Source of the DNA: Actinoplanes couchii
Lineage (GTDB): Bacteria; Actinomycetota; Actinomycetes; Mycobacteriales; Micromonosporaceae
Direction: 5' to 3'
Assembly: GCF_016862075.1 (NCBI RefSeq)
Contig: NZ_BOMG01000077.1
Span: 1 to 64,000 of the forward strand
Length of the DNA: 64,000 nucleotides
Shown here piece by piece: positions 1-64,000 of this stretch. The notes below the pieces were generated by a model. That model was given only the letters and a program-made list of their open reading frames with translations, did not search any database and had not been told where the DNA came from. The translations under genes were made by a program, and so were the position numbers. Position 1 is the first letter of the stretch. The number at the start of each line of letters is the position of its first letter.

Positions 1-188
1 GGGCGAGGGCGAGGGCGAGGGCGAGGGCGAGGGCGAGGGCGAGGGCGAGGGCGAGGGCGACGGCGAGGGCGAGGGCGAGGGCGACGGCGAGGGCGAGAGC
101 GACGGCGGCGGCGAGGGGGACCGTGACGGCGAGGGGGACCGGGCGACGGCGGTGAGGGTGAGGGGCCGGGAGGGGGACGGCGAGGGGG
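1..188. repeat. GGGCGA hexanucleotide repeat tract
   Basis: Ten perfect copies of GGGCGA fill bases 1-60. The tract then decays into GGCGAC, GGCGAG and GGGGGA variants up to about base 188. It begins at the window edge and may extend further left. On the plus strand one frame reads (Gly-Glu)n from base 2 to a TGA at 224-226, so it could be the tail of a gene starting outside the window. On the minus strand it reads Ser-Pro, Ala-Leu or Pro-Arg repeats. It lies directly after the stop codon of the minus-strand SGNH gene. Nothing else was recognised here. Confidence 0.9.
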
Positions 189-1403
189 CTATGGGGACAG
201 GAAAGTTGTCAGGGCGTCGGCTGTGAAGGCTGCTCCCTGGTCGGTCACGTGTAGGCGGTCGGTGTTGTACAGGTTTTGGGTGTTGTCCGTGGTGGGGGAC
301 AACTGGCGGGACGCCAGGTCGAAATAGGCCACTCCGCTTCCTCCTCCCGGGCCTCCGGTGTCCTCCTTCGCCACCTCCTGCCATGCCTGTGTGAACAGGG
401 CGAAGTCCTGGTCCGGCCGGCCTGCCGTCACCCTCGGGGAACCGTAGATCACGAAGGACGGGGCGATTTCCGTGGTCTTTCGAACCGCCGCGATGATGGT
501 CTTCAGGTTGTCCTTCATCGTGGCCGCGGGGACGTTTATCCGCCAGTCGTTGACGCCCAGTTGCAGGATCACCAGGTTCGGCCGGATGGTTCGTAACCTC
601 GGGGTCCACGATGCCGTGTCGGTGGCGAAATCGGTGCTTGTCCGGCCGCCGTGGCCGGCGTTGTACAGGCGGATTCCCCGGGACTCGTCGCCGGCGTAGG
701 TGGCGAAACCGTGCAGGGTCACCGGGCCCCGCACGCACGTTACGGCGATCGTGTGGGAACCTCGGGGGAGTGGCGGGGAGATCCAGCGCGCATTACGGTC
801 GACCGAAGTCGCTTCGGTGCTGATCGATGCATTTCCGGAAACCCCGCCGGCGGTCGTGCTTATCGATGTGTGGCCGGCGGTGGACGGCGCGTCGTCCTGC
901 GGGATTCCGTCGATGGTCACCGTGAAGGATCCGGCGCCGGGCTGGGCGGTGAACCAGATCTCCACCCCGGTTCCCTGGAACGTGTAGGTGGCCTTCTGAC
1001 CGGCTGCCTGAATCAGCGACTTCAATCCCCAACCGCCGGATTTGATCCGCTGGCCCTCGGCTTCCACCGGCCATCCGCTGATTCCGGTGGTGCCCCACGC
1101 CGCCACGTAATTGTCCCCGCCCGCCGCCCCGGCCACCGGGAACGCGGTCCGCAGATTGTCGGCCAGCAGGTGTGGATAGCCTCGCCCGTAAGCGCTGACC
1201 CCGACCCCTTCGCTCGTCGACGAGCCGAGAACGGCGACTACCGCGGGTGACCACCGGCGCCCGGCCAGCGCCGTGTGCCAGGCCAGGAGCGGCAGGTCGG
1301 CGCCGCCCGAGTCGGCCCGGGCGGACTCGGCGACCACCGCGCCGACAGCGAGACCCCCGGCGAGCAGGCCCCCGGCCCGCATGAAGGTACGTCGATCAGT
1401 CAC
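189..1403 (-). CDS. Tat-exported SGNH/GDSL-family hydrolase
   Basis: Secreted esterase or lipase-like enzyme of the SGNH superfamily, 404 residues. A twin-arginine signal sits at residues 4-30 (RR at 4-5, then a Gly/Ala/Val-rich stretch ending near SARA). Block I is degenerate, GSS at 60-62 instead of GDS, with S62 the likely nucleophile. A block reading LQLGVND follows, and D382-x-x-H385 near the end completes the triad. A beta-rich segment between blocks I and III resembles the jelly-roll insert of two-domain SGNH esterases acting on polysaccharides. The GTG at 1403 was chosen because GGGGGAG lies just upstream and the Tat motif begins directly after it; longer in-frame starts would bury the signal. 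The substrate is unknown; a plant-polymer acyl ester is an inference. Confidence 0.85.
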   Translation of the reverse strand: MTDRRTFMRAGGLLAGGLAVGAVVAESARADSGGADLPLLAWHTALAGRRWSPAVVAVLGSSTSEGVGVSAYGRGYPHLLADNLRTAFPVAGAAGGDNYVAAWGTTGISGWPVEAEGQRIKSGGWGLKSLIQAAGQKATYTFQGTGVEIWFTAQPGAGSFTVTIDGIPQDDAPSTAGHTSISTTAGGVSGNASISTEATSVDRNARWISPPLPRGSHTIAVTCVRGPVTLHGFATYAGDESRGIRLYNAGHGGRTSTDFATDTASWTPRLRTIRPNLVILQLGVNDWRINVPAATMKDNLKTIIAAVRKTTEIAPSFVIYGSPRVTAGRPDQDFALFTQAWQEVAKEDTGGPGGGSGVAYFDLASRQLSPTTDNTQNLYNTDRLHVTDQGAAFTADALTTFLSP

Positions 1404-1424
1404 GGCTCCCCCGAACCCTGTGTA

Positions 1425-1440
1425 GCGGCCATCTGGCCGC
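1425..1440. promoter_or_regulatory. Perfect palindrome upstream of the SGNH gene
   Basis: GCGGCCA-TC-TGGCCGC forms 7-base perfect arms with a 2-base spacer, 22 bases upstream of the SGNH start and inside the divergent spacer shared with the nucleotidyltransferase gene. It may be an operator or a leader hairpin. GC-rich palindromes of this size can occur by chance in such DNA. Confidence 0.3.
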
Positions 1441-1532
1441 CATGCTGGCACGCCGTGTCCACGGGGCACCGCGTTGTTCGACGATCCCATGCCGATATTT
1501 CGAGAGGTTCTCGGAGACGAGAACGCGACAGG

Positions 1533-2303
1533 ATGGTGAACATGCGCCAACACCGATTGATCGCCGACGTGGAACGGATCTGCCGGGCCGACGGGCGACT
1601 CGCCGCCGCCCTCACCTACGGATCGTTCGCCGCGGGGCAGGGCGACGTGCACAGCGACATCGAATTCTGGTTGTTCTTCGAGAGCCCGCCCGACCCGTAC
1701 GAATGGATCCGCGGGGTCGGTCCCTCCCATTATGTGGTCGGCAACGAATTCGGCGCGCACGTCGCCTTCTTCCCCGGCCTGATCCGGGGCGAGTTCCATT
1801 TCGCCACCGCCGCCGACATCCCGTCGGTGGGTTCCTGGCCGGCCCGCGGCGCACCCGTCGACCGCATGATCGTCGTCGACCGTTCCGGAGCACTCCGAAA
1901 AGCCTTGGATCAACTGCCCGATCAACCCCGATTGCCGGGTACGCCGGACGAACGAGCGGAATTGTGCGGCCGTTTCGCGAACTGGCTGATCCTGGCCCAC
2001 CACGTGACCCGGCGCGGCGAGTGGTTACGGGCCGTCGACGCCCTGACCCACGTCCAACGGCACCTGCTGTGGATGGCCCGCCTGGCCGAGAACCGCACCC
2101 AGCACTGGCTGACCCCGTCCCGGGCCGCCGAGACCGACCTGCCTCCGGCCGTCCTGCACGACCTGCACCTCGCGACCGCGACCGCCGACCCGGACTCGCT
2201 GCGAGCCGCCCTGTCCGCCGCGTGGTCCACCGGCCGCCGTTACTGGCCGGAGCTGGCCCCGGTGCCGACCGGCCTGTTCGCCGAACTGGACGCCGCCATG
2301 TGA
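1533..2303 (+). CDS. Lincosamide nucleotidyltransferase-like protein (Lnu(B)/Lnu(F) type)
   Basis: Nucleotidyltransferase-fold protein of 256 residues. The signature GS (30-31) followed by SDIE (41-44) supplies the metal-binding acidic pair. A downstream block reading LIRGEFHF and the preceding NEFG resemble the equivalent blocks I remember in Lnu(B)/Lnu(F) enzymes, which adenylylate lincomycin and clindamycin. The C-terminal half is helical, as in that family. It is divergent from the SGNH gene, and its last 64 bases overlap the 3' end of the opposite-strand HxlR gene. The ATG at 1533 is used; 1542 (ATG) is an alternative with AGGA upstream. Activity on lincosamides is inferred from motif likeness; a different small-molecule or protein substrate is possible. 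Confidence 0.75.
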   Translation: MVNMRQHRLIADVERICRADGRLAAALTYGSFAAGQGDVHSDIEFWLFFESPPDPYEWIRGVGPSHYVVGNEFGAHVAFFPGLIRGEFHFATAADIPSVGSWPARGAPVDRMIVVDRSGALRKALDQLPDQPRLPGTPDERAELCGRFANWLILAHHVTRRGEWLRAVDALTHVQRHLLWMARLAENRTQHWLTPSRAAETDLPPAVLHDLHLATATADPDSLRAALSAAWSTGRRYWPELAPVPTGLFAELDAAM

Positions 2304-2617
2304 ACGTTCGCCCAGCCCACCACCACGTTCATGGTGTCCAGCAGCCCGGCCCCGAGCGGGGTCAGCGTGTAGCCCGCCTCGTCCCGCCGCAGCAGCCCGT
2401 CCCGTTCCAGCCCGCGCAACGTCTGGGTGAGCATCTTCTGGCTGGCGCCCGGAACGGCCCGGGACAGGTCGCCGTGCCGGCGTGGCCCGTCGCCCAGCGC
2501 TTTCAGGATCAGGCTCACCCACCGGTTGCCGAGCATCGTCAGCACCCGATGGCCGGGACACTCGGCCATCGCCTGCCGGTGCTCGGCCCGGCGGTTCTCC
2601 GGAATGTGCGCCGCCAC
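2240..2617 (-). CDS. HxlR-family transcriptional regulator
   Basis: Winged-helix DNA-binding protein, 125 residues. A CPG near the N-terminus (conserved Cys) is followed by a stretch matching the family consensus: GNRW, then RHGDLSRAVPGASQKMLTQ and the wing GLLRRDEAGYTLTPLG. HxlR proteins act as dimers, often sensing aldehydes or redox state through the Cys and controlling an adjacent oxidoreductase. Here the divergent neighbour is a dinucleotide-binding oxidoreductase, the usual pairing. The GTG at 2617 fits family length; the open frame extends upstream without homology. Its 3' end is antisense to the last 64 bases of the nucleotidyltransferase gene. Confidence 0.88.
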   Translation of the reverse strand: MAAHIPENRRAEHRQAMAECPGHRVLTMLGNRWVSLILKALGDGPRRHGDLSRAVPGASQKMLTQTLRGLERDGLLRRDEAGYTLTPLGAGLLDTMNVVVGWANVHMAASSSANRPVGTGASSGQ

Positions 2618-2670
2618 GGTCCCACCCCCGAACGAAACGAAGGAACGAAAGCACGAACAATCATGACTGG

Positions 2671-2684
2671 GCACCTTGAAGTGC
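2671..2684. promoter_or_regulatory. Candidate HxlR operator
   Basis: GCACCTTGAAGTGC is an imperfect palindrome with perfect GCAC/GTGC arms. It lies between the divergent HxlR gene and the F420-reductase-like gene, 41 bases before the latter's start. The position and AAGTGC half-site suit an HxlR dimer site. The flank at 2630-2656 also carries repeated GAACGAA-like words. Confidence 0.45.
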
Positions 2685-2724
2685 CTACTGGAGGTGCTCG
2701 GGGACGCCACTTTAGCGTGGGCCC

Positions 2725-3315
2725 ATGACACGGTTCGCACTTCTCGGAGCGGGCGCGGTCGCCCGGACGATCGCTACCGGACTGGCCTCGGCGGGGCGGC
2801 CGGTGGTCGTCGGCTCGCGGCGGAATCTGGCGGAGGCCGCGGCGTACGGGGACGTCGTCGTCAACGCGCTGCCCGGTGACGTCAGCGTGGCGGTGCTTGC
2901 CGGGCTGCGGGACGAACTGCGGGGGAAAGTGGTCGTCGACGTCGCCAACGCGGTGCGGGTGGATGAGCGGGGCTTCGCCGCGGAACTGCTCTACCCGGAC
3001 AGCAGTTTGGCCGAAAACGTTCAGCGGGTGCTGCCGGACAGCCAGGTGGTCAAAGCGCTCAGCACCATGCACGCGTCACTGATGGCGCGTACCGGCGGGG
3101 AAGGGGTGTCGGTCTTCCTCTCCGGGGACTCGGCCGCGGCCAAGGACCGCGCCCGGGAGCTGCTGACCGGACTCGGCTGGGAATCGCGGCATGTGGCCGA
3201 TCTCGGGCCGCTGGTCACGGCACGATGGGCGGAGGGGTTCGTTCTGGCCGTACGGCCGGTGGTCGAGGTCCTCGGTCCGGTCCCGTTCGGGTGGGGTGTC
3301 GTCCGTTCGGGGTAA
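2725..3315 (+). CDS. NADPH-dependent F420 reductase-like protein
   Basis: Rossmann-fold oxidoreductase of 196 residues. The N-terminus has the dinucleotide-binding glycine pattern LGAGAVARTIA after the first strand, then GSR at the end of strand 2, typical of NADP specificity. The middle segments DVVVNALPGD and KVVVDVANAV match the F420-NADP oxidoreductase (Npd/Fno-like) family. The last 20 residues look divergent and the protein is slightly shorter than usual (about 200-220). It is transcribed away from the HxlR regulator and is its probable target. Hydride exchange between NADPH and F420 is the family activity; many actinomycete paralogues have unknown substrates. Confidence 0.78.
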   Translation: MTRFALLGAGAVARTIATGLASAGRPVVVGSRRNLAEAAAYGDVVVNALPGDVSVAVLAGLRDELRGKVVVDVANAVRVDERGFAAELLYPDSSLAENVQRVLPDSQVVKALSTMHASLMARTGGEGVSVFLSGDSAAAKDRARELLTGLGWESRHVADLGPLVTARWAEGFVLAVRPVVEVLGPVPFGWGVVRSG

Positions 3316-3346
3316 CCGGCTTTGCCATCGGGCGGGGTGGTCGGCT

Positions 3347-4090
3347 GTGCTCCTGGTCGTGAGGCTAATCCGGGCCGCTGTCGTGGTCGTCTTCGCCCTG
3401 CCCCTCGGCATCGTGCCGCCCGTCAGAACCGTGGAGGTCCGCTATCTGGGCGGTCTCGCCGGGCCGGCCCGGGTCGCCGACGTCAGCGGCCGGCAGCTGC
3501 ACGGGGAGGTCCTCACCGGCGGCGGTGGCGCCGTCACGTCGGTGACCGAACCGGCCGGCGATCGGGTCCTGCGGTTCCCCGGCGGCAGTTGCACCAGCGC
3601 GCCGTGTCCGCAAGCGATCATTCGCCCGCCTCGATCGGAGAGTCTGGCCGGGCGGGGGCGGTTCACCTTCGGCGCCGACATCCGGCTGACCGAACCGGCG
3701 CCGGCCGGGGCGGGCATGAACGTGTTCCAGTTCGGCCGGGCCGGCGCGGGGCACAGTCAGTGGAAGCTGCAGGTGGACTCGGGGCGGCCGTCGTGCCGGT
3801 GGTCCGACGGGAACGCGGCGGTGCTGCTCGACGCGGGGCTGTCGTTGCAGGTGGGGCGGTGGTACCGGGTGACGTGCGCGCGGCTGTCCCGGTCGCTGTT
3901 CCAGATCCGGGTCCGTGACCCGCGTACCGGTGAGGTGCTGCGGCCACCGGTCCGGGACAGCACCGCTCTCGGTGACATCCTGCCGGCCGGCCGGGTGGTG
4001 ATCGGTGGCAAACAGATCAGCCCGCGCCGCTCCGACATCGACACCGACCAGTTCCACGGCGACCTGACCGCCATCGAATTCAGTCGCTGA
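3347..4090 (+). CDS. Secreted laminin-G/concanavalin-like domain protein
   Basis: 247 residues. A short N-terminal hydrophobic stretch (residues about 4-22) looks like a signal peptide or anchor. The rest is predicted beta-rich and matches the LamG/concanavalin fold pattern: a strand with FTFGADIRL, then NVFQFGRA, a W-K-L-Q-V strand, RWYRVTC and a final FHGDLTAIEF. Such domains bind sugars or act as accessory modules; no catalytic residues were recognised. GTG 3347 was chosen because GGCGGGG precedes it; GTG 3359 is an alternative. The 3' end overlaps the convergent PHP gene by 11 bases. Confidence 0.65.
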   Translation: MLLVVRLIRAAVVVVFALPLGIVPPVRTVEVRYLGGLAGPARVADVSGRQLHGEVLTGGGGAVTSVTEPAGDRVLRFPGGSCTSAPCPQAIIRPPRSESLAGRGRFTFGADIRLTEPAPAGAGMNVFQFGRAGAGHSQWKLQVDSGRPSCRWSDGNAAVLLDAGLSLQVGRWYRVTCARLSRSLFQIRVRDPRTGEVLRPPVRDSTALGDILPAGRVVIGGKQISPRRSDIDTDQFHGDLTAIEFSR

Positions 4091-4895
4091 GAAGCAGGGC
4101 GCCGATGCGATTGGTCAGCGCGGCCATGGTGCCGTCCGGATGGCGGACCTCGACACGGATGGGGGTGCGGACGGAGACGGGGAGGGAGACGACGCCGTCG
4201 CCCGAGGCAGGCAGGGTTTCGCGGAGCAGGACGCCACGGTCGGTGCGGATGGTCACCACCGCGGACGGGGCCCCGGTCACCCGTACCGCGGCAGGGGTGA
4301 AGGTCAGGTTGATGTCGGCGGAGCCGGCGATCCAGCAGGCACCGGACCGGATGGCGGACAGCACCGACCCGGCCGTCAGCACGGGCGCCGAGATCACCAG
4401 CTGCGGGGCGCCGATCTGGCCCGGCAGGTGCACGTCGCTGTTACCGATCGCGGGCAGCCGCGGATGGTCGTGCCAGAGGGACAGGGCGGCCTCGTTGTCG
4501 GCGTTCCACGGCAGGTCGGAGCGCCACCGGCCGTTCCACACCTCGATCGCGTCGAAGTCGTCGAGGGGGAGCCGGAGCGTGCCGCCGGGGTACGGGGCGA
4601 ACGGGTGCGCCGCCACACACAGCGCGCCGTGCCGGCGGGCCTCGGTCACCTCGCGGACGACGACACCGGGCGGGAGCCCGAGGGCCAGCCAGTGGCCGTC
4701 CGGAGTGATCACCTCCTGACCGGGGATGATCAGCAGGCCGGACCATTCGGCGAGATCGGCGGCGGCGTCGTGTTCGGTGACGGCGAGGAAGTCCAGACCG
4801 GCCGCGCGGGCCTCGGCGACGATCGCGGCGGGAGTCATCTCACCGCCGTGCGACTTCAGCGAGTGCACGTGGCAGTCGCCGCGGAAGGTGGCCAT
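4080..4895 (-). CDS. PHP-domain phosphoesterase (CehA/McbA-like)
   Basis: Metal-dependent phosphoesterase of 271 residues. DCHVHS at residues 7-12 is the first PHP metal motif. VTEHD gives the second, AAHPF the third, and NSDVH near residue 160 the final ligands. The C-terminal 80 residues form a beta-rich extension. Family members hydrolyse phosphodiesters or phosphotriesters, with His and Asp residues holding two or three metals. ATG 4895 starts just before the first metal motif. It is separated from the upstream SGNH esterase gene by a strong hairpin, so it is probably a separate transcript. Confidence 0.82.
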   Translation of the reverse strand: MATFRGDCHVHSLKSHGGEMTPAAIVAEARAAGLDFLAVTEHDAAADLAEWSGLLIIPGQEVITPDGHWLALGLPPGVVVREVTEARRHGALCVAAHPFAPYPGGTLRLPLDDFDAIEVWNGRWRSDLPWNADNEAALSLWHDHPRLPAIGNSDVHLPGQIGAPQLVISAPVLTAGSVLSAIRSGACWIAGSADINLTFTPAAVRVTGAPSAVVTIRTDRGVLLRETLPASGDGVVSLPVSVRTPIRVEVRHPDGTMAALTNRIGALLLSD

Positions 4896-4910
4896 CGGAG
4901 CAGAGGATAT

Positions 4911-4939
4911 CCCCGGCGCTCCATGAAAGAGCGCCGGGG
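4911..4939 (-). terminator. Perfect 11-bp hairpin terminator
   Basis: CCCCGGCGCTC, a 7-base loop CATGAAA, and GAGCGCCGGGG form a perfect stem just after the stop of the minus-strand SGNH esterase gene and before the PHP gene. There is no clear U-run, common for actinomycete terminators. Confidence 0.75.
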
Positions 4940-4945
4940 AGTTGT

Positions 4946-5779
4946 TCAGGCGCGGTCGGCGAGACCGGAACCGGCGACGACCGGGAGGTAACCGCGGGCG
5001 TGCCCGGTAGCGGTCGGGTGCAGCACGGTGTTGTCCCGCAGACCCGAGGTCCCGACGAGCCAGGGGCGGGTGCTGCACAGGGCATGTCCGGCGAACTCCT
5101 TGTCCACGTCGACGAAGCGGACCCGGTTGCGGGTGGCCGCCGCGGCGATGGCGCTGTTCAGGCTGGTGACGACCTGGTTGGCGCGGGCCCGCACCTTGGC
5201 GCTGAGCGGCACCGACGGGCAGGACTTCGCCTTGGCGAACGGCAGCGGGTAGCCGGTGACCACGACACGCGCGTCGGGGGCGGCGGTGACCACGGCGCGG
5301 ATCATCCGGTTCAGGTCGCGGGGCAGGGTCTTCAGCCTACGGTCCAGGGCGAGGTTGCCGCGCCGGCAGGCGGCCGCGGTGGCGGCGTTCGCGCAGGCCG
5401 CGAGCACCTGACGGAACCCCAGGTCGTTGGCCCCGGCGGTGATCGTGACCAGTCCGGTCCGGGCGGTCAGCGTGCCGGCCTGGCGGATCACGTCGGCGGT
5501 GGCGGCGCTGCTGCAGGCCGCGTTGCGGAAGGCGACCTTGCCGTCGGCCTGCCGGGCCAGCAGGGCCGGGTAGGCGACGGAGGTTCGGCCGCACTTGTCA
5601 CTGGTCGGTGCGGAACCCAGCCCGGCGGCGTACGAGTCACCGAGGGCGACGTACTGCAGGGGCGCGGGGGCGATGGACACGGCGACGGCGGTGGCCGGGG
5701 CGGCCCAGCCGGTGGCGGTCATCGCCACGGTGGCGCAGACCGCCACTACACGGCGGAAGATCGCGGCAGGGTACGACAT
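4946..5779 (-). CDS. Secreted SGNH/GDSL esterase-lipase
   Basis: 277 residues with a Sec-type signal peptide (residues 1 to about 33). GDS at 47-49 gives the nucleophile S49. The block GANDLGF supplies the oxyanion Asn, and DNTVLHP near residues 249-255 carries the probable catalytic His254. Several Cys residues (CGRT, ACSS, AACRRG, KSCPS, ALCST) suggest the disulfides typical of secreted actinomycete SGNH lipases. ATG 5779 has GAGGA five bases upstream. A terminator follows the stop. The enzyme probably cleaves short acyl esters outside the cell. Confidence 0.9.
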   Translation of the reverse strand: MSYPAAIFRRVVAVCATVAMTATGWAAPATAVAVSIAPAPLQYVALGDSYAAGLGSAPTSDKCGRTSVAYPALLARQADGKVAFRNAACSSAATADVIRQAGTLTARTGLVTITAGANDLGFRQVLAACANAATAAACRRGNLALDRRLKTLPRDLNRMIRAVVTAAPDARVVVTGYPLPFAKAKSCPSVPLSAKVRARANQVVTSLNSAIAAAATRNRVRFVDVDKEFAGHALCSTRPWLVGTSGLRDNTVLHPTATGHARGYLPVVAGSGLADRA

Positions 5780-5957
5780 GTGAGTCCTCGGGGAGGTCTG
5801 AATTTGGACATGCGGCACCATACCGTCTAAATACTTGCAAATCGTCCCGGTTTGCCGGGCATGATCTGCGCCCCGCCGGTCCGGCCAGCGGATTCCCCCG
5901 GCGCACGCAACGCCCGGCAGTCACCCGCGGGAGTGAAAGCGTCAAGTCCGGCCGCCG

Positions 5958-6335
5958 GTGACCGACGAATCCGGCGTGATACGTGTACTGGTGGTCGACG
6001 ACGAACCGGACGTCCGGGACCTGATCGTGCGCTGGCTGCGCCGGGACGGTCACGACGTGTTGGCCAGCGACAGCGCCGCGGCGGCCCTCGTCGCGGTCGA
6101 GCGGCACGGCATGCCCGACGTCGCCCTGTTGGACGTGGCGATGCCCGGCATGGACGGCATCGAGCTGCTGATCGAACTGCGCCGGCGCGAGCCGCAGCTG
6201 GCCGCGATGTTCGTCTCCGCCCTGTGGACACCCGCCGACATGAACCGGATCCGCGAGACCGGCGCCGCCCACCTGGCCAAACCGTTCACCGTGGCGGTGC
6301 TCGGGCACGCCGTGCGCAGGCTGGTCCGGGCATGA
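5958..6335 (+). CDS. Receiver-only response regulator
   Basis: A CheY-like receiver of 125 residues with no output domain. Acidic pair D14-D15, phosphoacceptor D59 in LLDVAMPG, the Ser of FVSAL and the Lys of AKPF are all present. It starts with GTG at 5958. Its TGA overlaps the ATG of the histidine kinase (ATGA), so the two are co-translated and form a two-component pair. Lacking a DNA-binding domain, it probably acts by protein contact or in a phosphorelay. Confidence 0.9.
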   Translation: MTDESGVIRVLVVDDEPDVRDLIVRWLRRDGHDVLASDSAAAALVAVERHGMPDVALLDVAMPGMDGIELLIELRRREPQLAAMFVSALWTPADMNRIRETGAAHLAKPFTVAVLGHAVRRLVRA

Positions 6336-7513
6336 GCCTCGGTGCGATTCTGATCGGCGCGGCCGGGATCTCGCTCGGGTACGCGGCTGCCGCCCTGGGC
6401 CGGCGCCGTGACCGCGAGGCGCTGATGCCCGCGATCGTCGACGCGATGGCCGAGGGGCTCGCGGTCGTCGACTCCACCGGGCGGGTGGTGCTGCGCAACC
6501 CGGCGGCCGTGCACCTGCTCGGCGGCCGGACCAGCCCCGGCGACCAGATCACCGACGGCGCCCACTACGGGCTGTTCCACCTGGACGGCACCCCGGTACG
6601 GGACGAGGATCTGCCGTACGCCCGGGCGATGGCCGGCCGGCCGATCGAGAAGATGGACCTGCTGGTCCGCAACCCGGGCATCCCGGAGGGCCGGATCATC
6701 AGCGTCACGGCGACCGCGGTGGCGAGATCGATCGGTGGCCGCGACGCCGCCGTCATCGTCTTCCACGACGTCACCGCCGAGCGCCGCCAGCGTGACGAGC
6801 TGGCCGGGTTCGCCGGGGTGGTCGCCCACGACCTGCTCAACCCGCTCACCACCGTGGAGGGCTGGACCGACACCGCTGCCGACATCCTGGACGACCCGGC
6901 GCCCCGCCTCGACCTGGCCCGGGACAGCCTCGGCCGGGTCAGTCGCGCCGCCGGCCGGATGCGCGGGCTGATCAACGATCTGCTGGCCTACACCACCAGC
7001 CGGGACGGCAACATCGCCCCGGTGCCGGTGGACCTGGCCGAGCTGGTCGCCGACATCGCCGCCGCGCGGACCGACGCCGCGGTGGCCGCCGGTACGCCGG
7101 TGCCGGAGTTCACCGTGGGCGAGCTGGGCCACGTGTGCGCGGACCGGGTCCTGACCCGGCAGCTGCTGGACAACCTGATCGGCAACGCGGTCAAGTACAC
7201 CGCTCCGGACGTGACTCCCCGGCTGACCGTGACCGGGGCGGTCCGGGACGGGTTCGCCGAGGTCACCGTCGCCGACAACGGCATCGGTGTCCCGGCCGGC
7301 CAGCACGACGCGATCTTCGGCAACTTCCACCGGGCGCACCGCGACTGCGGATATGCCGGAACCGGTCTCGGCCTGGCGATCTGCAAGCGCATCGTGGAAC
7401 GGCACGGCGGCGTGATCAGTGCTGCCGACAATCCGGGCGGGGGCTCGCGCTTCACATTCTCTCTGCCGCTGGACCGGAGCAGCCGGTATGTTTACGTAAA
7501 CATCAGTGGGTGA
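6332..7513 (+). CDS. PAS-domain sensor histidine kinase
   Basis: 393 residues. One N-terminal membrane helix (about 3-22) precedes a PAS domain (about 30-150). The HisKA dimerisation domain has the phospho-His at H166 in VAHDLLNPL. The HATPase domain shows the N box (NLIGNAVKY), DNGIGV and GTGLGL. The PAS domain, after a single short membrane anchor, suggests sensing of an intracellular cue. It is translationally coupled to the receiver before it. Its 3' end contains the palindrome that may control the next gene. Confidence 0.92.
   Translation: MSLGAILIGAAGISLGYAAAALGRRRDREALMPAIVDAMAEGLAVVDSTGRVVLRNPAAVHLLGGRTSPGDQITDGAHYGLFHLDGTPVRDEDLPYARAMAGRPIEKMDLLVRNPGIPEGRIISVTATAVARSIGGRDAAVIVFHDVTAERRQRDELAGFAGVVAHDLLNPLTTVEGWTDTAADILDDPAPRLDLARDSLGRVSRAAGRMRGLINDLLAYTTSRDGNIAPVPVDLAELVADIAAARTDAAVAAGTPVPEFTVGELGHVCADRVLTRQLLDNLIGNAVKYTAPDVTPRLTVTGAVRDGFAEVTVADNGIGVPAGQHDAIFGNFHRAHRDCGYAGTGLGLAICKRIVERHGGVISAADNPGGGSRFTFSLPLDRSSRYVYVNISG
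7488..7503. promoter_or_regulatory. Perfect 16-bp palindrome before the GH35 gene
   Basis: ATGTTTACGTAAACAT is a perfect palindrome, AT-rich in otherwise very GC-rich coding DNA. It sits at the 3' end of the kinase gene, 22 bases before the beta-galactosidase start. The central CG and 16-bp length are typical of LacI-family sugar-regulator operators. It is probably the operator controlling the galactosidase. Confidence 0.7.
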
Positions 7514-7524
7514 AAGGGCGGCAC

Positions 7525-9270
7525 GTGCTCGAGACAGCAGGCGACGAGTTCCTCTGGCAGGGACGACCATTCCGGATCGTGGCCGGTGCCATGCACTATT
7601 TCCGGATCCACCCCGAGCAGTGGACCGACCGGATCGAGAAGGCGCGGCTGCTGGGCCTCAACACCATCGACGTGTACGTGCCGTGGAACGCCCACCAGCC
7701 CCGGCCCGGCGAGATGCGCTTCGACGGCATCCTCGACCTGCCCCGCTACCTCGGGCTGATCGCCGAGGCGGGCCTGAAGGTGCTGTTCCGGCCCGGCCCG
7801 TACATCTGCGCCGAATGGGACGGCGGCGGCCTGCCCGCCTGGCTCACCTCGGACCCGTCGATCAAGCTGCGCACCAGCGACCCGGCCTACCTGAAGGCCG
7901 TCGACGAGTGGTTCGACCAGCTCATCCCCGTCATCGAGCCGTTCCTCGCGCACCACGGCGGCCCGATCATCGCGGTCCAGGTGGAGAACGAGTACGGCGC
8001 CTTCGGTGACGACGAGCAGTACCTGCGGCACATCGTCGACGGCTACCGGCGCCGCGGCATCACCGAACTGCTGTTCACCTGCGACCAGGCGCACTCCGAG
8101 GAGATGCTCCGCAACGGCGGCCTGGACGACGTCCTGCGTACCGGCACCTTCGGCGGCAAGGTCGACACCGCCCTGGCCACCCTGCGCAAGATCCAGCCGA
8201 CCGGGCCGCTGATGTGCGCCGAGTTCTGGAACGGCTGGTTCGACCACTGGGGCGGCCCGCACCACACCCGGGACGGCCGGAGCGCCGCCGACGACCTGGA
8301 GAAGCTGCTCGCCGCCGGTGGATCGGTCAGCCTCTACATGTTCCACGGGGGCACCAACTTCGGGTTCACCAGCGGTGCCAATCTCAAACACGCCTACGAG
8401 CCGACCATCACGTCGTACGACTACGACGCGCCGCTGGCCGAGAACGGCGACATCACCCGCAAGTACGAGCTGATGCGCGCCGCGATCGCCAAGCACGTGC
8501 CGGTACCGGACCAGCCGTTGCCCGCCCCGGCGCCGACCGTCGGGCACTCCGGCATCGTCCTGGACTCCGCGGTCTCGCTGCTCGACGTCCCCGGGACGCC
8601 GGTGGAGTCCGCGGAGCCGCTGACGATGGAGGCGCTCGGCCAGGCCGACGGGTTCGTGATCTACCGGACCACCCTGCCGGAGGCCGGGCCCACGGTGCTG
8701 ACGGTCACCGCGTACTCCGACCGGGTCCAGGTCTTCCTCGACGGCAACCCGGCCGGCCTGCTGGAACGCTCCCGGCACGAACGCTCCCTACCGGTCGTGG
8801 CGTCCCGGCCCGGTGCGGAGCTGACCCTGGTCGTGGAGAACGCCGGGCGGGTCAACTACGGCCCCGGCATGCTCGACCCGAAGGGACTGCTCGGCCCGGT
8901 CACCGCCGGTGGGGCGGAACTGAGCGGCTGGACACAGACCGCGGTGCCGCTCGACGACGTCACCGGGCTGCCGTTCGCCCCGGCCGGCACCCGCCTGCCG
9001 ATCGGCCCGACCCTGCGCCGTGGTGAGTTCACCCTGGACACGGTCGCCGACTCGTACCTCGCGCTGCCGGGCTGGGAGCGCGGCGCGGCCTGGATCAACG
9101 GCTTCCCGCTCGGGCGCTTCGCGGCCCGCGGACCCCAGCGGACGCTGTACGTGCCGGCGCCGGTCCTGAAGGCGGGGGTCAACGAGATCGTCGTGCTGGA
9201 GCTGCAGGCGTCGTCGTCGGACACGGTCGACCTGCTGCCCGAACCCGATCTCGGTATCGTCGCCGACTGA
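7525..9270 (+). CDS. GH35 beta-galactosidase
   Basis: 581 residues with no signal peptide, so probably intracellular. The (beta/alpha)8 GH35 domain covers about 1-325. E156 in QVENEYG is the acid/base and E233 in CAEFWNGWFDHWG is the nucleophile. MFHGGTNFGF is another family hallmark. The C-terminal part holds the beta-sandwich domains usual for the family. It cleaves terminal beta-galactosyl residues from oligosaccharides. GTG 7525 has AAAGGG upstream; the kinase stop lies just before. A palindromic operator precedes it and a strong terminator follows, so it looks like a single regulated gene. Confidence 0.93.
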   Translation: MLETAGDEFLWQGRPFRIVAGAMHYFRIHPEQWTDRIEKARLLGLNTIDVYVPWNAHQPRPGEMRFDGILDLPRYLGLIAEAGLKVLFRPGPYICAEWDGGGLPAWLTSDPSIKLRTSDPAYLKAVDEWFDQLIPVIEPFLAHHGGPIIAVQVENEYGAFGDDEQYLRHIVDGYRRRGITELLFTCDQAHSEEMLRNGGLDDVLRTGTFGGKVDTALATLRKIQPTGPLMCAEFWNGWFDHWGGPHHTRDGRSAADDLEKLLAAGGSVSLYMFHGGTNFGFTSGANLKHAYEPTITSYDYDAPLAENGDITRKYELMRAAIAKHVPVPDQPLPAPAPTVGHSGIVLDSAVSLLDVPGTPVESAEPLTMEALGQADGFVIYRTTLPEAGPTVLTVTAYSDRVQVFLDGNPAGLLERSRHERSLPVVASRPGAELTLVVENAGRVNYGPGMLDPKGLLGPVTAGGAELSGWTQTAVPLDDVTGLPFAPAGTRLPIGPTLRRGEFTLDTVADSYLALPGWERGAAWINGFPLGRFAARGPQRTLYVPAPVLKAGVNEIVVLELQASSSDTVDLLPEPDLGIVAD

Positions 9271-9281
9271 TTCCCGGTCCG

Positions 9282-9318
9282 AAAACGGTCGCCTGGTGAA
9301 TTCCGGGCGACCGTTTTT
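9282..9318 (+). terminator. Rho-independent terminator after the GH35 gene
   Basis: AAAACGGTCGCC pairs with GGCGACCGTTTT as a 12-bp stem with a 12-base loop, ending in a short T run. It lies 12 bases after the beta-galactosidase stop. Confidence 0.88.
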
Positions 9319-9381
9319 CGTGTGGTCGGATCAAAGACTGAAAGCTGCTGATCATCGTACGTCCGGTGTACAGCATTCCCC

Positions 9382-11376
9382 ATGTCCAAACAGGCTCTCC
9401 TCAACGGATCATGGCTGATCACCGTGCGACCGTCCCTCCCCGATGCTCGTGCTCCGCAGGTCCGCGGGCACATGCGCATCGAAGCGGACGAGACCGCGCT
9501 CCGCGTCTCCGGCGATGTCTACACCCGCCGGGGAACCGTTCCCGACACCATTCCACCGGATTCCGAACCGTGGTATCCAACATTCCCCAGGTCTCAATAT
9601 TCATGGTATTTCCGGTCGTCCGGAGCCACGTTCTCCGGTGATGTCCTGACCGTCGCCGTCGTGCGTCATCTGTGGGACCGGGCCACGAGCGAGTTCGTCG
9701 CGTCCGACACCGGAACCCTGACCCTGAGCGGCGACCCGGACCTCAGCGGCACCCTGCGCTTCGGCGACGTCACCGCCGAGGTCCGGGCCACCCGGACCTC
9801 GACCCTGTACCGCGGCTGCCGTGTCGAGGTGGACGCCATGGTCAACCGGAGTTTCCCGGCGTCGGCCACCGTCGGCTCGGGCGCGGTCGCCACGTTCCGC
9901 TCGATCTACGCCACGGCCGGCTGGGACCTGCGGGTCACCACCGACGAGATCAGCATCCCGGACGACGCGGACCTCACCAACGCCGAACTCCAGACCCTGC
10001 TCACCGGGCACCAGCGGACCGCCACCGACGACTCGTGGCGGCTCTGGCTGCTGGTCGGCTCGGCACAGGGCGGACTGTTCGGGATCATGTTCGACGACGA
10101 CACGTTCCCCCGGCAGGGCGCCGCCGGGTTCGCCGACGCCGGTCTGGGCGGCAGCCCGGTGATCGACCCCGCGGCCCGCAACCGGCGGCTGAACGAGGTG
10201 CCCGCGGCGTTCCTGCGCACCCTGGTGCACGAGGCCGGGCACGCGTTCAACCTGTTCCACCCGAAACACGACGTGCACGCGCCGGCCATCGGCACCGAGA
10301 TCATGAACCAGACCGGGGACGTCATCGGGTTCGCGACCGTGGCCGACCCGTACCCGGGAAACGCGTCCTTCTTCTTCAGCGAACACGACCGGCTGTCGCT
10401 GGTGCACGCGCCCGACCCGCAGGTGCGACCGGGCTGGAAGAACTTCGGGTGGGGGCACGGCGGCCTGTCGTCCGGGCTGCCCACCCCGGTGGACGTCGCG
10501 GGACTCGCCGCCGCCGACGACGGTGACGAGGGGCTGCTGCTCACCGTCGGGCTGCCGGGTCAGGCGTACGTGGGCGAGTTCCTCACCGCCGAGGTGGTGC
10601 TGACCAACACCGGCGACCGGGCCCGGGACGTCACCGGCCTGCTCACCCTGGCCGAGGGCGACCTGGTGTTCCAGCGGACCTCACCGCGCGGCGAACTCGA
10701 CCACGTGCTCGACATCGCGGTCGGCTGCGGCCCCCGCCCGATGGTCCGCCTCGAACCGGGGGAGTCGGTCACCGGCCGGGCCCAGGTGTTCTTCACCAAC
10801 CAGGGGGTGACCTTCGAACAGCCCGGCCGGCACACGGTCGTCGCCCGGCTGACCGTTGACCCGCTGACCGTCGTCACGTCCGCGCCGGCCGTCATCGACA
10901 TCCGGATGCCCGGCACCGACTCCGAACTCGACATCTCCGCCAAGACCCTGAGCGCCGGAGTCGGCCGGGCCCTGGCGCTCGGCGACTTCACCCACGACGA
11001 GGGGGCCCGCGCGCTGCTCACCGACCTGGCCGAGATCCACTCCGGGACCGACACCGGGGCGGCGTCGGCGCTGGTGATGGCGAACGCGCTGGCCCGCCCG
11101 TTCACCGACTACCGCGCCGGGACCACCCGGGCGCCGGACCCCGCCGAAGCGGACCGTTTCCTCGACCTGGCGCTCGACGGGCGTACGCCGCTGCGGGCCG
11201 TGGAACTGGCGGTGACCGTCGCCAGCCCGGCGGAGAAGGACGCACCCGTCGTCGCGGACACCCTGAACCGCCTGCGCGACGGCGCCAGGACGATCGACGC
11301 CGACGTCGATCTCGATGCCGGGTTCGACGCCGCCGAACAGGTGGCCGAGGACTTCGTCCGTCCCCGGGCCCGCTAA
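9382..11376 (+). CDS. Metzincin-like zinc metalloprotease, no signal peptide
   Basis: 664 residues. The zinc motif [11 protein letters not shown] puts ligands at H283, H287 and H293 with the catalytic Glu at E284. It matches the metzincin pattern HExxHxxGxxH except that Asn replaces the usual Gly. EIMNQTG about 30 residues later fits the Met-turn. The N-terminal 280 residues are beta-rich. Residues about 375-510 look like an Ig-like, CARDB-type module, followed by a helical C-terminus. No export signal was seen. The 3' end overlaps the convergent mraY by 4 bases. It is assigned by motif only; substrate and location are unknown. Confidence 0.7.
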
Positions 11377-12476
11377 CCCACTGCCGCCAGGAAGTCCGAG
11401 TAGAAGACGCCCAGTCCGGCGGCCACACAGACGCCGGCGATGATCCAGAAACGGACGACGATGTTGACCTCGCTCCACCCCGCCAGCTCGAAGTGGTGGT
11501 GGAGCGGGACCATCCGGAAGACGCGCTTGCCGGTGGTCCGGAACGAGACGATCTGGATCACCCAGGTGATCGTGATCAGGAAGAACAGACCACCGATCAG
11601 GATCGAGAGCAGGGTGGTACGGGTCGCCACCGCCAGGCCGCCGATCAGGGCGCCCAGCCCGAGCGCGCCCACGTCACCCATGAAGATCTTCGCGGGCGAC
11701 GTGTTCCACCACAGGAAGCCCGCGCACGCCCCGGCCGCCGCCGCCGCGATCATCGCGATCTCCAGTGGATCACGGACCTGGTAGCAGTACTCGTTCACGC
11801 TGGAGTACGCGGTGTCGGCGCACCAGTGCCGGTACTGCCAGAACCCGATCCACGCGTACGCGCCGAGCACCAGGATCGACGCGCCGGTGGCCAGGCCGTC
11901 CAGGCCGTCGGTGAGGTTCACGCCGTTCGACATCGCGGTGATCACGAAGACGAACATCATCACCGAGCCGAACTTGCCGATGTCCAGCCACTCGATGTCC
12001 CGGATGAAGGAGATGTACTCGCTGGTCACGGTCTGGCCGTTGGTGCTGGCGAAGTTCAGCGCGACGACACCGAGGATCGCGCCGACGACCGCCTGGCCGA
12101 GCAGCTTGCCCTTGGCGGACAGGCCGTCGGAGTTGCGCTGGCGCACCTTGAGGAAGTCGTCGATGAAGCCGATCACGCCGCAGAAGACGAACAGGCCGAG
12201 CAGGACGAGCGCCGTCATCGTCGGCTTCTCCTGCGCGATCTGCCGCTCCGGCAGGGTGGTCAGCGCGAAATGCCCGGCCACGTACGCGATCAGCGTCGCC
12301 ACGATGAACACCACACCACCCATCGCGGGGGTGCCGGTCTTGCCCTGGTTGGAGGCCAGCCCCAGGGAACGGATCGGCTGCCCGGCCTTGAGCGCGGTGA
12401 AGACCTTGATCGCCAGCGGCGTACACAGCAGCGACACGATGAACGCGACGACCGTCGCGACGATGACCGCCCTCAC
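11373..12476 (-). CDS. mraY: Phospho-N-acetylmuramoyl-pentapeptide-transferase (orphan copy)
   Basis: Integral membrane enzyme of 367 residues with about ten predicted helices. It transfers phospho-MurNAc-pentapeptide from UDP to undecaprenyl phosphate, giving lipid I. Diagnostic motifs are present: the DD pair in [17 protein letters not shown], the loop [11 protein letters not shown] (catalytic Asp kept, but the usual TGSL is VGAL) and LHHHFE near the C-terminus. GTG 12476 has GAGG seven bases upstream. In most bacteria mraY lies between murF and murD; neither is nearby here, so this may be a second copy. It overlaps the convergent metalloprotease gene by 4 bases. Confidence 0.93.
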
Positions 12477-12500
12477 GGGCGCGCCTCGATCTTGAGGAAA

Positions 12501-12719
12501 TCATGGATCACGGGACAGGAGCTTGCCATCCGGACGCGGACCGGGCAGCCCCGACCCGCGCACCGCCCGCCGACCGGATGGATTCGGCCAGGTGATCGGC
12601 CACGTCGGTGGCCTTGGCCTTCCGCAGGCCTCGCGCGCGCTCTTGTTGCCGTCGATCAGGCGGGCGAGTCGCATTCCCACGAGGAGGGCGACGACCGCGC
12701 CGAGGATGAATCCGCCCAT
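12501..12719 (-). CDS. Small membrane protein, probably frameshifted
   Basis: The ATG at 12719 has GGAGG five bases upstream. It encodes one membrane helix (GGFILGAVVALLVGMRLARL) followed by LIDGNKSAR. The annotated frame then turns into a Pro/Arg-rich tail (72 residues in all). Shifting frame inside the GCGCGCGC run at 12632-12640 instead continues as a natural-looking amphipathic sequence, GLRKAKATDVADHLAESIRS. A one-base indel there, or a sequence error, is therefore likely. The function is unknown. It lies just upstream of mraY on the same strand. Confidence 0.5.
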   Translation of the reverse strand: MGGFILGAVVALLVGMRLARLIDGNKSAREACGRPRPPTWPITWPNPSGRRAVRGSGLPGPRPDGKLLSRDP

Positions 12720-12831
12720 GCCGGCCTCCGCCGCGAACCGAGGCGCCCAGCGTCCCGCCGACATGGACGCCTGTCAACGCGATCCCGGCGTACTCCGGCT
12801 TTGAAAACCGGTTCGGCGTGTCTGACCTTTT

Positions 12832-12969
12832 CCGCACCGTAGTCCGCTGATCGCGATCGAGCAGGGTCGTTATTCGCCGTCGCTGGAGACCGCGTTCCGG
12901 ATCGCCCGGGTCTTCGGTGTGCCGCTGGACGATGTCTTCGAGTACCCCGCACTCGCTGAGGAGTCTTGA
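12832..12969 (+). pseudogene. Truncated XRE-family regulator remnant
   Basis: From about 12844 the frame reads LIAIEQGRYSPSLETAFRIA, then RVFGVPLDDVFEYP. This is the recognition helix and C-terminal half of small XRE/YozG-type helix-turn-helix regulators, whose usual context is VSRQTIIAIE. The N-terminal half is absent in every frame upstream and no start codon with a ribosome site was found. The TGA (12967-12969) overlaps the ATG of the next gene (TGATG), which suggests it was once the first gene of a coupled pair. Confidence 0.7.
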
Positions 12970-13946
12970 TGAAAGCCATCACCAGGAGTTCGTACGGTTC
13001 TGCCGACGTTCTGGAACTGCGCGACGTGGATCCACCGCCCGTCGCCGACGACGAGGTGCTCATCGAGGTCCGGGCGGCGGCCGTCGACCCCGGCGTCTGG
13101 ATCATGATGACCGGCCGCCCCTGGGCCGTCCGCCTCGCCTCCGGGCCGCGCCGCCCCCGGGTGCCGATCCTGGGACTGGACGTGGCCGGCGTGATCTCCC
13201 GGGCCGGCGCGCGGATCACCCGGTTCCGGCCCGGTGACGAGGTCTACGGCACCTGCCGGTCCGGATCGTTCGCCGAGTTCGCCACCGCCCGGGAGAAACA
13301 GCTCGCCCGCAAACCGCCGGGCATCTCGTTCGCCGGGGCGGCGGTCGTCCCGGTCTCCGGCGTGACCGCGTTGCAGACCGTGCGTCAAGCCGGGGTCCAG
13401 TCCGGACAGCGGGTCCTGATCACCGGCGCGGGCGGTGGGGTCGGGTCGTTCGCGGTCCAGCTCGCCAAGATCGCCGGGGCGAGCGTGACCGGCGTGTGCA
13501 GCCCGGCGAAGGCGGAGCTGGTCCGCTCGCTCGGCGCCGACCAGGTGATCGACTACACGAGCGAGGAGATCGACCGCGACGGCCCGGCGTACGACGTGAT
13601 CGTCGATCTCGCCGGGAGCCGGCCGCTGCCGCTGCTGCGCCGGGCCGCGAAACCCCGGGCGGTCATCGCCCTGGTCGGCGGTGGCCACGCGGAAGGCCGG
13701 GTGATGGGCGGTTTCCACAGGTTGATGGCCGCGCCGCTGATCTCCCTGTTCATGCCGCAGAAGCTCAAAGGCGTGACTTCGTTCGTACGGGTACCGGAGT
13801 TGGAAACCCTGACCGCTCACATCGAGTCGGGCGCCGTGACACCCGTGGTCGGAGCCACCTACCCCTTGGCCGAGGCCGCCGAGGCCCTCCGCGACCACGC
13901 CACGAGCCGATCCGCCGGGAAGATCGCGCTGGAGATCCGGCACTAG
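12969..13946 (+). CDS. MDR-family NAD(P)H:quinone-type oxidoreductase
   Basis: 325 residues, medium-chain dehydrogenase/reductase fold without zinc ligands. The N-terminal GroES-like domain contains GLDVAG and RPGDEVYG. The Rossmann domain shows the NADP motif GAGGGVGSFAVQLAK. The C-terminus ends with AGKIALEI, as in zeta-crystallin-like quinone reductases. The upstream XRE remnant was probably its regulator. Its 3' end overlaps the opposite-strand Ddn-like gene by 4 bases. Confidence 0.85.
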   Translation: MKAITRSSYGSADVLELRDVDPPPVADDEVLIEVRAAAVDPGVWIMMTGRPWAVRLASGPRRPRVPILGLDVAGVISRAGARITRFRPGDEVYGTCRSGSFAEFATAREKQLARKPPGISFAGAAVVPVSGVTALQTVRQAGVQSGQRVLITGAGGGVGSFAVQLAKIAGASVTGVCSPAKAELVRSLGADQVIDYTSEEIDRDGPAYDVIVDLAGSRPLPLLRRAAKPRAVIALVGGGHAEGRVMGGFHRLMAAPLISLFMPQKLKGVTSFVRVPELETLTAHIESGAVTPVVGATYPLAEAAEALRDHATSRSAGKIALEIRH

Positions 13947-14335
13947 GTTCGGTCGCGCGGTTCGATCTCGACGAGCGGGCTGCCCTCGATCCAGCTCTGC
14001 ACGCTGCCCGCCCAGCTCAAACCCGGCACGAACTCTGCGAAGATTTGCGTACGCTCGTCCGGATCCGTCACCGGCCGGGCGCGCGCTTGCAGATCCAGGC
14101 CGGGAAGATGCACCGTGAAGTCGGGGTGGGCGACCAGATTCGCATACCAGTCCCGCCGCCCCGGACTGCCCGACAACCAGAACCGCCCCGCGGCCAGATA
14201 ACGCCACGTCTCGATCCGGCTCGGCCGCCCACTGCGCCGCCCGATCGTCGTGATCTCCACAGTCATGTGCTGTTCGAGCCCCGCCCAGCCGTCCCCACCA
14301 TGCGTCATCCCGCCATCGTGCAAGCTCAACCCCAC
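13943..14335 (-). CDS. Deazaflavin (F420)-dependent nitroreductase-family protein
   Basis: 130 residues. The segment TTIGRRSGRPSRIETW, then FWLSGSPGRRDWYANLVAHP, is the signature of the Ddn/DUF385 split-barrel family, which binds F420H2 through the Gly-Arg-rich loop and the W-x-x-N-L motif. Members reduce quinones or nitro compounds. GTG 14335 has GAGGTGAA immediately upstream; the ATG at 14308 is an alternative. Together with the F420 reductase-like gene near 2.7 kb it suggests that the host makes F420. Confidence 0.8.
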   Translation of the reverse strand: MGLSLHDGGMTHGGDGWAGLEQHMTVEITTIGRRSGRPSRIETWRYLAAGRFWLSGSPGRRDWYANLVAHPDFTVHLPGLDLQARARPVTDPDERTQIFAEFVPGLSWAGSVQSWIEGSPLVEIEPRDRT

Positions 14336-14361
14336 TTCACCTCAAGTCGTACACTCGCGGC

Positions 14362-15147
14362 ATGGTTTACACAATGGGTGAACTTATGAACACGATAAGT
14401 GACTCCGGTCGCCATGGCGACATCCCTCAGATCTGGCACGCCTACGAGACGGCGAAGCGGGCGCACGGCCGCCAGCGCCGGGCGAGCGGGGACCGCTACA
14501 TCACCCACCCGGTCGCGGTCGCCGGGATCGTGGCGCAGAACGGCGGCGACACCCCGGCCGTGTGCGCGGCCCTGCTGCACGACGTCATCGAGGACACCCC
14601 CGTCACCGCGACCCGGTTGGACGCGGACTTCGGCACCGGCATCTCCGGCATGGTCCAGGCGGTGACCTGGAAAACGGTTCGCGCCGGTGGGCCGGTCGAT
14701 CCCGGCCCGGCCCTGATCACGGTTGCCGACCGGCTGCACAACCTGCGGACGATCAGCGTGAAGCCGGCCGCGAGCCGTCAGCGTGCTTCTCTGGACACGC
14801 TGGTGTTCCACGTTCCGTTGGCTCATCGACTGGGCACGCCCGAGCTCGCGCGGGAACTGACCACGTTGGCATGCGCCACGCTGGACACGATCGACAGCCC
14901 GGACCTGCGAGACCGCCGTCGCCGGCTGATGCAGGCGGCGCGCCGGGCCGATCCCCGGGCCCTGGCCGAGGCTATCGCCGCGGTCGGCGGGGGTTCCGCG
15001 CTGCTGGGTAGTGGCGTTCTGCCGGAATGGGCTCTGGCGACCGGTGGGGCCAGCGTGCTGGCTCTGCTCGCGGCGGCTCTGTTCAGCCGTGACCCGCGAG
15101 CGGCTGACCGGCTGCTGGCTCTGCTGCGCGCCCACCGCAAGGAGTGA
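14362..15147 (+). CDS. HD-domain small alarmone hydrolase-like protein with C-terminal membrane segment
   Basis: 261 residues. The first 180 match the hydrolase half of RelA/SpoT: YITHPVAVA with the first His, LLHDVIEDTP with H73-D74 and the ED motif, and ADRLHNLRTI. No synthetase domain follows. Residues about 215-245 form a hydrophobic segment, then a short basic tail. Such SAH/MESH1-like proteins cleave (p)ppGpp to GDP/GTP and pyrophosphate. The membrane tail is unusual. ATG 14362 is used; ATG 14386 is possible. A TACACT at 14350 would put the transcript start at the first ATG, suggesting a leaderless mRNA. Confidence 0.78.
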   Translation: MVYTMGELMNTISDSGRHGDIPQIWHAYETAKRAHGRQRRASGDRYITHPVAVAGIVAQNGGDTPAVCAALLHDVIEDTPVTATRLDADFGTGISGMVQAVTWKTVRAGGPVDPGPALITVADRLHNLRTISVKPAASRQRASLDTLVFHVPLAHRLGTPELARELTTLACATLDTIDSPDLRDRRRRLMQAARRADPRALAEAIAAVGGGSALLGSGVLPEWALATGGASVLALLAAALFSRDPRAADRLLALLRAHRKE

Positions 15148-15154
15148 CGGCCCT

Positions 15155-15213
15155 TGTCAGCGGATTGTTCTGGCCGGGACTGTCAGCGGGTTGTTCTGGC
15201 CAGGACTGTCAGC
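15155..15213. repeat. 26-bp tandem duplication
   Basis: Two near-identical 26-base units beginning TGTCAGCGG (15155-15180 and 15181-15206, two mismatches) plus a partial third unit. The second unit covers the stop codon of the 53-residue minus-strand gene; the first lies just beyond it. Confidence 0.9.
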
Positions 15214-15344
15214 CACACCGCGAAGACCACGATCAGGGCCGCTGAGGCGAAGAGTGCGTAGTACGGCAGCTTGACGGCGATGATCGAGGCGGCCAGGGCT
15301 GAGGTCAGGCAACCGCAGACGATGCTCGCTCGGCGGTGACGCAT
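15183..15344 (-). CDS. Small membrane protein (53 residues)
   Basis: The ATG at 15344 is preceded by GGGGGA at good spacing. It encodes a short basic N-terminus (MRHRRAS) and two hydrophobic segments, about residues 8-24 and 28-49, ending LARTTR. This fits a two-helix membrane protein. No family was recognised. The 26-bp tandem repeat spans its last codons and stop, so the extreme C-terminus may vary between strains. Confidence 0.6.
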   Translation of the reverse strand: MRHRRASIVCGCLTSALAASIIAVKLPYYALFASAALIVVFAVWLTVLARTTR

Positions 15345-15390
15345 GTGAATCCCCCGATTCGTCGACCTGGTGTCGACCGTAGCGGGTGGG

Positions 15391-17217
15391 TCAGTGGATC
15401 CGGCGGCCGTGGGTGTCGGGGATTCCGGACTTGCGGTAGAAGTAGGTGTTCATCTGGTCGCGCCATTCGGTGGCGCTGCGGAGCTGCTCGTCCAGGCGGG
15501 ACGCGACCCTGGCGTGCAGGTCGGGGTCCACCAGGGAGGACGCCTCCTGCCAGGCCGCCAGCATCGACTCGACCTCGGTCACGCCGTCGAAATGGGTGTC
15601 GTAGATGTGCTGGATCACCGTCGAACCGCTGTGGAGCACGTGCGTGTAGGGCACGTGGTGGAAGAACAGCAGGAGTTCGTCGGGGCAGGTGGCGGTGGAT
15701 TCGTACCGGCTGTGCGGATATTGGGCGGCGAACGCGGTTCCGGTCGCGGACGTGCGGTCCACGCCCACCCCGTCACGATCGGCGAAATGGTAGGTGCCCC
15801 ACGGGGTGTATTCGTAGCCGTCCACATCGGGGCCGTAATGGTGACCGGGGCGGACCATGAAACCGATTCCCAGCGGGGCGGTGTACTTCTCGTACGTCAG
15901 CCACGATCGATCCATGATCCGGTGCAGAACGGTGCGCAGTTCGGACGGCGCTTCGGGGAACGTCAGCGTCATCCACTCGTCCAGCACCGCTGTCGGATCC
16001 GGGTTCCAGGCCAGGCGGCCCGCGGCGTAAAGATTGGCCTGGGCCAGGGGGTGGCCGGTCCAATACCTGTCGTCGCCCACGTTCGAGACCGCGGTGAGGT
16101 CGCCGTGCACCGAGTCCAGCACCTCTTTCCACATCGGCGCCAGATAACACACGTGCTTTTGTTGGCCGGTGTATTCCTGGGTCACCTGCAATTCGACCGC
16201 CAGCCTGGTGGACGGCATCGCGGTCAGCACCGGCGACAACGGTTCCCGGGTCTGGAAATCGATCGGGCCGTGTTTGACCTGAACGATCACGTTGTCGGCG
16301 AAGAGTCCGTCGAGCGGGGCGAAATGGTCGTACGCCGCACGTGCCCGATCGGTGGTGCGGTCCCGCCAGTCCTGCCGGTGGTTGTAGACGAATGCCCGCC
16401 AGTGCACCACCCCGCCGTGTGGGGCCAGGGCCGCGGCGAGCATATTGGCGCCCTCGGCGTGGGAGCGTCCGTAGGTGAAAGGGCCGGGCTGGCCTTCGGA
16501 GTCGGCTTTCACGAGAAATCCGCCGAAGTCGGAAATATCCTCACAGAGTGAGTTGGCTATTGTCGCCCACCACTGCCGGACATGCGGATCCAGGGGATCC
16601 GCGGTCGGCAGGTCACCGAGGATCACCGGTGCGGCGAAGTTGATCGACAAATGAGTGACAATTCCGAAATGTCGGAATTCTCGAGCTAAGGTGACCACCT
16701 CGTCCCGTCGATCGGTCAGCAGCCGCGCCTCCGCCGCATGCACGTTGACGTTGTTGATCGTGACCGCGTTGATCCCGGCCGCGGCGAGCAGACGGGCATA
16801 GTCCCGGACCCGGCCCAGATCCCCGCGAAGGACACCGTCCTTCCAGAAGATCGACCCACCGGAGTAACCGCGCTCGACCTGACCCATCACCGGATGCACG
16901 TCGACGTTGTCCCAGTGATCGATCATGCGCCGTTCGAAGGAGGGCTCATGTCGTCCGGCTGCACCACCCCTGGCCAGCTCGAACAGCCCGTAGATCATCC
17001 CCCGGGGCCCGTCAGCAGCCACGCGGTCACCGGTCAGGGTGAAGGCGTCGCCCGCCGGGCCGGCGGTGAAGGTGAGGTCAGCGTGTGGGGTCAGGATTCC
17101 GCCGGCTCGGATCACCTCCTCCCGGACGGTGTCGGCCAGCGGGTGATCGGAATCGACAAGCACTCGGCGGCCGGCCAGGAAAGCGCAGGGCGGCAACCAC
17201 GCCGGGTGGATGCTCAT
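15391..17217 (-). CDS. aguA: GH67 alpha-glucuronidase
   Basis: 608 residues, intracellular. It removes (4-O-methyl-)D-glucuronic acid from the non-reducing end of xylo-oligosaccharides. Family landmarks include [43 protein letters not shown] (catalytic region), [11 protein letters not shown], and [15 protein letters not shown] with [11 protein letters not shown]. The ATG at 17217 overlaps the TGA of the GH42 gene (ATGA), so it is the last gene of the xylan operon. Length is slightly below the usual 670-710 residues because the N-terminal domain is short. Confidence 0.93.
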
Positions 17218-19199
17218 GAGGCTCGGAGGACCAGGACGCCGTTGGGCGCGAGCCGGGCAGGCGGCGCGGCTCCGGTGAGCAGATCGATTCCGGTCATGGC
17301 GGGCAGCGGGGCGGGAGACGGGCCGTGGTTGAGGACGAACAGGATCCGGGTTCCGTCCGGTGCCACCCGGGTCGCGGTCTCGACGTCCGGCAGGTCGGCC
17401 AGCGGCCCCAGCAGGTCGTGCGCCGCCAGGATCGGCCGCAGCACCGACGTCACCCCGGCCTGGTCGAGCGCCGTCCCCACGTACCACGCCTGGCCCTGCC
17501 CGTGGTCATTTCTGGTCACGGCAGCGGTCCCGGTATAGAAGTCGCCGGTGTAGGTCCCGACGACCGTGGCACCCTCCGGAATCACCAGCTCGAAGATCAG
17601 CCGCGCCGGGAAGGTCGCCGCGCCGATCGCCACCGGGTTCACGTGCGAGCGGTCCCGTGCATCCCACTCGTCGATCCGGATCCCGAAAAGGCCTGCCAGC
17701 GGCCCCGGCACGTCGCTCAGGAAGGCGTTGTCGTCCTCGTCGACCCGCCCGGACAGGAAGGTGGACACCACGGTCCCGCCGCGGGCGGCCACCGCCGACA
17801 GCCGCTCCGCCAGATCACCCTTGAGCATGTGCAGGGCGGGCGCGACCACCACGTCATAATCGGTCAGCGACGCGGTCACCGGCACCACATCAAGGTCAAC
17901 CCCCAGGGTCCAGAGCGCCCGGTGGTACGCGGTGACGACGTCCAGATAGCGAACCAGCCTCGACGGCCCGTCCGAGATCTCCAATGCCCACCAGCTGTCC
18001 CAGTCGAACAACAGCGCCACCCGAGCCGGGGTACGAGCACCCAGCGTCACCGATCCCAGCGCCGACAACTCGGCCCCGAGGGCGGCGACCTCCTGAAACA
18101 CCCGGGTGTCCGACCGCCCGGAGTGCCCGATCACCGCCCCGTGATACTTCTCGCTGGCCCCGCGACCGGCCCGCATCTGGAAGAACAGCACCGCGTCGGC
18201 CCCGTGCGCGACCGCCTGCCAACTCCACAGCCGCATCACCCCCGGCCGTTTCAACGGATTGACGTCCCGGCACGCGGTCACGCTCGGTGTCTGCTCCATC
18301 AGCCAGAACGGCGCACCGCCCTTGAGCCCGCGCATCAGATCATGGGCGAGCGCCATCCGGGCCGCCGACCGGTCGTCGGGCGGGTAGTTGTCCCACGACG
18401 CGAAGTCCAGATGAGCAGCCCAGCGATGGTAATCGATCGGCCGGTACAGCCCCATGAAATTGGTGGTCACCGGAGTGGAGGAGTCGAACTCCCGGATGGC
18501 CGCTTTCTCATCGCAGAAGTTGGCGAGCAGCGCGTCCGACATGAACCGCTGATAGTCCAGGGTGATCCCTTGAAAAGCGGTGTGGTCGGGCCCGCGCCAG
18601 TGCTCGGTCAGAGCGGACGGCGGCTCGATCTGCGACCAGTCGCTGAACGTGTGCGACCAGAACGTGGTGTACCAGGCCTCGTTCAGCGCTTCCAGCGATC
18701 CGTAGCGTTTTTGCAGCCACTCCTGGAACCCGGCGGCACAGATCGGGCAGTAACAGGCCCCGCCGTACTCGTTGCCGACGTGCCACGCGATGATCGCCGG
18801 ATTCCCCGCGTAACGCTCCGCGATCCGGCGCGCGATCTCGGTGGACAGCCGCCGGTAGACGGGCGAGCTGGGACACGAGTTGTGCCGGGCCCCGTAGCGA
18901 TGCTTGCGCCCTTCGAAGTCGACGCGGGTGACTTCCGGATGTGACGCGGCGAGCCAGGCGGGATGTGCCCCGGTGCCGGTGGCCAGGCAGATCTTTCGCC
19001 CGCCGTCGACAGCGCGCGAGACGATCCCATCCAAAACCGCAAAATCATATTTGTCGTACGAGGGCTGTGTGAGCCCCCACGTGAAAACGCCGACCGTAAG
19101 GGTGTCCACGCCGGCCGCATCGAACAACCGGTAGTCGTCCTCCCAGACAGCGCGCGGCCACTGCTCAGGGTTGTAATCGCCACCGTAAGGGATCTTCAC
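17214..19199 (-). CDS. GH42 beta-galactosidase/alpha-L-arabinopyranosidase-type enzyme
   Basis: 661 residues, no signal peptide. The (beta/alpha)8 domain contains acid/base E144 in WHVGNEYGG and nucleophile E302 in FWLMEQTPS. The cluster [10 protein letters not shown] supplies zinc-site Cys residues typical of the family. A trimerisation domain and a beta domain follow. The GTG at 19199 overlaps the TGA of the upstream membrane-protein gene. GH42 enzymes cleave beta-galactosides, and some act on alpha-L-arabinopyranosides. In this operon removal of a galactose or arabinopyranose side sugar from xylan fragments is likely (inference). Confidence 0.92.
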
Positions 19200-19837
19200 C
19201 GGGTGAACTCCGTCCGCACGAGACCGACCAGACGACGGGTATTGCCGAGGACCGCGAGCACCAGCACCGACCCGAGCAGCCCCAGGACCACCTCGGAGAA
19301 GGCGACCACCACCCCGACTGTCACCACGAGCAGGCAGAGGTTGGCGACGGTGACCGAGGGTGTCCGGACCAGCAGATAAGCCGAGAGGCGCCACACGTCC
19401 CGGCTCCGGAAGGAGAACAGAGCCGAGACCACCAGCGCGTTGAGCATCCACAGCGTGACCCCGGCCAGCACCACCGCCCCGGCGACACTCAGGGAGATCA
19501 GGTTGAACGCGGCCACGATCAGCGACAGACCCCAGACCTGCAAGGACTGGACGAAGTTGAGTCGATAACCGCGCCGGAACAGGGCAGCGGGCCGCAGTTC
19601 GGTGAGGTCGAGCCGCCGATGGTGCACCGCGTAGAGTGCCGCGGACAGTGCCGGCCCGACCGGCAGCAGGCACAGCACGCCCAACGGCAGATTGGACACG
19701 TCGGGTGCGAGCAGCCACGTCACCACCAGCCCCGGGCCGGCCGTGACCACCAGCAGCAACTCGACGACGAGCAGGTGGTAGACGAACGCCGACACCTGTG
19801 ACAGCAGCCCCGTCCCGAACGCCGTCGCCGACGTCAC
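19196..19837 (-). CDS. DUF624 (YesL-like) membrane protein
   Basis: 213 residues with about five hydrophobic helices. This is the YesL/DUF624 pattern: an N-terminal helix pair, PVGPALSAALYAVHH and a central FVQSLQVWGL segment. Such genes are often found within sugar-oligosaccharide ABC operons that use LplB/YtcP-type permeases, as here; their function is unknown. It starts with GTG 19837 overlapping the TGA of the GH39 gene, and ends overlapping the GTG of the GH42 gene. Confidence 0.75.
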   Translation of the reverse strand: MTSATAFGTGLLSQVSAFVYHLLVVELLLVVTAGPGLVVTWLLAPDVSNLPLGVLCLLPVGPALSAALYAVHHRRLDLTELRPAALFRRGYRLNFVQSLQVWGLSLIVAAFNLISLSVAGAVVLAGVTLWMLNALVVSALFSFRSRDVWRLSAYLLVRTPSVTVANLCLLVVTVGVVVAFSEVVLGLLGSVLVLAVLGNTRRLVGLVRTEFTR

Positions 19838-21303
19838 GACGTGGCCCCGAGCAGGCGCGCGTCATCCCACCACGGCGGTGTCGTGTCGGCTACCGGCGTG
19901 ATCTCCAGCAAGGTCACCTCGTGCCGGGCCAGCGCGATGTCGATCTCCACCTGCCCGCCGCTGACCGGCAGCCGGGAGTGGGTGCGCACCGGTTCGGCGC
20001 ATTCCCGCAGTGTCTCGACCTGCGCGGGGATCGGGGACGCCGGCCGGCCCATCTCCCGCCAGGCGGCCCACGCGTTGCCCCGTTCCTCGTCGGCCGACGA
20101 CCGCAGCAGAAACGCCTGCGATCCGCTGAACGGTAGGGACAGCCGGAGGGAATGCCGTTCCGGCGACTGCCGCAGATCTACGTGATCGACAGGCGCCCAC
20201 GCGAGCACGGTGATCCGCCCCGCCGGATCGTTGGTGGCCAGGTGATCGTCGCCGCGGGAGAGGAGGTGCGGGGCCATGCGCGCGAGAAACGCGTACAGAT
20301 GGAAGGTGGGCTTTTTGATCTGCCGGTGGGTGAGCAGCCCGAATCCACCGTGGAACAGTTCGGTCGACACCCCCTCCTCCTCGAACATGTCGCTGAACGT
20401 CCAGTAGGAGTAGGAGTCCGCGAATTCGCCGCCGAACGCGACGACCGGGGCCAGATAGGCGGCGTGGAACGCGGTGTCGTGGATCGGGTTGTCCGGCCGG
20501 TAGGAGGAGTTGAATTCGGTGATGTGCACCGGCAGCCCGTCGAGGGGAGTGCCGGCGAGTTGCTGCCGGGGCAGAGCGAATTGTTCGAGCAGCCGGGTCG
20601 CGGGTTCGAGGGTCTGATGGGTGCCGAACGGGATGTGCTGCGCCGGCCCCGAGCTGTAGGCGTGCCGGCTGACGAAATCGATCGGCACGTCGTGGCGGAT
20701 CACGAAGTCGGCGAATGTCTCCAGCCATTCGTCCGATCCCGGGGAGATCGCCGGGCCACCCACCTGCAGTGCCGCGTCGACGTCCTTGACCGCGTCGGCT
20801 GTCACCCGATAGAGCCGGTGATAGGCGTCGGCGTCCGCGTTCTGCCAGAACTGCGGCAGGTTCGGTTCGTTCCAGACTTCGATCGGCCAGCTGCGGACCT
20901 CGTCCAGCCCGTAACGGTCGACCAGGTGCGCGATCGTTCCCCGTACCAGAACGGCCCAGGCTTGGTAGGAGGTCGGGGGAGTGACGTTGCCGCGCCACCA
21001 GAAGACCGTCTGATCGCCGGAGGCGAGCTGCGACGGCATGAAGCCCATCTCGAGGAACGGGCGGATGCCCAGCTCGAGGTAGGCGTCGACGACCTGGTCG
21101 AGGTAGGTGTACGAATGTCGCTGGTGTTCGTTCTTCAAAAACCGATAGGGCCGGTAGATGCCCATGCCGTCGGCGAAGATGCCGTGCCCGCGAATGTGCC
21201 GGAACCCGATCTCCCGCTGTACCAGGGCGAGCGAGTCCTGATAGTCCCGGCGCAGCGCGAGTTCCATCCGCCCGGTCCCGACACAGAAGCGCCAGGCACT
21301 CAT
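19834..21303 (-). CDS. GH39 beta-xylosidase
   Basis: 489 residues, intracellular. Acid/base E146 lies in IEVWNEPNLPQFW and nucleophile E263 in HITEFNSSY, both in the expected GH39 context. YSYWTFSDMFEEEG is a further family block. A beta-sandwich C-terminus follows. It releases xylose from xylo-oligosaccharides imported by the adjacent transporter. The ATG at 21303 overlaps the TGA of the binding-protein gene (ATGA). Confidence 0.92.
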   Translation of the reverse strand: MSAWRFCVGTGRMELALRRDYQDSLALVQREIGFRHIRGHGIFADGMGIYRPYRFLKNEHQRHSYTYLDQVVDAYLELGIRPFLEMGFMPSQLASGDQTVFWWRGNVTPPTSYQAWAVLVRGTIAHLVDRYGLDEVRSWPIEVWNEPNLPQFWQNADADAYHRLYRVTADAVKDVDAALQVGGPAISPGSDEWLETFADFVIRHDVPIDFVSRHAYSSGPAQHIPFGTHQTLEPATRLLEQFALPRQQLAGTPLDGLPVHITEFNSSYRPDNPIHDTAFHAAYLAPVVAFGGEFADSYSYWTFSDMFEEEGVSTELFHGGFGLLTHRQIKKPTFHLYAFLARMAPHLLSRGDDHLATNDPAGRITVLAWAPVDHVDLRQSPERHSLRLSLPFSGSQAFLLRSSADEERGNAWAAWREMGRPASPIPAQVETLRECAEPVRTHSRLPVSGGQVEIDIALARHEVTLLEITPVADTTPPWWDDARLLGATS

Positions 21304-22943
21304 CCGTGCGCCTTCTTGTAGCGTTCGTGCGCCTTGTTGACGATGTCCAGGTACTGGGTGGAGTTCTTGCCCTCCAGCTCTTTGACGTAGGCGTCCCATT
21401 CACTGAGCGGCCGCTGCCCGAGCGCGAATTTGAGGGTGTTCTGGAAGACGTGGTCCTTGAGGGCCGAGTCCCAGAGGGTGACCTGTTCGCGTTCCTCGAT
21501 GCTCAGCGGCGCGGGCGGCGAGACCTCCCGGACCTGCCGTTTGTTCATCTCGGCCTGGAACGCCTTCTCCTCGTCGGAGAACTGCGAGTTGAGCATCGCG
21601 GTGCTGCCGCCGTACGCGAAGACGCCGTTGGAGAATCCGTAGTCGACCTGCAGATTCTTGGGCGCGTCGGGGTTGATGCCGGCCCAGGTGATGCCCGGAT
21701 CCAGCTTGAACGAGCCGTCGTCGACCTTGCCGGAGTAGGTCTGGCCGTCGATGCCCCATTTGCTGAACATCAGGCCGGCGTCGGAGTACCAGAGCCAGTC
21801 GATGAACTGCATCATGGCCACGAAGTTCTTCGATTCGAGGGCCTTCTTGGAGATCATGATGCCGTTCTCCAGGCGGGAGGTGCCGGGAAGGGTGGCGCCC
21901 ATCGGGCCGGTCGGCAAGATCAGCTTGGCCACGGTGGCGCCGGGGATCTTCGCGATGTCCTTGCGCGCCTCGTTGACGACGGTCTGCGCGTTGGCGCTGA
22001 TCATGAACGACTTGCCGTTGGCGAACTTCTGCCGGGCGACGTCATCGGTCTGCGTGAAGCTTTCCGGGTCGAGCAGCCCTTCTTTCACCAGCGTGTTCAC
22101 GTATTCCAGGGTCTGCCGGTATTGATCGGTCGAGCCGGAGTAGACGAACTTGGAGGCCGCCGCGTCCCAGTGGGTCGGGGTCCAGCCCCAGCCGACGTGT
22201 GCGTCATAGGCGGTGCCGATCAGGTTGAGCAGGTTGTTCGCACCCGGCTGCGGGGGAGTGCTCCACCGGTCGGAGAGCGGATAGAGATCCGGGTGCGCCT
22301 TCTTCATCTCGCGCAGCACATTCGTCAGATCGTCGAAGGTTTGCGGCTGGCTGAGCCCGAGTTTCGTCATCACGTCGGTGCGTACCGCAAGGGTGTAGTC
22401 CTGCCAGGCGTTCTCGTGCAGGCCGGGTAGCAGGTAGTACTTGCCGTCCTCGGCCTTGAACTGGTCCAGGTTCGGCTGCAGGTTCCACTTGGCCACCTTC
22501 TCGGTGAAGTGCGGCATCAACTCGGCGTAGTCACTGACCGGCAGGATCGCCCCACCGGCGATGAACGCCTCCTCATCCGGGTGGTAGGTCTTCGGGATGA
22601 TGAACGGCGCGTCTCCAGCACTGACCATCACGCTGCGTTTCTGGTTGTAGTCACTGCCCGGAACCGCCGTCGACTCCACGGTCACATTGGTCCGCGCGGT
22701 CAGTTCCTTGAAGAACGGCCAGTCCGCCTTGTACGGATACCCCTGGTTGCTGAGCATCATGATCGAGAACGTCAGGGGTTCGGTGGCCTTGAACTGGTCA
22801 CCGGCCTTGAACCCGTCCATCGCCCCGGCCCGTTTCTCATCGAGGTCGGCGGACTCCTCGGGGGAAGAGCTGCAACCGGCGATCCCGGCCACCGCGGCGG
22901 CACCGGCAGCGGTCAACAGGTGTCGTCTGGTCAGCTGAACCAT
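21300..22943 (-). CDS. Oligosaccharide ABC transporter lipoprotein (LplA-type)
   Basis: 547 residues. The N-terminus has RR at 6-7, a hydrophobic run and the lipobox IAGC with lipidated C24. The mature part is a type-1 extracellular solute-binding protein of the large LplA group, which binds complex plant oligosaccharides. It follows the two permease genes and precedes the GH39 gene. AGGAGC lies about eight bases before the ATG. No ATPase gene is present in this locus; such importers commonly share an MsmX-like ATPase encoded elsewhere. Confidence 0.92.
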   Translation of the reverse strand: MVQLTRRHLLTAAGAAAVAGIAGCSSSPEESADLDEKRAGAMDGFKAGDQFKATEPLTFSIMMLSNQGYPYKADWPFFKELTARTNVTVESTAVPGSDYNQKRSVMVSAGDAPFIIPKTYHPDEEAFIAGGAILPVSDYAELMPHFTEKVAKWNLQPNLDQFKAEDGKYYLLPGLHENAWQDYTLAVRTDVMTKLGLSQPQTFDDLTNVLREMKKAHPDLYPLSDRWSTPPQPGANNLLNLIGTAYDAHVGWGWTPTHWDAAASKFVYSGSTDQYRQTLEYVNTLVKEGLLDPESFTQTDDVARQKFANGKSFMISANAQTVVNEARKDIAKIPGATVAKLILPTGPMGATLPGTSRLENGIMISKKALESKNFVAMMQFIDWLWYSDAGLMFSKWGIDGQTYSGKVDDGSFKLDPGITWAGINPDAPKNLQVDYGFSNGVFAYGGSTAMLNSQFSDEEKAFQAEMNKRQVREVSPPAPLSIEEREQVTLWDSALKDHVFQNTLKFALGQRPLSEWDAYVKELEGKNSTQYLDIVNKAHERYKKAHG

Positions 22944-22955
22944 GGCGGATCGCTC

Positions 22956-23828
22956 CTAACCTTTGACGGCGCCGAGCATGACGCCGGAGACGAAGAATCG
23001 CTGGATGAACGGGTAGACGAGCATGATCGGCAGCATGGTGAGGACGATCGTGACGGCCTGGATGCTGGCCGCGATCTGCAGCGCGGCCTCGCTGGTGGCG
23101 GTGACGTCGGTGCCGGAGGTGGCCCCGGCGATCAGGTTGCGCAGATAGACCGTGACCGGGAACAACTCCTGTTTGTCCATGTAGAGGAAGCCGGCGAACC
23201 ACGAGTTCCAGAACGCCACCGCGTAGAACAGCAGCATCGTGGCGAGCACCGCTTTCGACAGCGGCAGCACGATCCGTAGCAGGGTGCCGTAAGTTCCCGA
23301 CCCGTCGACGGCAGCCGCCTCCTCCAACTCGGTCGGCAGGCTCTCGAAGAACGCCTTCATCACGAGCAGGTTGAAGACGCTTATCGCGTTCGGCAGCACG
23401 ATCGCCCACAGCGTGTTGCGCAGCCCGAGGGCGCTGACCAGCACATAGTTGGGGATCAGGCCGCCGTTGAAGAACATCGTGAACACCGCGACGCCGACCA
23501 GGACACTCCGTCCGCGCAGCTGCCGCTTGGACAGCACGTAGGCGTAACAGGTGGTCAGGAACAGCGCGATGACCGTGGCCACCACCGTGTACACCACGGT
23601 GTTGCGGTAATTGGTCCAGAACAGGGCATCCGACATGACCTTCTCGTACGTGGTCGTGTTGAAGCCTTTCGGCCAGAGCGTCACCTGACCGGACCGGATC
23701 TCCTGCTCGCCGCTGAACGAGCGGGCCACGATGTTCACGAACGGGAACAGCGTCACCAGCACCACAGCGGTCAGCACGATGCCGTTGACCAGCTGGAACA
23801 CCCGGTATCCCCGGGACTCGGTCACCAC
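22956..23828 (-). CDS. Carbohydrate ABC permease, YtcP/LplC type
   Basis: 290 residues with six predicted membrane helices. The EAA coupling motif reads EEAAAVDGSGTYGTLLRIVL, contacting the ATPase. It begins with GTG 23828, where its start overlaps the stop of the partner permease (7-base overlap), so the two are translated together. It is the second half of the oligosaccharide channel. Confidence 0.93.
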   Translation of the reverse strand: MVTESRGYRVFQLVNGIVLTAVVLVTLFPFVNIVARSFSGEQEIRSGQVTLWPKGFNTTTYEKVMSDALFWTNYRNTVVYTVVATVIALFLTTCYAYVLSKRQLRGRSVLVGVAVFTMFFNGGLIPNYVLVSALGLRNTLWAIVLPNAISVFNLLVMKAFFESLPTELEEAAAVDGSGTYGTLLRIVLPLSKAVLATMLLFYAVAFWNSWFAGFLYMDKQELFPVTVYLRNLIAGATSGTDVTATSEAALQIAASIQAVTIVLTMLPIMLVYPFIQRFFVSGVMLGAVKG

Positions 23829-24790
23829 AGGCTGGTACCCGCCACGCGCCGGGACAGGGTGTTCGCGCCGAGCACCAGGGCCAGGCCGATCAGCGACTCG
23901 AACAGGCCGATCGCGGCGGCGTAGCTGAAGCTGCCGGAGACGATGCCGACCCGGTAGAGATACGTCGAGACGACGTCCGCCGTCCCGTACGTCAGCGGGT
24001 TGTAGAGCAGCAGGATCTTCTCGAATCCGACCGCGAGGAACGTGCCGATGTTGAGGATCAGCAGCGTGATCATGGTGGGGCGGATGCCGGGCAGCGTCAC
24101 GTGCCAGGTCTGCCGCCAGCGGTTCGCGCCGTCCACCTTCGCCTGGTCGTAGAGGTCGGCGTCGATGGTGGTGAGCGCGGCCAGGTAGAGGATGGTGCCC
24201 CAGCCGACCGTCTGCCAGACCTCGGACGACACGTACAACGTCCGGAACCAGCCCGGATCCTGGATGAACGCGACCGGATCCTGCCCGACCGCCCGCAAGC
24301 CCTGATTGATCACGCCGTCCACCGACACCGTCTGCAGGATCAGGCCGGCGATCACCACGATCGACAGGAAGTGCGGCAGATACGAGACGGTCTGCACGAA
24401 ACCCTTCAGCCAGCGGGTCCGCACCTCGTTGAGCAGCAGCGCGAGCACGATCGGCAGCGGGAAGCAGAACAGCAGCGTCAGCCCGCCGATCACGATCGTG
24501 TTCGTGAAGACCTGCCAGAACGTCGGATCGTCGAGGAACATCCGGAAATAGCGGAGCCCCACCCAGTACTCACCGAACAGATCGCCGCCGGGTTCGTACC
24601 GGCGGAAAGCGATGACGTTCCCGATCATCGGGAGATACCGGAAGATCAGAAAGAACACCAGCGGGAGTACGGCCAGCGAGTAGAGCTGCCAGTCACGTCG
24701 CACCGACTGGAGCATCGTGCGGCGCCGGGGCTTCGGCGCGGGCTGTGGTGGAACGTCGCTCCCGACGTCCCGTTCGGACGTGATCACCAT
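23822..24790 (-). CDS. Carbohydrate ABC permease, LplB type
   Basis: 322 residues, six helices after a 35-residue basic cytosolic N-terminus. The coupling motif is DQAKVDGANRWRQTWHVTLP. The first gene of the seven-gene xylan-oligosaccharide operon, divergent from the LacI regulator. The spacer between them holds the probable operators. The ribosome site before ATG 24790 is weak. Confidence 0.93.
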   Translation of the reverse strand: MVITSERDVGSDVPPQPAPKPRRRTMLQSVRRDWQLYSLAVLPLVFFLIFRYLPMIGNVIAFRRYEPGGDLFGEYWVGLRYFRMFLDDPTFWQVFTNTIVIGGLTLLFCFPLPIVLALLLNEVRTRWLKGFVQTVSYLPHFLSIVVIAGLILQTVSVDGVINQGLRAVGQDPVAFIQDPGWFRTLYVSSEVWQTVGWGTILYLAALTTIDADLYDQAKVDGANRWRQTWHVTLPGIRPTMITLLILNIGTFLAVGFEKILLLYNPLTYGTADVVSTYLYRVGIVSGSFSYAAAIGLFESLIGLALVLGANTLSRRVAGTSLW

Positions 24791-24812
24791 GCAAACACCA
24801 ACCGCCCAGCTC

Positions 24813-24826
24813 CGAAAGTTTCATCG
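24813..24826. promoter_or_regulatory. Candidate LacI/BxlR-type operator
   Basis: CGAAAGTTTCATCG contains the perfect 9-base palindrome GAAA-G-TTTC (24814-24822), 24 bases upstream of the LplB start and in the spacer shared with the LacI gene. From memory it resembles the CGAA-N-TTCG box of the Streptomyces xylosidase regulator BxlR. The remaining spacer to 24992 holds no other strong dyad that I can see. Confidence 0.45.
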
Positions 24827-24992
24827 ACGGACCGGTATGTCTGGCGGCGAACGTAAATCTGTTACGAGCATGTGTCAAGGCACATCAGCGGGCTGTTCTG
24901 ATGGTGATCGGCAGTGGACTGCGTCGATGTCCTGCCGGTATGGTGCAGCGAAATCTCGCTCGCAACTACCGATGGCGGTGCGTGATGTTTCG

Positions 24993-26000
24993 ATGAGCCA
25001 ACCCCGTACCACGATCGCGGTCATCGCCGACGAGGTCGGTGTCTCGGTGACCACCGTGTCCAAGGTCCTCAACGGCCGCTCCGACGTCGCCGCCCTGACC
25101 CGGGCCCGCGTCGAGGCGAGCCTGCAGGCGCACGGATACCGCCGCCGCAACCGCCGGCCACCCGCCGTCACCGGCCACATCGACCTGGTGTTCCACGAGT
25201 TCGACGCGGCCTGGGCGATGGAGGTCATCCGCGGGGTGGAAACGGTCACCACCGCCGCCCGCGTCGAACTGCTGATCTCCCAGCTCGACGGCAACCACCG
25301 GCCACCCCGGCACTGGGCCGACGACGTGCTCGCCCGCAGCCCGCTCGGCGTGCTCCTGGTGCTCTGCCACCCGACCGAGTCCCAGCAGCGGCAACTGCAC
25401 CGGCAGCGCATCCCGTTCGTCGTCCTGGACACCGACAGCGCCACCGCCGCCTCGGTGCCGACGGTCGGCTCCAACAACTTCAACGGCGGCCTGCTGGCCA
25501 CCCAGCACCTGATCAACCTCGGGCATCGGCGGATCGCCGTGGTCTCCGGCCCGGCCGACGTGCTGTGCAGCCGGGCCCGCGTCGCCGGCTACCGCTCCGC
25601 CCACGACGAGCACTCGCTCCCGGTCGACCAGAACCTGATCCGGTTCGGACACTTCACCGGCGAGACCGGCTACCAGCACGGCCTCGAACTCCTGGCCCTG
25701 CCGGACCGCCCGACCGCGGTGTTCGCCGGGTCCGACATGCAGGCCATGGGCGTCATCCGGGCCGCCCGCAAACTCGGGCTGCGGATCCCGGCCGACCTGT
25801 CCGTCGTCGGCTACGACAACGTCGAGATGGCCGAGTGGTCGGCGACCCCGCTCACCACCGTCGATCAGCACGTCCAGGACATGGCCGGCACCGCCGTGCG
25901 GATGCTGCTCGACCTGGCCCGCGGCGTGCCGGTCCCGATGACCCGCATCGACCTGGTCACCGAACTGATCGTCCGGGAGAGCACCGCCCCACCGCACTGA
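24993..26000 (+). CDS. LacI-family repressor of the xylan-oligosaccharide locus
   Basis: 335 residues. The N-terminal helix-turn-helix reads TIAVIADEVGVSVTTVSKVL followed by NGRSDVA and the hinge helix. A periplasmic-binding-protein-like sensor domain follows, with SNNFNGG, GHRRIAVVSG and PADLSVVGYDN. It probably binds the spacer it shares with the divergent transporter operon and is released by a xylo-oligosaccharide or xylose. The ATG at 24993 places the helix-turn-helix at the usual position; a longer in-frame extension has no homology. Confidence 0.92.
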   Translation: MSQPRTTIAVIADEVGVSVTTVSKVLNGRSDVAALTRARVEASLQAHGYRRRNRRPPAVTGHIDLVFHEFDAAWAMEVIRGVETVTTAARVELLISQLDGNHRPPRHWADDVLARSPLGVLLVLCHPTESQQRQLHRQRIPFVVLDTDSATAASVPTVGSNNFNGGLLATQHLINLGHRRIAVVSGPADVLCSRARVAGYRSAHDEHSLPVDQNLIRFGHFTGETGYQHGLELLALPDRPTAVFAGSDMQAMGVIRAARKLGLRIPADLSVVGYDNVEMAEWSATPLTTVDQHVQDMAGTAVRMLLDLARGVPVPMTRIDLVTELIVRESTAPPH

Positions 26001-26044
26001 TCGTCCGGGAGAACCGTCCCACCGCATCATCTGTGAGGTCCCGC

Positions 26045-27004
26045 ATGGCCGCTTTTGATCTGCCGCTCGACCAGTTGGAGCGCTACCTGCCGGTGGTGCC
26101 CGAGCCGGACGACTTCGACAGCTTCTGGACGGACACCCTCACCGGTCTGGAGTCACCGCTGCGGTCGGCCGTGCCGTCCGAGAACGATCTCGCGATGTTC
26201 GACTGCTGGGACGTGACGTTCGCCGGGTTCGGCGGCTTGCCGATCCGGGCCTGGTACACCCGGCCCGCCCGTACCGGGGGCCCGCTGCCGGCGGTTGTCG
26301 AGTTCGCCGGGTACGGCCGGGGGCGCGGCCTGCCACACGAGCGTCTGTCCTGGCCGGCGGCCGGTTACGCGCATCTGCTGATGGACAACCGGGGGCAGGG
26401 TGATCTCTACGGCTGCGGTGGCGACACCCCGGACCCGGCCGGCGCCGGAACGACACAGGGCATTCTCTCGCCGTACGACTACTACTACCGCCGTCTGATC
26501 ACCGACGCCGTGGCGGCTGTGGCTGCCGTACAAGAGCTGCCCGGAATTGATCGGTCCCGGGTGGCCGTGGCCGGGAACAGCCAGGGCGGCGGCATCGCGC
26601 TGGCCGTCGCCGGGCTGGTCCCCGGCCTGGCCGCGGTCCTGGTCTCGGCGCCGTTCCTGTGCCACATCAGACGGGCCGTCGATCTGACCGACACCTCGCC
26701 GTACGGGGAGATCGCCGGCTACCTGTCCGTACACCGCGGCGCGGGCCCGGCCGTATGGACGACGCTCGGCTACTTCGACGGCGTCCACTTCGCCCGCCGG
26801 GCCACCGCACCCACCCACTTCGGCATCGGCCTGCGCGACACGGTCTGCCCACCGAGCACCGGTTTCGCCGCCTACAACCACTACGGCGCCACCCACCCGG
26901 CCCGCCCGTCCCGCATCCTGGAGGTCTACCCCTACAACGGCCACGAACACGGCGACGCGGTCCACACCCGAGCCCAGCTCCGCTGGCTCCACGCCCGCTT
27001 CTGA
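26045..27004 (+). CDS. CE7 acetyl xylan esterase
   Basis: 319 residues, no signal peptide. Alpha/beta hydrolase of carbohydrate esterase family 7. Motifs are RGQGD (oxyanion region), nucleophile S179 in GNSQGG, D265 in LRDTVCPP, and H300 or H302 in NGHEH. These enzymes deacetylate short xylo-oligosaccharides and cephalosporin C inside the cell. It lies 44 bases after the LacI gene on the same strand, with GAGG before the ATG, so it probably shares that transcript and completes the xylan pathway. Confidence 0.93.
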   Translation: MAAFDLPLDQLERYLPVVPEPDDFDSFWTDTLTGLESPLRSAVPSENDLAMFDCWDVTFAGFGGLPIRAWYTRPARTGGPLPAVVEFAGYGRGRGLPHERLSWPAAGYAHLLMDNRGQGDLYGCGGDTPDPAGAGTTQGILSPYDYYYRRLITDAVAAVAAVQELPGIDRSRVAVAGNSQGGGIALAVAGLVPGLAAVLVSAPFLCHIRRAVDLTDTSPYGEIAGYLSVHRGAGPAVWTTLGYFDGVHFARRATAPTHFGIGLRDTVCPPSTGFAAYNHYGATHPARPSRILEVYPYNGHEHGDAVHTRAQLRWLHARF

Positions 27005-27012
27005 AAGTGCCG

Positions 27013-27028
27013 CATGACACCTGTCATG
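27013..27028. promoter_or_regulatory. Perfect palindrome upstream of the alpha/beta hydrolase
   Basis: CATGACA-CC-TGTCATG, 7-base perfect arms, 82 bases before the next start codon and 9 bases after the CE7 stop. The size fits a TetR- or LacI-class operator. No obvious regulator gene is adjacent. Confidence 0.5.
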
Positions 27029-27109
27029 GTCGGCCGGTGACAGCGGGAACTACTGCGTGACTCGGGTGGCTGGTTGGCTCGGGGTGTCCCGCCGATCGAA
27101 ACGAGAACC

Positions 27110-28036
27110 ATGCGCAACGCCCTGAAGATCGCTGCCGCCGTGCTGGTGGCCCTGCCGGTCCTGTCGCTCACCACGACCGCCGCCGTGAACGGGGAGGTGA
27201 GCAGGGCGGAAGCGTCGTCGATCGCGCCGTACGGGCAGCTGGTGCCGGTGGACGGCAGGCGGATGAACGTGGTGGTCGCGGGCTCCGGGCCGGAGACCGT
27301 GGTGCTGCTGCCGGGTCTCGGCACGGCGGCTCCCGGGCTCGACTTCCAGCCGCTGATCGCCGCGCTGCAGAGCCGGTACCGGGTGATCGCGGTCGAACCG
27401 TTCGGCACCGGGCTGAGCGACCAGGCCGCCAGTGAGCGCACCGCCGCGAACATCACCCGGGAGATCCACGAGGCCCTGCAACACCTCGGCGTCGACCGTT
27501 ACGTGCTGATGGGCCACTCGATCGCCGGGATCTACGCCCTCACCTACAGCGCCGCCCATGCGGACGAGATGATCGCCTTCGTCGGGATCGACAGCAGTGT
27601 CCCCGATCAGCAGGGCTGGGACACCCCGATCCCGACCGGGGCGATCGCTACCCTCAGTGCTCTCGGGCTGACCCGGGTGCTGGCCGCCGTTGCCGGTGAC
27701 CCCTACCAGGGCCTGCCCTACGACGAGCCGGCCCGCCGGCAGATGACGCTGCTCACCAACCGGAACGCGGCCGCGCCCACGATGCTGGACGAGATGGCGC
27801 ACGCCCCGGCCAACTTCGCCGCGGTCAGCGGGGCGACCTTCCCCAGAACCCTGCCGATCCTTCTTTTTGTACGATCGAACGACACCGACGTGGCGGACTG
27901 GGTGGCCCTCCACGAGCGGCAGGCAGCGAGCGTCGCCACCGGCAGAACGGTCGTCCTGGAGGGCGACCACTACCTGCATCACACGCTGTCACCGGAGATC
28001 GCCCGGCAGACCGCGGCCTTCCTAGCCGCGCTCTGA
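27110..28036 (+). CDS. Exported or membrane-anchored alpha/beta hydrolase
   Basis: 308 residues. An N-terminal hydrophobic segment (about 5-25) serves as signal or anchor. The fold motifs are VVLLPGLGTAAPGLDFQP (oxyanion loop), the nucleophile elbow GHSIAG, and GDHYLHH with the catalytic His at the end. The acid is probably within LFVRSNDTD. It resembles proline-iminopeptidase or haloalkane-dehalogenase-like hydrolases; the substrate cannot be told. The palindrome at 27013 may regulate it. The 3' end overlaps the next, opposite gene by 15 bases. Confidence 0.83.
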   Translation: MRNALKIAAAVLVALPVLSLTTTAAVNGEVSRAEASSIAPYGQLVPVDGRRMNVVVAGSGPETVVLLPGLGTAAPGLDFQPLIAALQSRYRVIAVEPFGTGLSDQAASERTAANITREIHEALQHLGVDRYVLMGHSIAGIYALTYSAAHADEMIAFVGIDSSVPDQQGWDTPIPTGAIATLSALGLTRVLAAVAGDPYQGLPYDEPARRQMTLLTNRNAAAPTMLDEMAHAPANFAAVSGATFPRTLPILLFVRSNDTDVADWVALHERQAASVATGRTVVLEGDHYLHHTLSPEIARQTAAFLAAL

Positions 28037-28696
28037 GGTCAGGGCCTCCGCGATCCGGGTCGATCCGGTGTTGAAGCTGATGGTGCGGCCGATCGTGGAC
28101 GGGTCGTGCAGGACCGCGAGCGTCACCGCCGCGACGTCGGCCCGGGACACCTCGCCGGGGGTGGCGCCCCGGGTGCCGGTCTCGATGCGGCCGGTGGCGG
28201 GGCCGTCGGTCAGTTTGCTCGGTGCGAGGATCGTCCAGGACAGGGCGGTGCCGGCCAGGTGGGTGTCGGCGGCGGCTTTCGCTTCCGCGTACGGAAAGAA
28301 GGGGTTGTCCTCGAGGATCCCGTGGCCGGGACCGGCGCCGAAGTAGGAGACCATCAGGTAGCGGCGCACGCCGGCCTGCTCCGCGGCCGCCATCGAGCGG
28401 ATCGCGGCATCCCGGTCCACCGCATACGTCCGCGCCGGGTCGCCGCCACCGGCCCCGGCCGACCAGATGATCGCGTCATGCCCGGCGAAGTGCCCGGCGA
28501 GCGTGTCGGCGTCGAGCCGCTCCACGTCGGCGACCAGCGGAATCGCGCCGGTCGCGGCCACCTCGGTGGCATGATCGGGATTGCGGATGACCGCGGTCAC
28601 CGCATGCCCCGCGCTGGTCAGCAACGGCACCAACAGCCGCGCCACTTTGCCATGCCCGCCGATGACCACGATGCGTTCCATCCACCCATTGTGCAT
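28022..28696 (-). CDS. NAD(P)-binding SDR-like (NmrA/YwnB-type) protein
   Basis: 224 residues. The N-terminal glycine motif VVIGGHGKVARLL, the strand IRNPD, and AGVRRYLMVSYFGA match atypical short-chain dehydrogenases that bind NAD(P) but often lack the full catalytic tetrad. Here YAEAKAAAD keeps the Tyr-x-x-x-Lys. GAGGGG lies eight bases before the ATG at 28696, which decides this start over the inner ATG at 28681. The role is unknown; redox or epimerase-like functions are typical. Confidence 0.8.
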   Translation of the reverse strand: MHNGWMERIVVIGGHGKVARLLVPLLTSAGHAVTAVIRNPDHATEVAATGAIPLVADVERLDADTLAGHFAGHDAIIWSAGAGGGDPARTYAVDRDAAIRSMAAAEQAGVRRYLMVSYFGAGPGHGILEDNPFFPYAEAKAAADTHLAGTALSWTILAPSKLTDGPATGRIETGTRGATPGEVSRADVAAVTLAVLHDPSTIGRTISFNTGSTRIAEALTSERG

Positions 28697-28744
28697 CCGG
28701 TAAACCCCTCAAATCGGGTCCAATGGTGCCGACCGGGAGCGGTG

Positions 28745-31700
28745 ATGACTACCACAGCTGCCTCGACGAATGCGGACCCCGACGTGGTCCGCGACCCGGC
28801 CCGTCTCGACGCGGTGGCGGCGACCGGGCTCATCGGCGGACCGCCGTCGCCCGTCCTCGACGAGATCACCGGGCTCGCCATGCGCCTGATCGGTGGCCGC
28901 GTCGCGCTGATGAACATGGTCGAGGGCGACCGGCAGAGCCACGTCAGCCTCAGTGGCCCGCCGCTCGGCCCCGGACTGCGCCAGGTCCCCCGTACCCACT
29001 CGTACTGCCAATATGTGGTGGCCGCCGGTGAGCCGCTGGTCGTCGGTGACGCCCGGGAACATCCGGTGCTGCGCAACAACCCGGCCATCGCCGCCTACCA
29101 GGCGGTCGCCTACCTGGGGGTTCCGGTCCGGTCGCCGAGCGGGCACGTGGTCGGGACGCTCTGCGTCTACGGCACCGAGCCGCGCTCCTGGCAGGAGTCC
29201 GACCTGGCGACACTGACCGCGCTGGCCACCGCCGCCGGCTCCGAGGTGGCCCGCCGGATGGCCGCCGACGAGACCGAACGTGGTCAGAGCGACGTGCGGT
29301 GGATGGTCGACGGCACCGGCGACGCGTTCGTGCAGACCGACTCGCAAGGCATGATCACCTGCTGGAACACGGCTGCCGAACGGATCTTCGGGCGCAGCGC
29401 GACCGACACCACCGGACAGCCCGCCGTCGAGATGATCATCGCGGCCGAGCAGCGCGACGTCTTCACCCACTGGATCACCGAACTCGGCAACCGGTCCTCC
29501 TGGACCCACCGCGAGTTCCTCGGTGTCCACCGGCAGGGCCGCCGCTTCCCGATCGAGATCTCCGCCGCCGTACGCAACCAGAACGGCGTCCCCACCACCT
29601 ACGCCTTCGTCCGCGACATCAGCCTGGTCCGGCGCCGCGAGCAACTGCGCCGCCTGGAGTACGCGGTCTCCGGAGCCCTGGCCGCCGCCGAGACCGCCGA
29701 ACACGCCGCCGAAGCCGTCGTCGCCCGGGTCGGCGAGGGCCTGATCTGGCCCTACGTCGAGTACTGGCACCTGGACCCGGACGGCGACGACCAACTGGTC
29801 CGTGTCGCCGACTGGTCCCGCGACAGCAAGACCACCACCCCCATGCGCAACACCCGGGAGTACGGCCGGGGCTGCGGCGTGGTCGACAAGGTCTTCCAGT
29901 CCCGGGCCGCCCGCTGGAGCACCGACCTGGCCAGCTCCGACACCACCCGCGCGCCCGCCGCCAAAGCCGCCGGGCTCAACACCGTCGTCGCCGTCCCGGT
30001 CCGCAACGGCCCCGACGTCGTCGGTGTCCTGGCCATCTTCGACAGGCGCGTCGTCGACCCCGAACCCGACCTGATGGCCGCCCTCGACTCGGTCGCCGCA
30101 CACATCGGCCAGTACGTGCACCGCCGCCGCGCCGTCGACCTGGAACTCGAACTCAGCCGCGCCCGCCGGCACTTCGACCAGATCGTGTCCAACCTCAGCG
30201 ACTTCCTGTGGACCGTCCGGATCACCTCCGACAGCGCCGTCCGCCTCGTCTACGCCAGCCCCAACAACACCGCCATCTTCGGCGGCCCCGCCCCCTCCGG
30301 CGGCGACCTCAGCCGCGCCATGGCGGCCATGATCCACCCGGACGACCGGGAGATCTTCCTGGACTTCCGGGACACCCTCACCTCCGGCGCCCCCGCCCAG
30401 GTCGCCTGCCGGCTGATCGGCGGCGACGGCGTCACCCGCTGGGTGTGGACCCGCGGCCAGCCCCGCCGGGAGAACGGTGTGCTCTACGTCGACGGCGTGT
30501 GCAGCGACGTCACCGACCGGCACCACGACAACACCCGGCTGCGCCAGCAGGCCGAACTGCTCGACCTCGCCCCGACCGCGGCGGTCATCGTGCGGGCCCT
30601 GGACGGGCGGATCACCTACTGGAACCGGGGGGCCGAACACGTCTACGGCTGGAACGCCGCCGCCGTCACCGGCCGGGGCATCCACAAACTCCTCGACACC
30701 CGCTTCCCCCTCGACCAGGAAGCCGTGGAACAACAGCTGCTCGCCACCGGGGAATGGTCCGGCGAACTCGACCACCTGCGCAGCGACGGCACCCGCATCG
30801 TCGTGCTCTCCCACCAGGGCGTGCAGTACGACGACGACGGCCAGCCGATCGCGTACCTCGAGGTCAACGTCGACGTCACCGCCCGCAAACAGGCCGAACG
30901 ACAGCTCGCCGACAGCGAGAAACGGCTGCGCACCCAGTTCTCCCTGGTCACCGTCGGGCAGGCGGCCCTCTCGCTGGACGGGCGGCTGCAACAGGTCAAC
31001 CCGGCGTTCGCCGAGATCCTCGGCCGGACCGTCGCCGACCTGGAAGGACGCACCCTCGACGAGATCACCCACCCCGACGACCGGGCCGAGAACGACCGCA
31101 CCGCCGCCTACATGTTCACCGAGGACCTGCCCACCGGCCGGTACCTGCGGCTGCTGCACACCGGCGGGCACGTCGTCGACGTGGAGATGGGCATGTCCCT
31201 GGTCCGCGACACCGACGGCCAGCCGGTCAGCTTCATCGCCGTCGTCCAGGACGTCACCGCACGCCTGGCCGCCGAACGCGAACGCGACGCCGCCGCCACC
31301 CTGCTCGGCATCCGCAACGACGAACTACAGGACATCAACAGCCGGCTCGCCGACGCCAATGCCCTCAAACTCGACCTGATGGGCATGCTCTCGCACGAGA
31401 TCGGCACACCCCTCAACACCATTGCCGGGTACGCCGAGGTCCTGCTCGCCGACACCGTCCACCTCAGCCCCGGCCAGCAGAAACCACTCGACGTGATCGC
31501 CCGCTCGGCGCGCCGGCTCAACCAGCTGCGCGCCGAGATCCTGGCCATGTGCACCATCGACGCCGACCGCCTGCAGGCCAGCCCGGAGCCGGTCCCGCTG
31601 GCGGCGGCGCTCGCCGACACCCTCACCGGGCTCGACCTCGACGTCCCGGTGACCTGCCCCGGCGACCTGGTGGCCCTGGTGCACCCCAGCCACCTACAGC

Positions 31701-32008
31701 AGATCGTCACCAACTTCTGCACCAACGCCGCCAAGTACGCCGGTGGGGTCACCCGGATCACCGCCGAGCGCCGTGCCGAACGGGCGATCATCGCCGTGCA
31801 CGACGACGGGCCCGGGATCTCGCCGGAACTGCGGCCGGCCCTGTTCGACAGGTTCACCCGGGCCACCGGGAACGACCCGTCGATCCAGGGGCACGGACTC
31901 GGCCTCTACATCGTCCGCGGGCTCGCCGAAGCCAACGGCGGTGTCGTCGGCTATCAGGCGGGGCAGCCGGTGGGCAGCATTTTCACGCTGTCGTTGCCGG
32001 CTCTTTGA
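28745..32008 (+). CDS. Large soluble multi-sensor histidine kinase (GAF-PAS-GAF-PAS-PAS-PAS-HK)
   Basis: 1087 residues, no membrane helix. Approximate order: GAF (20-170), PAS (185-300), GAF (305-460), PAS (475-600), PAS (605-720), PAS (725-845), coiled coil, HisKA (about 875) and HATPase (960-1087). The phospho-His motif is [12 protein letters not shown], with Gly where Arg is usual. The N box is NFCTNAAKY, and DDGPGIS and GHGLGLYIV complete the ATPase site. The GAF domains carry [15 protein letters not shown] features of light or redox-linked proteins, but no chromophore Cys could be assigned. No response regulator is adjacent, so it is an orphan kinase. GGGAG precedes ATG 28745. Confidence 0.92.
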
Positions 32009-33023
32009 ACGCTGCGTCCGTTGTGAAGGCTGCGTCCTTTTTGAAGGCTGCGCCGGTCAGGGTGATCGAGCGGATCCGGTCCTCCACCGACTGCGCGTGG
32101 TGGGCCGTGATCAGCTCGTCGGCCTGACACTCGGCGGCGAAGTTCGTCAGGTAGTCACGGACCTCGTCCGGCGTACCCACCGCGGTGTATTTCGTCATCG
32201 AAGCCAGCTGACGGCCGTTCGGTGAGGCCAGGAACGCGTCGATCTCGGCGTCGGTGAAGTTCTGGCCCACCGAACCGCGGGTGATGAACGCCCTGGTCCG
32301 CGCGCGGTAGGCCGCCTTCATCTGCTCCACCGCCTCGTCGTGGTCCTCGGCCGCCACCACGTTCACACCGGCGATCACGTACGGTTCGGCCAGCTGCTCG
32401 GACGCCACGAACGTCTCCCGGTAGATCTTTACCGCCTGGTGCAGGGCCTCCGGGGAGAAGTGCGAGGCGAACGCGTACGGCAGGCCCAGCTGCGCGGCCA
32501 GCTGGGCACCGAACAACGACGAACCCAGGATGTAGAGCGGCACCGGCTGCTCCGCCCGCGGCACCGCCTGCACGCCCGGGACCAGCGACTTCCCGGACAG
32601 ATAACCCTGCAACTCCTGCACATCCTGCGGGAACGACTCGGCCGACATGTGGTCCCGGCGCAGCGCCCGCATCGTCACCTGGTCACTGCCCGGCGCGCGG
32701 CCCAGCCCCAGATCGATCCGCCCCGGGAACAGCGTCTCCAACGTGCCGAACTGCTCGGCGATCACCAGCGGTGAATGGTTCGGCAGCATGATCCCGCCCG
32801 CACCGAGCCGGATCGACTCGGTGTGCGCGGCCACGTACCCGATCACCACACTTGTCGCCGACGACGCGATGGTGGCCATGTTGTGGTGCTCGGCGTACCA
32901 GACCCGCTGGTAGCCGGCGCTCTCGGCGGCCCGGGCCAGAGCCACGCTGCTCTCGAAACTGTCGCGCGCGGTGTGCCCGGCGGAGATCGGAGCCAGATCG
33001 AGCAGGGAGAGTGCGGTGGGCAT
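31983..33023 (-). CDS. Luciferase-like flavin-dependent monooxygenase (LLM)
   Basis: 346 residues. A TIM-barrel oxidoreductase of the bacterial luciferase family. The segments [36 protein letters not shown] and [14 protein letters not shown] are typical of the MsnO8-type group that binds FMN or F420. The last 18 residues are a repeat-encoded tail ([18 protein letters not shown]) made by the 18-bp tandem repeat and absent from normal family members. The final 26 bases are antisense to the end of the sensor kinase gene. ATG 33023 matches the family N-terminus. Confidence 0.88.
32006..32059. repeat. 18-bp minisatellite, 3 copies
   Basis: Three tandem 18-base units of the form TGAANGCTGCGTCC.., at 32006-32023, 32024-32041 and 32042-32059. 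They lie in frame inside the 3' end of the LLM gene and encode its DAAF-type tail. The first unit also covers the stop codon of the opposite sensor kinase gene. Confidence 0.88.
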
Positions 33024-33074
33024 TGGGGTGCCGCCTTCCAGAGTCACGGTTTCACGGTGCAGCGTGCGGTTTCA

Positions 33075-33195
33075 GATGTCTCGGCCCGGTGGCGCCGGCC
33101 TGATGTCTCGGCCCGGCGGCGTCGGCTTGATGTCTCGGCCCGGCGGCGTCGGCTTGATGTCTCGGCCCGGCGGCGCCGGCCGGATGTCCCGCGGA
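33075..33195. repeat. 27-bp minisatellite, 4.5 copies
   Basis: Four 27-base units starting GATGTCTCGGCCCGG at 33075, 33102, 33129 and 33156, then a decayed partial unit from 33183. The array fills the spacer between the ArsR stop (33196) and the LLM start. It begins immediately after the ArsR stop codon on the minus strand. All frames stay open across it because the unit is nine codons long, but nothing indicates translation. Confidence 0.92.
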
Positions 33196-33486
33196 TCACA
33201 GCTCGCGGAGGCGTTCGGCGAAGGCACGGATCCGCTCCTCGTCCCGGCGGAAGTAGATCCACTGACCGCGACGGGTCGCGAGCAGGAACCCGGCCCGCTG
33301 AAGAACCGCCAGATGCGCGGAAACGGTGGAGGCGGAACACCCGGCCCGGCGCTGGATCAGCCCGGCACAGACCCCGATCTCCGCGGTCTCGCCCCCGGCC
33401 TCCGGGAACTGACCCTCGGGATCCTTGAGCCACTCCAGAATCGCCAGCCGAGTCTCGTTCGACAGCGCCTTGCACTCCGCCAGCAC
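33196..33486 (-). CDS. ArsR-family transcriptional regulator
   Basis: 96 residues, winged helix-turn-helix. ALSNETRLAILEWL is the family N-terminal helix. The recognition helix lies in CSASTVSAHLAVLQRAGFLL, and the wing contains RRGQWIYFRRD. Cys residues (ECK, GVCAG, AGCSAS) could form a metal or redox site but the classical ELCVCDL motif is absent. GTG 33486 is the only reasonable start. It may control the LLM gene downstream on the same strand, although the minisatellite separates them. Confidence 0.88.
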   Translation of the reverse strand: MLAECKALSNETRLAILEWLKDPEGQFPEAGGETAEIGVCAGLIQRRAGCSASTVSAHLAVLQRAGFLLATRRGQWIYFRRDEERIRAFAERLREL

Positions 33487-33670
33487 GCCGACGCACCGTC
33501 CTTCGTCATTTCGCTTAATCCCGAAATTACGTCACCGAACGTGGAACCCGCCACCAGAGATGACACTCCTCACCCCTCCGGCCCCGGATGGTGATGCCCA
33601 ACCCGCGGTCCGGTCCTCCGCCGCCCGGACCGGTGAGCCGTCACTCGCCGCGGACCGCGTTACACCACCA

Positions 33671-33975
33671 TCAGGGACTCCACTCTGCCGCGGGCCCTCG
33701 TCCGAATGCGGACGCACCTTCATCTGGTGCGGCATCGCCGATTGATCTCGTGCGGCATCGCCGATTCATCGTGTGCGGCATCGCCGACGAGCCGACCTGG
33801 CCAGGCTTGAAGTCCTCGGTGACCAGCTCCACACAGAACGTCAGCCGACCCGTCACCGCGCCCGGCAGACCCCCGGTACCGGAGGACGGCCCACCGCGCG
33901 TGTGGAACTGGAGCCGATTATCGGCCCGGTCGCCGGTGGTGACCTCGACCCACGTGTGCGGGCATCCTTGTCGTC
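33671..33975 (-). pseudogene. Possible coding remnant
   Basis: One minus-strand frame reads, before and around a GTG at 33856, TWVEVTTGDRADNRLQFHTR and then VTGRLTFCVELVTEDFKPGQ, which looks like genuine protein (beta-rich, low Arg/Pro) and unlike the antisense noise around it. The frame is interrupted upstream at the 30-bp repeat and becomes low quality after the 23-bp repeat. No family was recognised. The rest of 33487-34098 holds only repeats and no gene I can support. Confidence 0.3.
33727..33788. repeat. 23-bp tandem repeat, 2.7 copies
   Basis: Units beginning GTGCGGCATCGCCGA at 33727, 33750 and 33773 (the last partial). It lies within the possible coding remnant; unlike most neighbouring arrays its unit length is not a multiple of three. 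Confidence 0.85.
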
Positions 33976-34120
33976 TGATCAGTCAGGGTGCGCGTCTGCC
34001 TCGCCTGATCGGTTGGGGTGTGCGCCTGTTTCACCTGATCTGTTGGGGTATGCGTGTATATCGCCCGATCTGTCTGGGTGTGCGTCTGCCTCGTCTGATC
34101 AGTCGGGGTGTGCGTTTGCG
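33971..34120. repeat. 30-bp minisatellite, 5 copies
   Basis: Five contiguous, diverged 30-base units of the form TCGYCTGATCNGTYGGGGTGTGCGYCTGCC at 33971, 34001, 34031, 34061 and 34091. The unit is ten codons. The last unit covers the final codons and stop (34099) of the MerR-HEAT gene; the other four trail behind it. Units differ at several positions, so the array is old. Confidence 0.92.
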
Positions 34121-35190
34121 CGCAGGGTCAGCACGTAGGTGGCGGTGAGAGCGACAGCCCGATCGCTGTCGGCTGACAGTTCGGTCAGGGCTCGGGTTGC
34201 GGCTTCGCCGGGGATGTCTGCCAGTGCCTGTGTCAGCCGTTGCCGGGCCGCCGCCCGGCCGCGGTCCGGAGTTCCCTCCGCCAGGCGGGCCTTGATCTCG
34301 GCTATGCGGCCGCTGAGGACATCGGTGATCCGGTCCGCCATGACCGGATCGGCGGCCAGCGCTCCCAGTGCGTCGGCGGCATCGGCGTCGCTGGTGTTCG
34401 CGACGATCATGCCGACCAGGGTGGGGATCGCCCCGTCCGCGCCCCGCGCGCCCAGAGCCACCGCCGCGTGCCGCCGGACCGCGGCATCGGAGTTGGTGAG
34501 CGCATCCTGGAGTTGCGCAGTGGCCTCCTCGGCCGGGAACTCGGCGATGGTCAGAACGGCCCGTTTCCGCACCGCCCCCGAGGAATCCCGGAGCCCGGCC
34601 GCCAGAAGTGCCAGAGCGTCCTCCCCGCTCCGCGCCCCTGCCCGACTCCCCTCCGGATCGCCGATCTGATCCCCCAGCTGGACCAGCGCCCAGCGCAGGG
34701 CGCCGGCCACGTTCGGGTCCGATTCGGTCAGGACCGCTTCCACCAGGGCTTCCACCGGCATCGGGACGTCCTCGGCTGCGGACATCGCTGCCTGCTGGCG
34801 GCGGCCGGGGTTGTCCGATCCCAGGGCCTGCAGCAGCGACACGATCTGGAGCACGTCCTCCCAGCCGGCCGCACCGGCCACGCCGATCTGCTGCAACCTG
34901 GTGAGCAGCCTGGTCTCGTCGGCGATTCGCTCCCGGGTTCGGGTGATCAGCTCGCTGACCAGTTCGGCCGGGTCGAACGCGGGATCGTCCAGCGCCCGGC
35001 CGGCCTCTTTCAGCGACAGCCCCAGTGACCGCAGGCTCTCGATGTGGAAGATCCGGCGGATGTCGTCGCTGGAATACTCCCGGTAGCCCGACCCGGTCCG
35101 GCCGGTCGGCTGGACCAGCCCGATCGAGTCGTAGTGCCGCAACATGCGGGCACTGACCCCGGACCGTCGTGCCACATCTCCGATCAACAC
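34099..35190 (-). CDS. MerR-family regulator fused to HEAT repeats
   Basis: 363 residues. The N-terminal 75 residues form a MerR helix-turn-helix: IGDVARRSGVSARMLRHYDS, then GYREYSSDDIRRI. A coiled coil follows (about 80-110). From about 125 to the end are HEAT/PBS-lyase-like repeats with patterns such as DSSGAVRKRAVLTIAEF and SDAAVRRHAAVALGA, which in other proteins bind partner proteins. GTG 35190 was chosen because homology starts there and AGGAGG lies 12 bases upstream; an ATG nearer the AGGAGG is out of frame. It lies next to a second HEAT protein that may be its partner or target. Confidence 0.82.
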   Translation of the reverse strand: MLIGDVARRSGVSARMLRHYDSIGLVQPTGRTGSGYREYSSDDIRRIFHIESLRSLGLSLKEAGRALDDPAFDPAELVSELITRTRERIADETRLLTRLQQIGVAGAAGWEDVLQIVSLLQALGSDNPGRRQQAAMSAAEDVPMPVEALVEAVLTESDPNVAGALRWALVQLGDQIGDPEGSRAGARSGEDALALLAAGLRDSSGAVRKRAVLTIAEFPAEEATAQLQDALTNSDAAVRRHAAVALGARGADGAIPTLVGMIVANTSDADAADALGALAADPVMADRITDVLSGRIAEIKARLAEGTPDRGRAAARQRLTQALADIPGEAATRALTELSADSDRAVALTATYVLTLRANAHPD

Positions 35191-35469
35191 GAACCCATGG
35201 TCCCTCCTGAACCGAGCCCACCGGTCACCGCCGGCCCCAACGGCACGCCGGGACATTGCCCTGTCGCTGAGGAAGGGCTGCGCGACGACGCGGCGGGATC
35301 ACGCGATCCGCTCGCCGTTTCCGCTGGTGGGAATCGGACTTCCCTTGTCGGGCACCATCGTGGAAGAAGCGTGCGGTGCCTCCGGGAGCGATGGGAGACC
35401 GCCTGACGATGCGGCGGGCCGGGGTGTTGCGGCAGACCGGAGTAGAGCGCCTGGCTCTTCACCCGGGTG

Positions 35470-35553
35470 GTCGAGCGCGTCCGGCCGGTGGTCGAGCGCG
35501 TCCGGCCGGTGGGGGAGCGCGTCCGGCCGGTGGGGGAGCGCGTCCGGCACTTC
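35470..35553. repeat. 21-bp minisatellite, 4 copies
   Basis: Four 21-base units of the form GTCGAGCGCGTCCGGCCGGTG at 35470, 35491, 35512 and 35533 (the last partly decayed). It lies 89 bases after the HEAT-protein stop on the minus strand. The surrounding spacer 35191-35641 contains no gene that I can support; its open frames are repetitive Pro/Arg/Thr-rich sequence. Confidence 0.92.
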
Positions 35554-35641
35554 AACCGACTGGGGGAGCAGGTCTGGCTCATCGGCCGGAGTGGGAAAGG
35601 GCTCCGGCTCTTCGGCTGGCTGAGGGAGGGCGCCCGACTCG

Positions 35642-36295
35642 TCAGGCGGGCCGGGGGGGACCGTCGGGGCCGAGGGCCACGATGCGTTTTGCCTCTTCGA
35701 TGGCGAACTCGAAACCTGCGTCCGGGTCGCGGTAGAGGTGTTCGGTGGCTAGCGCATGGTATCGTACCGCAAGGGTGGGATTGGTTGCCTTTGTCGCCAG
35801 GAGCGGCAGGACCGGGTCGCCCAGGGTGATCAACGCTCGGCTCAGGCTCAGGCGGGTCTCCCGGTTGCCGCGGCCCAGCTGGGTCGTCAGGATCTCGGCC
35901 AGCGAGTGCACCTCGCCCTCGGGGACCAGGCCGGCCGCCGTGCGCCACGCCGCCCGGGCCACCTCGTCGTCGGGGTCGGTCAGCAGCTCCCGGGTGATCG
36001 ACGGCCAGGCCGAGCGGTCGCCGATCTTGGACAGGGAGTGCAACGCCTGGCTGCGGGCCTGAGGGCGTGCCGACGTCAGCTCGCCGAGCAGGCGGGGGAG
36101 CGTCTCCGCGGACCGGTGACGGGTCAGGGCCCAGGTCAGCATGTCGCGGACGTAGAAGTCCGGCTCGACGGCGCACTGCTCGACAAGCGTGTCGATCAGA
36201 TCCTGGTCGGGTGTCGTGCCGGCGGCCAGGGCGGCCTGCAACCGCACCGACGAGTTGTCGTGTGACAGCGCCTGACGGACTCGGGTCGTGTTCAT
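35642..36295 (-). CDS. HEAT-repeat protein
   Basis: 217 residues made almost wholly of alpha-helical HEAT repeats, for example NSSVRLQAALAAG, FYVRDMLTWALTRH and RPQARSQALHSLSKIGD. No enzymatic motif is visible. An AAGGTGG precedes the ATG at 36295. Upstream lies a MerR-type dyad overlapping a TTGACA element, suggesting control by the neighbouring MerR-HEAT protein. Function unknown. Confidence 0.78.
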   Translation of the reverse strand: MNTTRVRQALSHDNSSVRLQAALAAGTTPDQDLIDTLVEQCAVEPDFYVRDMLTWALTRHRSAETLPRLLGELTSARPQARSQALHSLSKIGDRSAWPSITRELLTDPDDEVARAAWRTAAGLVPEGEVHSLAEILTTQLGRGNRETRLSLSRALITLGDPVLPLLATKATNPTLAVRYHALATEHLYRDPDAGFEFAIEEAKRIVALGPDGPPRPA

Positions 36296-36327
36296 CGGGA
36301 CCACCTTTCTCCGGTCCCAGTCAAAAG

Positions 36328-36344
36328 CTTGTCACCGTGTCAAG
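36328..36344 (-). promoter_or_regulatory. MerR-type operator/promoter dyad
   Basis: CTTGTCAC-C-GTGTCAAG is an 8+1+8 dyad with one mismatch. On the minus strand it contains TTGACA, a good -35 element, 33 bases upstream of the HEAT-protein start. MerR regulators bind dyads that overlap the -35 to -10 spacer, and CTTGACAC..GTGTCAAG-like sites are known for this family. Confidence 0.6.
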
Positions 36345-36345
36345 G

Positions 36346-37014
36346 TCAAGCCACCGGCTCCACCATCGCGAACGTGGCGTTCAGCAGACCGGCCCGGGTC
36401 TGCACGTGGTAGCGGCTGCGGCCCTGCTTGACGATGGTGCCGACCAGCCCGCCGTATTTTCCGCCACCCTTCAGGCGTACCCGATCACCTATCTTGAACG
36501 CGACGCCGGGCCGCCCACCCTGCACCCGGACCATCTCGGCCGCGTAGGCGGCCTGCATCGGCGCTGCCTGCCCCCGGTACGTCCAGGCGAAGACCGCGCT
36601 CCGGTCGAACGCCCGGGAGCAGCGCGAACACGACCGGACCCGGGTCGGCCGCCGATGCGCGGTGGTGCGGTGCCCGGCGGGGCAGAAACCGACCCAGGAC
36701 CCTTCCACCCGCGGTACGCCCTCCGGCACACACCTAGTCCCGGAGCAGCCGATTCGCTGGGCGGTGGCACGCCACACCGCGTCGTGGCCGTGCTTGGCGC
36801 CGACCAGCGCGTGCGCGATCTCGTGCAGCACGGTCTCGGTCACCTGTTCGACGGTGTAGATGTGCATGAGTGGCCGGGACAGCCCGATCTCCTTGGTGCC
36901 GGGCCGGCACACCCCCGCCCGGGTCTTGGCGTTGTCGAACGTCAACTGCCAGCCCTTGAGCCCGTGCCGGGCCATCAACCCGACGGCGAGCTCCCGCGCC
37001 TCACCCAGTTCCAA
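36346..37014 (-). CDS. SprT-like zinc metalloprotein with KOW-like tail
   Basis: 222 residues. The SprT/Spartan-like motif HEIAHALVGAKHGHDAVW provides HExxH and a third His. A zinc ribbon follows (FCPAGH and RSCSRC), then an SH3/KOW-like module (GDRVRLKGGGKYGGLVG). Spartan proteases degrade DNA-protein crosslinks; bacterial SprT proteins are mostly uncharacterised. The start is TTG at 37014 with GAGGAG eight bases upstream; no ATG or GTG nearby fits the homology. Confidence 0.8.
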   Translation of the reverse strand: MELGEARELAVGLMARHGLKGWQLTFDNAKTRAGVCRPGTKEIGLSRPLMHIYTVEQVTETVLHEIAHALVGAKHGHDAVWRATAQRIGCSGTRCVPEGVPRVEGSWVGFCPAGHRTTAHRRPTRVRSCSRCSRAFDRSAVFAWTYRGQAAPMQAAYAAEMVRVQGGRPGVAFKIGDRVRLKGGGKYGGLVGTIVKQGRSRYHVQTRAGLLNATFAMVEPVA

Positions 37015-37065
37015 CCCAGCGGCTCCTCACCACACGACGCAAAAAACACGAACGGGACAGTGAGA

Positions 37066-37677
37066 TTACGTCACTTGCCGGAGTTGCTCGCGAGTGATCC
37101 CGAAGGACTCCCGTACCACCGCTCCGCCCGCCCCGACGTCGAAAACGGCGAGATCGGTGTAGACGCGACTGACACACCGTAAGCCGGTCAGTGGATATGT
37201 GCACTTCGGCACGAGTTTCGGCCGCCCCTGCTTGTCGAAGAGCGTCATCATCACGTACACCTGCTTGGCCCCGATCGCCAGGTCCATCGCCCCGCCGACC
37301 GCCGGGATCGCGTCGGGGGCGCCGGTGTGCCAGTTCGCCAGATCACCGTGCACCGAGACCTGGAACGCACCGAGCACACACACGTCAAGATGACCACCGC
37401 GCATCATCATGAACGAGTCAGCGTGATGAAAATACGAGGCACCCGGCAGTTCGGTCACCGGCACCTTCCCGGCATTGGTGAGATCGGGATCGATGTCGTC
37501 GCCGGTCGCGGCCGGGCCCATGTTGAGCATGCCGTTCTCGGTGTGCAGGATGACGCCCTGCTCCGGCGTGAGGTGGTCGGCGACCCTGGTGGGCTGGCCG
37601 ATGCCGAGGTTGACGTAGGAGCCGGCCGGGATGTCCCGGGCGACCAGGGCGGCGAGTTCACCGGTGGACAGCGGCAT
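37066..37677 (-). CDS. 3-oxoacid/3-oxoadipate CoA-transferase, subunit B
   Basis: 203 residues. The catalytic Glu is E47 in HTENGMLNMGP, which forms the glutamyl-CoA thioester intermediate. With the A subunit it moves CoA from succinyl-CoA to an oxoacid. The start overlaps the stop of the A subunit (TGATG). The pairing with a thiolase and LysR regulator suggests either the last steps of the beta-ketoadipate pathway (pcaIJ-pcaF) or acetoacetate use (scoAB); the sequence alone does not decide. Confidence 0.9.
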   Translation of the reverse strand: MPLSTGELAALVARDIPAGSYVNLGIGQPTRVADHLTPEQGVILHTENGMLNMGPAATGDDIDPDLTNAGKVPVTELPGASYFHHADSFMMMRGGHLDVCVLGAFQVSVHGDLANWHTGAPDAIPAVGGAMDLAIGAKQVYVMMTLFDKQGRPKLVPKCTYPLTGLRCVSRVYTDLAVFDVGAGGAVVRESFGITREQLRQVT

Positions 37678-38363
37678 CAGCGGGCCCCTTCGACCATGTA
37701 GCTACGAGCTTCGGCACGGACCACCCGATCGACGAAGATGCCCGGTGTCACGACCGTCTCCGGATCGATCGAACCGGCCTCCACCACCTCGCTGACCTGC
37801 ACGATCGTGGTGGTCGCGGCGGTCGCCATGACCGGGCCGAAGTTGCGGGCGGTCTTGCGGTAGACCAGATTGCCGAGCCGGTCGGCCCGGTGGGCGCTGA
37901 TCAGCGCCACGTCCCCCTTGATCGGGAACTCCAGCACGTAGTCGCGGCCGTCGATGGTCCGGGTCTCCTTGCCCTCGGCCAGCGGTGTGCCGACCGCGGT
38001 CGGGCAGTAGAACGCGCCGATCCCGGCCCCGGCGGCACGCATCCGCTCGGCGAGGTTGCCCTGCGGGACGACCTCCAGCTCGATACGGCCGGCCCGGTAG
38101 AGGTCGTCGAAGACGTAAGAATCCGACTGCCGGGGGAAAGAACAGATCACTTTCTGGACCCGGCCGGCCTTCAGCAATGCCGCCAGGCCGACGTCCCCGT
38201 TGCCCGCGTTGTTGCTGACGATGGTCAGACCGGTCGCGCCCTGACGGATCAGGGCGTCGATCAGATCGAACGGCATGCCGGCCATCCCGAAGCCGCCGAC
38301 CAGCACCGTGCTGCCGTCGGCGATCCCGGCGACCGCCTCGTCCACGCTCTCCCGGAGCTTCAT
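37677..38363 (-). CDS. 3-oxoacid/3-oxoadipate CoA-transferase, subunit A
   Basis: 228 residues. The CoA-binding glycine loop is VGGFGMAGMP. Later blocks NNAGNGDVGLA, ERMRAAGAGIGAFYCPTAVG and ADRLGNLVYRKTARNF are typical of the A chain. The ribosome site AAGGTG before ATG 38363 lies inside a 30-bp duplication of the end of the upstream thiolase gene. It is translated together with the B subunit. Confidence 0.9.
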   Translation of the reverse strand: MKLRESVDEAVAGIADGSTVLVGGFGMAGMPFDLIDALIRQGATGLTIVSNNAGNGDVGLAALLKAGRVQKVICSFPRQSDSYVFDDLYRAGRIELEVVPQGNLAERMRAAGAGIGAFYCPTAVGTPLAEGKETRTIDGRDYVLEFPIKGDVALISAHRADRLGNLVYRKTARNFGPVMATAATTTIVQVSEVVEAGSIDPETVVTPGIFVDRVVRAEARSYMVEGAR

Positions 38364-38422
38364 CTCAGGACACCTTTTCCAGTACGACGGAATCTCAGGA
38401 CACCTTTTCGAGTACGACGGAC
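38363..38422. repeat. 30-bp tandem duplication at a gene junction
   Basis: Two 30-base units (38363-38392 and 38393-38422, 28 of 30 identical) beginning TCTCAGGACACCTTTTC. The right unit is the last codons and stop of the thiolase gene. The left unit is the spacer before the CoA-transferase A start, and supplies its ribosome-binding site. The junction thus appears to have been made by duplicating the gene end. Confidence 0.88.
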
Positions 38423-39567
38423 AGGCCCTGCCCGACACCGATGCAGATCGCGGCCACCCCGTACCGGGCGTCGCGCTCGTGCAGAACCTTGGCGAGCGTG
38501 CCCAGGATCCGGCCGCCGCTCGCGCCGAGGGGGTGGCCGATCGCGAGGGCGCCGCCCCGGGTGTTGACGATCTCCGGATCGATGCCCCACGCGTCCACGC
38601 AAGCCAGCGACTGCACGGCGAAAGCCTCGTTCAACTCCGCCGCGCCGACCTGGTCCCAGCCGATGCCCGCCTGATGCAGGGCCTTGTTCGCGGCTTCCAC
38701 CGGGGCGTACCCGAAGTCCTGCGGGTCCAGCGCGAACGAGCCCCGGCCGACGATCCGCGCCACCGGATCATGACCGATCGTTGCGGCGGCCTGTTCCGAA
38801 CCGAGCAGCACCGCCGACGCGCCGTCACTGAGCGGGGAGGCGTTCCCGGCGGTGATCGTGCCGTCCGGCCGGAAACTGGGCTTCAACTTGCCCAGCTTCT
38901 CCAGCGAACTGTCCGGTCGTACACCCTCGTCTTGCGTGAGTCCGTCGACCGGTGCCACCAGACTGTCGTAGAACCCGTCACTCCAGGCCTGCGCCGCGAG
39001 CTGATGGGACCGGGCGGCGAACCCGTCCTGACGTACCCGATCGATCTTGAATTTGTCCGCGAGCATCTCGTTGCACTCGCCGAGCGAGGCGGTCCAGGCC
39101 TCCGGCATCCGCGGGTTGACCAGGCGCCAGCCGAGCGTCGTCGACACCGCCGTCATGTTCCCGGCGGGGAAGCCCTTCGCCGGTTTCGGCAGCACCCAGG
39201 GCGCGCGGGTCATCGACTCGACCCCGCCGGCCACGATCACGTCGGCGTCCCCGGTCTCGATCGCCCGGGAGCCGATCATCGCCGCGTCCAGGCCGGAGCC
39301 GCACAGCCGGTTCACGCTGGTGCCCGGCACCGACGTGGGCAGGCCGGCCAGCAGCGCGGCCATCCGGCCGACGTTGCGGTTGTCCTCGCCGGCGCCGTTG
39401 GCGTTGCCCCAGATCACCTCGCCGATCGCCGCCGGATCCAGACCCGGGGACCGCTCCAGCAGCGCCTGGATGACACCGGCGGCCAGATCGTCGGGGCGGG
39501 TGCCGGCGAGCGCGCCGTTGAACCTGCCGAACGGGGTACGCACCGCCTGATAGACGAAGGCTCTCAT
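38395..39567 (-). CDS. Acetyl-CoA acetyltransferase / 3-oxoadipyl-CoA thiolase
   Basis: 390 residues, the normal thiolase length. Nucleophile C89 sits in NRLCGSGLDA. The second-half motifs NEAFAVQ, GGALAIGHPLGASGGR (His) and CIGVGQG (Cys) are intact. It is first in the three-gene operon with the CoA-transferase. In a beta-ketoadipate setting it would split 3-oxoadipyl-CoA to succinyl-CoA and acetyl-CoA; a beta-oxidation or acetoacetyl-CoA role is also possible. ATG 39567 fits the family N-terminus. Confidence 0.92.
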   Translation of the reverse strand: MRAFVYQAVRTPFGRFNGALAGTRPDDLAAGVIQALLERSPGLDPAAIGEVIWGNANGAGEDNRNVGRMAALLAGLPTSVPGTSVNRLCGSGLDAAMIGSRAIETGDADVIVAGGVESMTRAPWVLPKPAKGFPAGNMTAVSTTLGWRLVNPRMPEAWTASLGECNEMLADKFKIDRVRQDGFAARSHQLAAQAWSDGFYDSLVAPVDGLTQDEGVRPDSSLEKLGKLKPSFRPDGTITAGNASPLSDGASAVLLGSEQAAATIGHDPVARIVGRGSFALDPQDFGYAPVEAANKALHQAGIGWDQVGAAELNEAFAVQSLACVDAWGIDPEIVNTRGGALAIGHPLGASGGRILGTLAKVLHERDARYGVAAICIGVGQGLSVVLEKVS

Positions 39568-39590
39568 ACCGGCCACCGTATGCCGTCGGC

Positions 39591-39643
39591 TTGATACGTT
39601 GAAGTATCAATATCCTGCGCCATTGAGAGGTACGGAGTATCAA
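39591..39643. promoter_or_regulatory. LysR operator with three half-sites
   Basis: TTGATAC-N6-GTATCAA (39591-39610) is a perfect 7-base inverted repeat of the T-N11-A class bound by LysR regulators. A third copy of the half-site, GTATCAA, lies at 39637-39643 just before the LysR start. The set sits in the 79-base spacer between the divergent thiolase operon and LysR gene, so it probably controls both. Confidence 0.78.
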
Positions 39644-39646
39644 TCG

Positions 39647-40534
39647 GTGGAGTTGCGGCAGCTCCGGTACTTCGTGGTCGTCGCCGAGGAACGTCACTTC
39701 GGCCGGGCCGCCGCCCGCCTGCACATGGCCCAGCCGCCACTGTCCCAGGCCATCCGGCGCCTGGAGGCGTCACTGGGAGTCGAACTCTTGCATCGGACCA
39801 CCCGGCGGGTTTCGCTGACCGAGGCCGGACACCTCTACCTGGCCCGGGCACGCGCCATCCTCGCCGACATCGACGACGCAGCTCAGGAGGCCCGGCGGGT
39901 GGCCGCCGGAGCGGTCGGCCATCTCACCATCGGGTGCGTCGGGTCGGCCACTTACAGCCTGCTGCCCGCTCTTTCCCGTCATCTGGCCGTCGCCTTGCCG
40001 GGAGTCGACTTCTCCTTCCGCGGTGAGATGCTCGCCCCCGACCAGGTCGAGGCGCTGCGCACCGGCGGGATCGACGTGGCCCTGCTGCGCCCGCCGGTCA
40101 CCGACCCGTCGCTGACCGTCGTCCCGCTGCGCAGTGATCCGCTGGTGGTGGCTTTGCCCGCCGCGCATCCGCTGACCGCCGAGACGACGATAAAGATCGC
40201 CGACCTGCGGGACGAGCCGCTGATCGTGCACTCCGCGGACCGCCGTTCCACGATGTACGGCGTGGTCCTCGGCCTGTTCCGGGACGCCGGCATCGAGCCC
40301 CGCATCCGGCACGAGGTCGGCGAGACCTCGACACTGATCACCCTGGTGGCCGGCGGTCTGGGCGTGGCGGTGGTCCCGGCCCCGGTGACCGCGCTGGCCC
40401 TGGAGGGCGTCGTCTACCGCCCCCTGACGACCCCGGCGATCACCGTCGACCTGGCCCTGGCGCACCGCTCCGACCGCTCCGAACCCCACCTGACCCGAAC
40501 CCTCACCCTGATCCGGAACCTGGCGTCCCCCTGA
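39647..40534 (+). CDS. LysR-family regulator of the CoA-transferase/thiolase operon
   Basis: 295 residues. The helix-turn-helix starts with VELRQLRYFVVVAEERHFGR and contains RLHMAQPPLSQAIRRLE. The effector domain follows, with the usual PLRSDPLVVALPAAHPL and GGLGVAVVPA blocks. The sequence style is close to CatM/BenM/PcaQ-type regulators of aromatic catabolism, which fits a beta-ketoadipate operon. GTG 39647 has GGAG upstream and places the helix-turn-helix at the start. Confidence 0.9.
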   Translation: MELRQLRYFVVVAEERHFGRAAARLHMAQPPLSQAIRRLEASLGVELLHRTTRRVSLTEAGHLYLARARAILADIDDAAQEARRVAAGAVGHLTIGCVGSATYSLLPALSRHLAVALPGVDFSFRGEMLAPDQVEALRTGGIDVALLRPPVTDPSLTVVPLRSDPLVVALPAAHPLTAETTIKIADLRDEPLIVHSADRRSTMYGVVLGLFRDAGIEPRIRHEVGETSTLITLVAGGLGVAVVPAPVTALALEGVVYRPLTTPAITVDLALAHRSDRSEPHLTRTLTLIRNLASP

Positions 40535-40568
40535 TCAGCGCCGCACCCGTGGCGGGGCAAGAATCAGA

Positions 40569-40592
40569 AAAGGGCAAAACGCCGGGCCCTTT
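40569..40592 (+). terminator. Weak terminator after LysR
   Basis: AAAGGGC pairs with GCCCTTT (7-bp stem, 10-base loop) 34 bases after the LysR stop. The rest of the spacer to 40653 probably holds the promoter for the SIMPL gene; no clear -35/-10 pair was fixed. Confidence 0.5.
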
Positions 40593-40653
40593 GCCGTCGT
40601 ACGACAGGGAGAAGTGTCTTTAATGGGTTGAAAATGGCTATAAAGGTAGGAAA

Positions 40654-41382
40654 ATGAATCGTTCACTTGTTTCCATGCCCTCGCTCGTCGCGCTGGCGAC
40701 CGGTGCCGCGCTGTTCGGCGGTGTTCCGGCCCATGCCTCGCCGGCCGAGCCGCCCTGGGAGGGTGTGCAGGTCAGCGGCGTCGGGAAGGTGTTCGGGGAA
40801 CCGGACACGCTGACCGCCAACTTCGCCGCCGAGAGCAGTGCGGCCACCGTCGGCGCGGCTCTCAGCGGGGCCACCGCGGCGGCCACCAAGATGCGGAACA
40901 CGCTGGTCAGCGGGGGTATCGCCAAGGTCGACCTGCAGACCTCCAACGTAGACATCAACCCGAAGACCGACGACAAAGGCAAGATCACCGGTTATACGGT
41001 GAACCAGGGGATCACCGCTACCGTGCGTAACCTGACGAAGGCCGGGGTGCTGATCGCCGACGCGGTGCGGGCCGGTGGGGATGCGGCCCGGCTCAGTGGG
41101 GTGTCGTTCGCCATCGGTGACGACAGCACGCTGCTCGCGGACGCCCGGAAGAAGGCGTTCGCCGACGCCCGGGCGAAGGCGGAACTCTACGCCCGCGAGT
41201 CGGGGCGGCCGCTCGGCCGGGTGCTGCGGATCAGCGAGTCGTCACCCGGCTTCCCGATGCCGAGTGAACAACTTCGGTCATACGCGGGCATGATGGCGGA
41301 CAAGGCCCTGCCCATCGAGCCCGGCCGCCAGCAGTTGACGGCGACCGTCTCGGTCGAGTGGGCCCTGGGCGCGACGAAGTAG
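40654..41382 (+). CDS. Secreted SIMPL-domain (DUF541) protein
   Basis: 242 residues with a Sec signal peptide ending near AHASP (about residue 28). The mature part shows the SIMPL pattern: a beta strand VQVSGVGKVFGEPDT, an alternating alpha/beta core, TSNVDINPKTDDKGKITGYTV, and the helix LLADARKKAFADARAKAELYA. The domain is widespread in periplasmic or secreted proteins of unknown function, some linked to oxidative stress. TAGGAAA precedes the ATG. Confidence 0.88.
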   Translation: MNRSLVSMPSLVALATGAALFGGVPAHASPAEPPWEGVQVSGVGKVFGEPDTLTANFAAESSAATVGAALSGATAAATKMRNTLVSGGIAKVDLQTSNVDINPKTDDKGKITGYTVNQGITATVRNLTKAGVLIADAVRAGGDAARLSGVSFAIGDDSTLLADARKKAFADARAKAELYARESGRPLGRVLRISESSPGFPMPSEQLRSYAGMMADKALPIEPGRQQLTATVSVEWALGATK

Positions 41383-41393
41383 CCGCCCGGTAG

Positions 41394-42047
41394 CTACCAG
41401 AACTCGTGGAGATCCTCGCACCGGCGCAGGATCTCCACGAGCGTCTGTCGTTCGGCACGACTGCCCGGCACCATCCTGATCGCTTCCACCGACCGGGCCA
41501 TCGACGCCCGCGGCCCGAGCGCTGCCAGCGCCGCGACCACCGCCCGGCACAGCTCGCGATCCTCGGCGGATGCCCCGATGCGCGGTGCGTGGCGGAGTTG
41601 TTCCAGGTCGAAGGCGGCGTACCGCACCGAGTCGTGCCGCACCCCACCCCACTTGAACCGCTCGAAAGCGAGCACGTTCAGGTCCTCGCCGGGCGTCGCG
41701 AACTGCCCGCACACCGCACAAAAAACCTGATCAGAATCAACCGACAACTGATGCGGCCGTACGTTCACCGCGGTCGTCCACGATCCGAGCGCCGACCGCA
41801 GATCCAGTCTCCGGCTGCTCAGACTCTCCAGGAACGCGTCACCGACCTCCGCCGCGGAGACGGCACCGGCCGCGTCGGCAGCGGCCGTCACCCAGCCGTC
41901 GTGTGTGTCGACACGTGGCCGATCGAACATCACGCCGTCCGCCACCGCCCGCGCCATGGTGATCGGATCCAGCCAGACCGGCGGCTCCCGCCAGCCCGAA
42001 GCGGACCAGAACGTGGCCATCAGTGGCTTCAGCGCCCGCGCCGACAC
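41394..42047 (-). CDS. Hypothetical protein with CxxC pair
   Basis: 217 residues, soluble. A single CxxC (FCAVCGQF) hints at a small metal site or thiol pair. Other features are SWTTAVNVRPHQ, GEDLNVLAFERFKWGGVRH and a helical C-terminus. I do not recognise the family. GTG 42047 is the preferred start (divergent from the Nudix gene, 30 bases apart); ATG 42020 is possible. Confidence 0.6.
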   Translation of the reverse strand: MSARALKPLMATFWSASGWREPPVWLDPITMARAVADGVMFDRPRVDTHDGWVTAAADAAGAVSAAEVGDAFLESLSSRRLDLRSALGSWTTAVNVRPHQLSVDSDQVFCAVCGQFATPGEDLNVLAFERFKWGGVRHDSVRYAAFDLEQLRHAPRIGASAEDRELCRAVVAALAALGPRASMARSVEAIRMVPGSRAERQTLVEILRRCEDLHEFW

Positions 42048-42077
42048 GTCATAGCTTACCGGCACTACGGTACGGGG

Positions 42078-42563
42078 ATGCCGGTTCCCGAATTCGTTCT
42101 CGCGCTCAGATCCAAGATCGGGCACGACCCGCTGCCGTTACCCGGAGTGATCGCCGTGGTGCTCGACGACCACGACCGGGTGCTGATGGTCCGGCGCTCG
42201 GACACCGGCGAGTGGGCGCTCACGACCGGCTGCCTGGAGCCCGGGGAGCAGCCCGCCGCCGGTGCGATCCGCGAGGTCGAGGAGGAGACCGGTCTCGACG
42301 TCACGGTCGAGCGGGTGCTGTCGGTGGAGGCGCTCGACCTGTCGAAGGCCCCCAACGGCGACCAGGTGTACTGGATGGCGATCGGCGTGCTGTGCCGGGT
42401 GATCGGCGGCGAGGCCCGGGTCAACGACGACGAGTCGGTCGAGGTGGGCTGGTTCGCGCCGGAGGACGTGCCACCGCTGCCGCCGCACCAGTCACGGTGC
42501 CTGGCCCGCGCCCTCTCCGGCGACCCCCGGGCGATCACGCCGGGTGCAGCGGTCGACCAGTAG
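42078..42563 (+). CDS. Nudix hydrolase
   Basis: 161 residues. The Nudix box is intact: G-x5-E-x7-REVEEETG within residues about 50-75 (GCLEPGEQPAAGAIREVEEE). It hydrolyses a nucleoside diphosphate linked to some group, with Mg2+ bound by the Glu residues of the box. Substrate unknown. The last 72 bases are antisense to the 3' end of the neighbouring membrane-protein gene. Confidence 0.88.
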   Translation: MPVPEFVLALRSKIGHDPLPLPGVIAVVLDDHDRVLMVRRSDTGEWALTTGCLEPGEQPAAGAIREVEEETGLDVTVERVLSVEALDLSKAPNGDQVYWMAIGVLCRVIGGEARVNDDESVEVGWFAPEDVPPLPPHQSRCLARALSGDPRAITPGAAVDQ

Positions 42564-43160
42564 GTAGGCGCCGGTCAGCACGACGGCGGTGGCCAGGCCC
42601 GCGCCGGGGTTGAACACGAATGTCGAGGACACGACCATGACATCGGCGGCGTTCCCGGCCGGGATCTCGATCTCGGGGACGCCGCTCGGGGTGTCCTGCC
42701 AGGTTCGGTAGGCGGACATGGCCGTGACGACTCCGGCTACCGCCAGCATGGTGACGCCGGCGACCGCGCCGCGTGGCGGACGCCACGACAGCCTGGCCAG
42801 AGCGAGACCGAACATCGTGCCGGCCACCAGGGCGCTGCCAGCGGTGCCGATCATCAGCGCCGGGATCTCGGACGACGGCGTAGGCACGTCGCCGGCCACC
42901 GGGATGACCGTCGACGGCCACACCACCATGTACCGGGTCAGCACCAGCGTTTCGACGGCCAGCCCGAACAGACCGGCCCGGATCGACAGCCGCGCCATCG
43001 TCGGTAGCGCGCCTCTGAACAGCACCGGATGCAGGGCCAGGACAGCCAGGGTCACGAGGCATCCGATGCCGAAGGGATCCGGCCGGAGGTGGGTGGCGCC
43101 CACCATGGCGGACAGGACGGCGACGACCATGACAGCGAGGGTCACCTTGGGTAACCGCAT
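42492..43160 (-). CDS. Integral membrane protein, unknown function
   Basis: 222 residues with about six predicted helices separated by short loops, and a polar Arg/Gly-rich tail. No family was recognised. ATG 43160 begins with MRLPKVTLAVMVVAVLSAMV, a typical first membrane helix. It shares 72 bases with the convergent Nudix gene, so the tail may be a poorly conserved run-on. Confidence 0.65.
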   Translation of the reverse strand: MRLPKVTLAVMVVAVLSAMVGATHLRPDPFGIGCLVTLAVLALHPVLFRGALPTMARLSIRAGLFGLAVETLVLTRYMVVWPSTVIPVAGDVPTPSSEIPALMIGTAGSALVAGTMFGLALARLSWRPPRGAVAGVTMLAVAGVVTAMSAYRTWQDTPSGVPEIEIPAGNAADVMVVSSTFVFNPGAGLATAVVLTGAYLLVDRCTRRDRPGVAGEGAGQAP

Positions 43161-43181
43161 CGCCTCACGGTAGGGGAGTTC

Positions 43182-43937
43182 TCAGGCGCGGGCCGGGGAA
43201 TCGGCGGGCCGCACGTCGTAGGAGACCGGCGGGCCGGAGGCGGTCCAGTGGGCGCCGGTCACGACTCCGGAGCGCAGGTGGGTGCCGGGGGCGTGGCCCC
43301 GGTAGGGCTCGACCAGCAGGGCGTCCAGGGTCTGGCGGGCGCCGTCGACGGAACTCCGCAGGCTGGTCGAGCGCAGTTCGCGGCCCAGTTCGATCGCGGC
43401 CTCGCGGAAGCGGCGGTCGGGGCTGGACTCGCCGGCGGTCAGCGCCGTCTCGATGCGGGCCCACAGCCGCCAGCGGTCGGTGTCCAGCAGCAGGCGGGCC
43501 GCCCGGTCCAGGGCCGCGCACGTCACGTCCACCGCGCTCTCCTCGCCCAGCTCGGCGGCCCAGTCCAGTTCGCCGGCGGGTGGGCGGAGCTCCGGGGACT
43601 CGTGCAGCAGAACCGCGTACAACATGGCAAGGGTTGTCTCCCGCCCCTCGCCCTGATAGAGCGGGAGCCCGCCGCGCGACGGGGGGAACCGGCGGACCAG
43701 ATGGGTGGCGCGGCCCAGCGGCAGACCGGCGGCGAGGCGGGTGTCGGTGACCCGGGCGAGGAAGGTGCGCTGTTCGCGGGCAGCGAACATCCAGGCCCGG
43801 TGCTCGTCCACCACCGAGCGTTTCGCCAGCAGGCGCGCGGCCACCGAATACGGCACGCCGAGCTGGGCGGCGAGGGCCCGGACGGCACGTTTGCGGGCCC
43901 GGTCCGGCACGGCCCGTCGGCTGTGGACAACGCTCAT
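43182..43937 (-). CDS. Hypothetical helical protein next to clpC
   Basis: 251 residues, soluble, Arg/Ala-rich. The first 45 residues ([20 protein letters not shown] and following) could be a helix-turn-helix-like unit; the rest is helical, with [20 protein letters not shown] and a C-terminal beta segment. I do not recognise the family. GGAGG lies seven bases before ATG 43937. It is divergent from the clpC paralogue, sharing a 163-base spacer. Confidence 0.65.
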
Positions 43938-44100
43938 CGTGGATCCTCCCCGGGGTAAGCTCATGCTTGCAGCGCGCCTGCACGAGCGTAGCGAGGCCAC
44001 CCACGCGGGCCGAGCGTCAACGCCAAGAGGCTCAGACTCAGCGCATACGACACCATCGGCGTCTCCTTGGGCCGGGTGCGTGGGGCCTTGCCGCGAGGAC

Positions 44101-46530
<2,430 letters not shown>

Positions 46531-46582
46531 AATGTAAAGACTGTTGCGAGTAGTGGCACCTTTTCCCCCGGAGGATCCCCCT

Positions 46583-47824
46583 ATGCGCAAACTACGCATG
46601 CTGCTCGGCATAGCCGTGGTCGCGACCACGCTCGCCGGTGCGCTGACCGTCGCGTCCCGCGGTGATACCGCGGACGCCGCGGTCGGCCCGGTCACCTGGT
46701 CCGACGAGTTCAACGGCGCGGCCGGCGCCCCGGTCGACGGCTCGAAGTGGAACTTCGACATCGGCGGTGGCGGCTTCGGCAACAACGAGCTGCAGTACTA
46801 CACGAACTCGACCAACAACGTGCGGCAGGACGGGCAGGGCCGCCTGGCGATCACCGCCCGCAAGGAGAACCCGAACAACTACCAGTGCTGGTACGGGACC
46901 TGCCAGTACACCTCGGGCCGACTGCTGACCTCCGGCAAGTTCACCCAGAAGTACGGCCGTTTCGAAGCCAGCATCAAGGTGCCGAAGGGCCAGGGCATCT
47001 GGCCGGCGTTCTGGATGCTCGGCGACAACCTGGGCAGTGTCGGCTGGCCGCAGTCCGGCGAGATCGACATCATGGAGAACGTCGGCAAGGAGCCGAACAA
47101 CCTGTACGGCACGGTCCACGGCCCCGGTTACAGCGGCGGCGCGGGGATCAGCGGCAAGAAGACGCTCGGCGCCCCGCTCGGGGACGCCTTCCACTCGTAC
47201 GCGGTGGAATGGTCGCCGAATCTGATCGTCTGGCAGTTGGACGGCGTCGAGTTCTTCCGTGTCACGCCGGCCCAGGCCAACGGCCAGTGGGTCTTCGACC
47301 ACCCGTTCTTCATCATCCTGAACGTGGCCGTCGGCGGTAACTGGCCGGGCAGCCCGGACGCCTCCACCTCGTTCCCGCAGACCATGCTGGTCGACTGGGT
47401 GCGCGTCTCGGCCTGGGACGGCAACACCACCCCCACGCCGACCGGCAGCGCGCTGAAGAGCAACCTCAACGGCCGCTGCATCGACATCCCGTCCGGCAAC
47501 ACCGCGGACGGAACCCGGCTGCAGATGTACGACTGCAACGGTCTCGCCCCGCAGAAGTGGACCTTCAACAGCGACGGCACGCTGCGCGCGATGGGCAAGT
47601 GCATGGACCCGGCCGGTGGGGCGCTCGCCAACGGCACCCCGATCCAGCTGGTCACCTGCAACGGCAACCCGGTGCAGCGGTTCACCCTGTCCGGCGCCGG
47701 TGACCTGGTGAACATCTCCGCCAACCGGTGCGTGGACATCGTCGAGAACAACAGCGCCAACGGCGCCCGTCTCCAGCTGTGGGATTGCGCCGGAACAGCG
47801 AACCAGAAGTGGAAGGTGGCCTGA
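46583..47824 (+). CDS. Secreted GH16 endo-beta-1,3-glucanase with CBM13
   Basis: 413 residues. Signal peptide about 1-33. GH16 domain 36-285 with the catalytic motif GEIDIMENVG (nucleophile E160, D162, acid/base E165). A short TPTPTG linker leads to a ricin-type CBM13 (about 295-413) with three degenerate QxW repeats (QKW, QRF, QKW) and paired Cys residues. It cleaves laminarin-like beta-1,3-glucan, while the lectin module anchors it to polysaccharide. GGAGG precedes the ATG at 46583. Confidence 0.94.
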   Translation: MRKLRMLLGIAVVATTLAGALTVASRGDTADAAVGPVTWSDEFNGAAGAPVDGSKWNFDIGGGGFGNNELQYYTNSTNNVRQDGQGRLAITARKENPNNYQCWYGTCQYTSGRLLTSGKFTQKYGRFEASIKVPKGQGIWPAFWMLGDNLGSVGWPQSGEIDIMENVGKEPNNLYGTVHGPGYSGGAGISGKKTLGAPLGDAFHSYAVEWSPNLIVWQLDGVEFFRVTPAQANGQWVFDHPFFIILNVAVGGNWPGSPDASTSFPQTMLVDWVRVSAWDGNTTPTPTGSALKSNLNGRCIDIPSGNTADGTRLQMYDCNGLAPQKWTFNSDGTLRAMGKCMDPAGGALANGTPIQLVTCNGNPVQRFTLSGAGDLVNISANRCVDIVENNSANGARLQLWDCAGTANQKWKVA

Positions 47825-47847
47825 CCGCAACCCTTTCGCACTCTTGC

Positions 47848-47872
47848 GGGCCCGGGGCGGCACCCCGGGCCC
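47848..47872 (+). terminator. GC-rich hairpin after the GH16 gene
   Basis: GGGCCCGGGG, loop CGGCA, CCCCGGGCCC: a perfect 10-bp stem 24 bases after the stop. No T run follows. Confidence 0.7.
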
Positions 47873-47944
47873 AGCACAGTCGGACAACTACGGAGCGACC
47901 CACTGGGATCGCTCGCCGACTGGAGCTGAGGAGCGTACGAAAAG

Positions 47945-48988
47945 GTGCACAGCAGACGTCTCGCCGCCGCGGTCACCCTGGCCCTCGCGACGGCCGCGCC
48001 GGTCTTCACCGTCCCCGCCGCCGCGCAGGCCGCCGTCCCCGAGGTCGCGCAGTCGTACTCGACCCTGATGTACCGCAGTCTCACCGCCGACGCCACCATG
48101 GCCAAGCTGCGGGCGACTCTCGCCCAGCAGAAGAAGACACTTGTCGTACGGGACACCGAGGTGGCCGTGGCCACCCGCGAGGACGCCGCCGCGCAGGCCC
48201 GGCTGAGCACCGCCGTCACGGCCCACTCCGGCGCCGTCGACGCGCTGGCCGCCGCGGAGAAGGCGCTCGCCGCCGCGCAGGGCGACCTGAGCCTGGCCGG
48301 CAAGCTGCGCCCCCGCAAGAAGACCGTCGTCGAGCGGGCCCGCAAGGCCGTCACCGTCGCCACCACCACCCGTGACCTGCGCCGCAAGAAGGTGCAGGAG
48401 GCCGCGACCCGGCTCGGGGTGGCCCGGTCCGGGGCGAAGGCCGTGGCCGCCGAGCTGACCACCGCGCTGACCGCGCAGGCCGCCGCGACGACCGCGCTCG
48501 GCACCACCCAGCGCCGGATCGACACCGCGCCGACCGCCGCGGCCCTGGCGGCGCAGGCCTCCACGGTCAGCAGGAGCGTCGTGGACCGGGTCCGCCCGTC
48601 GTTCACCGTCGCCGACACCGCAAGCGTCCACGGCGTGACCGTGCACCGCACCGTCGCCTTCGCCTTCCGGCGGATGGTCGACGACGCGGCCGCGGACGGC
48701 GTGCAGATCTCCGGGGGCGGCTTCCGCACCAAGGAGCGGCAGATCGAGCTGCGGAAGATCAACGGCTGCCCGGACGTGTGGACGGCGCCGTCGTCGTCCT
48801 GCCGGGTGCCGACCGCGATCCCCGGCCGCTCCCTGCACGAGCTCGGCCTGGCCGTCGACATCAGCTCCGGCGGCAAGACGATCAGCCGCAAGACCAAAGC
48901 CTTCACCTGGCTGCAGGCGAACGCGGCGAAGTACGGCTACGTCAACCTGCCGTCCGAGGCCTGGCACTGGAGCATCACCGGCAACTGA
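47945..48988 (+). CDS. Secreted M15-family D,D-carboxypeptidase (VanY-like)
   Basis: 347 residues. Signal peptide about 1-30, then a long Ala/Lys-rich coiled coil (about 45-205) and the peptidase domain (about 215-347). Zinc ligands are H298 and D305 in LHELGLAVD and H341 in EAWHWS, with E338 as general base. Such enzymes trim the terminal D-Ala of peptidoglycan stem peptides. The coiled coil may place the enzyme at a set distance from the wall. A strong bidirectional terminator follows. Confidence 0.9.
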   Translation: MHSRRLAAAVTLALATAAPVFTVPAAAQAAVPEVAQSYSTLMYRSLTADATMAKLRATLAQQKKTLVVRDTEVAVATREDAAAQARLSTAVTAHSGAVDALAAAEKALAAAQGDLSLAGKLRPRKKTVVERARKAVTVATTTRDLRRKKVQEAATRLGVARSGAKAVAAELTTALTAQAAATTALGTTQRRIDTAPTAAALAAQASTVSRSVVDRVRPSFTVADTASVHGVTVHRTVAFAFRRMVDDAAADGVQISGGGFRTKERQIELRKINGCPDVWTAPSSSCRVPTAIPGRSLHELGLAVDISSGGKTISRKTKAFTWLQANAAKYGYVNLPSEAWHWSITGN

Positions 48989-49000
48989 TCCACGCACCGA

Positions 49001-49036
49001 GAAAGGGGCTCCCGGTTTCCACCGGGAGCCCCTTTC
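49001..49036. terminator. Strong bidirectional terminator
   Basis: GAAAGGGGCTCCCGG, loop TTTCCA, CCGGGAGCCCCTTTC: a perfect 15-bp stem between two convergent genes, with A-rich and T-rich ends on both sides, so it can stop transcription from either direction. Confidence 0.93.
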
Positions 49037-49048
49037 CGCCGTGCCGTG

Positions 49049-52000
49049 TCACTCCCCGCCGACGGTCACCCCGGCGTCGGTGGCCTCCGAGTCGGTCAGC
49101 ACCACCCGGTTCCGGCCGCCCTGCTTGGCCTGGTAGAGCGCCGCGTCGGCGGCGCCCAGGGCGGCGTCCAGCGCGGTCGACGACGGGTCGGCCGGGCAGA
49201 CCCCGACACTGACCGTCACGGTCAGCGGGCCGACGTCGGTCGGGATCGGGGTGCCGGTGACCGCCTTGCGCAGCCGCTCGGCGGCGACCGCCCGGTCCCC
49301 GTCGGCCGACCAGACCGCGGCGAACTCCTCGCCGCCGTACCGGCCCAGCTCGCCGTCGGCCGGCAGCGCGTCGCGCAGACGGGCCGCCACGGTGGCGATC
49401 ACCTGGTCACCGGCCTGGTGACCGTGCTGGTCGTTGATCTTCTTGAAGTGGTCGATGTCGATCATGACCGCGACGAAGCCCCGGCCCTCCTCGACGGCGT
49501 CCGCGTGCGCCTGCTGCGCGACGGTGAAGAAGTGCCGCCGGTTGCTGACCCCGGTCAGGGCGTCGGTGGTGGCCATGTACCGGACCTGCGCGAACAGGTC
49601 GGCGTTGTGATAGGCCATCATCGCCTCCTCGGCGATGGCCGCCGCCAGGGTGATCTCGGTCGGCCCGAACTCCTCCGGCCCGGCCAGGACCACCAGCCCC
49701 ACCTGCGTCTCCTGCCGGTGCAGCGGCACCACCAGGTGCCTCTTCGCCGGGTCCAGGAACGGCAGGTGCAGGTGGCCCACGGTCAGCGGGCCCGGGGCGG
49801 CCAGGAGCTGGTTCAGCACCGGGGTCCGCTCCAGCGCACCCGTCACCCCCGGCTCCGGGCCGGTCAGGTCACCGTCGTCGGAAGCCGTGATCAGGTAGGT
49901 GGAGTCCGCCGTCAGCACCCGGGCGAGCGTGTCGCGCAGCTCGTCCAGGATCGCCGCCGGCTCCAGCAGCCGGCTGAATCTGATCAGCGACTCGCGCAGC
50001 GTCTCGGCCATGTCCCGCTGCTGCTCGGCGGCCCGGACGGCCACCGCCAGCTGGGCGGCCCGGGCGGTCTCCACCGCCGCGGCCACGTACTGCGTGATCG
50101 CGGTGAGGATCCCGACGTCGGCCGAGGTGAACATGCCCTTGGCGACCCGGCTGTCCAGGTAGACCACGCCCAGCAGCCGGCCGTCCATCACCAGCGGGGC
50201 GGCCATGATGCTGCGCAGACCGTGCAGGACCACACTCTGCGAGCCGAGCGCCGCGCCCTCCTCGGTGCCGGTCACCACGACCGGCTTGCCGGTGTGCCGC
50301 ACCCGGTCCACGATCGTGGAACCGTAGTCGGTGAGCACCTCCAGGTCGTCACCGCCGGCGTCGCGTCCGCTGTGCGGCTGCAGGACGTCGGACTCGTCCA
50401 TCAGGAACAGGTAGGCCCGTTCGGCGTTCAGGATCAGCACCGTCTCGTCCAGCACGGCCCGGCTCAGCTCGTCCAGGCGTACCACGCCGGAGAGAGTGCG
50501 GCTGAGCCGTTCCAGAGCGCCCAGCCGGCGCCGGTCGGCGGCGCCGCCGTCGATCACCGAGGCCTGGCTGGTCTGCCCGGCGGTCAGCCCGAACTCCTGC
50601 CGGACCGCCCGGGCGACCCGGGCCTGCCCGAGCTGGTCGGCGAGCCGGCCCGCGGCCTCGGCCAGGGTGGCCGCCTCCTCGGTGTGGTCACCCTCGTCGG
50701 CGATCCGGGCCCGCAGCACCATCATCGACATCGCCATGCCCGGCAGGTCGTCGCCGGCCAGCTGCTCGTCGGCCCGGGCCAGCTGCCGCTGGACGTCACC
50801 GGTGGACAGCCACGCCAGGTGGGCCGCGGCGACCGCGTGGTGCGCGGCCAGCTGCCGGCCGGCGCCCCGGCCCCGGTCGGCGGCGTCCCGCAGCTGCCGG
50901 ACCGCCTTACGGGCGGCGGCCAGCGCCGTGGGCCGCTGCTCCGGCGTCGCGGTGCGCAGCTGCTCGATCCGGCCGAAGGCCAGCGTCGAGTAGACCACCC
51001 GCAGCGCGGACGCCACCGCGGTCGGCCGCAGTCCCAGCCGGGCCATCTCGTCCGCGGCCCGGTCGAAGGTGCTGCCGTAGTCGTGCAGCTCCCGGCAGAT
51101 CTCCACCGCGCCGACCAGGCTCATCAGGCGTGAACCGGGGTCGTCCGCGGCCGGGTCGGCGTGGTCCAGCAACTCGGTGGCGTCGTCGATGGTCGGCGGG
51201 CGGCCGCCGATCCAGGACAGCCCGCGGATCCGGCCGGTCGGGTTGTCCGACTGGTCCGAGCGCCACACGTGGTCCATGCCGTCGGTGATCGCCGCCCGCA
51301 TCGGGATGACCCGGCCCTGCAGGAACCAGCGCGCGCTGAGGGACAGCGCGTAGTTCAGGTTCTCGGTGGTGTCCAGCAGACCGCCGTGCCGCTGCAGCCA
51401 GCGCTGGTACTCGTCGAGGTCGGGACGGCCGCTCTGGGTCTCGCAGAGCCGCCGCAGGTACTCGACGTAGACCAGGGCGGCCGGCTGACCGACCTCCTCG
51501 GCGATCCGCTGCGCGCGGGCGAACGCCCGGGGCGCCGGCCGGCGGGTGATCGCGTGCTTGATGGCGGCGTTGTGCGCGGCCTGCCGGGCGTACTCGGGGG
51601 TGAGACCCATCCGGGCCGCCACGTAGCGGGCCCGCATCTCGTAGCCGATCATCGTGCGCGGACGGGTGGCCAGCAGCGCCGCGTAGGCGCCGGCCGCGTA
51701 CAGGGCGTACCGCTGCCGGTACCGCGCCAGCTTCTCCTCGTCCTCGGTGCCGAAGCCCATCCTCGTACGCTCGACGAGCACCGCCGCGAGCAGATAGGCG
51801 ATCCCGGTGACCAGGCCGACGACACCGCCGCCCAGGCTGGACAGCCCGAGCGCGGCCAGGCCCTTGCCGGTCTCCTCCATCGCCGCGGTGAGCTGCCAGT
51901 TGCCCAGGTTGAGCTGGGCCAGCCGGCGGTGCAGCCGGGACCGGACCGCGGCGTCACCGGTGGCCTCCAGCGCCACCGCGTACCGCTGCCGGGCCTCCTC

Positions 52001-54178
52001 GCTCCGCCCGGTCTGCGCGTAGGCCATGCCCAGCGCCTCGGTCCAGGCCACGTCGGTGTCCGAGTCGGCGTCCAGATACGGCTCGGCGGCCTCGAGGAAC
52101 CCGATCGCGTCGGTCCCGGCGTGCTCCTCCAGCGCGGCGTGCGCCGCCGCCAGACAGACCCGGGTGGTACGGGCGGTGTCCAGCTCCGGGTGGCCCTGCA
52201 GCAGGTGCCGGGCCTCGGCGTAACTCGACGTCGCCTCGTCGGCGGCCCGCTGGTGCAGGTCGCGCAGCTTGTCCGGGTCCAGGTCGGCGAGCAGCGCGCG
52301 GTGCACCTGCTCGTGGACGAACCCGTACCCGTCGCCGTTGCGTTCCAGCAGCCCCTGGCCGACGGCGGCCTCGCAGCTGGCCCGGACCAGTTCGGCGTCG
52401 GCCCCGGCGATCCGGGCGACCTGCTCCGGGTCGAAGTGGAAACCGGCGACCGCGGCGGTGGCCAGCAGGTCCCGGCCCTGGTCGCCGAGCCCGTCGATCC
52501 GCTCCAGCAGCAGGCCGGCCAGGTCGGTGGGGATGTCGATGCGCTGGAACCCGTCGGCGTCTACGTCGACCTTGCCGTTGCGCGGGAACAGCAGGCCGGC
52601 CTCGATCGCGGCGCGGGCCAGCATCAGCGCGGTCAGCGGCAGGCCGTTGGCCCGGGCGCCGAGCCGGTCCAGCAGCTCGTCGGTGAGCGGGTACCCGCCG
52701 GTGTAGGTGGCCAGCAGCCGGGCCAGGGCGGCCCGGTCCATCGGCCGCAGGTGCAGGGTGAGCGCCTCCGAACCGGCCCATGCGGCGTCGTTCGGGAGCT
52801 GCCCCTCGCTCGCCTCGTCGGCCTCGGTGTCCAGGGTGGCGACGATCAGCAGCGGGGTGGTGCTGCTCTGGGTCAGCTGGCGCAGCATCTGCAGGGTGGC
52901 CACGTCCAGCCACTGGGCGTTGTCCAGGGCCAGGACCAGCCCGCCGGTCTGCTCGGCCAGGTCACCCATGAACGCGGTGACCGCCATCATGAAGGCGGAA
53001 CCGCCGTCACCGGCGCCGAAGATGTCGCGCAGCGCGGGGGAGAGCCGGCCCAGGTAGGCCGCGGCGTCCCCGGCCGCGGCCTGGACCAGCTCCGGCCCGG
53101 ACTGCTCCAGATGGGTGTCGAAGATCCGGGACAGCACGGCCAGCGGCGCGTCGCCGGGACGGCACTCGCCGCGCAGCACGGTCACCCCGGCGTTCTCCAG
53201 GCGGCCGGTGAACTCGCGCAGCAGCCGGGTGCGGCCGGAACCGGCGCCGCCCCGGACGACGGCGGCCCGGCAGTGGTCGGAGGTCTCTCCCCACAGGGCG
53301 GCCAGCTCGGCGATCTCGGCGTCCCGGCCGACCATCGGGATCTCCGGCCGGTGCACCGGCTCGTCGTTCTCGGCGATCTCGAAGACCGCGTCCGGGTCGT
53401 CGGCGATCCGGCGCAGGTCGGCGGCGAGACCGGTGGCGCCGGCGTACCTGTCGTCCGGGTCCTTGGCCAGCAGCCGGTTCACCACCGCGGTCAGGGTGGC
53501 GGGCAGGTCCCGGTCCAGCTTCGGCACCGCGACGGTGTGCTGGCGCAGCAGCTCGCCGGCGTCGGTGGCCTGGAACGGCGGGTGCCCGGTCAGGCACTCG
53601 AACAGCACGATGCCCAGGGCGTACAGGTCGCTGCGGGCGTCCACCGGGCGCTGCAGGGTGCCGTTCTGCTCCGGCGGGGCGTATGTCAGGGTGCCGGCGA
53701 CGGCCTCCCCGCTCTGCTGCCCCGACCAGGTCGCGAAGCCCAGGTCGACCAGACGGGCGGCGCCGTCCGGGCTGATGATGATGTTGTCCGGTTTGATGTC
53801 GCGGTGCACGACCCCGGTCAGGTGCATGACGTTCAGCGCGTCGGCGACGTCCGCGGCGATCTCGGCGGCGCGCGCCGGGCTCAGCGGGCCGGAGCGCAGC
53901 ACGTCACCCAGGTGTTCGCCGTCGACGAACTCCATCACCAGGTACGGCTGGCCGTCGGTCTCGCCGGTGTCGTACACCTCGGGCAGGCCCGGGTGCCGGC
54001 AGGCGGCCATCCACGTCGCCTCCCGGCGCAGCCGGGCACGTCCGGACGGGTCCAGCAGTATCTTGACTGCCACATCGGTGCCGTCGGCACGACGGGCACG
54101 ATGCACGACGCTCTGCCCGCCCCGGCCGATAGCCTGGAACGCGCTGAGGCCCGGGACGACCGGACTGGGTTCTGTCAC
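49049..54178 (-). CDS. Ser/Thr kinase - AAA ATPase - TPR-like - GAF - GAF - GGDEF diguanylate cyclase
   Basis: 1709 residues, no membrane helix certain. Kinase domain (about 11-270): Lys39 in VAVK, HRDIKPDN at 125-132 with catalytic D127, and DLG (145-147) in place of DFG. An AAA_16/STAND-type ATPase follows (about 280-660; Walker A region GGAGSGRTRL, Walker B-like LVLALDNAQW). A long helical TPR-like region (about 660-1170) comes next, then GAF (about 1200-1350), coiled coil, a second GAF-like domain (about 1385-1540) and GGDEF (about 1550-1705) with GGEEF at 1615-1619. The autoinhibitory RxxD site is replaced by PADG. It should make cyclic di-GMP under control of kinase, nucleotide and ligand inputs. 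It starts with GTG and has a weak ribosome site. Confidence 0.9.
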   Translation of the reverse strand: MTEPSPVVPGLSAFQAIGRGGQSVVHRARRADGTDVAVKILLDPSGRARLRREATWMAACRHPGLPEVYDTGETDGQPYLVMEFVDGEHLGDVLRSGPLSPARAAEIAADVADALNVMHLTGVVHRDIKPDNIIISPDGAARLVDLGFATWSGQQSGEAVAGTLTYAPPEQNGTLQRPVDARSDLYALGIVLFECLTGHPPFQATDAGELLRQHTVAVPKLDRDLPATLTAVVNRLLAKDPDDRYAGATGLAADLRRIADDPDAVFEIAENDEPVHRPEIPMVGRDAEIAELAALWGETSDHCRAAVVRGGAGSGRTRLLREFTGRLENAGVTVLRGECRPGDAPLAVLSRIFDTHLEQSGPELVQAAAGDAAAYLGRLSPALRDIFGAGDGGSAFMMAVTAFMGDLAEQTGGLVLALDNAQWLDVATLQMLRQLTQSSTTPLLIVATLDTEADEASEGQLPNDAAWAGSEALTLHLRPMDRAALARLLATYTGGYPLTDELLDRLGARANGLPLTALMLARAAIEAGLLFPRNGKVDVDADGFQRIDIPTDLAGLLLERIDGLGDQGRDLLATAAVAGFHFDPEQVARIAGADAELVRASCEAAVGQGLLERNGDGYGFVHEQVHRALLADLDPDKLRDLHQRAADEATSSYAEARHLLQGHPELDTARTTRVCLAAAHAALEEHAGTDAIGFLEAAEPYLDADSDTDVAWTEALGMAYAQTGRSEEARQRYAVALEATGDAAVRSRLHRRLAQLNLGNWQLTAAMEETGKGLAALGLSSLGGGVVGLVTGIAYLLAAVLVERTRMGFGTEDEEKLARYRQRYALYAAGAYAALLATRPRTMIGYEMRARYVAARMGLTPEYARQAAHNAAIKHAITRRPAPRAFARAQRIAEEVGQPAALVYVEYLRRLCETQSGRPDLDEYQRWLQRHGGLLDTTENLNYALSLSARWFLQGRVIPMRAAITDGMDHVWRSDQSDNPTGRIRGLSWIGGRPPTIDDATELLDHADPAADDPGSRLMSLVGAVEICRELHDYGSTFDRAADEMARLGLRPTAVASALRVVYSTLAFGRIEQLRTATPEQRPTALAAARKAVRQLRDAADRGRGAGRQLAAHHAVAAAHLAWLSTGDVQRQLARADEQLAGDDLPGMAMSMMVLRARIADEGDHTEEAATLAEAAGRLADQLGQARVARAVRQEFGLTAGQTSQASVIDGGAADRRRLGALERLSRTLSGVVRLDELSRAVLDETVLILNAERAYLFLMDESDVLQPHSGRDAGGDDLEVLTDYGSTIVDRVRHTGKPVVVTGTEEGAALGSQSVVLHGLRSIMAAPLVMDGRLLGVVYLDSRVAKGMFTSADVGILTAITQYVAAAVETARAAQLAVAVRAAEQQRDMAETLRESLIRFSRLLEPAAILDELRDTLARVLTADSTYLITASDDGDLTGPEPGVTGALERTPVLNQLLAAPGPLTVGHLHLPFLDPAKRHLVVPLHRQETQVGLVVLAGPEEFGPTEITLAAAIAEEAMMAYHNADLFAQVRYMATTDALTGVSNRRHFFTVAQQAHADAVEEGRGFVAVMIDIDHFKKINDQHGHQAGDQVIATVAARLRDALPADGELGRYGGEEFAAVWSADGDRAVAAERLRKAVTGTPIPTDVGPLTVTVSVGVCPADPSSTALDAALGAADAALYQAKQGGRNRVVLTDSEATDAGVTVGGE

Positions 54179-54384
54179 ATGCCGGACGATCGGTCGCTTC
54201 GGCCGGGACCTGAACCTTTCGGCCCAGCTCCTGTTCCGGGCCCCTTGCGAGTGAACATCTTGTCATCTGACCCGGGGTGTACGGGCGGAAACCGCCGATC
54301 GACGGCTGTTCGCCGGGGTGCGCGGTCCCGGGCGGTGGGTGCCCTGCCCCGGCGGGGGATGCTCTGGGACGTTACGGTGCCGTT

Positions 54385-55326
54385 GTGGGGGAACGGATCC
54401 GGGAACACGCCGAGCATCTCGACGTGCTGCGAGTCCGTCTCGGGCGGATCGGGGAGACGGTCGCCCGGTTCGAGCAGGACCAGGCGGCGTTCGGGCGGCT
54501 CGTCGGGTGGGTCCTGACCGGGCTGGGGGAGCGGCACGTCCGGCACGGGGAGCTGGTGGAGTACGTCGAGGAGACCCTCGCGCTGTTCGTCAGCGGGCTG
54601 CACCGGGTCGCCGACGGGCAGCAGACCCTCGCCGATCTGATCGGGATACCGGAGGACGGCGGGCCCCAGCCCGAGCCGGAGTCCCGTTCCCGGCCGGCCG
54701 CCGCGATCATCGAGGACGTCCTGGAGACGGTCGAGCTGCGCGAGTGGGTGGAACCGGCGCTGGAGACGGCCCCGGTGGCCGAGTTCGCGCTCCCGGTCGA
54801 GGACGGGTTCGCGCTGCTGCGGTCGGCCGGGCTGGACAGCGTGCTGGACACCGTCGAACCGCTGCGCCGGATGCTCGACGACCTGACCGGCATGCCCGAG
54901 GTGGTGGCCAAGCAGGCCGGCGACTGGGGTGCGATGGCCGCCGAGCTGCAGCGGATCGGCGACGACCTGGAGCGCTGCCTGGCCGGGGACCTCGGCGACG
55001 TGGACCGGGCGGACGTACGCGCCTACCTGGCGATGATGGCCAACAACGTGGAGGCGCTGCGCGGGCTGTCGGCGATCTCCTCGGCGATGACGATGGTGAC
55101 CCGGGCCGCGGGGGATCTGGTCCTGCTGACCCGGGACATCGTACGCGGCGTGATCGGCGATCTGGCGGCCCGGACGATCGTCTGGTCCACCCAGACCACG
55201 GTGGTGCCGTTGCCGGTGCTGGCGGCCCGGCTGGGCAGCGTGGTGGCCACCGCCTGGCGGGTCGACGCCTACCTGAAGGCCCTGGTGAACAGCATCGTCA
55301 ACCTGTCCCGCAGCATCGACGGCTGA
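54385..55326 (+). CDS. Helical WXG100/ESX-effector-like protein
   Basis: 313 residues. The N-terminal 85 residues form long amphipathic helices (ERIREHAEHLDVLRVRLGRI and following). A linker rich in Pro/Glu follows, then helices and a C-terminal stretch with hydrophobic segments (ARTIVWSTQTTVVPLPVLAA, SVVATAWRVDAYLKALVNSI). The pattern resembles WXG100-superfamily or type VII secretion substrates, but no WxG or YxxxD/E motif is certain. GTG 54385 is inferred; the ribosome site is poor. It is divergent from the kinase-GGDEF gene across a 206-base spacer with no clear dyad. Confidence 0.5.
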   Translation: MGERIREHAEHLDVLRVRLGRIGETVARFEQDQAAFGRLVGWVLTGLGERHVRHGELVEYVEETLALFVSGLHRVADGQQTLADLIGIPEDGGPQPEPESRSRPAAAIIEDVLETVELREWVEPALETAPVAEFALPVEDGFALLRSAGLDSVLDTVEPLRRMLDDLTGMPEVVAKQAGDWGAMAAELQRIGDDLERCLAGDLGDVDRADVRAYLAMMANNVEALRGLSAISSAMTMVTRAAGDLVLLTRDIVRGVIGDLAARTIVWSTQTTVVPLPVLAARLGSVVATAWRVDAYLKALVNSIVNLSRSIDG

Positions 55327-55330
55327 TCGC

Positions 55331-56533
55331 TCAGCTCCGCTGCGGGATCAGCAGCGGAATCCGGCGCAGCGACAGCGCCAGCACCCCGCTGGCCAGCACA
55401 CACAGTGCGGCCAGCAGCACCACCGACGGCCAGGCGCCGTGCGACCAGGCGGTTCCGGCCAGATTGCCGAAGAGCGAGGACCCCGCATAGTAGGCGAACA
55501 GGTAGAGCGACGCCGCCTGCGCCGCCGGCACCCCGCCGTTGTGGGCGCGGACCGGCACCCAGCCGCTGGCCACACCGTGCACGCAGAAGAACCCGGCGGT
55601 CATCACGGCCAGCCCGGCGACCGTCGCCACCAGGTTGTCCGGCAGGGTCAGCAGCAGCCCGGCCGCGGTCAGCAGGCAGCCGAACGGCATCACCGCGCGC
55701 CGCCCGAACCGGTCGGCCAGCCGCCCGGAGACGGTGGAACTGATCGTCCCCGCCGGGTAGACCAGGAAGACCAGGCCGGCCGCGCCCGCGCCGAGCAGGA
55801 ACGGCGCGCTGGTCAGCCGGAACCCCATCGCGTTGTAGACGGCCACGAACGCGCCCATCGACAGCGCGCCGATCCCGTACAGGCTGAGCAGCGCCGGATC
55901 GGTGAAGGCACGGCGGGACATGGTCGACGCCGGGCGGGCGGCGAAATTCCGCGAGGCGGGCAGCAGGGCCAGGACGAGCGCGGCGCAGACCAGGCCGACG
56001 ACGGCCACCGAGGCCAGACCCCAGCGCCAGCCGTACGCCTCGGCCACCGCGGCACTGATCAGCCGCCCGCTCATCCCGCCCAGCGCGGTACCGCCGATGT
56101 ACAGCCCGGCCGCCCGCGCGTGGGTGTTCGCCGGCAGCTCCTCGCGCAGGTAGGCGGTGGCGACCGCGGGCAGCCCGGCCAGGGTGACGCCCTGCAGCAG
56201 CCGCAGCCCGAGCAGCACCGGCCAGTTCGGCGCGAGCGCGCAGGCCAGCCCGACGACCGCGGACAGGCCGAGCGAGAGATGGATCAGCGGGGTACGCCCG
56301 AACCGCTCGGACAGCGGGCCGGTGATCAGCAGCGCCACCCCGAGCCCGAGAGTCGCCGCGGAGAGCGACCAGGAACTCTGCGCCGGGGTCACGCCGAACG
56401 CGGCGGACAGTTCCGGCAGCAGGGCTTGAGTGCTGTACAGCAGGGCGAACGTGGCCACCCCCGCGGCGAAGAGCGCGAGGCAGGCCCGGCGATAGGTGCT
56501 CACGGGAGCCCACTCTTCAGCCGCCGTCCCCAT
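55331..56533 (-). CDS. MFS transporter (YnfM-like drug exporter type)
   Basis: 400 residues, twelve predicted helices. The loop between helices 2 and 3 reads GPLSERFGRTPLI and its second-half copy GRLADRFGRRAVM, the MFS signature. LRLLQGVTLAGLPAVATAYL matches the motif of the Bcr/YnfM proton-antiport drug exporters. It is divergent from a LysR gene, the usual arrangement for this subfamily. ATG 56533 is used; GTG 56503 is an alternative. Confidence 0.88.
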   Translation of the reverse strand: MGTAAEEWAPVSTYRRACLALFAAGVATFALLYSTQALLPELSAAFGVTPAQSSWSLSAATLGLGVALLITGPLSERFGRTPLIHLSLGLSAVVGLACALAPNWPVLLGLRLLQGVTLAGLPAVATAYLREELPANTHARAAGLYIGGTALGGMSGRLISAAVAEAYGWRWGLASVAVVGLVCAALVLALLPASRNFAARPASTMSRRAFTDPALLSLYGIGALSMGAFVAVYNAMGFRLTSAPFLLGAGAAGLVFLVYPAGTISSTVSGRLADRFGRRAVMPFGCLLTAAGLLLTLPDNLVATVAGLAVMTAGFFCVHGVASGWVPVRAHNGGVPAAQAASLYLFAYYAGSSLFGNLAGTAWSHGAWPSVVLLAALCVLASGVLALSLRRIPLLIPQRS

Positions 56534-56542
56534 GCGTCCAAT

Positions 56543-56566
56543 GCATGAAAATCATCAAGCTCATGC
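56543..56566. promoter_or_regulatory. LysR-site dyad between MFS and LysR genes
   Basis: GCATGA-N12-TCATGC, a perfect 6-base inverted repeat in the 54-base spacer of the divergent pair, close to the T-N11-A layout of LysR sites. It overlaps both likely promoters. Confidence 0.5.
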
Positions 56567-56587
56567 GCGGTACGTATGATCAGCGTG

Positions 56588-57472
56588 ATGCAGCTCGACG
56601 ACCTGAGAAGCCTGCTCGCGCTCGGTGACCACCGCCACGTCACCGAGGCCGCCGCCGCGCTCGGCACCACCCAGCCCAGCCTGTCCCGGCTGCTCGCCCG
56701 GGTCGAGGCCGAACTCGGGGTGCGCCTGTTCGAACGGGACGCGAAAGGCGTACACCCGAATCCGCTCGGGGATCTGACCCTGGCCGCCGCCCGCGACCTG
56801 GTCGGGCGCTACGACCGGCTGCGCACCGACCTGGCCGGGCTGCTCGACCCGGACTCCGGCACGGTGCGCCTGGCGTTCCTGGACTCGATGGCCACCTCGC
56901 TGGTGCCCCGGATCCTGCACGACGTCCGGGAACAGGCCCCGCACCTGCGGATCGAGCTGCGCCAGGAGCCGGGGCACGTGATCCTGCCCGACCTGGCCAC
57001 CGGCGCCGCCGAACTGGCCCTGACCTCACCCGAGCCGGACGGCCCGTACGGCTGGCTGGCCCTGCAGTCCCAGGCCCTCGTCCTGGTCGTGCCGCCCGGC
57101 CATCGTCTCGCCGGACGGCGCCGCGTGCGCCTGACCGAGGTGGCCGGCGAGGACTTCGTCACCATCCCGCCCGGCTTCGGCTTCCGGGCCGTGGTCGACG
57201 ACCTGTTCGCGGCAGCCGGGGCGGCACCCCGGATCGCGCTGGAGATCGGCGACCTGGCGACCATCGAAGGCCTGGTCGGCGCGGGTCTCGGGGTGGCGCT
57301 GGTGCCCGAGCAGTTCGCCGGCGCCACCGGCACCATCGGCGTCGGCCTGGCCGGTCCCGGCGTCCAGCGGGTCGTCGGCCTGACCTGGCGCACCGACCGT
57401 CCCCTGGGGCCGGCGGCCGAACGATTCCGGTCGATCGTGGCGGCGGCCGGTCCGTATGACTCCGAAAGATAA
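56588..57472 (+). CDS. LysR-family regulator of the MFS exporter
   Basis: 294 residues. The helix-turn-helix reads LRSLLALGDHRHVTEAAAAL, then GTTQPSLSRLLARVE. The effector domain has LVVPPGHRL and GLGVALVPE. It is divergent from the MFS gene, its probable target. The ATG at 56588 is preferred; an ATG four codons earlier is possible. Confidence 0.9.
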   Translation: MQLDDLRSLLALGDHRHVTEAAAALGTTQPSLSRLLARVEAELGVRLFERDAKGVHPNPLGDLTLAAARDLVGRYDRLRTDLAGLLDPDSGTVRLAFLDSMATSLVPRILHDVREQAPHLRIELRQEPGHVILPDLATGAAELALTSPEPDGPYGWLALQSQALVLVVPPGHRLAGRRRVRLTEVAGEDFVTIPPGFGFRAVVDDLFAAAGAAPRIALEIGDLATIEGLVGAGLGVALVPEQFAGATGTIGVGLAGPGVQRVVGLTWRTDRPLGPAAERFRSIVAAAGPYDSER

Positions 57473-57558
57473 CGGTTCGCTTCTTTAAGGCTCTCTTATG
57501 GCGGAACGGCATACGTTCCTGCCATCAGCGAAACCGACGAACCGATCGGGAGTCATCG

Positions 57559-57963
57559 ATGGTGCCAGCTATCGCGGGGCGTTCGCGCCCGCTCGGCGTC
57601 CTGGTCGGCCGCCGGCTGGAATACGTGCAGCTCGGGTTCTCGATCGCCCTCGGGTTCACCGGCGGCTGCCGGGTCCTGATCGAGACCGTCACCCACCTGG
57701 ACGGGCCCGGTGGCCGGACCGACGTCGAACCCGGCGACAACCCCGACGACATCATGGCCACCCTGCTCGGCGAGACCGTCCGCTCGGCCGGCAGCGGCGC
57801 CGACGGCGAACTCTGCATCGACTTCGGCAGCGGGGCCCGCCTGGTCGTCGACGTGGACCCCGAAGCCGAGTCGTGGGCCGTGGTCGGGCCCGACGGTTAC
57901 CTGGTCGTGTGCCTCGCCCACGGTGAACTGGCCTCCTGGGGCGAGGCCCTGCGCAGCAGCTAG
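57559..57963 (+). CDS. Small hypothetical protein (possibly DUF6188-like)
   Basis: 134 residues. Predicted alternating beta strands: GVLVGRRLEYVQLGFSIALG, CRVLIETVTHLD, ELCIDFGSGARLVVDV, ESWAVVGPDGYLVVCLAHGE. The layout resembles small immunity-protein-like or DUF6188 families, by memory only. GGGAG lies before ATG 57559. No toxin gene is adjacent, so a role as an immunity protein is not supported. Confidence 0.55.
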   Translation: MVPAIAGRSRPLGVLVGRRLEYVQLGFSIALGFTGGCRVLIETVTHLDGPGGRTDVEPGDNPDDIMATLLGETVRSAGSGADGELCIDFGSGARLVVDVDPEAESWAVVGPDGYLVVCLAHGELASWGEALRSS

Positions 57964-57966
57964 GTC

Positions 57967-59154
57967 CTAGATCTTCGCTCCGACCGCGCTGCCGTTCGAC
58001 GGCACCAGGAAGTTCGAGGTGCGGATCGAGCCGTCGGTGTTGCGGGCCCCGGTGATCGTGGACGTGTCGGTGCTCAGGACCGTCCACGTGCCACCGATGT
58101 TCCACGAGTTGCCGGACGCCGTCGACGAGCCGAGCGCCACCGCGGTCGCGTTGCCCAGCGCCAGGTTCGCGGTCAGCTTCGTCGTCGAGCCGCCGTCCAC
58201 GTCGAAACCGGTCTTCACGTTCTGGTACGCCGTACTCCGGGTGATCGTGATCGCCCCGGTGTTCCCGTTGTCGGTGAACCCGTGCGCGGCATTGTTGAAC
58301 GAGAACGTGTTGCTGACCGCGTGCGCGGCCGCCGGCCCGGTGCCGCTGCTGCCGCCCAGCTTCAGCCCGTTGCCGTCCCCGGAGAAGTTCGGGATGCTCC
58401 AGCGGTTGTAACCGTTCCCGTAGGCGAGCGAGTTCTGGATGGTGATCGGCGAGGTGAACAGCCAGGCGTCGAACCCGTCGTCGACGTTGTTCCACAGCCG
58501 GGCGCCGCGGACCACGTTGCCGGTGCCGGAGCCCTCCTTGATGCCCAGGCCGTCGGCGCTCTCCCCGTTCTTGCGCGGATCCCGGTTGCCGTAGCTGTCC
58601 AGGTTCACGATCAGGTTGTTCGCCGAGGCGCCCTGCAGCTGGAAGCCGGTCTCGTAGTTGTTGTACGTCTTCAGCCGGTCGAACGTGTTGTTGTTGCAGC
58701 CGGCGCAGTAGACGCCGTACGGCCCGTTCACGATCTCCAGATTGATCAGTCGCCAGTAGGACGCCTCCATGTGGATCGCCCCGCGCTGACCACTCGGGAT
58801 CGTCGACCCCACCGCACCCGGCGTGTACCCGAGCGCCTCACCGTCGATGATCACCCGCTCCGAGCCGTAGGCGGTCAGTGTGTACGGTGCCGCAGCCGTG
58901 CCGCTCTTGGTGATCTGGATGTTGCTGGTCAGCCCGTAGGTGCCGCCCCGGACCGCGATGGTGTCCCCGGCGACGGCGGTGGCGATCGCCTTCTGAACGG
59001 TGGCGAACGGAGCCGACACCGTCCCGGCGTTACCGTCGTTCCCGGTGGTGGCCACGTAGAGCGTGGTGGCAGCCGCGGCCGGCGCCTGGAACACCGCCGA
59101 CAACGCGGCACCGGCGACGGCAGCCGCCAGCAGACTTCTCCTGGAGTGACGCAT
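57967..59154 (-). CDS. Secreted PL9-type pectate lyase / right-handed beta-helix protein
   Basis: 395 residues. A signal peptide (about 1-28, basic RRS start) precedes a parallel beta-helix. It opens with TLYVATTGNDGNAGTVSAPF, then AGDTIAVRGGTYG, characteristic of PL9 and related lyases. Further blocks are NNYETGFQLQG, ADGLGIKEGSGTGN, NNVDDGFDAW and GNGLKLGG. PL9 enzymes cleave polygalacturonate using Ca2+ and a Lys base. AGGAG precedes the ATG. A palindromic element lies upstream. Confidence 0.88.
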   Translation of the reverse strand: MRHSRRSLLAAAVAGAALSAVFQAPAAAATTLYVATTGNDGNAGTVSAPFATVQKAIATAVAGDTIAVRGGTYGLTSNIQITKSGTAAAPYTLTAYGSERVIIDGEALGYTPGAVGSTIPSGQRGAIHMEASYWRLINLEIVNGPYGVYCAGCNNNTFDRLKTYNNYETGFQLQGASANNLIVNLDSYGNRDPRKNGESADGLGIKEGSGTGNVVRGARLWNNVDDGFDAWLFTSPITIQNSLAYGNGYNRWSIPNFSGDGNGLKLGGSSGTGPAAAHAVSNTFSFNNAAHGFTDNGNTGAITITRSTAYQNVKTGFDVDGGSTTKLTANLALGNATAVALGSSTASGNSWNIGGTWTVLSTDTSTITGARNTDGSIRTSNFLVPSNGSAVGAKI

Positions 59155-59180
59155 GGGGGATCTCCTAAGGTCTACAGCCA

Positions 59181-59210
59181 GAAAGCGCCGACAAGGGGGA
59201 ATGCGCTTTC
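59181..59210. promoter_or_regulatory. Inverted repeat upstream of the PL9 gene
   Basis: GAAAGCGC at 59181-59188 and GCGCTTTC at 59203-59210 are perfect 8-base arms 14 bases apart, 27 bases before the start. The arms read together as GAAAGCGCTTTC, a common LacI-family operator core in actinomycetes. Here the halves are split. Confidence 0.5.
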
Positions 59211-59264
59211 CCCGCGGACGCTACGAGAGACTTCGAAACAAGTCAATCAACACCGGTTCCGTTG

Positions 59265-59299
59265 CCACCCGGGACGCCCCGGGGCGCCGTCCCGGGTGG
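59265..59299 (-). terminator. Large GC hairpin
   Basis: CCACCCGGGAC (59265-59275) pairs with GTCCCGGGTGG (59289-59299), with further inner pairing. It lies between the stop of the AlpA-like gene and the PL9 gene on the same strand, so it probably ends the former's transcript. Confidence 0.65.
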
Positions 59300-59322
59300 G
59301 GAGGGCGGCGCCCCGGGGCTGA

Positions 59323-59694
59323 TCAGGAGTCCGCGTGCTGGGGGAGGTGTGGGCAGCAGGGGGCGGGGTCGTACGGGCGGCCCGCGTTCGTTACGGCCGG
59401 CCGGGGGCGTGGGGGCATGTTGAGCACCGGTTGCGGGGCGGCGCTGACCCAGGTGATCGACGACGGGACGGGTGGCTCGGCCGGCTCGGCGGGCACGGGG
59501 AAACGTGGTCGGCGCTTGCGGTCCATCCACTTCTCCACGTCTCCGCCCAGCCAGACCTTGCCCTGGGAGAGGTTGGCGATCGGTGCCGGGAAGTCCGGCC
59601 GGGACGTCAGCTGATAGACGCGCTGGCGGCTGATGTCGCCCAGCATCTGACGGATCTCCCGGTTACCGACCAGGTAAAACGACGACGATGTCAT
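59323..59694 (-). CDS. AlpA/excisionase-like DNA-binding protein
   Basis: 123 residues. The first 60 form a MerR-like small helix-turn-helix: LVGNREIRQMLGDISRQRVY, QLTSRPDFPAPIANLSQGKV and WLGGDVEKWM. This layout is typical of AlpA or excisionase-type proteins of actinomycete mobile elements, though similar proteins are also chromosomal. The last 50 residues are Pro-rich and disordered. No integrase is nearby in the window. The ATG at 59694 has no ribosome site. Confidence 0.72.
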   Translation of the reverse strand: MTSSSFYLVGNREIRQMLGDISRQRVYQLTSRPDFPAPIANLSQGKVWLGGDVEKWMDRKRRPRFPVPAEPAEPPVPSSITWVSAAPQPVLNMPPRPRPAVTNAGRPYDPAPCCPHLPQHADS

Positions 59695-59707
59695 GCATGA
59701 GACTATA
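59694..59707 (-). promoter_or_regulatory. Candidate -10 box for a leaderless transcript
   Basis: On the minus strand TATAGT ends seven bases before the ATG of the AlpA-like gene, so transcription would start at or beside the A of the ATG. No Shine-Dalgarno is present, which agrees with leaderless translation. No convincing -35 was found. The sequence from here to 59868 holds no gene I can support. Confidence 0.45.
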
Positions 59708-59868
59708 GGCTCGAGACTAGATGGTTCGCGACCAGAGACGGGTCGATGTACGTCTCTCGGGTGTGCCAATCTTGCGGGACGTGAGGCCGCGGACTCCCAG
59801 GTAGGCGAACGGCAGTGCCGGCAGCGGGTCGGCCACGTGCACCAGGGCCACCTCGCGGGTGACCCGGC

Positions 59869-60346
59869 TCAACGGGAACGCGCGGTCGGCGTGCCCGCGC
59901 CCGGCGGCGGCTCCGGATCGTCCCCGGCGAACGCCGCGATCACCCGCCGGGTCACCGACGGCGCGAGCAGCGCGTCCCCGGCGGCCACCACCCGGACGGC
60001 GTTCCGCTACTCGTCCGGGCCGCGATCCTTCAGCAGGAAACCGCTGGCCCCGGCACGGAGCGCGGCGTAGACGTACTCGTCCAGCTCGAAGGTGGTCAGC
60101 ACGATCACCTTCACACCCGGCAGACGATCGTCACCCAGGATGCGCCGGGTCGCAGTCAGCCCGTCGCAGCCGGGCATCCGGATGTCCATCAGGACCACGT
60201 CCGGCCGGTACGCCCGGGTCAGCGCGATGGCCTCGTCGCCATCGACGGCCTCACCGACACCTTTACGTCCGGAGCCCATTCCGGCAGGACCCGGAGCCCG
60301 GCCCGGACCAGCCCTCGTCCTAGGCCGGTAACACCCGGATCGTCAC
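59869..60346 (-). pseudogene. Decayed NarL/FixJ response regulator
   Basis: The GTG at 60346 begins VTIRVLPA and then meets TAG where the receiver's Asp should be. Homology resumes in another frame as LVRAGLRVLPEWAPDVKV, and shifts again to GEAVDGDEAIALTRAYRP, VVLMDIRMPG and VIVLTTFELDEYVY. After LLKDRGPDE comes a second TAG, then RNAVRVVAAGDALLAPSVTR, ending at TGA 59869. The LuxR-type DNA-binding domain is missing. At least two stops and two frameshifts make this clearly a pseudogene. It was coupled (GTGA) to the kinase remnant. Confidence 0.88.
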
Positions 60347-61065
60347 GCCACCTCCCCGCGATCGGCCCGGTCCCGCACGTCGCCGGTCACCGGCGGCCTG
60401 GTCCGCCGGGCCGGCAGCCATCCGTGGACCTCGAAACCGTGCGAGCCGTTCCGCCCGGCGTGCACCCAGCCGACCAGGCTGATCGCGCGTTCGGTCATGC
60501 CGCGCAAGCCGTTTCCCGGCGGCCCGTCACCGCCGGAACCGTCGTCGAGCACAGCAAGCGACAACCCGCCGTCGCAGTAGCCGACCCGGATCTCGATGAC
60601 GTCCGCCCCGGAATGCCGGACCGCGTTGGCCACCGCCTCCTGCACGATCCGGTAGGCGGTGGACTCCGCCGCCCGGGGCAGCGCCCGCCGCTCACCCTCC
60701 TCGACGAGGACGGCCCCGGTGACCGCGGCCAGCTCCGGCAACCGGCTCAACGTCGGCGCGGGCGGCTCGACATCGGCGGAAGGAGAGCCGGAGGCGGAAG
60801 GAGAACCGGAGGTGGGAGGGGAGCCGGAGGCGGAAGGAAGAACGGCGGGGCGGGTGCCGTCGCGGAGGACTCCGGCCGCGGCCCGCAGTTCGGCCATCGC
60901 CTCGCGGACTGACCGGCGTACCACCGCGATGGCTCTGCGGGCTTGCGCGGGATCGTCGTCGAGCACGTCCTCGGCCACGCCGGTACCACGATCGCGGTAC
61001 ACCTCCACTCGCCATCGCAGCGGATCCGCCCGTGTCCGCGCCGTGCGGGCCGGGGCGGGCCGCAC
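60343..61065 (-). pseudogene. Truncated sensor kinase of the decayed pair
   Basis: The readable part starts near 60985 with GVAEDVLDDDPAQARRAIAV and VRRSVREAMAELRAAAGVLRD, the second half of the HisKA_3 helix pair. It continues into the HATPase domain (YRIVQEAVANAVRHSGA, VLDDGSG, GNGLRGMTERA). The sensor region and the H-box with the phospho-His are missing. The first 30 or so residues (Arg/Pro-rich) do not match the family. An 18-bp repeat is inserted in frame. Since its partner regulator is also broken, the pair is considered dead. Confidence 0.75.
60775..60840. repeat. 18-bp repeat inside the kinase remnant
   Basis: About 3.7 units of 18 bases (GGCGGAAGGAGAGCCGGA type) at 60775, 60793, 60811 and 60829. 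On the minus strand they encode a Ser-Gly-Ser-Pro-Ser-Ala repeat between the HisKA_3 and ATPase parts. Confidence 0.85.
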
Positions 61066-61169
61066 GGCGCGGTGTGGTGGATCGAAGGCCTTGACAGGGC
61101 AATTCCCGGAGTATTACGTTTCTGAAAACCTTTTCGGTCCTTCTTGGAATGCCCTTTGTAGCCGTTTGA

Positions 61170-61223
61170 GCTGCATATATGACAGCCGCTCGATGCTGGG
61201 TGGCGAAACTTGCCGAAACAAGT
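61170..61223. promoter_or_regulatory. Operator-like elements before the second sugar importer
   Basis: Two elements lie 18-71 bases upstream of the binding-protein start: GCTGCATATATGACAGC (61170-61186, imperfect palindrome with GCTG/CAGC ends) and ACTTG-CCGAAA-CAAGT (61208-61223, perfect 5-base arms). A 10-base near-repeat, TGGCGAAACT/TGCCGAAACA, is at 61201-61220. They are probably sugar-regulator sites; the regulator is not in the window. Confidence 0.45.
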
Positions 61224-61240
61224 GCCGCTGGAGGTGCTTC

Positions 61241-62548
61241 GTGCGACGTACCCGAAGAAATCTGTTGATCTGGACCGCCCTGGCCGCTCTGATGACCACG
61301 TCCGTCGCCGCCTGCTCGTCGCAGGGGGACGAGGGCCCTGCGGCGCCCATCGCCGGGGCCGGTGTGGACGGGGTCGATGACGGGTCGGAGCTGACCCTGT
61401 GGACCCGGGCCCCCCTGGAGCTGCAGGCGAAAGCGCTGGTCGAGGCGTACAACAAGGCGCACAAGAACCAGGTGAAGCTGAACATCGTCCCGAACGACGA
61501 CTACGTGGCCAAGGTGGGCGCGGCGGCCGGTGCGGGCGGGCTGCCGGACCTGTTCGCGGCGGACATCGTCTACGTGCCGAACTGGACCGAGGCCGGGCTC
61601 TTCCACGACCTGACCGAGTCGGTGGGGCAGCTGCCGTACGCCGACAAGATCAATAAGGGACACCTGGACGCCGGGACGTACGAGGGCAAGAAGTATGTCC
61701 TGCCGTTCGTCCTGGATCTCTCGGTGATCTTCTGGAACAAGGCCCTCTACAAGGAGGCCGGCCTGGACCCGGAGAGGGGCCCGACCACTCTGGACGAGTT
61801 CAAGTCGCAGGCCCTGGCCGTGCAGAAGCTGAACAAGAAGGACACCTACGGCACCTACTTCGGTGGCAACTGCGGCGGCTGCAACGTCTTCACCTGGTTC
61901 CCGATGATCTGGGCCAGCGGCGAGGAGGTGATGGCCGACGGCGGCAAGAAGTCGCTGCTGGACGGCCCGGCCGCGCAGAAGGTGTACGGCACCTGGCGTG
62001 AGCTGCAGGCGGCCGGCGCGATCGCCCCGGGGTCGAAGGACGAGACCGGCGCCACCTGGGTCGCCGCGTTCCAGGAGGGCAAGGTCGGCGTGATGCCGTA
62101 CCCGGCGACGCTGCTGCCGACCGCCGCGAAGACGGTCGACGTGGGCGTGACCGCGATCCCGGGCGTGACCGCCGGTGAAGGGTCGACGTTTGTCGGCGGC
62201 GACGGCATCGGCATCTCGAAGGACTCGAAGAAGACCCAGCAGGCCTGGAACTTCCTGTCCTGGCTGACCTCCGAGGAGGCCCAGGTGAAGGTGCTGGCGG
62301 CCGGGAACAGCACGGTGGCCCGCAGCGACCTGACCGAGAACGAGTACTCGGCGAAGGACCCGCGGGTGGCCACGATCAACAAGGTGGCTGGCGCCCCGCA
62401 GAGCAAGACGCCGGTGGCGGTCAACTTCCAGCAGGCCTACAACGCCCCGGGCAGCCCCTGGGTGACCCTGTTCCGCAATCAGGTCTACGGCGATCCGGCC
62501 GGTCTGGCGAAGGACAACGAGGCGCTGAGCCAGGTTCTCGGTCAGTAG
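61241..62548 (+). CDS. Carbohydrate ABC transporter binding lipoprotein
   Basis: 435 residues. Basic N-terminus (RRTRR), hydrophobic run and lipobox SVAAC with lipidated C25. The mature protein is a family-1 solute-binding protein of the maltose/multiple-sugar group: LTLWTRAPLE, DLFAADIVYVPNW, FWNKALYKEAGLDP, GGDGIGISKDSKKTQQAWNF. GGAGG six bases before the GTG at 61241 fixes the start. It is the first gene of an importer operon that runs off the window. The sugar cannot be named. Confidence 0.93.
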   Translation: MRRTRRNLLIWTALAALMTTSVAACSSQGDEGPAAPIAGAGVDGVDDGSELTLWTRAPLELQAKALVEAYNKAHKNQVKLNIVPNDDYVAKVGAAAGAGGLPDLFAADIVYVPNWTEAGLFHDLTESVGQLPYADKINKGHLDAGTYEGKKYVLPFVLDLSVIFWNKALYKEAGLDPERGPTTLDEFKSQALAVQKLNKKDTYGTYFGGNCGGCNVFTWFPMIWASGEEVMADGGKKSLLDGPAAQKVYGTWRELQAAGAIAPGSKDETGATWVAAFQEGKVGVMPYPATLLPTAAKTVDVGVTAIPGVTAGEGSTFVGGDGIGISKDSKKTQQAWNFLSWLTSEEAQVKVLAAGNSTVARSDLTENEYSAKDPRVATINKVAGAPQSKTPVAVNFQQAYNAPGSPWVTLFRNQVYGDPAGLAKDNEALSQVLGQ

Positions 62549-62602
62549 GACGAAGCCGGGCGGCTCGTTCCGGGCCGCCCGGCCGCAAAGGAGTAATGGA
62601 CA

Positions 62603-63442
62603 GTGAAATTCAAGGGCTGGGCCTATGCGGCGCCGACCGCCCTGTTCGTGCTGATCTTCTTCGTGGTGCCGATCGCCATCGTGGCCCGGATGTCGGTCTC
62701 CGACTGGCGCCTGCTCACCGGGAACCGCGGATTCAACGCGCCGGAGAACTACCAGGACGTGCTCGACGACCGGCTGTTCTGGCCGGCCGTCTGGTTCACC
62801 CTCAAATACACCGTGGTCACCACGGTCATCCTGCTCGGGCTGGCGCTGATCCTGGCCCTGATCGTGCAGGAGTCGAGCCGCTGGACCGGATTCCTGCGGA
62901 CGTCGTTCCTGGTGCCGAGCGCCCTGGGCCTGGCCTCCGCCTCGCTGTTGTTCTACGCGCTCTACTCACCGCAGAGCACCCCGCTGGAGTTCCTCGGGAT
63001 CGATTCCTTCCTGGGTACGCCCAACGCGGCCCTGTGGTCGACGGTCGTGCTGATCGTGTGGCGGTTCGCCGGTTTCTACATGCTCCTGCTGCTGGTCGGT
63101 CTGCAAGCCATTCCGGGTGACGTCTACGAGGCCGCGCGACTCGACGGCGCGAACCGTTTCCAGACGTTCCGTTTCGTCACGCTGCCACTGCTGAAATCGT
63201 CGCTGGCGATGTGCGCGATCCTCTGCGTCACCGGTTCGATGCTCGCGTTCGACCAGTTCTACATCCTGACCAAGGGCGGCCCGGACAACAGCACGATCAC
63301 CGTCGTCCAGCTGATCTACAACATGGCGTTCTACGGGCAGAACAACCTCGGCCGGGCCGCGGCGCTGTCCATTCTGGTGCTCGCCGCCCTGCTCATCGTC
63401 AACGTGCTGCAGTTCCGCGGCCTACGCGACAAGGAGGGGTGA
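62603..63442 (+). CDS. Carbohydrate ABC permease, MalF/UgpA type
   Basis: 279 residues, six membrane helices. The coupling motif is YEAARLDGANRFQTFRFVTL. It starts with GTG 62603 (AAGGAG upstream) and forms the channel with the next gene product. Confidence 0.93.
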   Translation: MKFKGWAYAAPTALFVLIFFVVPIAIVARMSVSDWRLLTGNRGFNAPENYQDVLDDRLFWPAVWFTLKYTVVTTVILLGLALILALIVQESSRWTGFLRTSFLVPSALGLASASLLFYALYSPQSTPLEFLGIDSFLGTPNAALWSTVVLIVWRFAGFYMLLLLVGLQAIPGDVYEAARLDGANRFQTFRFVTLPLLKSSLAMCAILCVTGSMLAFDQFYILTKGGPDNSTITVVQLIYNMAFYGQNNLGRAAALSILVLAALLIVNVLQFRGLRDKEG

Positions 63443-63445
63443 CGC

Positions 63446-64000
63446 GTGTTCCGTACCCCGCAACGGGTGGTCACCGGGGGCCTGGCCCTGCTGTTCCTCT
63501 TTCCGCTGGTGTGGGCGAGCCTGGCGTCGGTCAGCCCGCAGGCGGGCACCGCGCAGATCGACGGCTGGGGTTTCGGCAACTACCAGACCCTGGCGAATTA
63601 TCAGGCCGGCATCGGGCAGTACCTGCTCAATTCCACGCTCGTCTCACTGATGACGGTGCTGTTCACCCTCACCGTCTCGCTGCTCGGCGGTTACGCGTTC
63701 GCGATGTTCCGGTTCCCCGGGCGGGACGCGCTGTTCCTGGTCACCCTCGCGATCCTGATGGTGCCCTACGCGACGCTGCTCATTCCGCTCTACGTGCTGC
63801 TCACCGAGCTGGGCATGCAGAACTCTCTGGTCGGGCTGGCACTGGTGCTGACCATGTTCCAATTGCCGTTCGCGACGTTCATGATGCGCATCTCGTTCGA
63901 GGCGGTGCCGAAGGAGCTTCCCGAATCGGCGCTCGTCGACGGCTGCGGCAGTTTCCGGGCGCTGCTGCACATCCTGGTTCCGGCGGTGCGGCCGGGCCTG
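63446..64000 (+). CDS. Carbohydrate ABC permease, MalG/UgpE type (partial)
   Basis: 185 residues are visible; the gene continues beyond the window. It starts with GTG 63446, three bases after the preceding stop, with AGGAGG upstream. Hydrophobic helices and the coupling region PKELPESALVDGCGSFRALL, followed by HILVP, identify it as the second permease of the importer. Confidence 0.92.
   Translation, partial: MFRTPQRVVTGGLALLFLFPLVWASLASVSPQAGTAQIDGWGFGNYQTLANYQAGIGQYLLNSTLVSLMTVLFTLTVSLLGGYAFAMFRFPGRDALFLVTLAILMVPYATLLIPLYVLLTELGMQNSLVGLALVLTMFQLPFATFMMRISFEAVPKELPESALVDGCGSFRALLHILVPAVRPGL

Follow-up and report, generated by a model that had tools for sequence, protein, structure and literature searches.

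Several multidomain proteins described earlier come close to the locus reported here. In 2005, an 1826-aa protein of Clostridium thermocellum with a kinase, six TPRs and a GGDEF domain (gi 23020879) was listed in the part of PMC1262709 available to us, which also lists a kinase joined to a MalT-like protein and remarks on shared downstream signalling. Proteins combining kinase, GAF and HisKA domains are likewise listed in the accessible portion of PMC2176072. A preliminary description of our locus had taken such a fusion to be novel in general, a view that these listed kinase-TPR-GGDEF and kinase-GAF-HisKA proteins do not sustain. The STAND scheme, with PknK as its Ser/Thr kinase example, and the capacity of STAND proteins to bear effectors at either end are set out in the available text of PMC4381067, and the action of c-di-GMP on Streptomyces development through BldD is reported in the part of PMC6205966 at hand. 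The visible portion of the S. venezuelae table in PMC6205966 holds no kinase fusion, the available parts of PMC2877116 and PMC7159879 do not describe the family reported below, and the open-access literature, to which our search was confined (subscription papers lay outside its scope), yielded no study of the family or experiment on it.

Gene and domain organization

We analysed a window of 64,000 nucleotides from Actinoplanes couchii (the whole stretch, positions 1 to 64,000 of contig NZ_BOMG01000077.1; the source genome amounts to 11.46 Mb in 199 contigs). A single open frame on the minus strand, from a GTG start at 54178 to 49049, encodes a protein of 1709 aa, and we call it the kinase-cyclase gene. 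Its third codon positions are 96% GC (0.96) against 70% GC for the window, which fits a real gene. From N to C terminus, the domains are kinase, AAA_16, helical repeats, GAF, GAF and GGDEF. Pfam matches, all above the curated cut-offs, comprise Pkinase (residues 14-246, E 3.7e-42), AAA_16 (residues 282-446, E 5.1e-24), GAF in two stretches (E 1.4e-20) and GGDEF (residues 1536-1691, E 1.1e-38). The preliminary description had read a kinase, a STAND-like ATPase, two GAF domains and a GGDEF domain in this one frame; Pfam and predicted folds agree with it, the kinase and GGDEF regions being homologous to those families. The features of the gene are:

49049..54178, minus strand: whole gene, 1709 aa, GTG start at 54178 (open frame, codon GC)
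53393..54139, minus strand: PknB-like Ser/Thr kinase domain, residues 14-262 (Pfam, nearest solved kinase)
53777..53812, minus strand: catalytic loop VVHRDIKPDNII, residues 123-134, with D127 (motif, alignment)
53738..53746, minus strand: DLG at the DFG position, residues 145-147 (motif, alignment)
53690..53737, minus strand: short activation loop to G162-T163, residues 148-163, with acidic E158 (alignment)
52841..53335, minus strand: AAA_16 nucleotide-binding domain of the predicted STAND module, residues 282-446 (Pfam, predicted fold)
53228..53251, minus strand: Walker A variant GGAGSGRT, residues 310-317, Lys to Arg at 316 (motif, alignment)
52286..52396, minus strand: predicted winged helix of the STAND module, about residues 595-631, placed by eye from the secondary structure of the predicted model (model residues 326-362; match to MalT 8bob and STAND 6mfv)
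50582..52177, minus strand: predicted TPR superhelix, presumed sensor, about residues 668-1199 (predicted model, matches to TPR chains)
50039..50497, minus strand: GAF1, the most conserved domain, residues 1228-1380 (Pfam, identity, model)
49619..49996, minus strand: GAF2, divergent, residues 1395-1520 (Pfam, identity, model)
49088..49591, minus strand: GGDEF diguanylate cyclase domain, residues 1530-1697 (Pfam, model)
49322..49336, minus strand: GGEEF active-site motif, residues 1615-1619 (motif, alignment)
49352..49363, minus strand: PADG at the position of the RxxD inhibitory site, residues 1606-1609 (motif, alignment)

Distribution and co-inheritance

Matches to the protein at E 1e-60 were obtained in 24 of the 40 genomes searched, its own included. 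In all congeners but G008 and G022 (21 of 23) a match covered at least residues 16-1692, and the best match in each lay in a stop-free frame of 1722 aa or longer; some congeners (G004, G013) hold several copies. Beyond the congeners, the search took in 16 genomes of the order, of which G035 holds two copies and G036 gave a partial match. When one genome of each species was scanned with two patterns taken from GAF1, 167 stretches matched; 127 of these were relatives, and the best 80 of the 127 were analysed. These 80 include Micromonosporaceae, Planomonospora, Kineosporia, Pseudofrankia and MAGs of Acidimicrobiales, as well as the nearest named relative, from Actinoplanes utahensis (L124; 55% identity in the scan, 58% over 1602 aligned columns). 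Kinase, AAA, TPR, GAF1 and GGDEF lie in one frame in 76 of the 80, counting L112, which is cut at both ends; two of the four exceptions are cut at the 5' side (L069, L089) and one at the 3' side (L114), and in L072 the frame ends inside GAF2. In a class-wide draw of 197 genomes, GAF1 matched in 7 at E 1e-25, our own included, and five of the other six, when opened (L132-L136), had the same domain order. By these counts, Actinoplanes-like genera commonly carry the family, whose occurrence outside them is patchy. The recurrence of the whole domain order excludes a chance assembly of the gene and means that the architecture is no one-off.

Mean pairwise identity is highest for GAF1 (0.62), followed by GGDEF (0.56), kinase (0.54), AAA (0.41) and GAF2 (0.32). 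Distances correlate for all pairs of domains (r between 0.66 and 0.94, against at most 0.13 for the best of 200 permutations), which argues that the domains travelled together, the correlation being due in part to the one phylogeny common to all of them. Output swapping in the close family was not seen among the best 80 of the 127 loci, for which the anchor was GAF1, a domain outside the kinase and GGDEF, and no plasmid matched the protein at E 1e-50. The residue counts below refer to 90 non-redundant sequences, mostly from Micromonosporaceae, obtained by pooling 77 and 29 and removing those sharing a 400-residue stretch, and changes are counted on a FastTree tree with long branches that meet.

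The kinase domain

By sequence, PknB is the nearest solved kinase (E 1.1e-52), and the residues of a Hanks-type Ser/Thr kinase are all present (K39, E53, D127, N132, D145), with Leu for the Phe of DFG. The HRDIKPDN motif spans residues 125-132, and its catalytic Asp is D127, as originally claimed. K39 is kept in 87 of the 90 sequences, E53 in 78, K129 in 81, and D127, N132 and D145 in 90 each. Some members may have weak kinases, since Gln replaces the helix-C Glu in 10/90 and Thr, Ala or Ser replaces the HRDxK Lys in 9/90. The replacement of DFG by DLG, singled out in the preliminary description, is correctly placed at residues 145-147 but is not unusual in the family, being found in 5/90 members with 3 changes at this position on the tree.

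Position 158 in the activation loop is Asp or Glu in 70/90 members and Ser, Thr or Tyr in 3/90, and position 157 is acidic in 48/90 and Ser, Thr or Tyr in 15/90. The loop pattern fits 86 members (4 do not fit), 81 of which have an acidic residue four or five residues before the conserved Gly; Ser or Thr is still present within the last eight loop residues in 45 of the 86. We take this to be the stretch in which the phospho-Thr sites of PknB fall. Control kinases from the same genome (loci L002-L006 and L008, with L007 outside the loop pattern) have Thr in the last eight residues in 8/8 listings, amounting to six distinct loops only. The acidic loop in the family, as against the Thr of the control loops, suggests that the kinase may work independently of activation-loop phosphorylation.

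The STAND module and its relatives

The predicted fold of the middle part consists of a nucleotide domain, a winged helix and a TPR superhelix, in the STAND order of nucleotide-binding domain and winged helix followed by a repeat sensor, and its nearest matches are a STAND-TPR protein (6mfv) and MalT (8bob). In the model, the helical zone of about residues 668-1199 forms the superhelix, which TPR chains match. The earlier STAND assignment is thereby upheld at the level of predicted fold, which is not to say that the module is a working ATPase. Its Walker A reads GGAGSGRT where GxxxxGK[ST] is the rule: Lys is found in 54/90 members and Arg in 36/90, including the A. couchii protein, the Arg being inherited in one deep clade and in the clade of this protein with 4 changes on the tree. 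Its Walker B reads LALDN, and 88/90 members retain the Walker B Asp. The two Walker motifs, like the strand of the gene, went unmentioned in the preliminary description. With the Walker A Arg and the Walker B DN, the module may bind or hydrolyse nucleotide poorly and go through an altered STAND cycle.

These substitutions bear on a different reading, in which the altered P-loop does not cycle and the kinase is a phosphorylation-driven switch, the autophosphorylated GAF/coil region alone setting the cyclase. Inheritance of the Arg over two clades would fit such a switch, as would the place of the kinase among the slowest-evolving domains (0.54 mean pairwise identity versus 0.41 for AAA). It is hard to reconcile with the frequency of the Walker A Lys, the near-constant Walker B Asp and the presence of the STAND fold down to its winged helix, and we judge it unlikely.

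Three paralogues in the same genome are built as kinase-AAA_16-GGDEF (P0002), kinase-AAA_16-GAF-GGDEF (P0003) and kinase-AAA_16-GAF-HisKA-HATPase (P0004), and all have altered kinase loops (HRDLSPAN, HKNITPAA, HRDITPAN). The altered-loop paralogues, with GGDEF or histidine-kinase outputs, lie at L038:3698-8536, L039:4532-9124 and L040:5792-10855. Two further relatives in this genome (L042 and L043) are cut at contig ends, and a LuxR-type protein has AAA and TPR in common with the kinase-cyclase protein. GGDEF-domain matches are very numerous in this genome (G000), making up many of the 148 matches of the genome search. Wider relatives end differently, in GGDEF-EAL (L138), HisKA-HATPase (L040) or a LuxR HTH (L044). 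The first of these (L138:4396-10311 in G036, 1972 aa) continues a kinase-AAA_16-TPR-GAF scaffold with PAS-GGDEF-EAL and, judging from its domains, could both synthesize and break down c-di-GMP.

The altered loops of the three paralogues, with the Walker A Arg and Walker B Asn of the protein itself, are what could be expected if it were an ordinary tandem-GAF diguanylate cyclase whose kinase and STAND parts are decaying passengers. We give this very little credence: the HRD Asp, the Asn and the DFG Asp are kept in 90/90 members, all domains evolve together, and of the 39 GAF1 matches at E 1e-25 in 40 genomes, 38 fall in frames of 1721-2014 aa and one in a frame of 596 aa.

The cyclase end

An AlphaFold model of residues 1222-1705 with 39 relatives reached a mean pLDDT of 90.8 and runs in the order GAF1, a 51-residue helix, GAF2, a 32-residue helix and GGDEF. 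Bacteriophytochrome diguanylate cyclases head its PDB matches (overall TM about 0.4), and the matches listed include a tandem-GAF adenylyl cyclase; superposition on 5llw over the whole length is poor (TM 0.41, rmsd 16), and the parts taken alone fit. The diguanylate cyclase residues are present (GGEEF, with the metal Asp and substrate residues D1574, N1582 and D1583), and the active-site residues of the GGDEF domain are kept in 89 or 90 of 90 members. The C-terminus is thus predicted to be a tandem-GAF diguanylate cyclase. One conserved stretch of GAF1, at about residues 1308-1318, came out poorly in the model; it may act as a lid over a ligand.

The PADG reported in place of the RxxD inhibitory site is indeed found in the A. 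couchii protein; its rarity is another matter, RxxD being present in 56/90 members and absent in 34/90, with 9 changes on the tree. The missing site points to, without proving, an absence of product inhibition. At these frequencies, DLG and the missing RxxD are both variations within the family.

Genomic neighbours

Downstream of the kinase-cyclase gene lie, convergently, a VanY-like peptidase and then a GH16/ricin-B protein (window 46544-47824, plus strand). On the other side, a 349-aa protein (window 54277-55326, plus strand) is divergent at 98 bases and is followed by an MFS gene; it has no Pfam match and looks by eye like a WXG-type helical protein. Relatives of the 349-aa protein occur in 18/18 genomes of the genus searched (own included), with two to nine matches each. 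Seven window neighbours were compared with the relative loci other than L001 (tblastn, E 1e-5), in flanks of about 1.5 kb for loci from the genome search and up to about 3 kb for those from the GAF1-pattern scan, some ended by contig ends. Within these flanks no copy of the 349-aa protein stands beside the relatives, and its three closest relatives (G010, G014, G007; 62-66%) sit away from the kinase-cyclase genes of those genomes. We therefore reject it as a conserved partner, and with it the earlier suggestion that this divergent protein is a target. A 63% identical counterpart of the GH16/ricin-B protein was found at one of the best 80 of 127 loci (L058:10292-11446), again in convergent orientation and at a downstream distance of no more than about 2 kb from the kinase-cyclase gene, as in the window, which reflects either chance or an old linkage. 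Other matches were weak ones to the lectin part (L084) and a short one to LysR (L090). Neighbouring genes give little clue to the ligands of the protein.

Elsewhere in the window, one frame joins a MerR DNA-binding domain to HEAT repeats (34099-35256, minus strand), and another encodes a histidine kinase of 1300 aa that contains several PAS and GAF domains (28106-32008, plus strand).

These results touch on the reading that the two outputs are independent, with the scaffold sensing one input, the kinase phosphorylating other proteins and the cyclase acting in parallel. Both active sites are conserved, and STAND effectors at either end are possible according to the available text of PMC4381067, which would suit two separate outputs; the comparison of neighbours turned up neither a kinase substrate nor a linked gene, a lack of linkage that weighs little, and we regard this reading, too, as improbable.

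Discussion

Conservation of the active sites at both ends fits control of c-di-GMP output by the kinase/ATPase state, which on sequence grounds is plausible. Taken as a whole, the domains, predicted folds, conserved active sites and common inheritance of all domains lead us to favour, with moderate confidence, a two-ended STAND signalling enzyme in which assembly drives both cyclase and kinase; the order of events, oligomerisation, ligands, c-di-GMP synthesis and phosphorylation targets are the part of this explanation that we infer. In the resting state, nucleotide domain and winged helix would form a closed switch, which would open once the TPR superhelix receives a ligand or partner; several copies might then assemble, as in MalT. 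GGDEF domains make c-di-GMP as dimers, and assembly would pair the C-terminal GAF-coil-GAF-coil-GGDEF chains in this form, with a GAF1 ligand tuning the cyclase. The N-terminal kinase, with its complete active site and no conserved activation-loop phospho-Thr, may be switched by the same assembly and phosphorylate its own protein, other substrates or both. A bolder version would make this an actinobacterial STAND family resembling immune receptors, where assembly switches a constitutively primed kinase, acidic in place of phospho-Thr, together with c-di-GMP synthesis, so that one molecule writes both signals; we advance it tentatively, as a possibility that probably does not hold.

Should the coupling in the two-ended STAND enzyme hold, Ser/Thr phosphorylation and STAND switching would be tied directly to c-di-GMP in filamentous actinomycetes, and the enzyme would provide a STAND protein whose activation is readable by a simple enzyme assay.

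Among known systems, the bacteriophytochrome diguanylate cyclase 5llw and the tandem-GAF adenylyl cyclase 1ykd resemble the C-terminus in having a GAF-containing input, helices and a cyclase, but superpose poorly overall and, to our knowledge, have no kinase or STAND part. The TOMM kinase/cyclase fusion TIGR03903 is by name also a kinase and nucleotide cyclase in one protein; our protein scores 178.5 bits against a cut-off of 705.75, its best stretch being the kinase. HstK-type dual kinases of cyanobacteria, as given in the accessible part of PMC2176072, likewise place kinase and GAF before a signalling output, which is a histidine kinase and not GGDEF. Neither HisKA nor HATPase appears in the Pfam scan of the kinase-cyclase protein, and the HstK-like order is instead that of the paralogue kinase-AAA_16-GAF-HisKA-HATPase. 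The MalT-type STAND proteins (MalT, and PknK of M. tuberculosis) share the NBD-winged helix-arm-TPR scaffold, as described in the available text of PMC4381067; our C-terminus is GAF-GAF-GGDEF, MalT has a DNA-binding domain, and no GGDEF is named for PknK in that text. The C. thermocellum protein, compared by its listed description alone in the available part of PMC1262709, shares the N-terminal kinase, the TPRs and the C-terminal GGDEF and differs in that no AAA or GAF is named. A kinase fused to GGDEF is thus a known theme, of which the kinase-STAND-GAF-GAF-GGDEF family is a variation.
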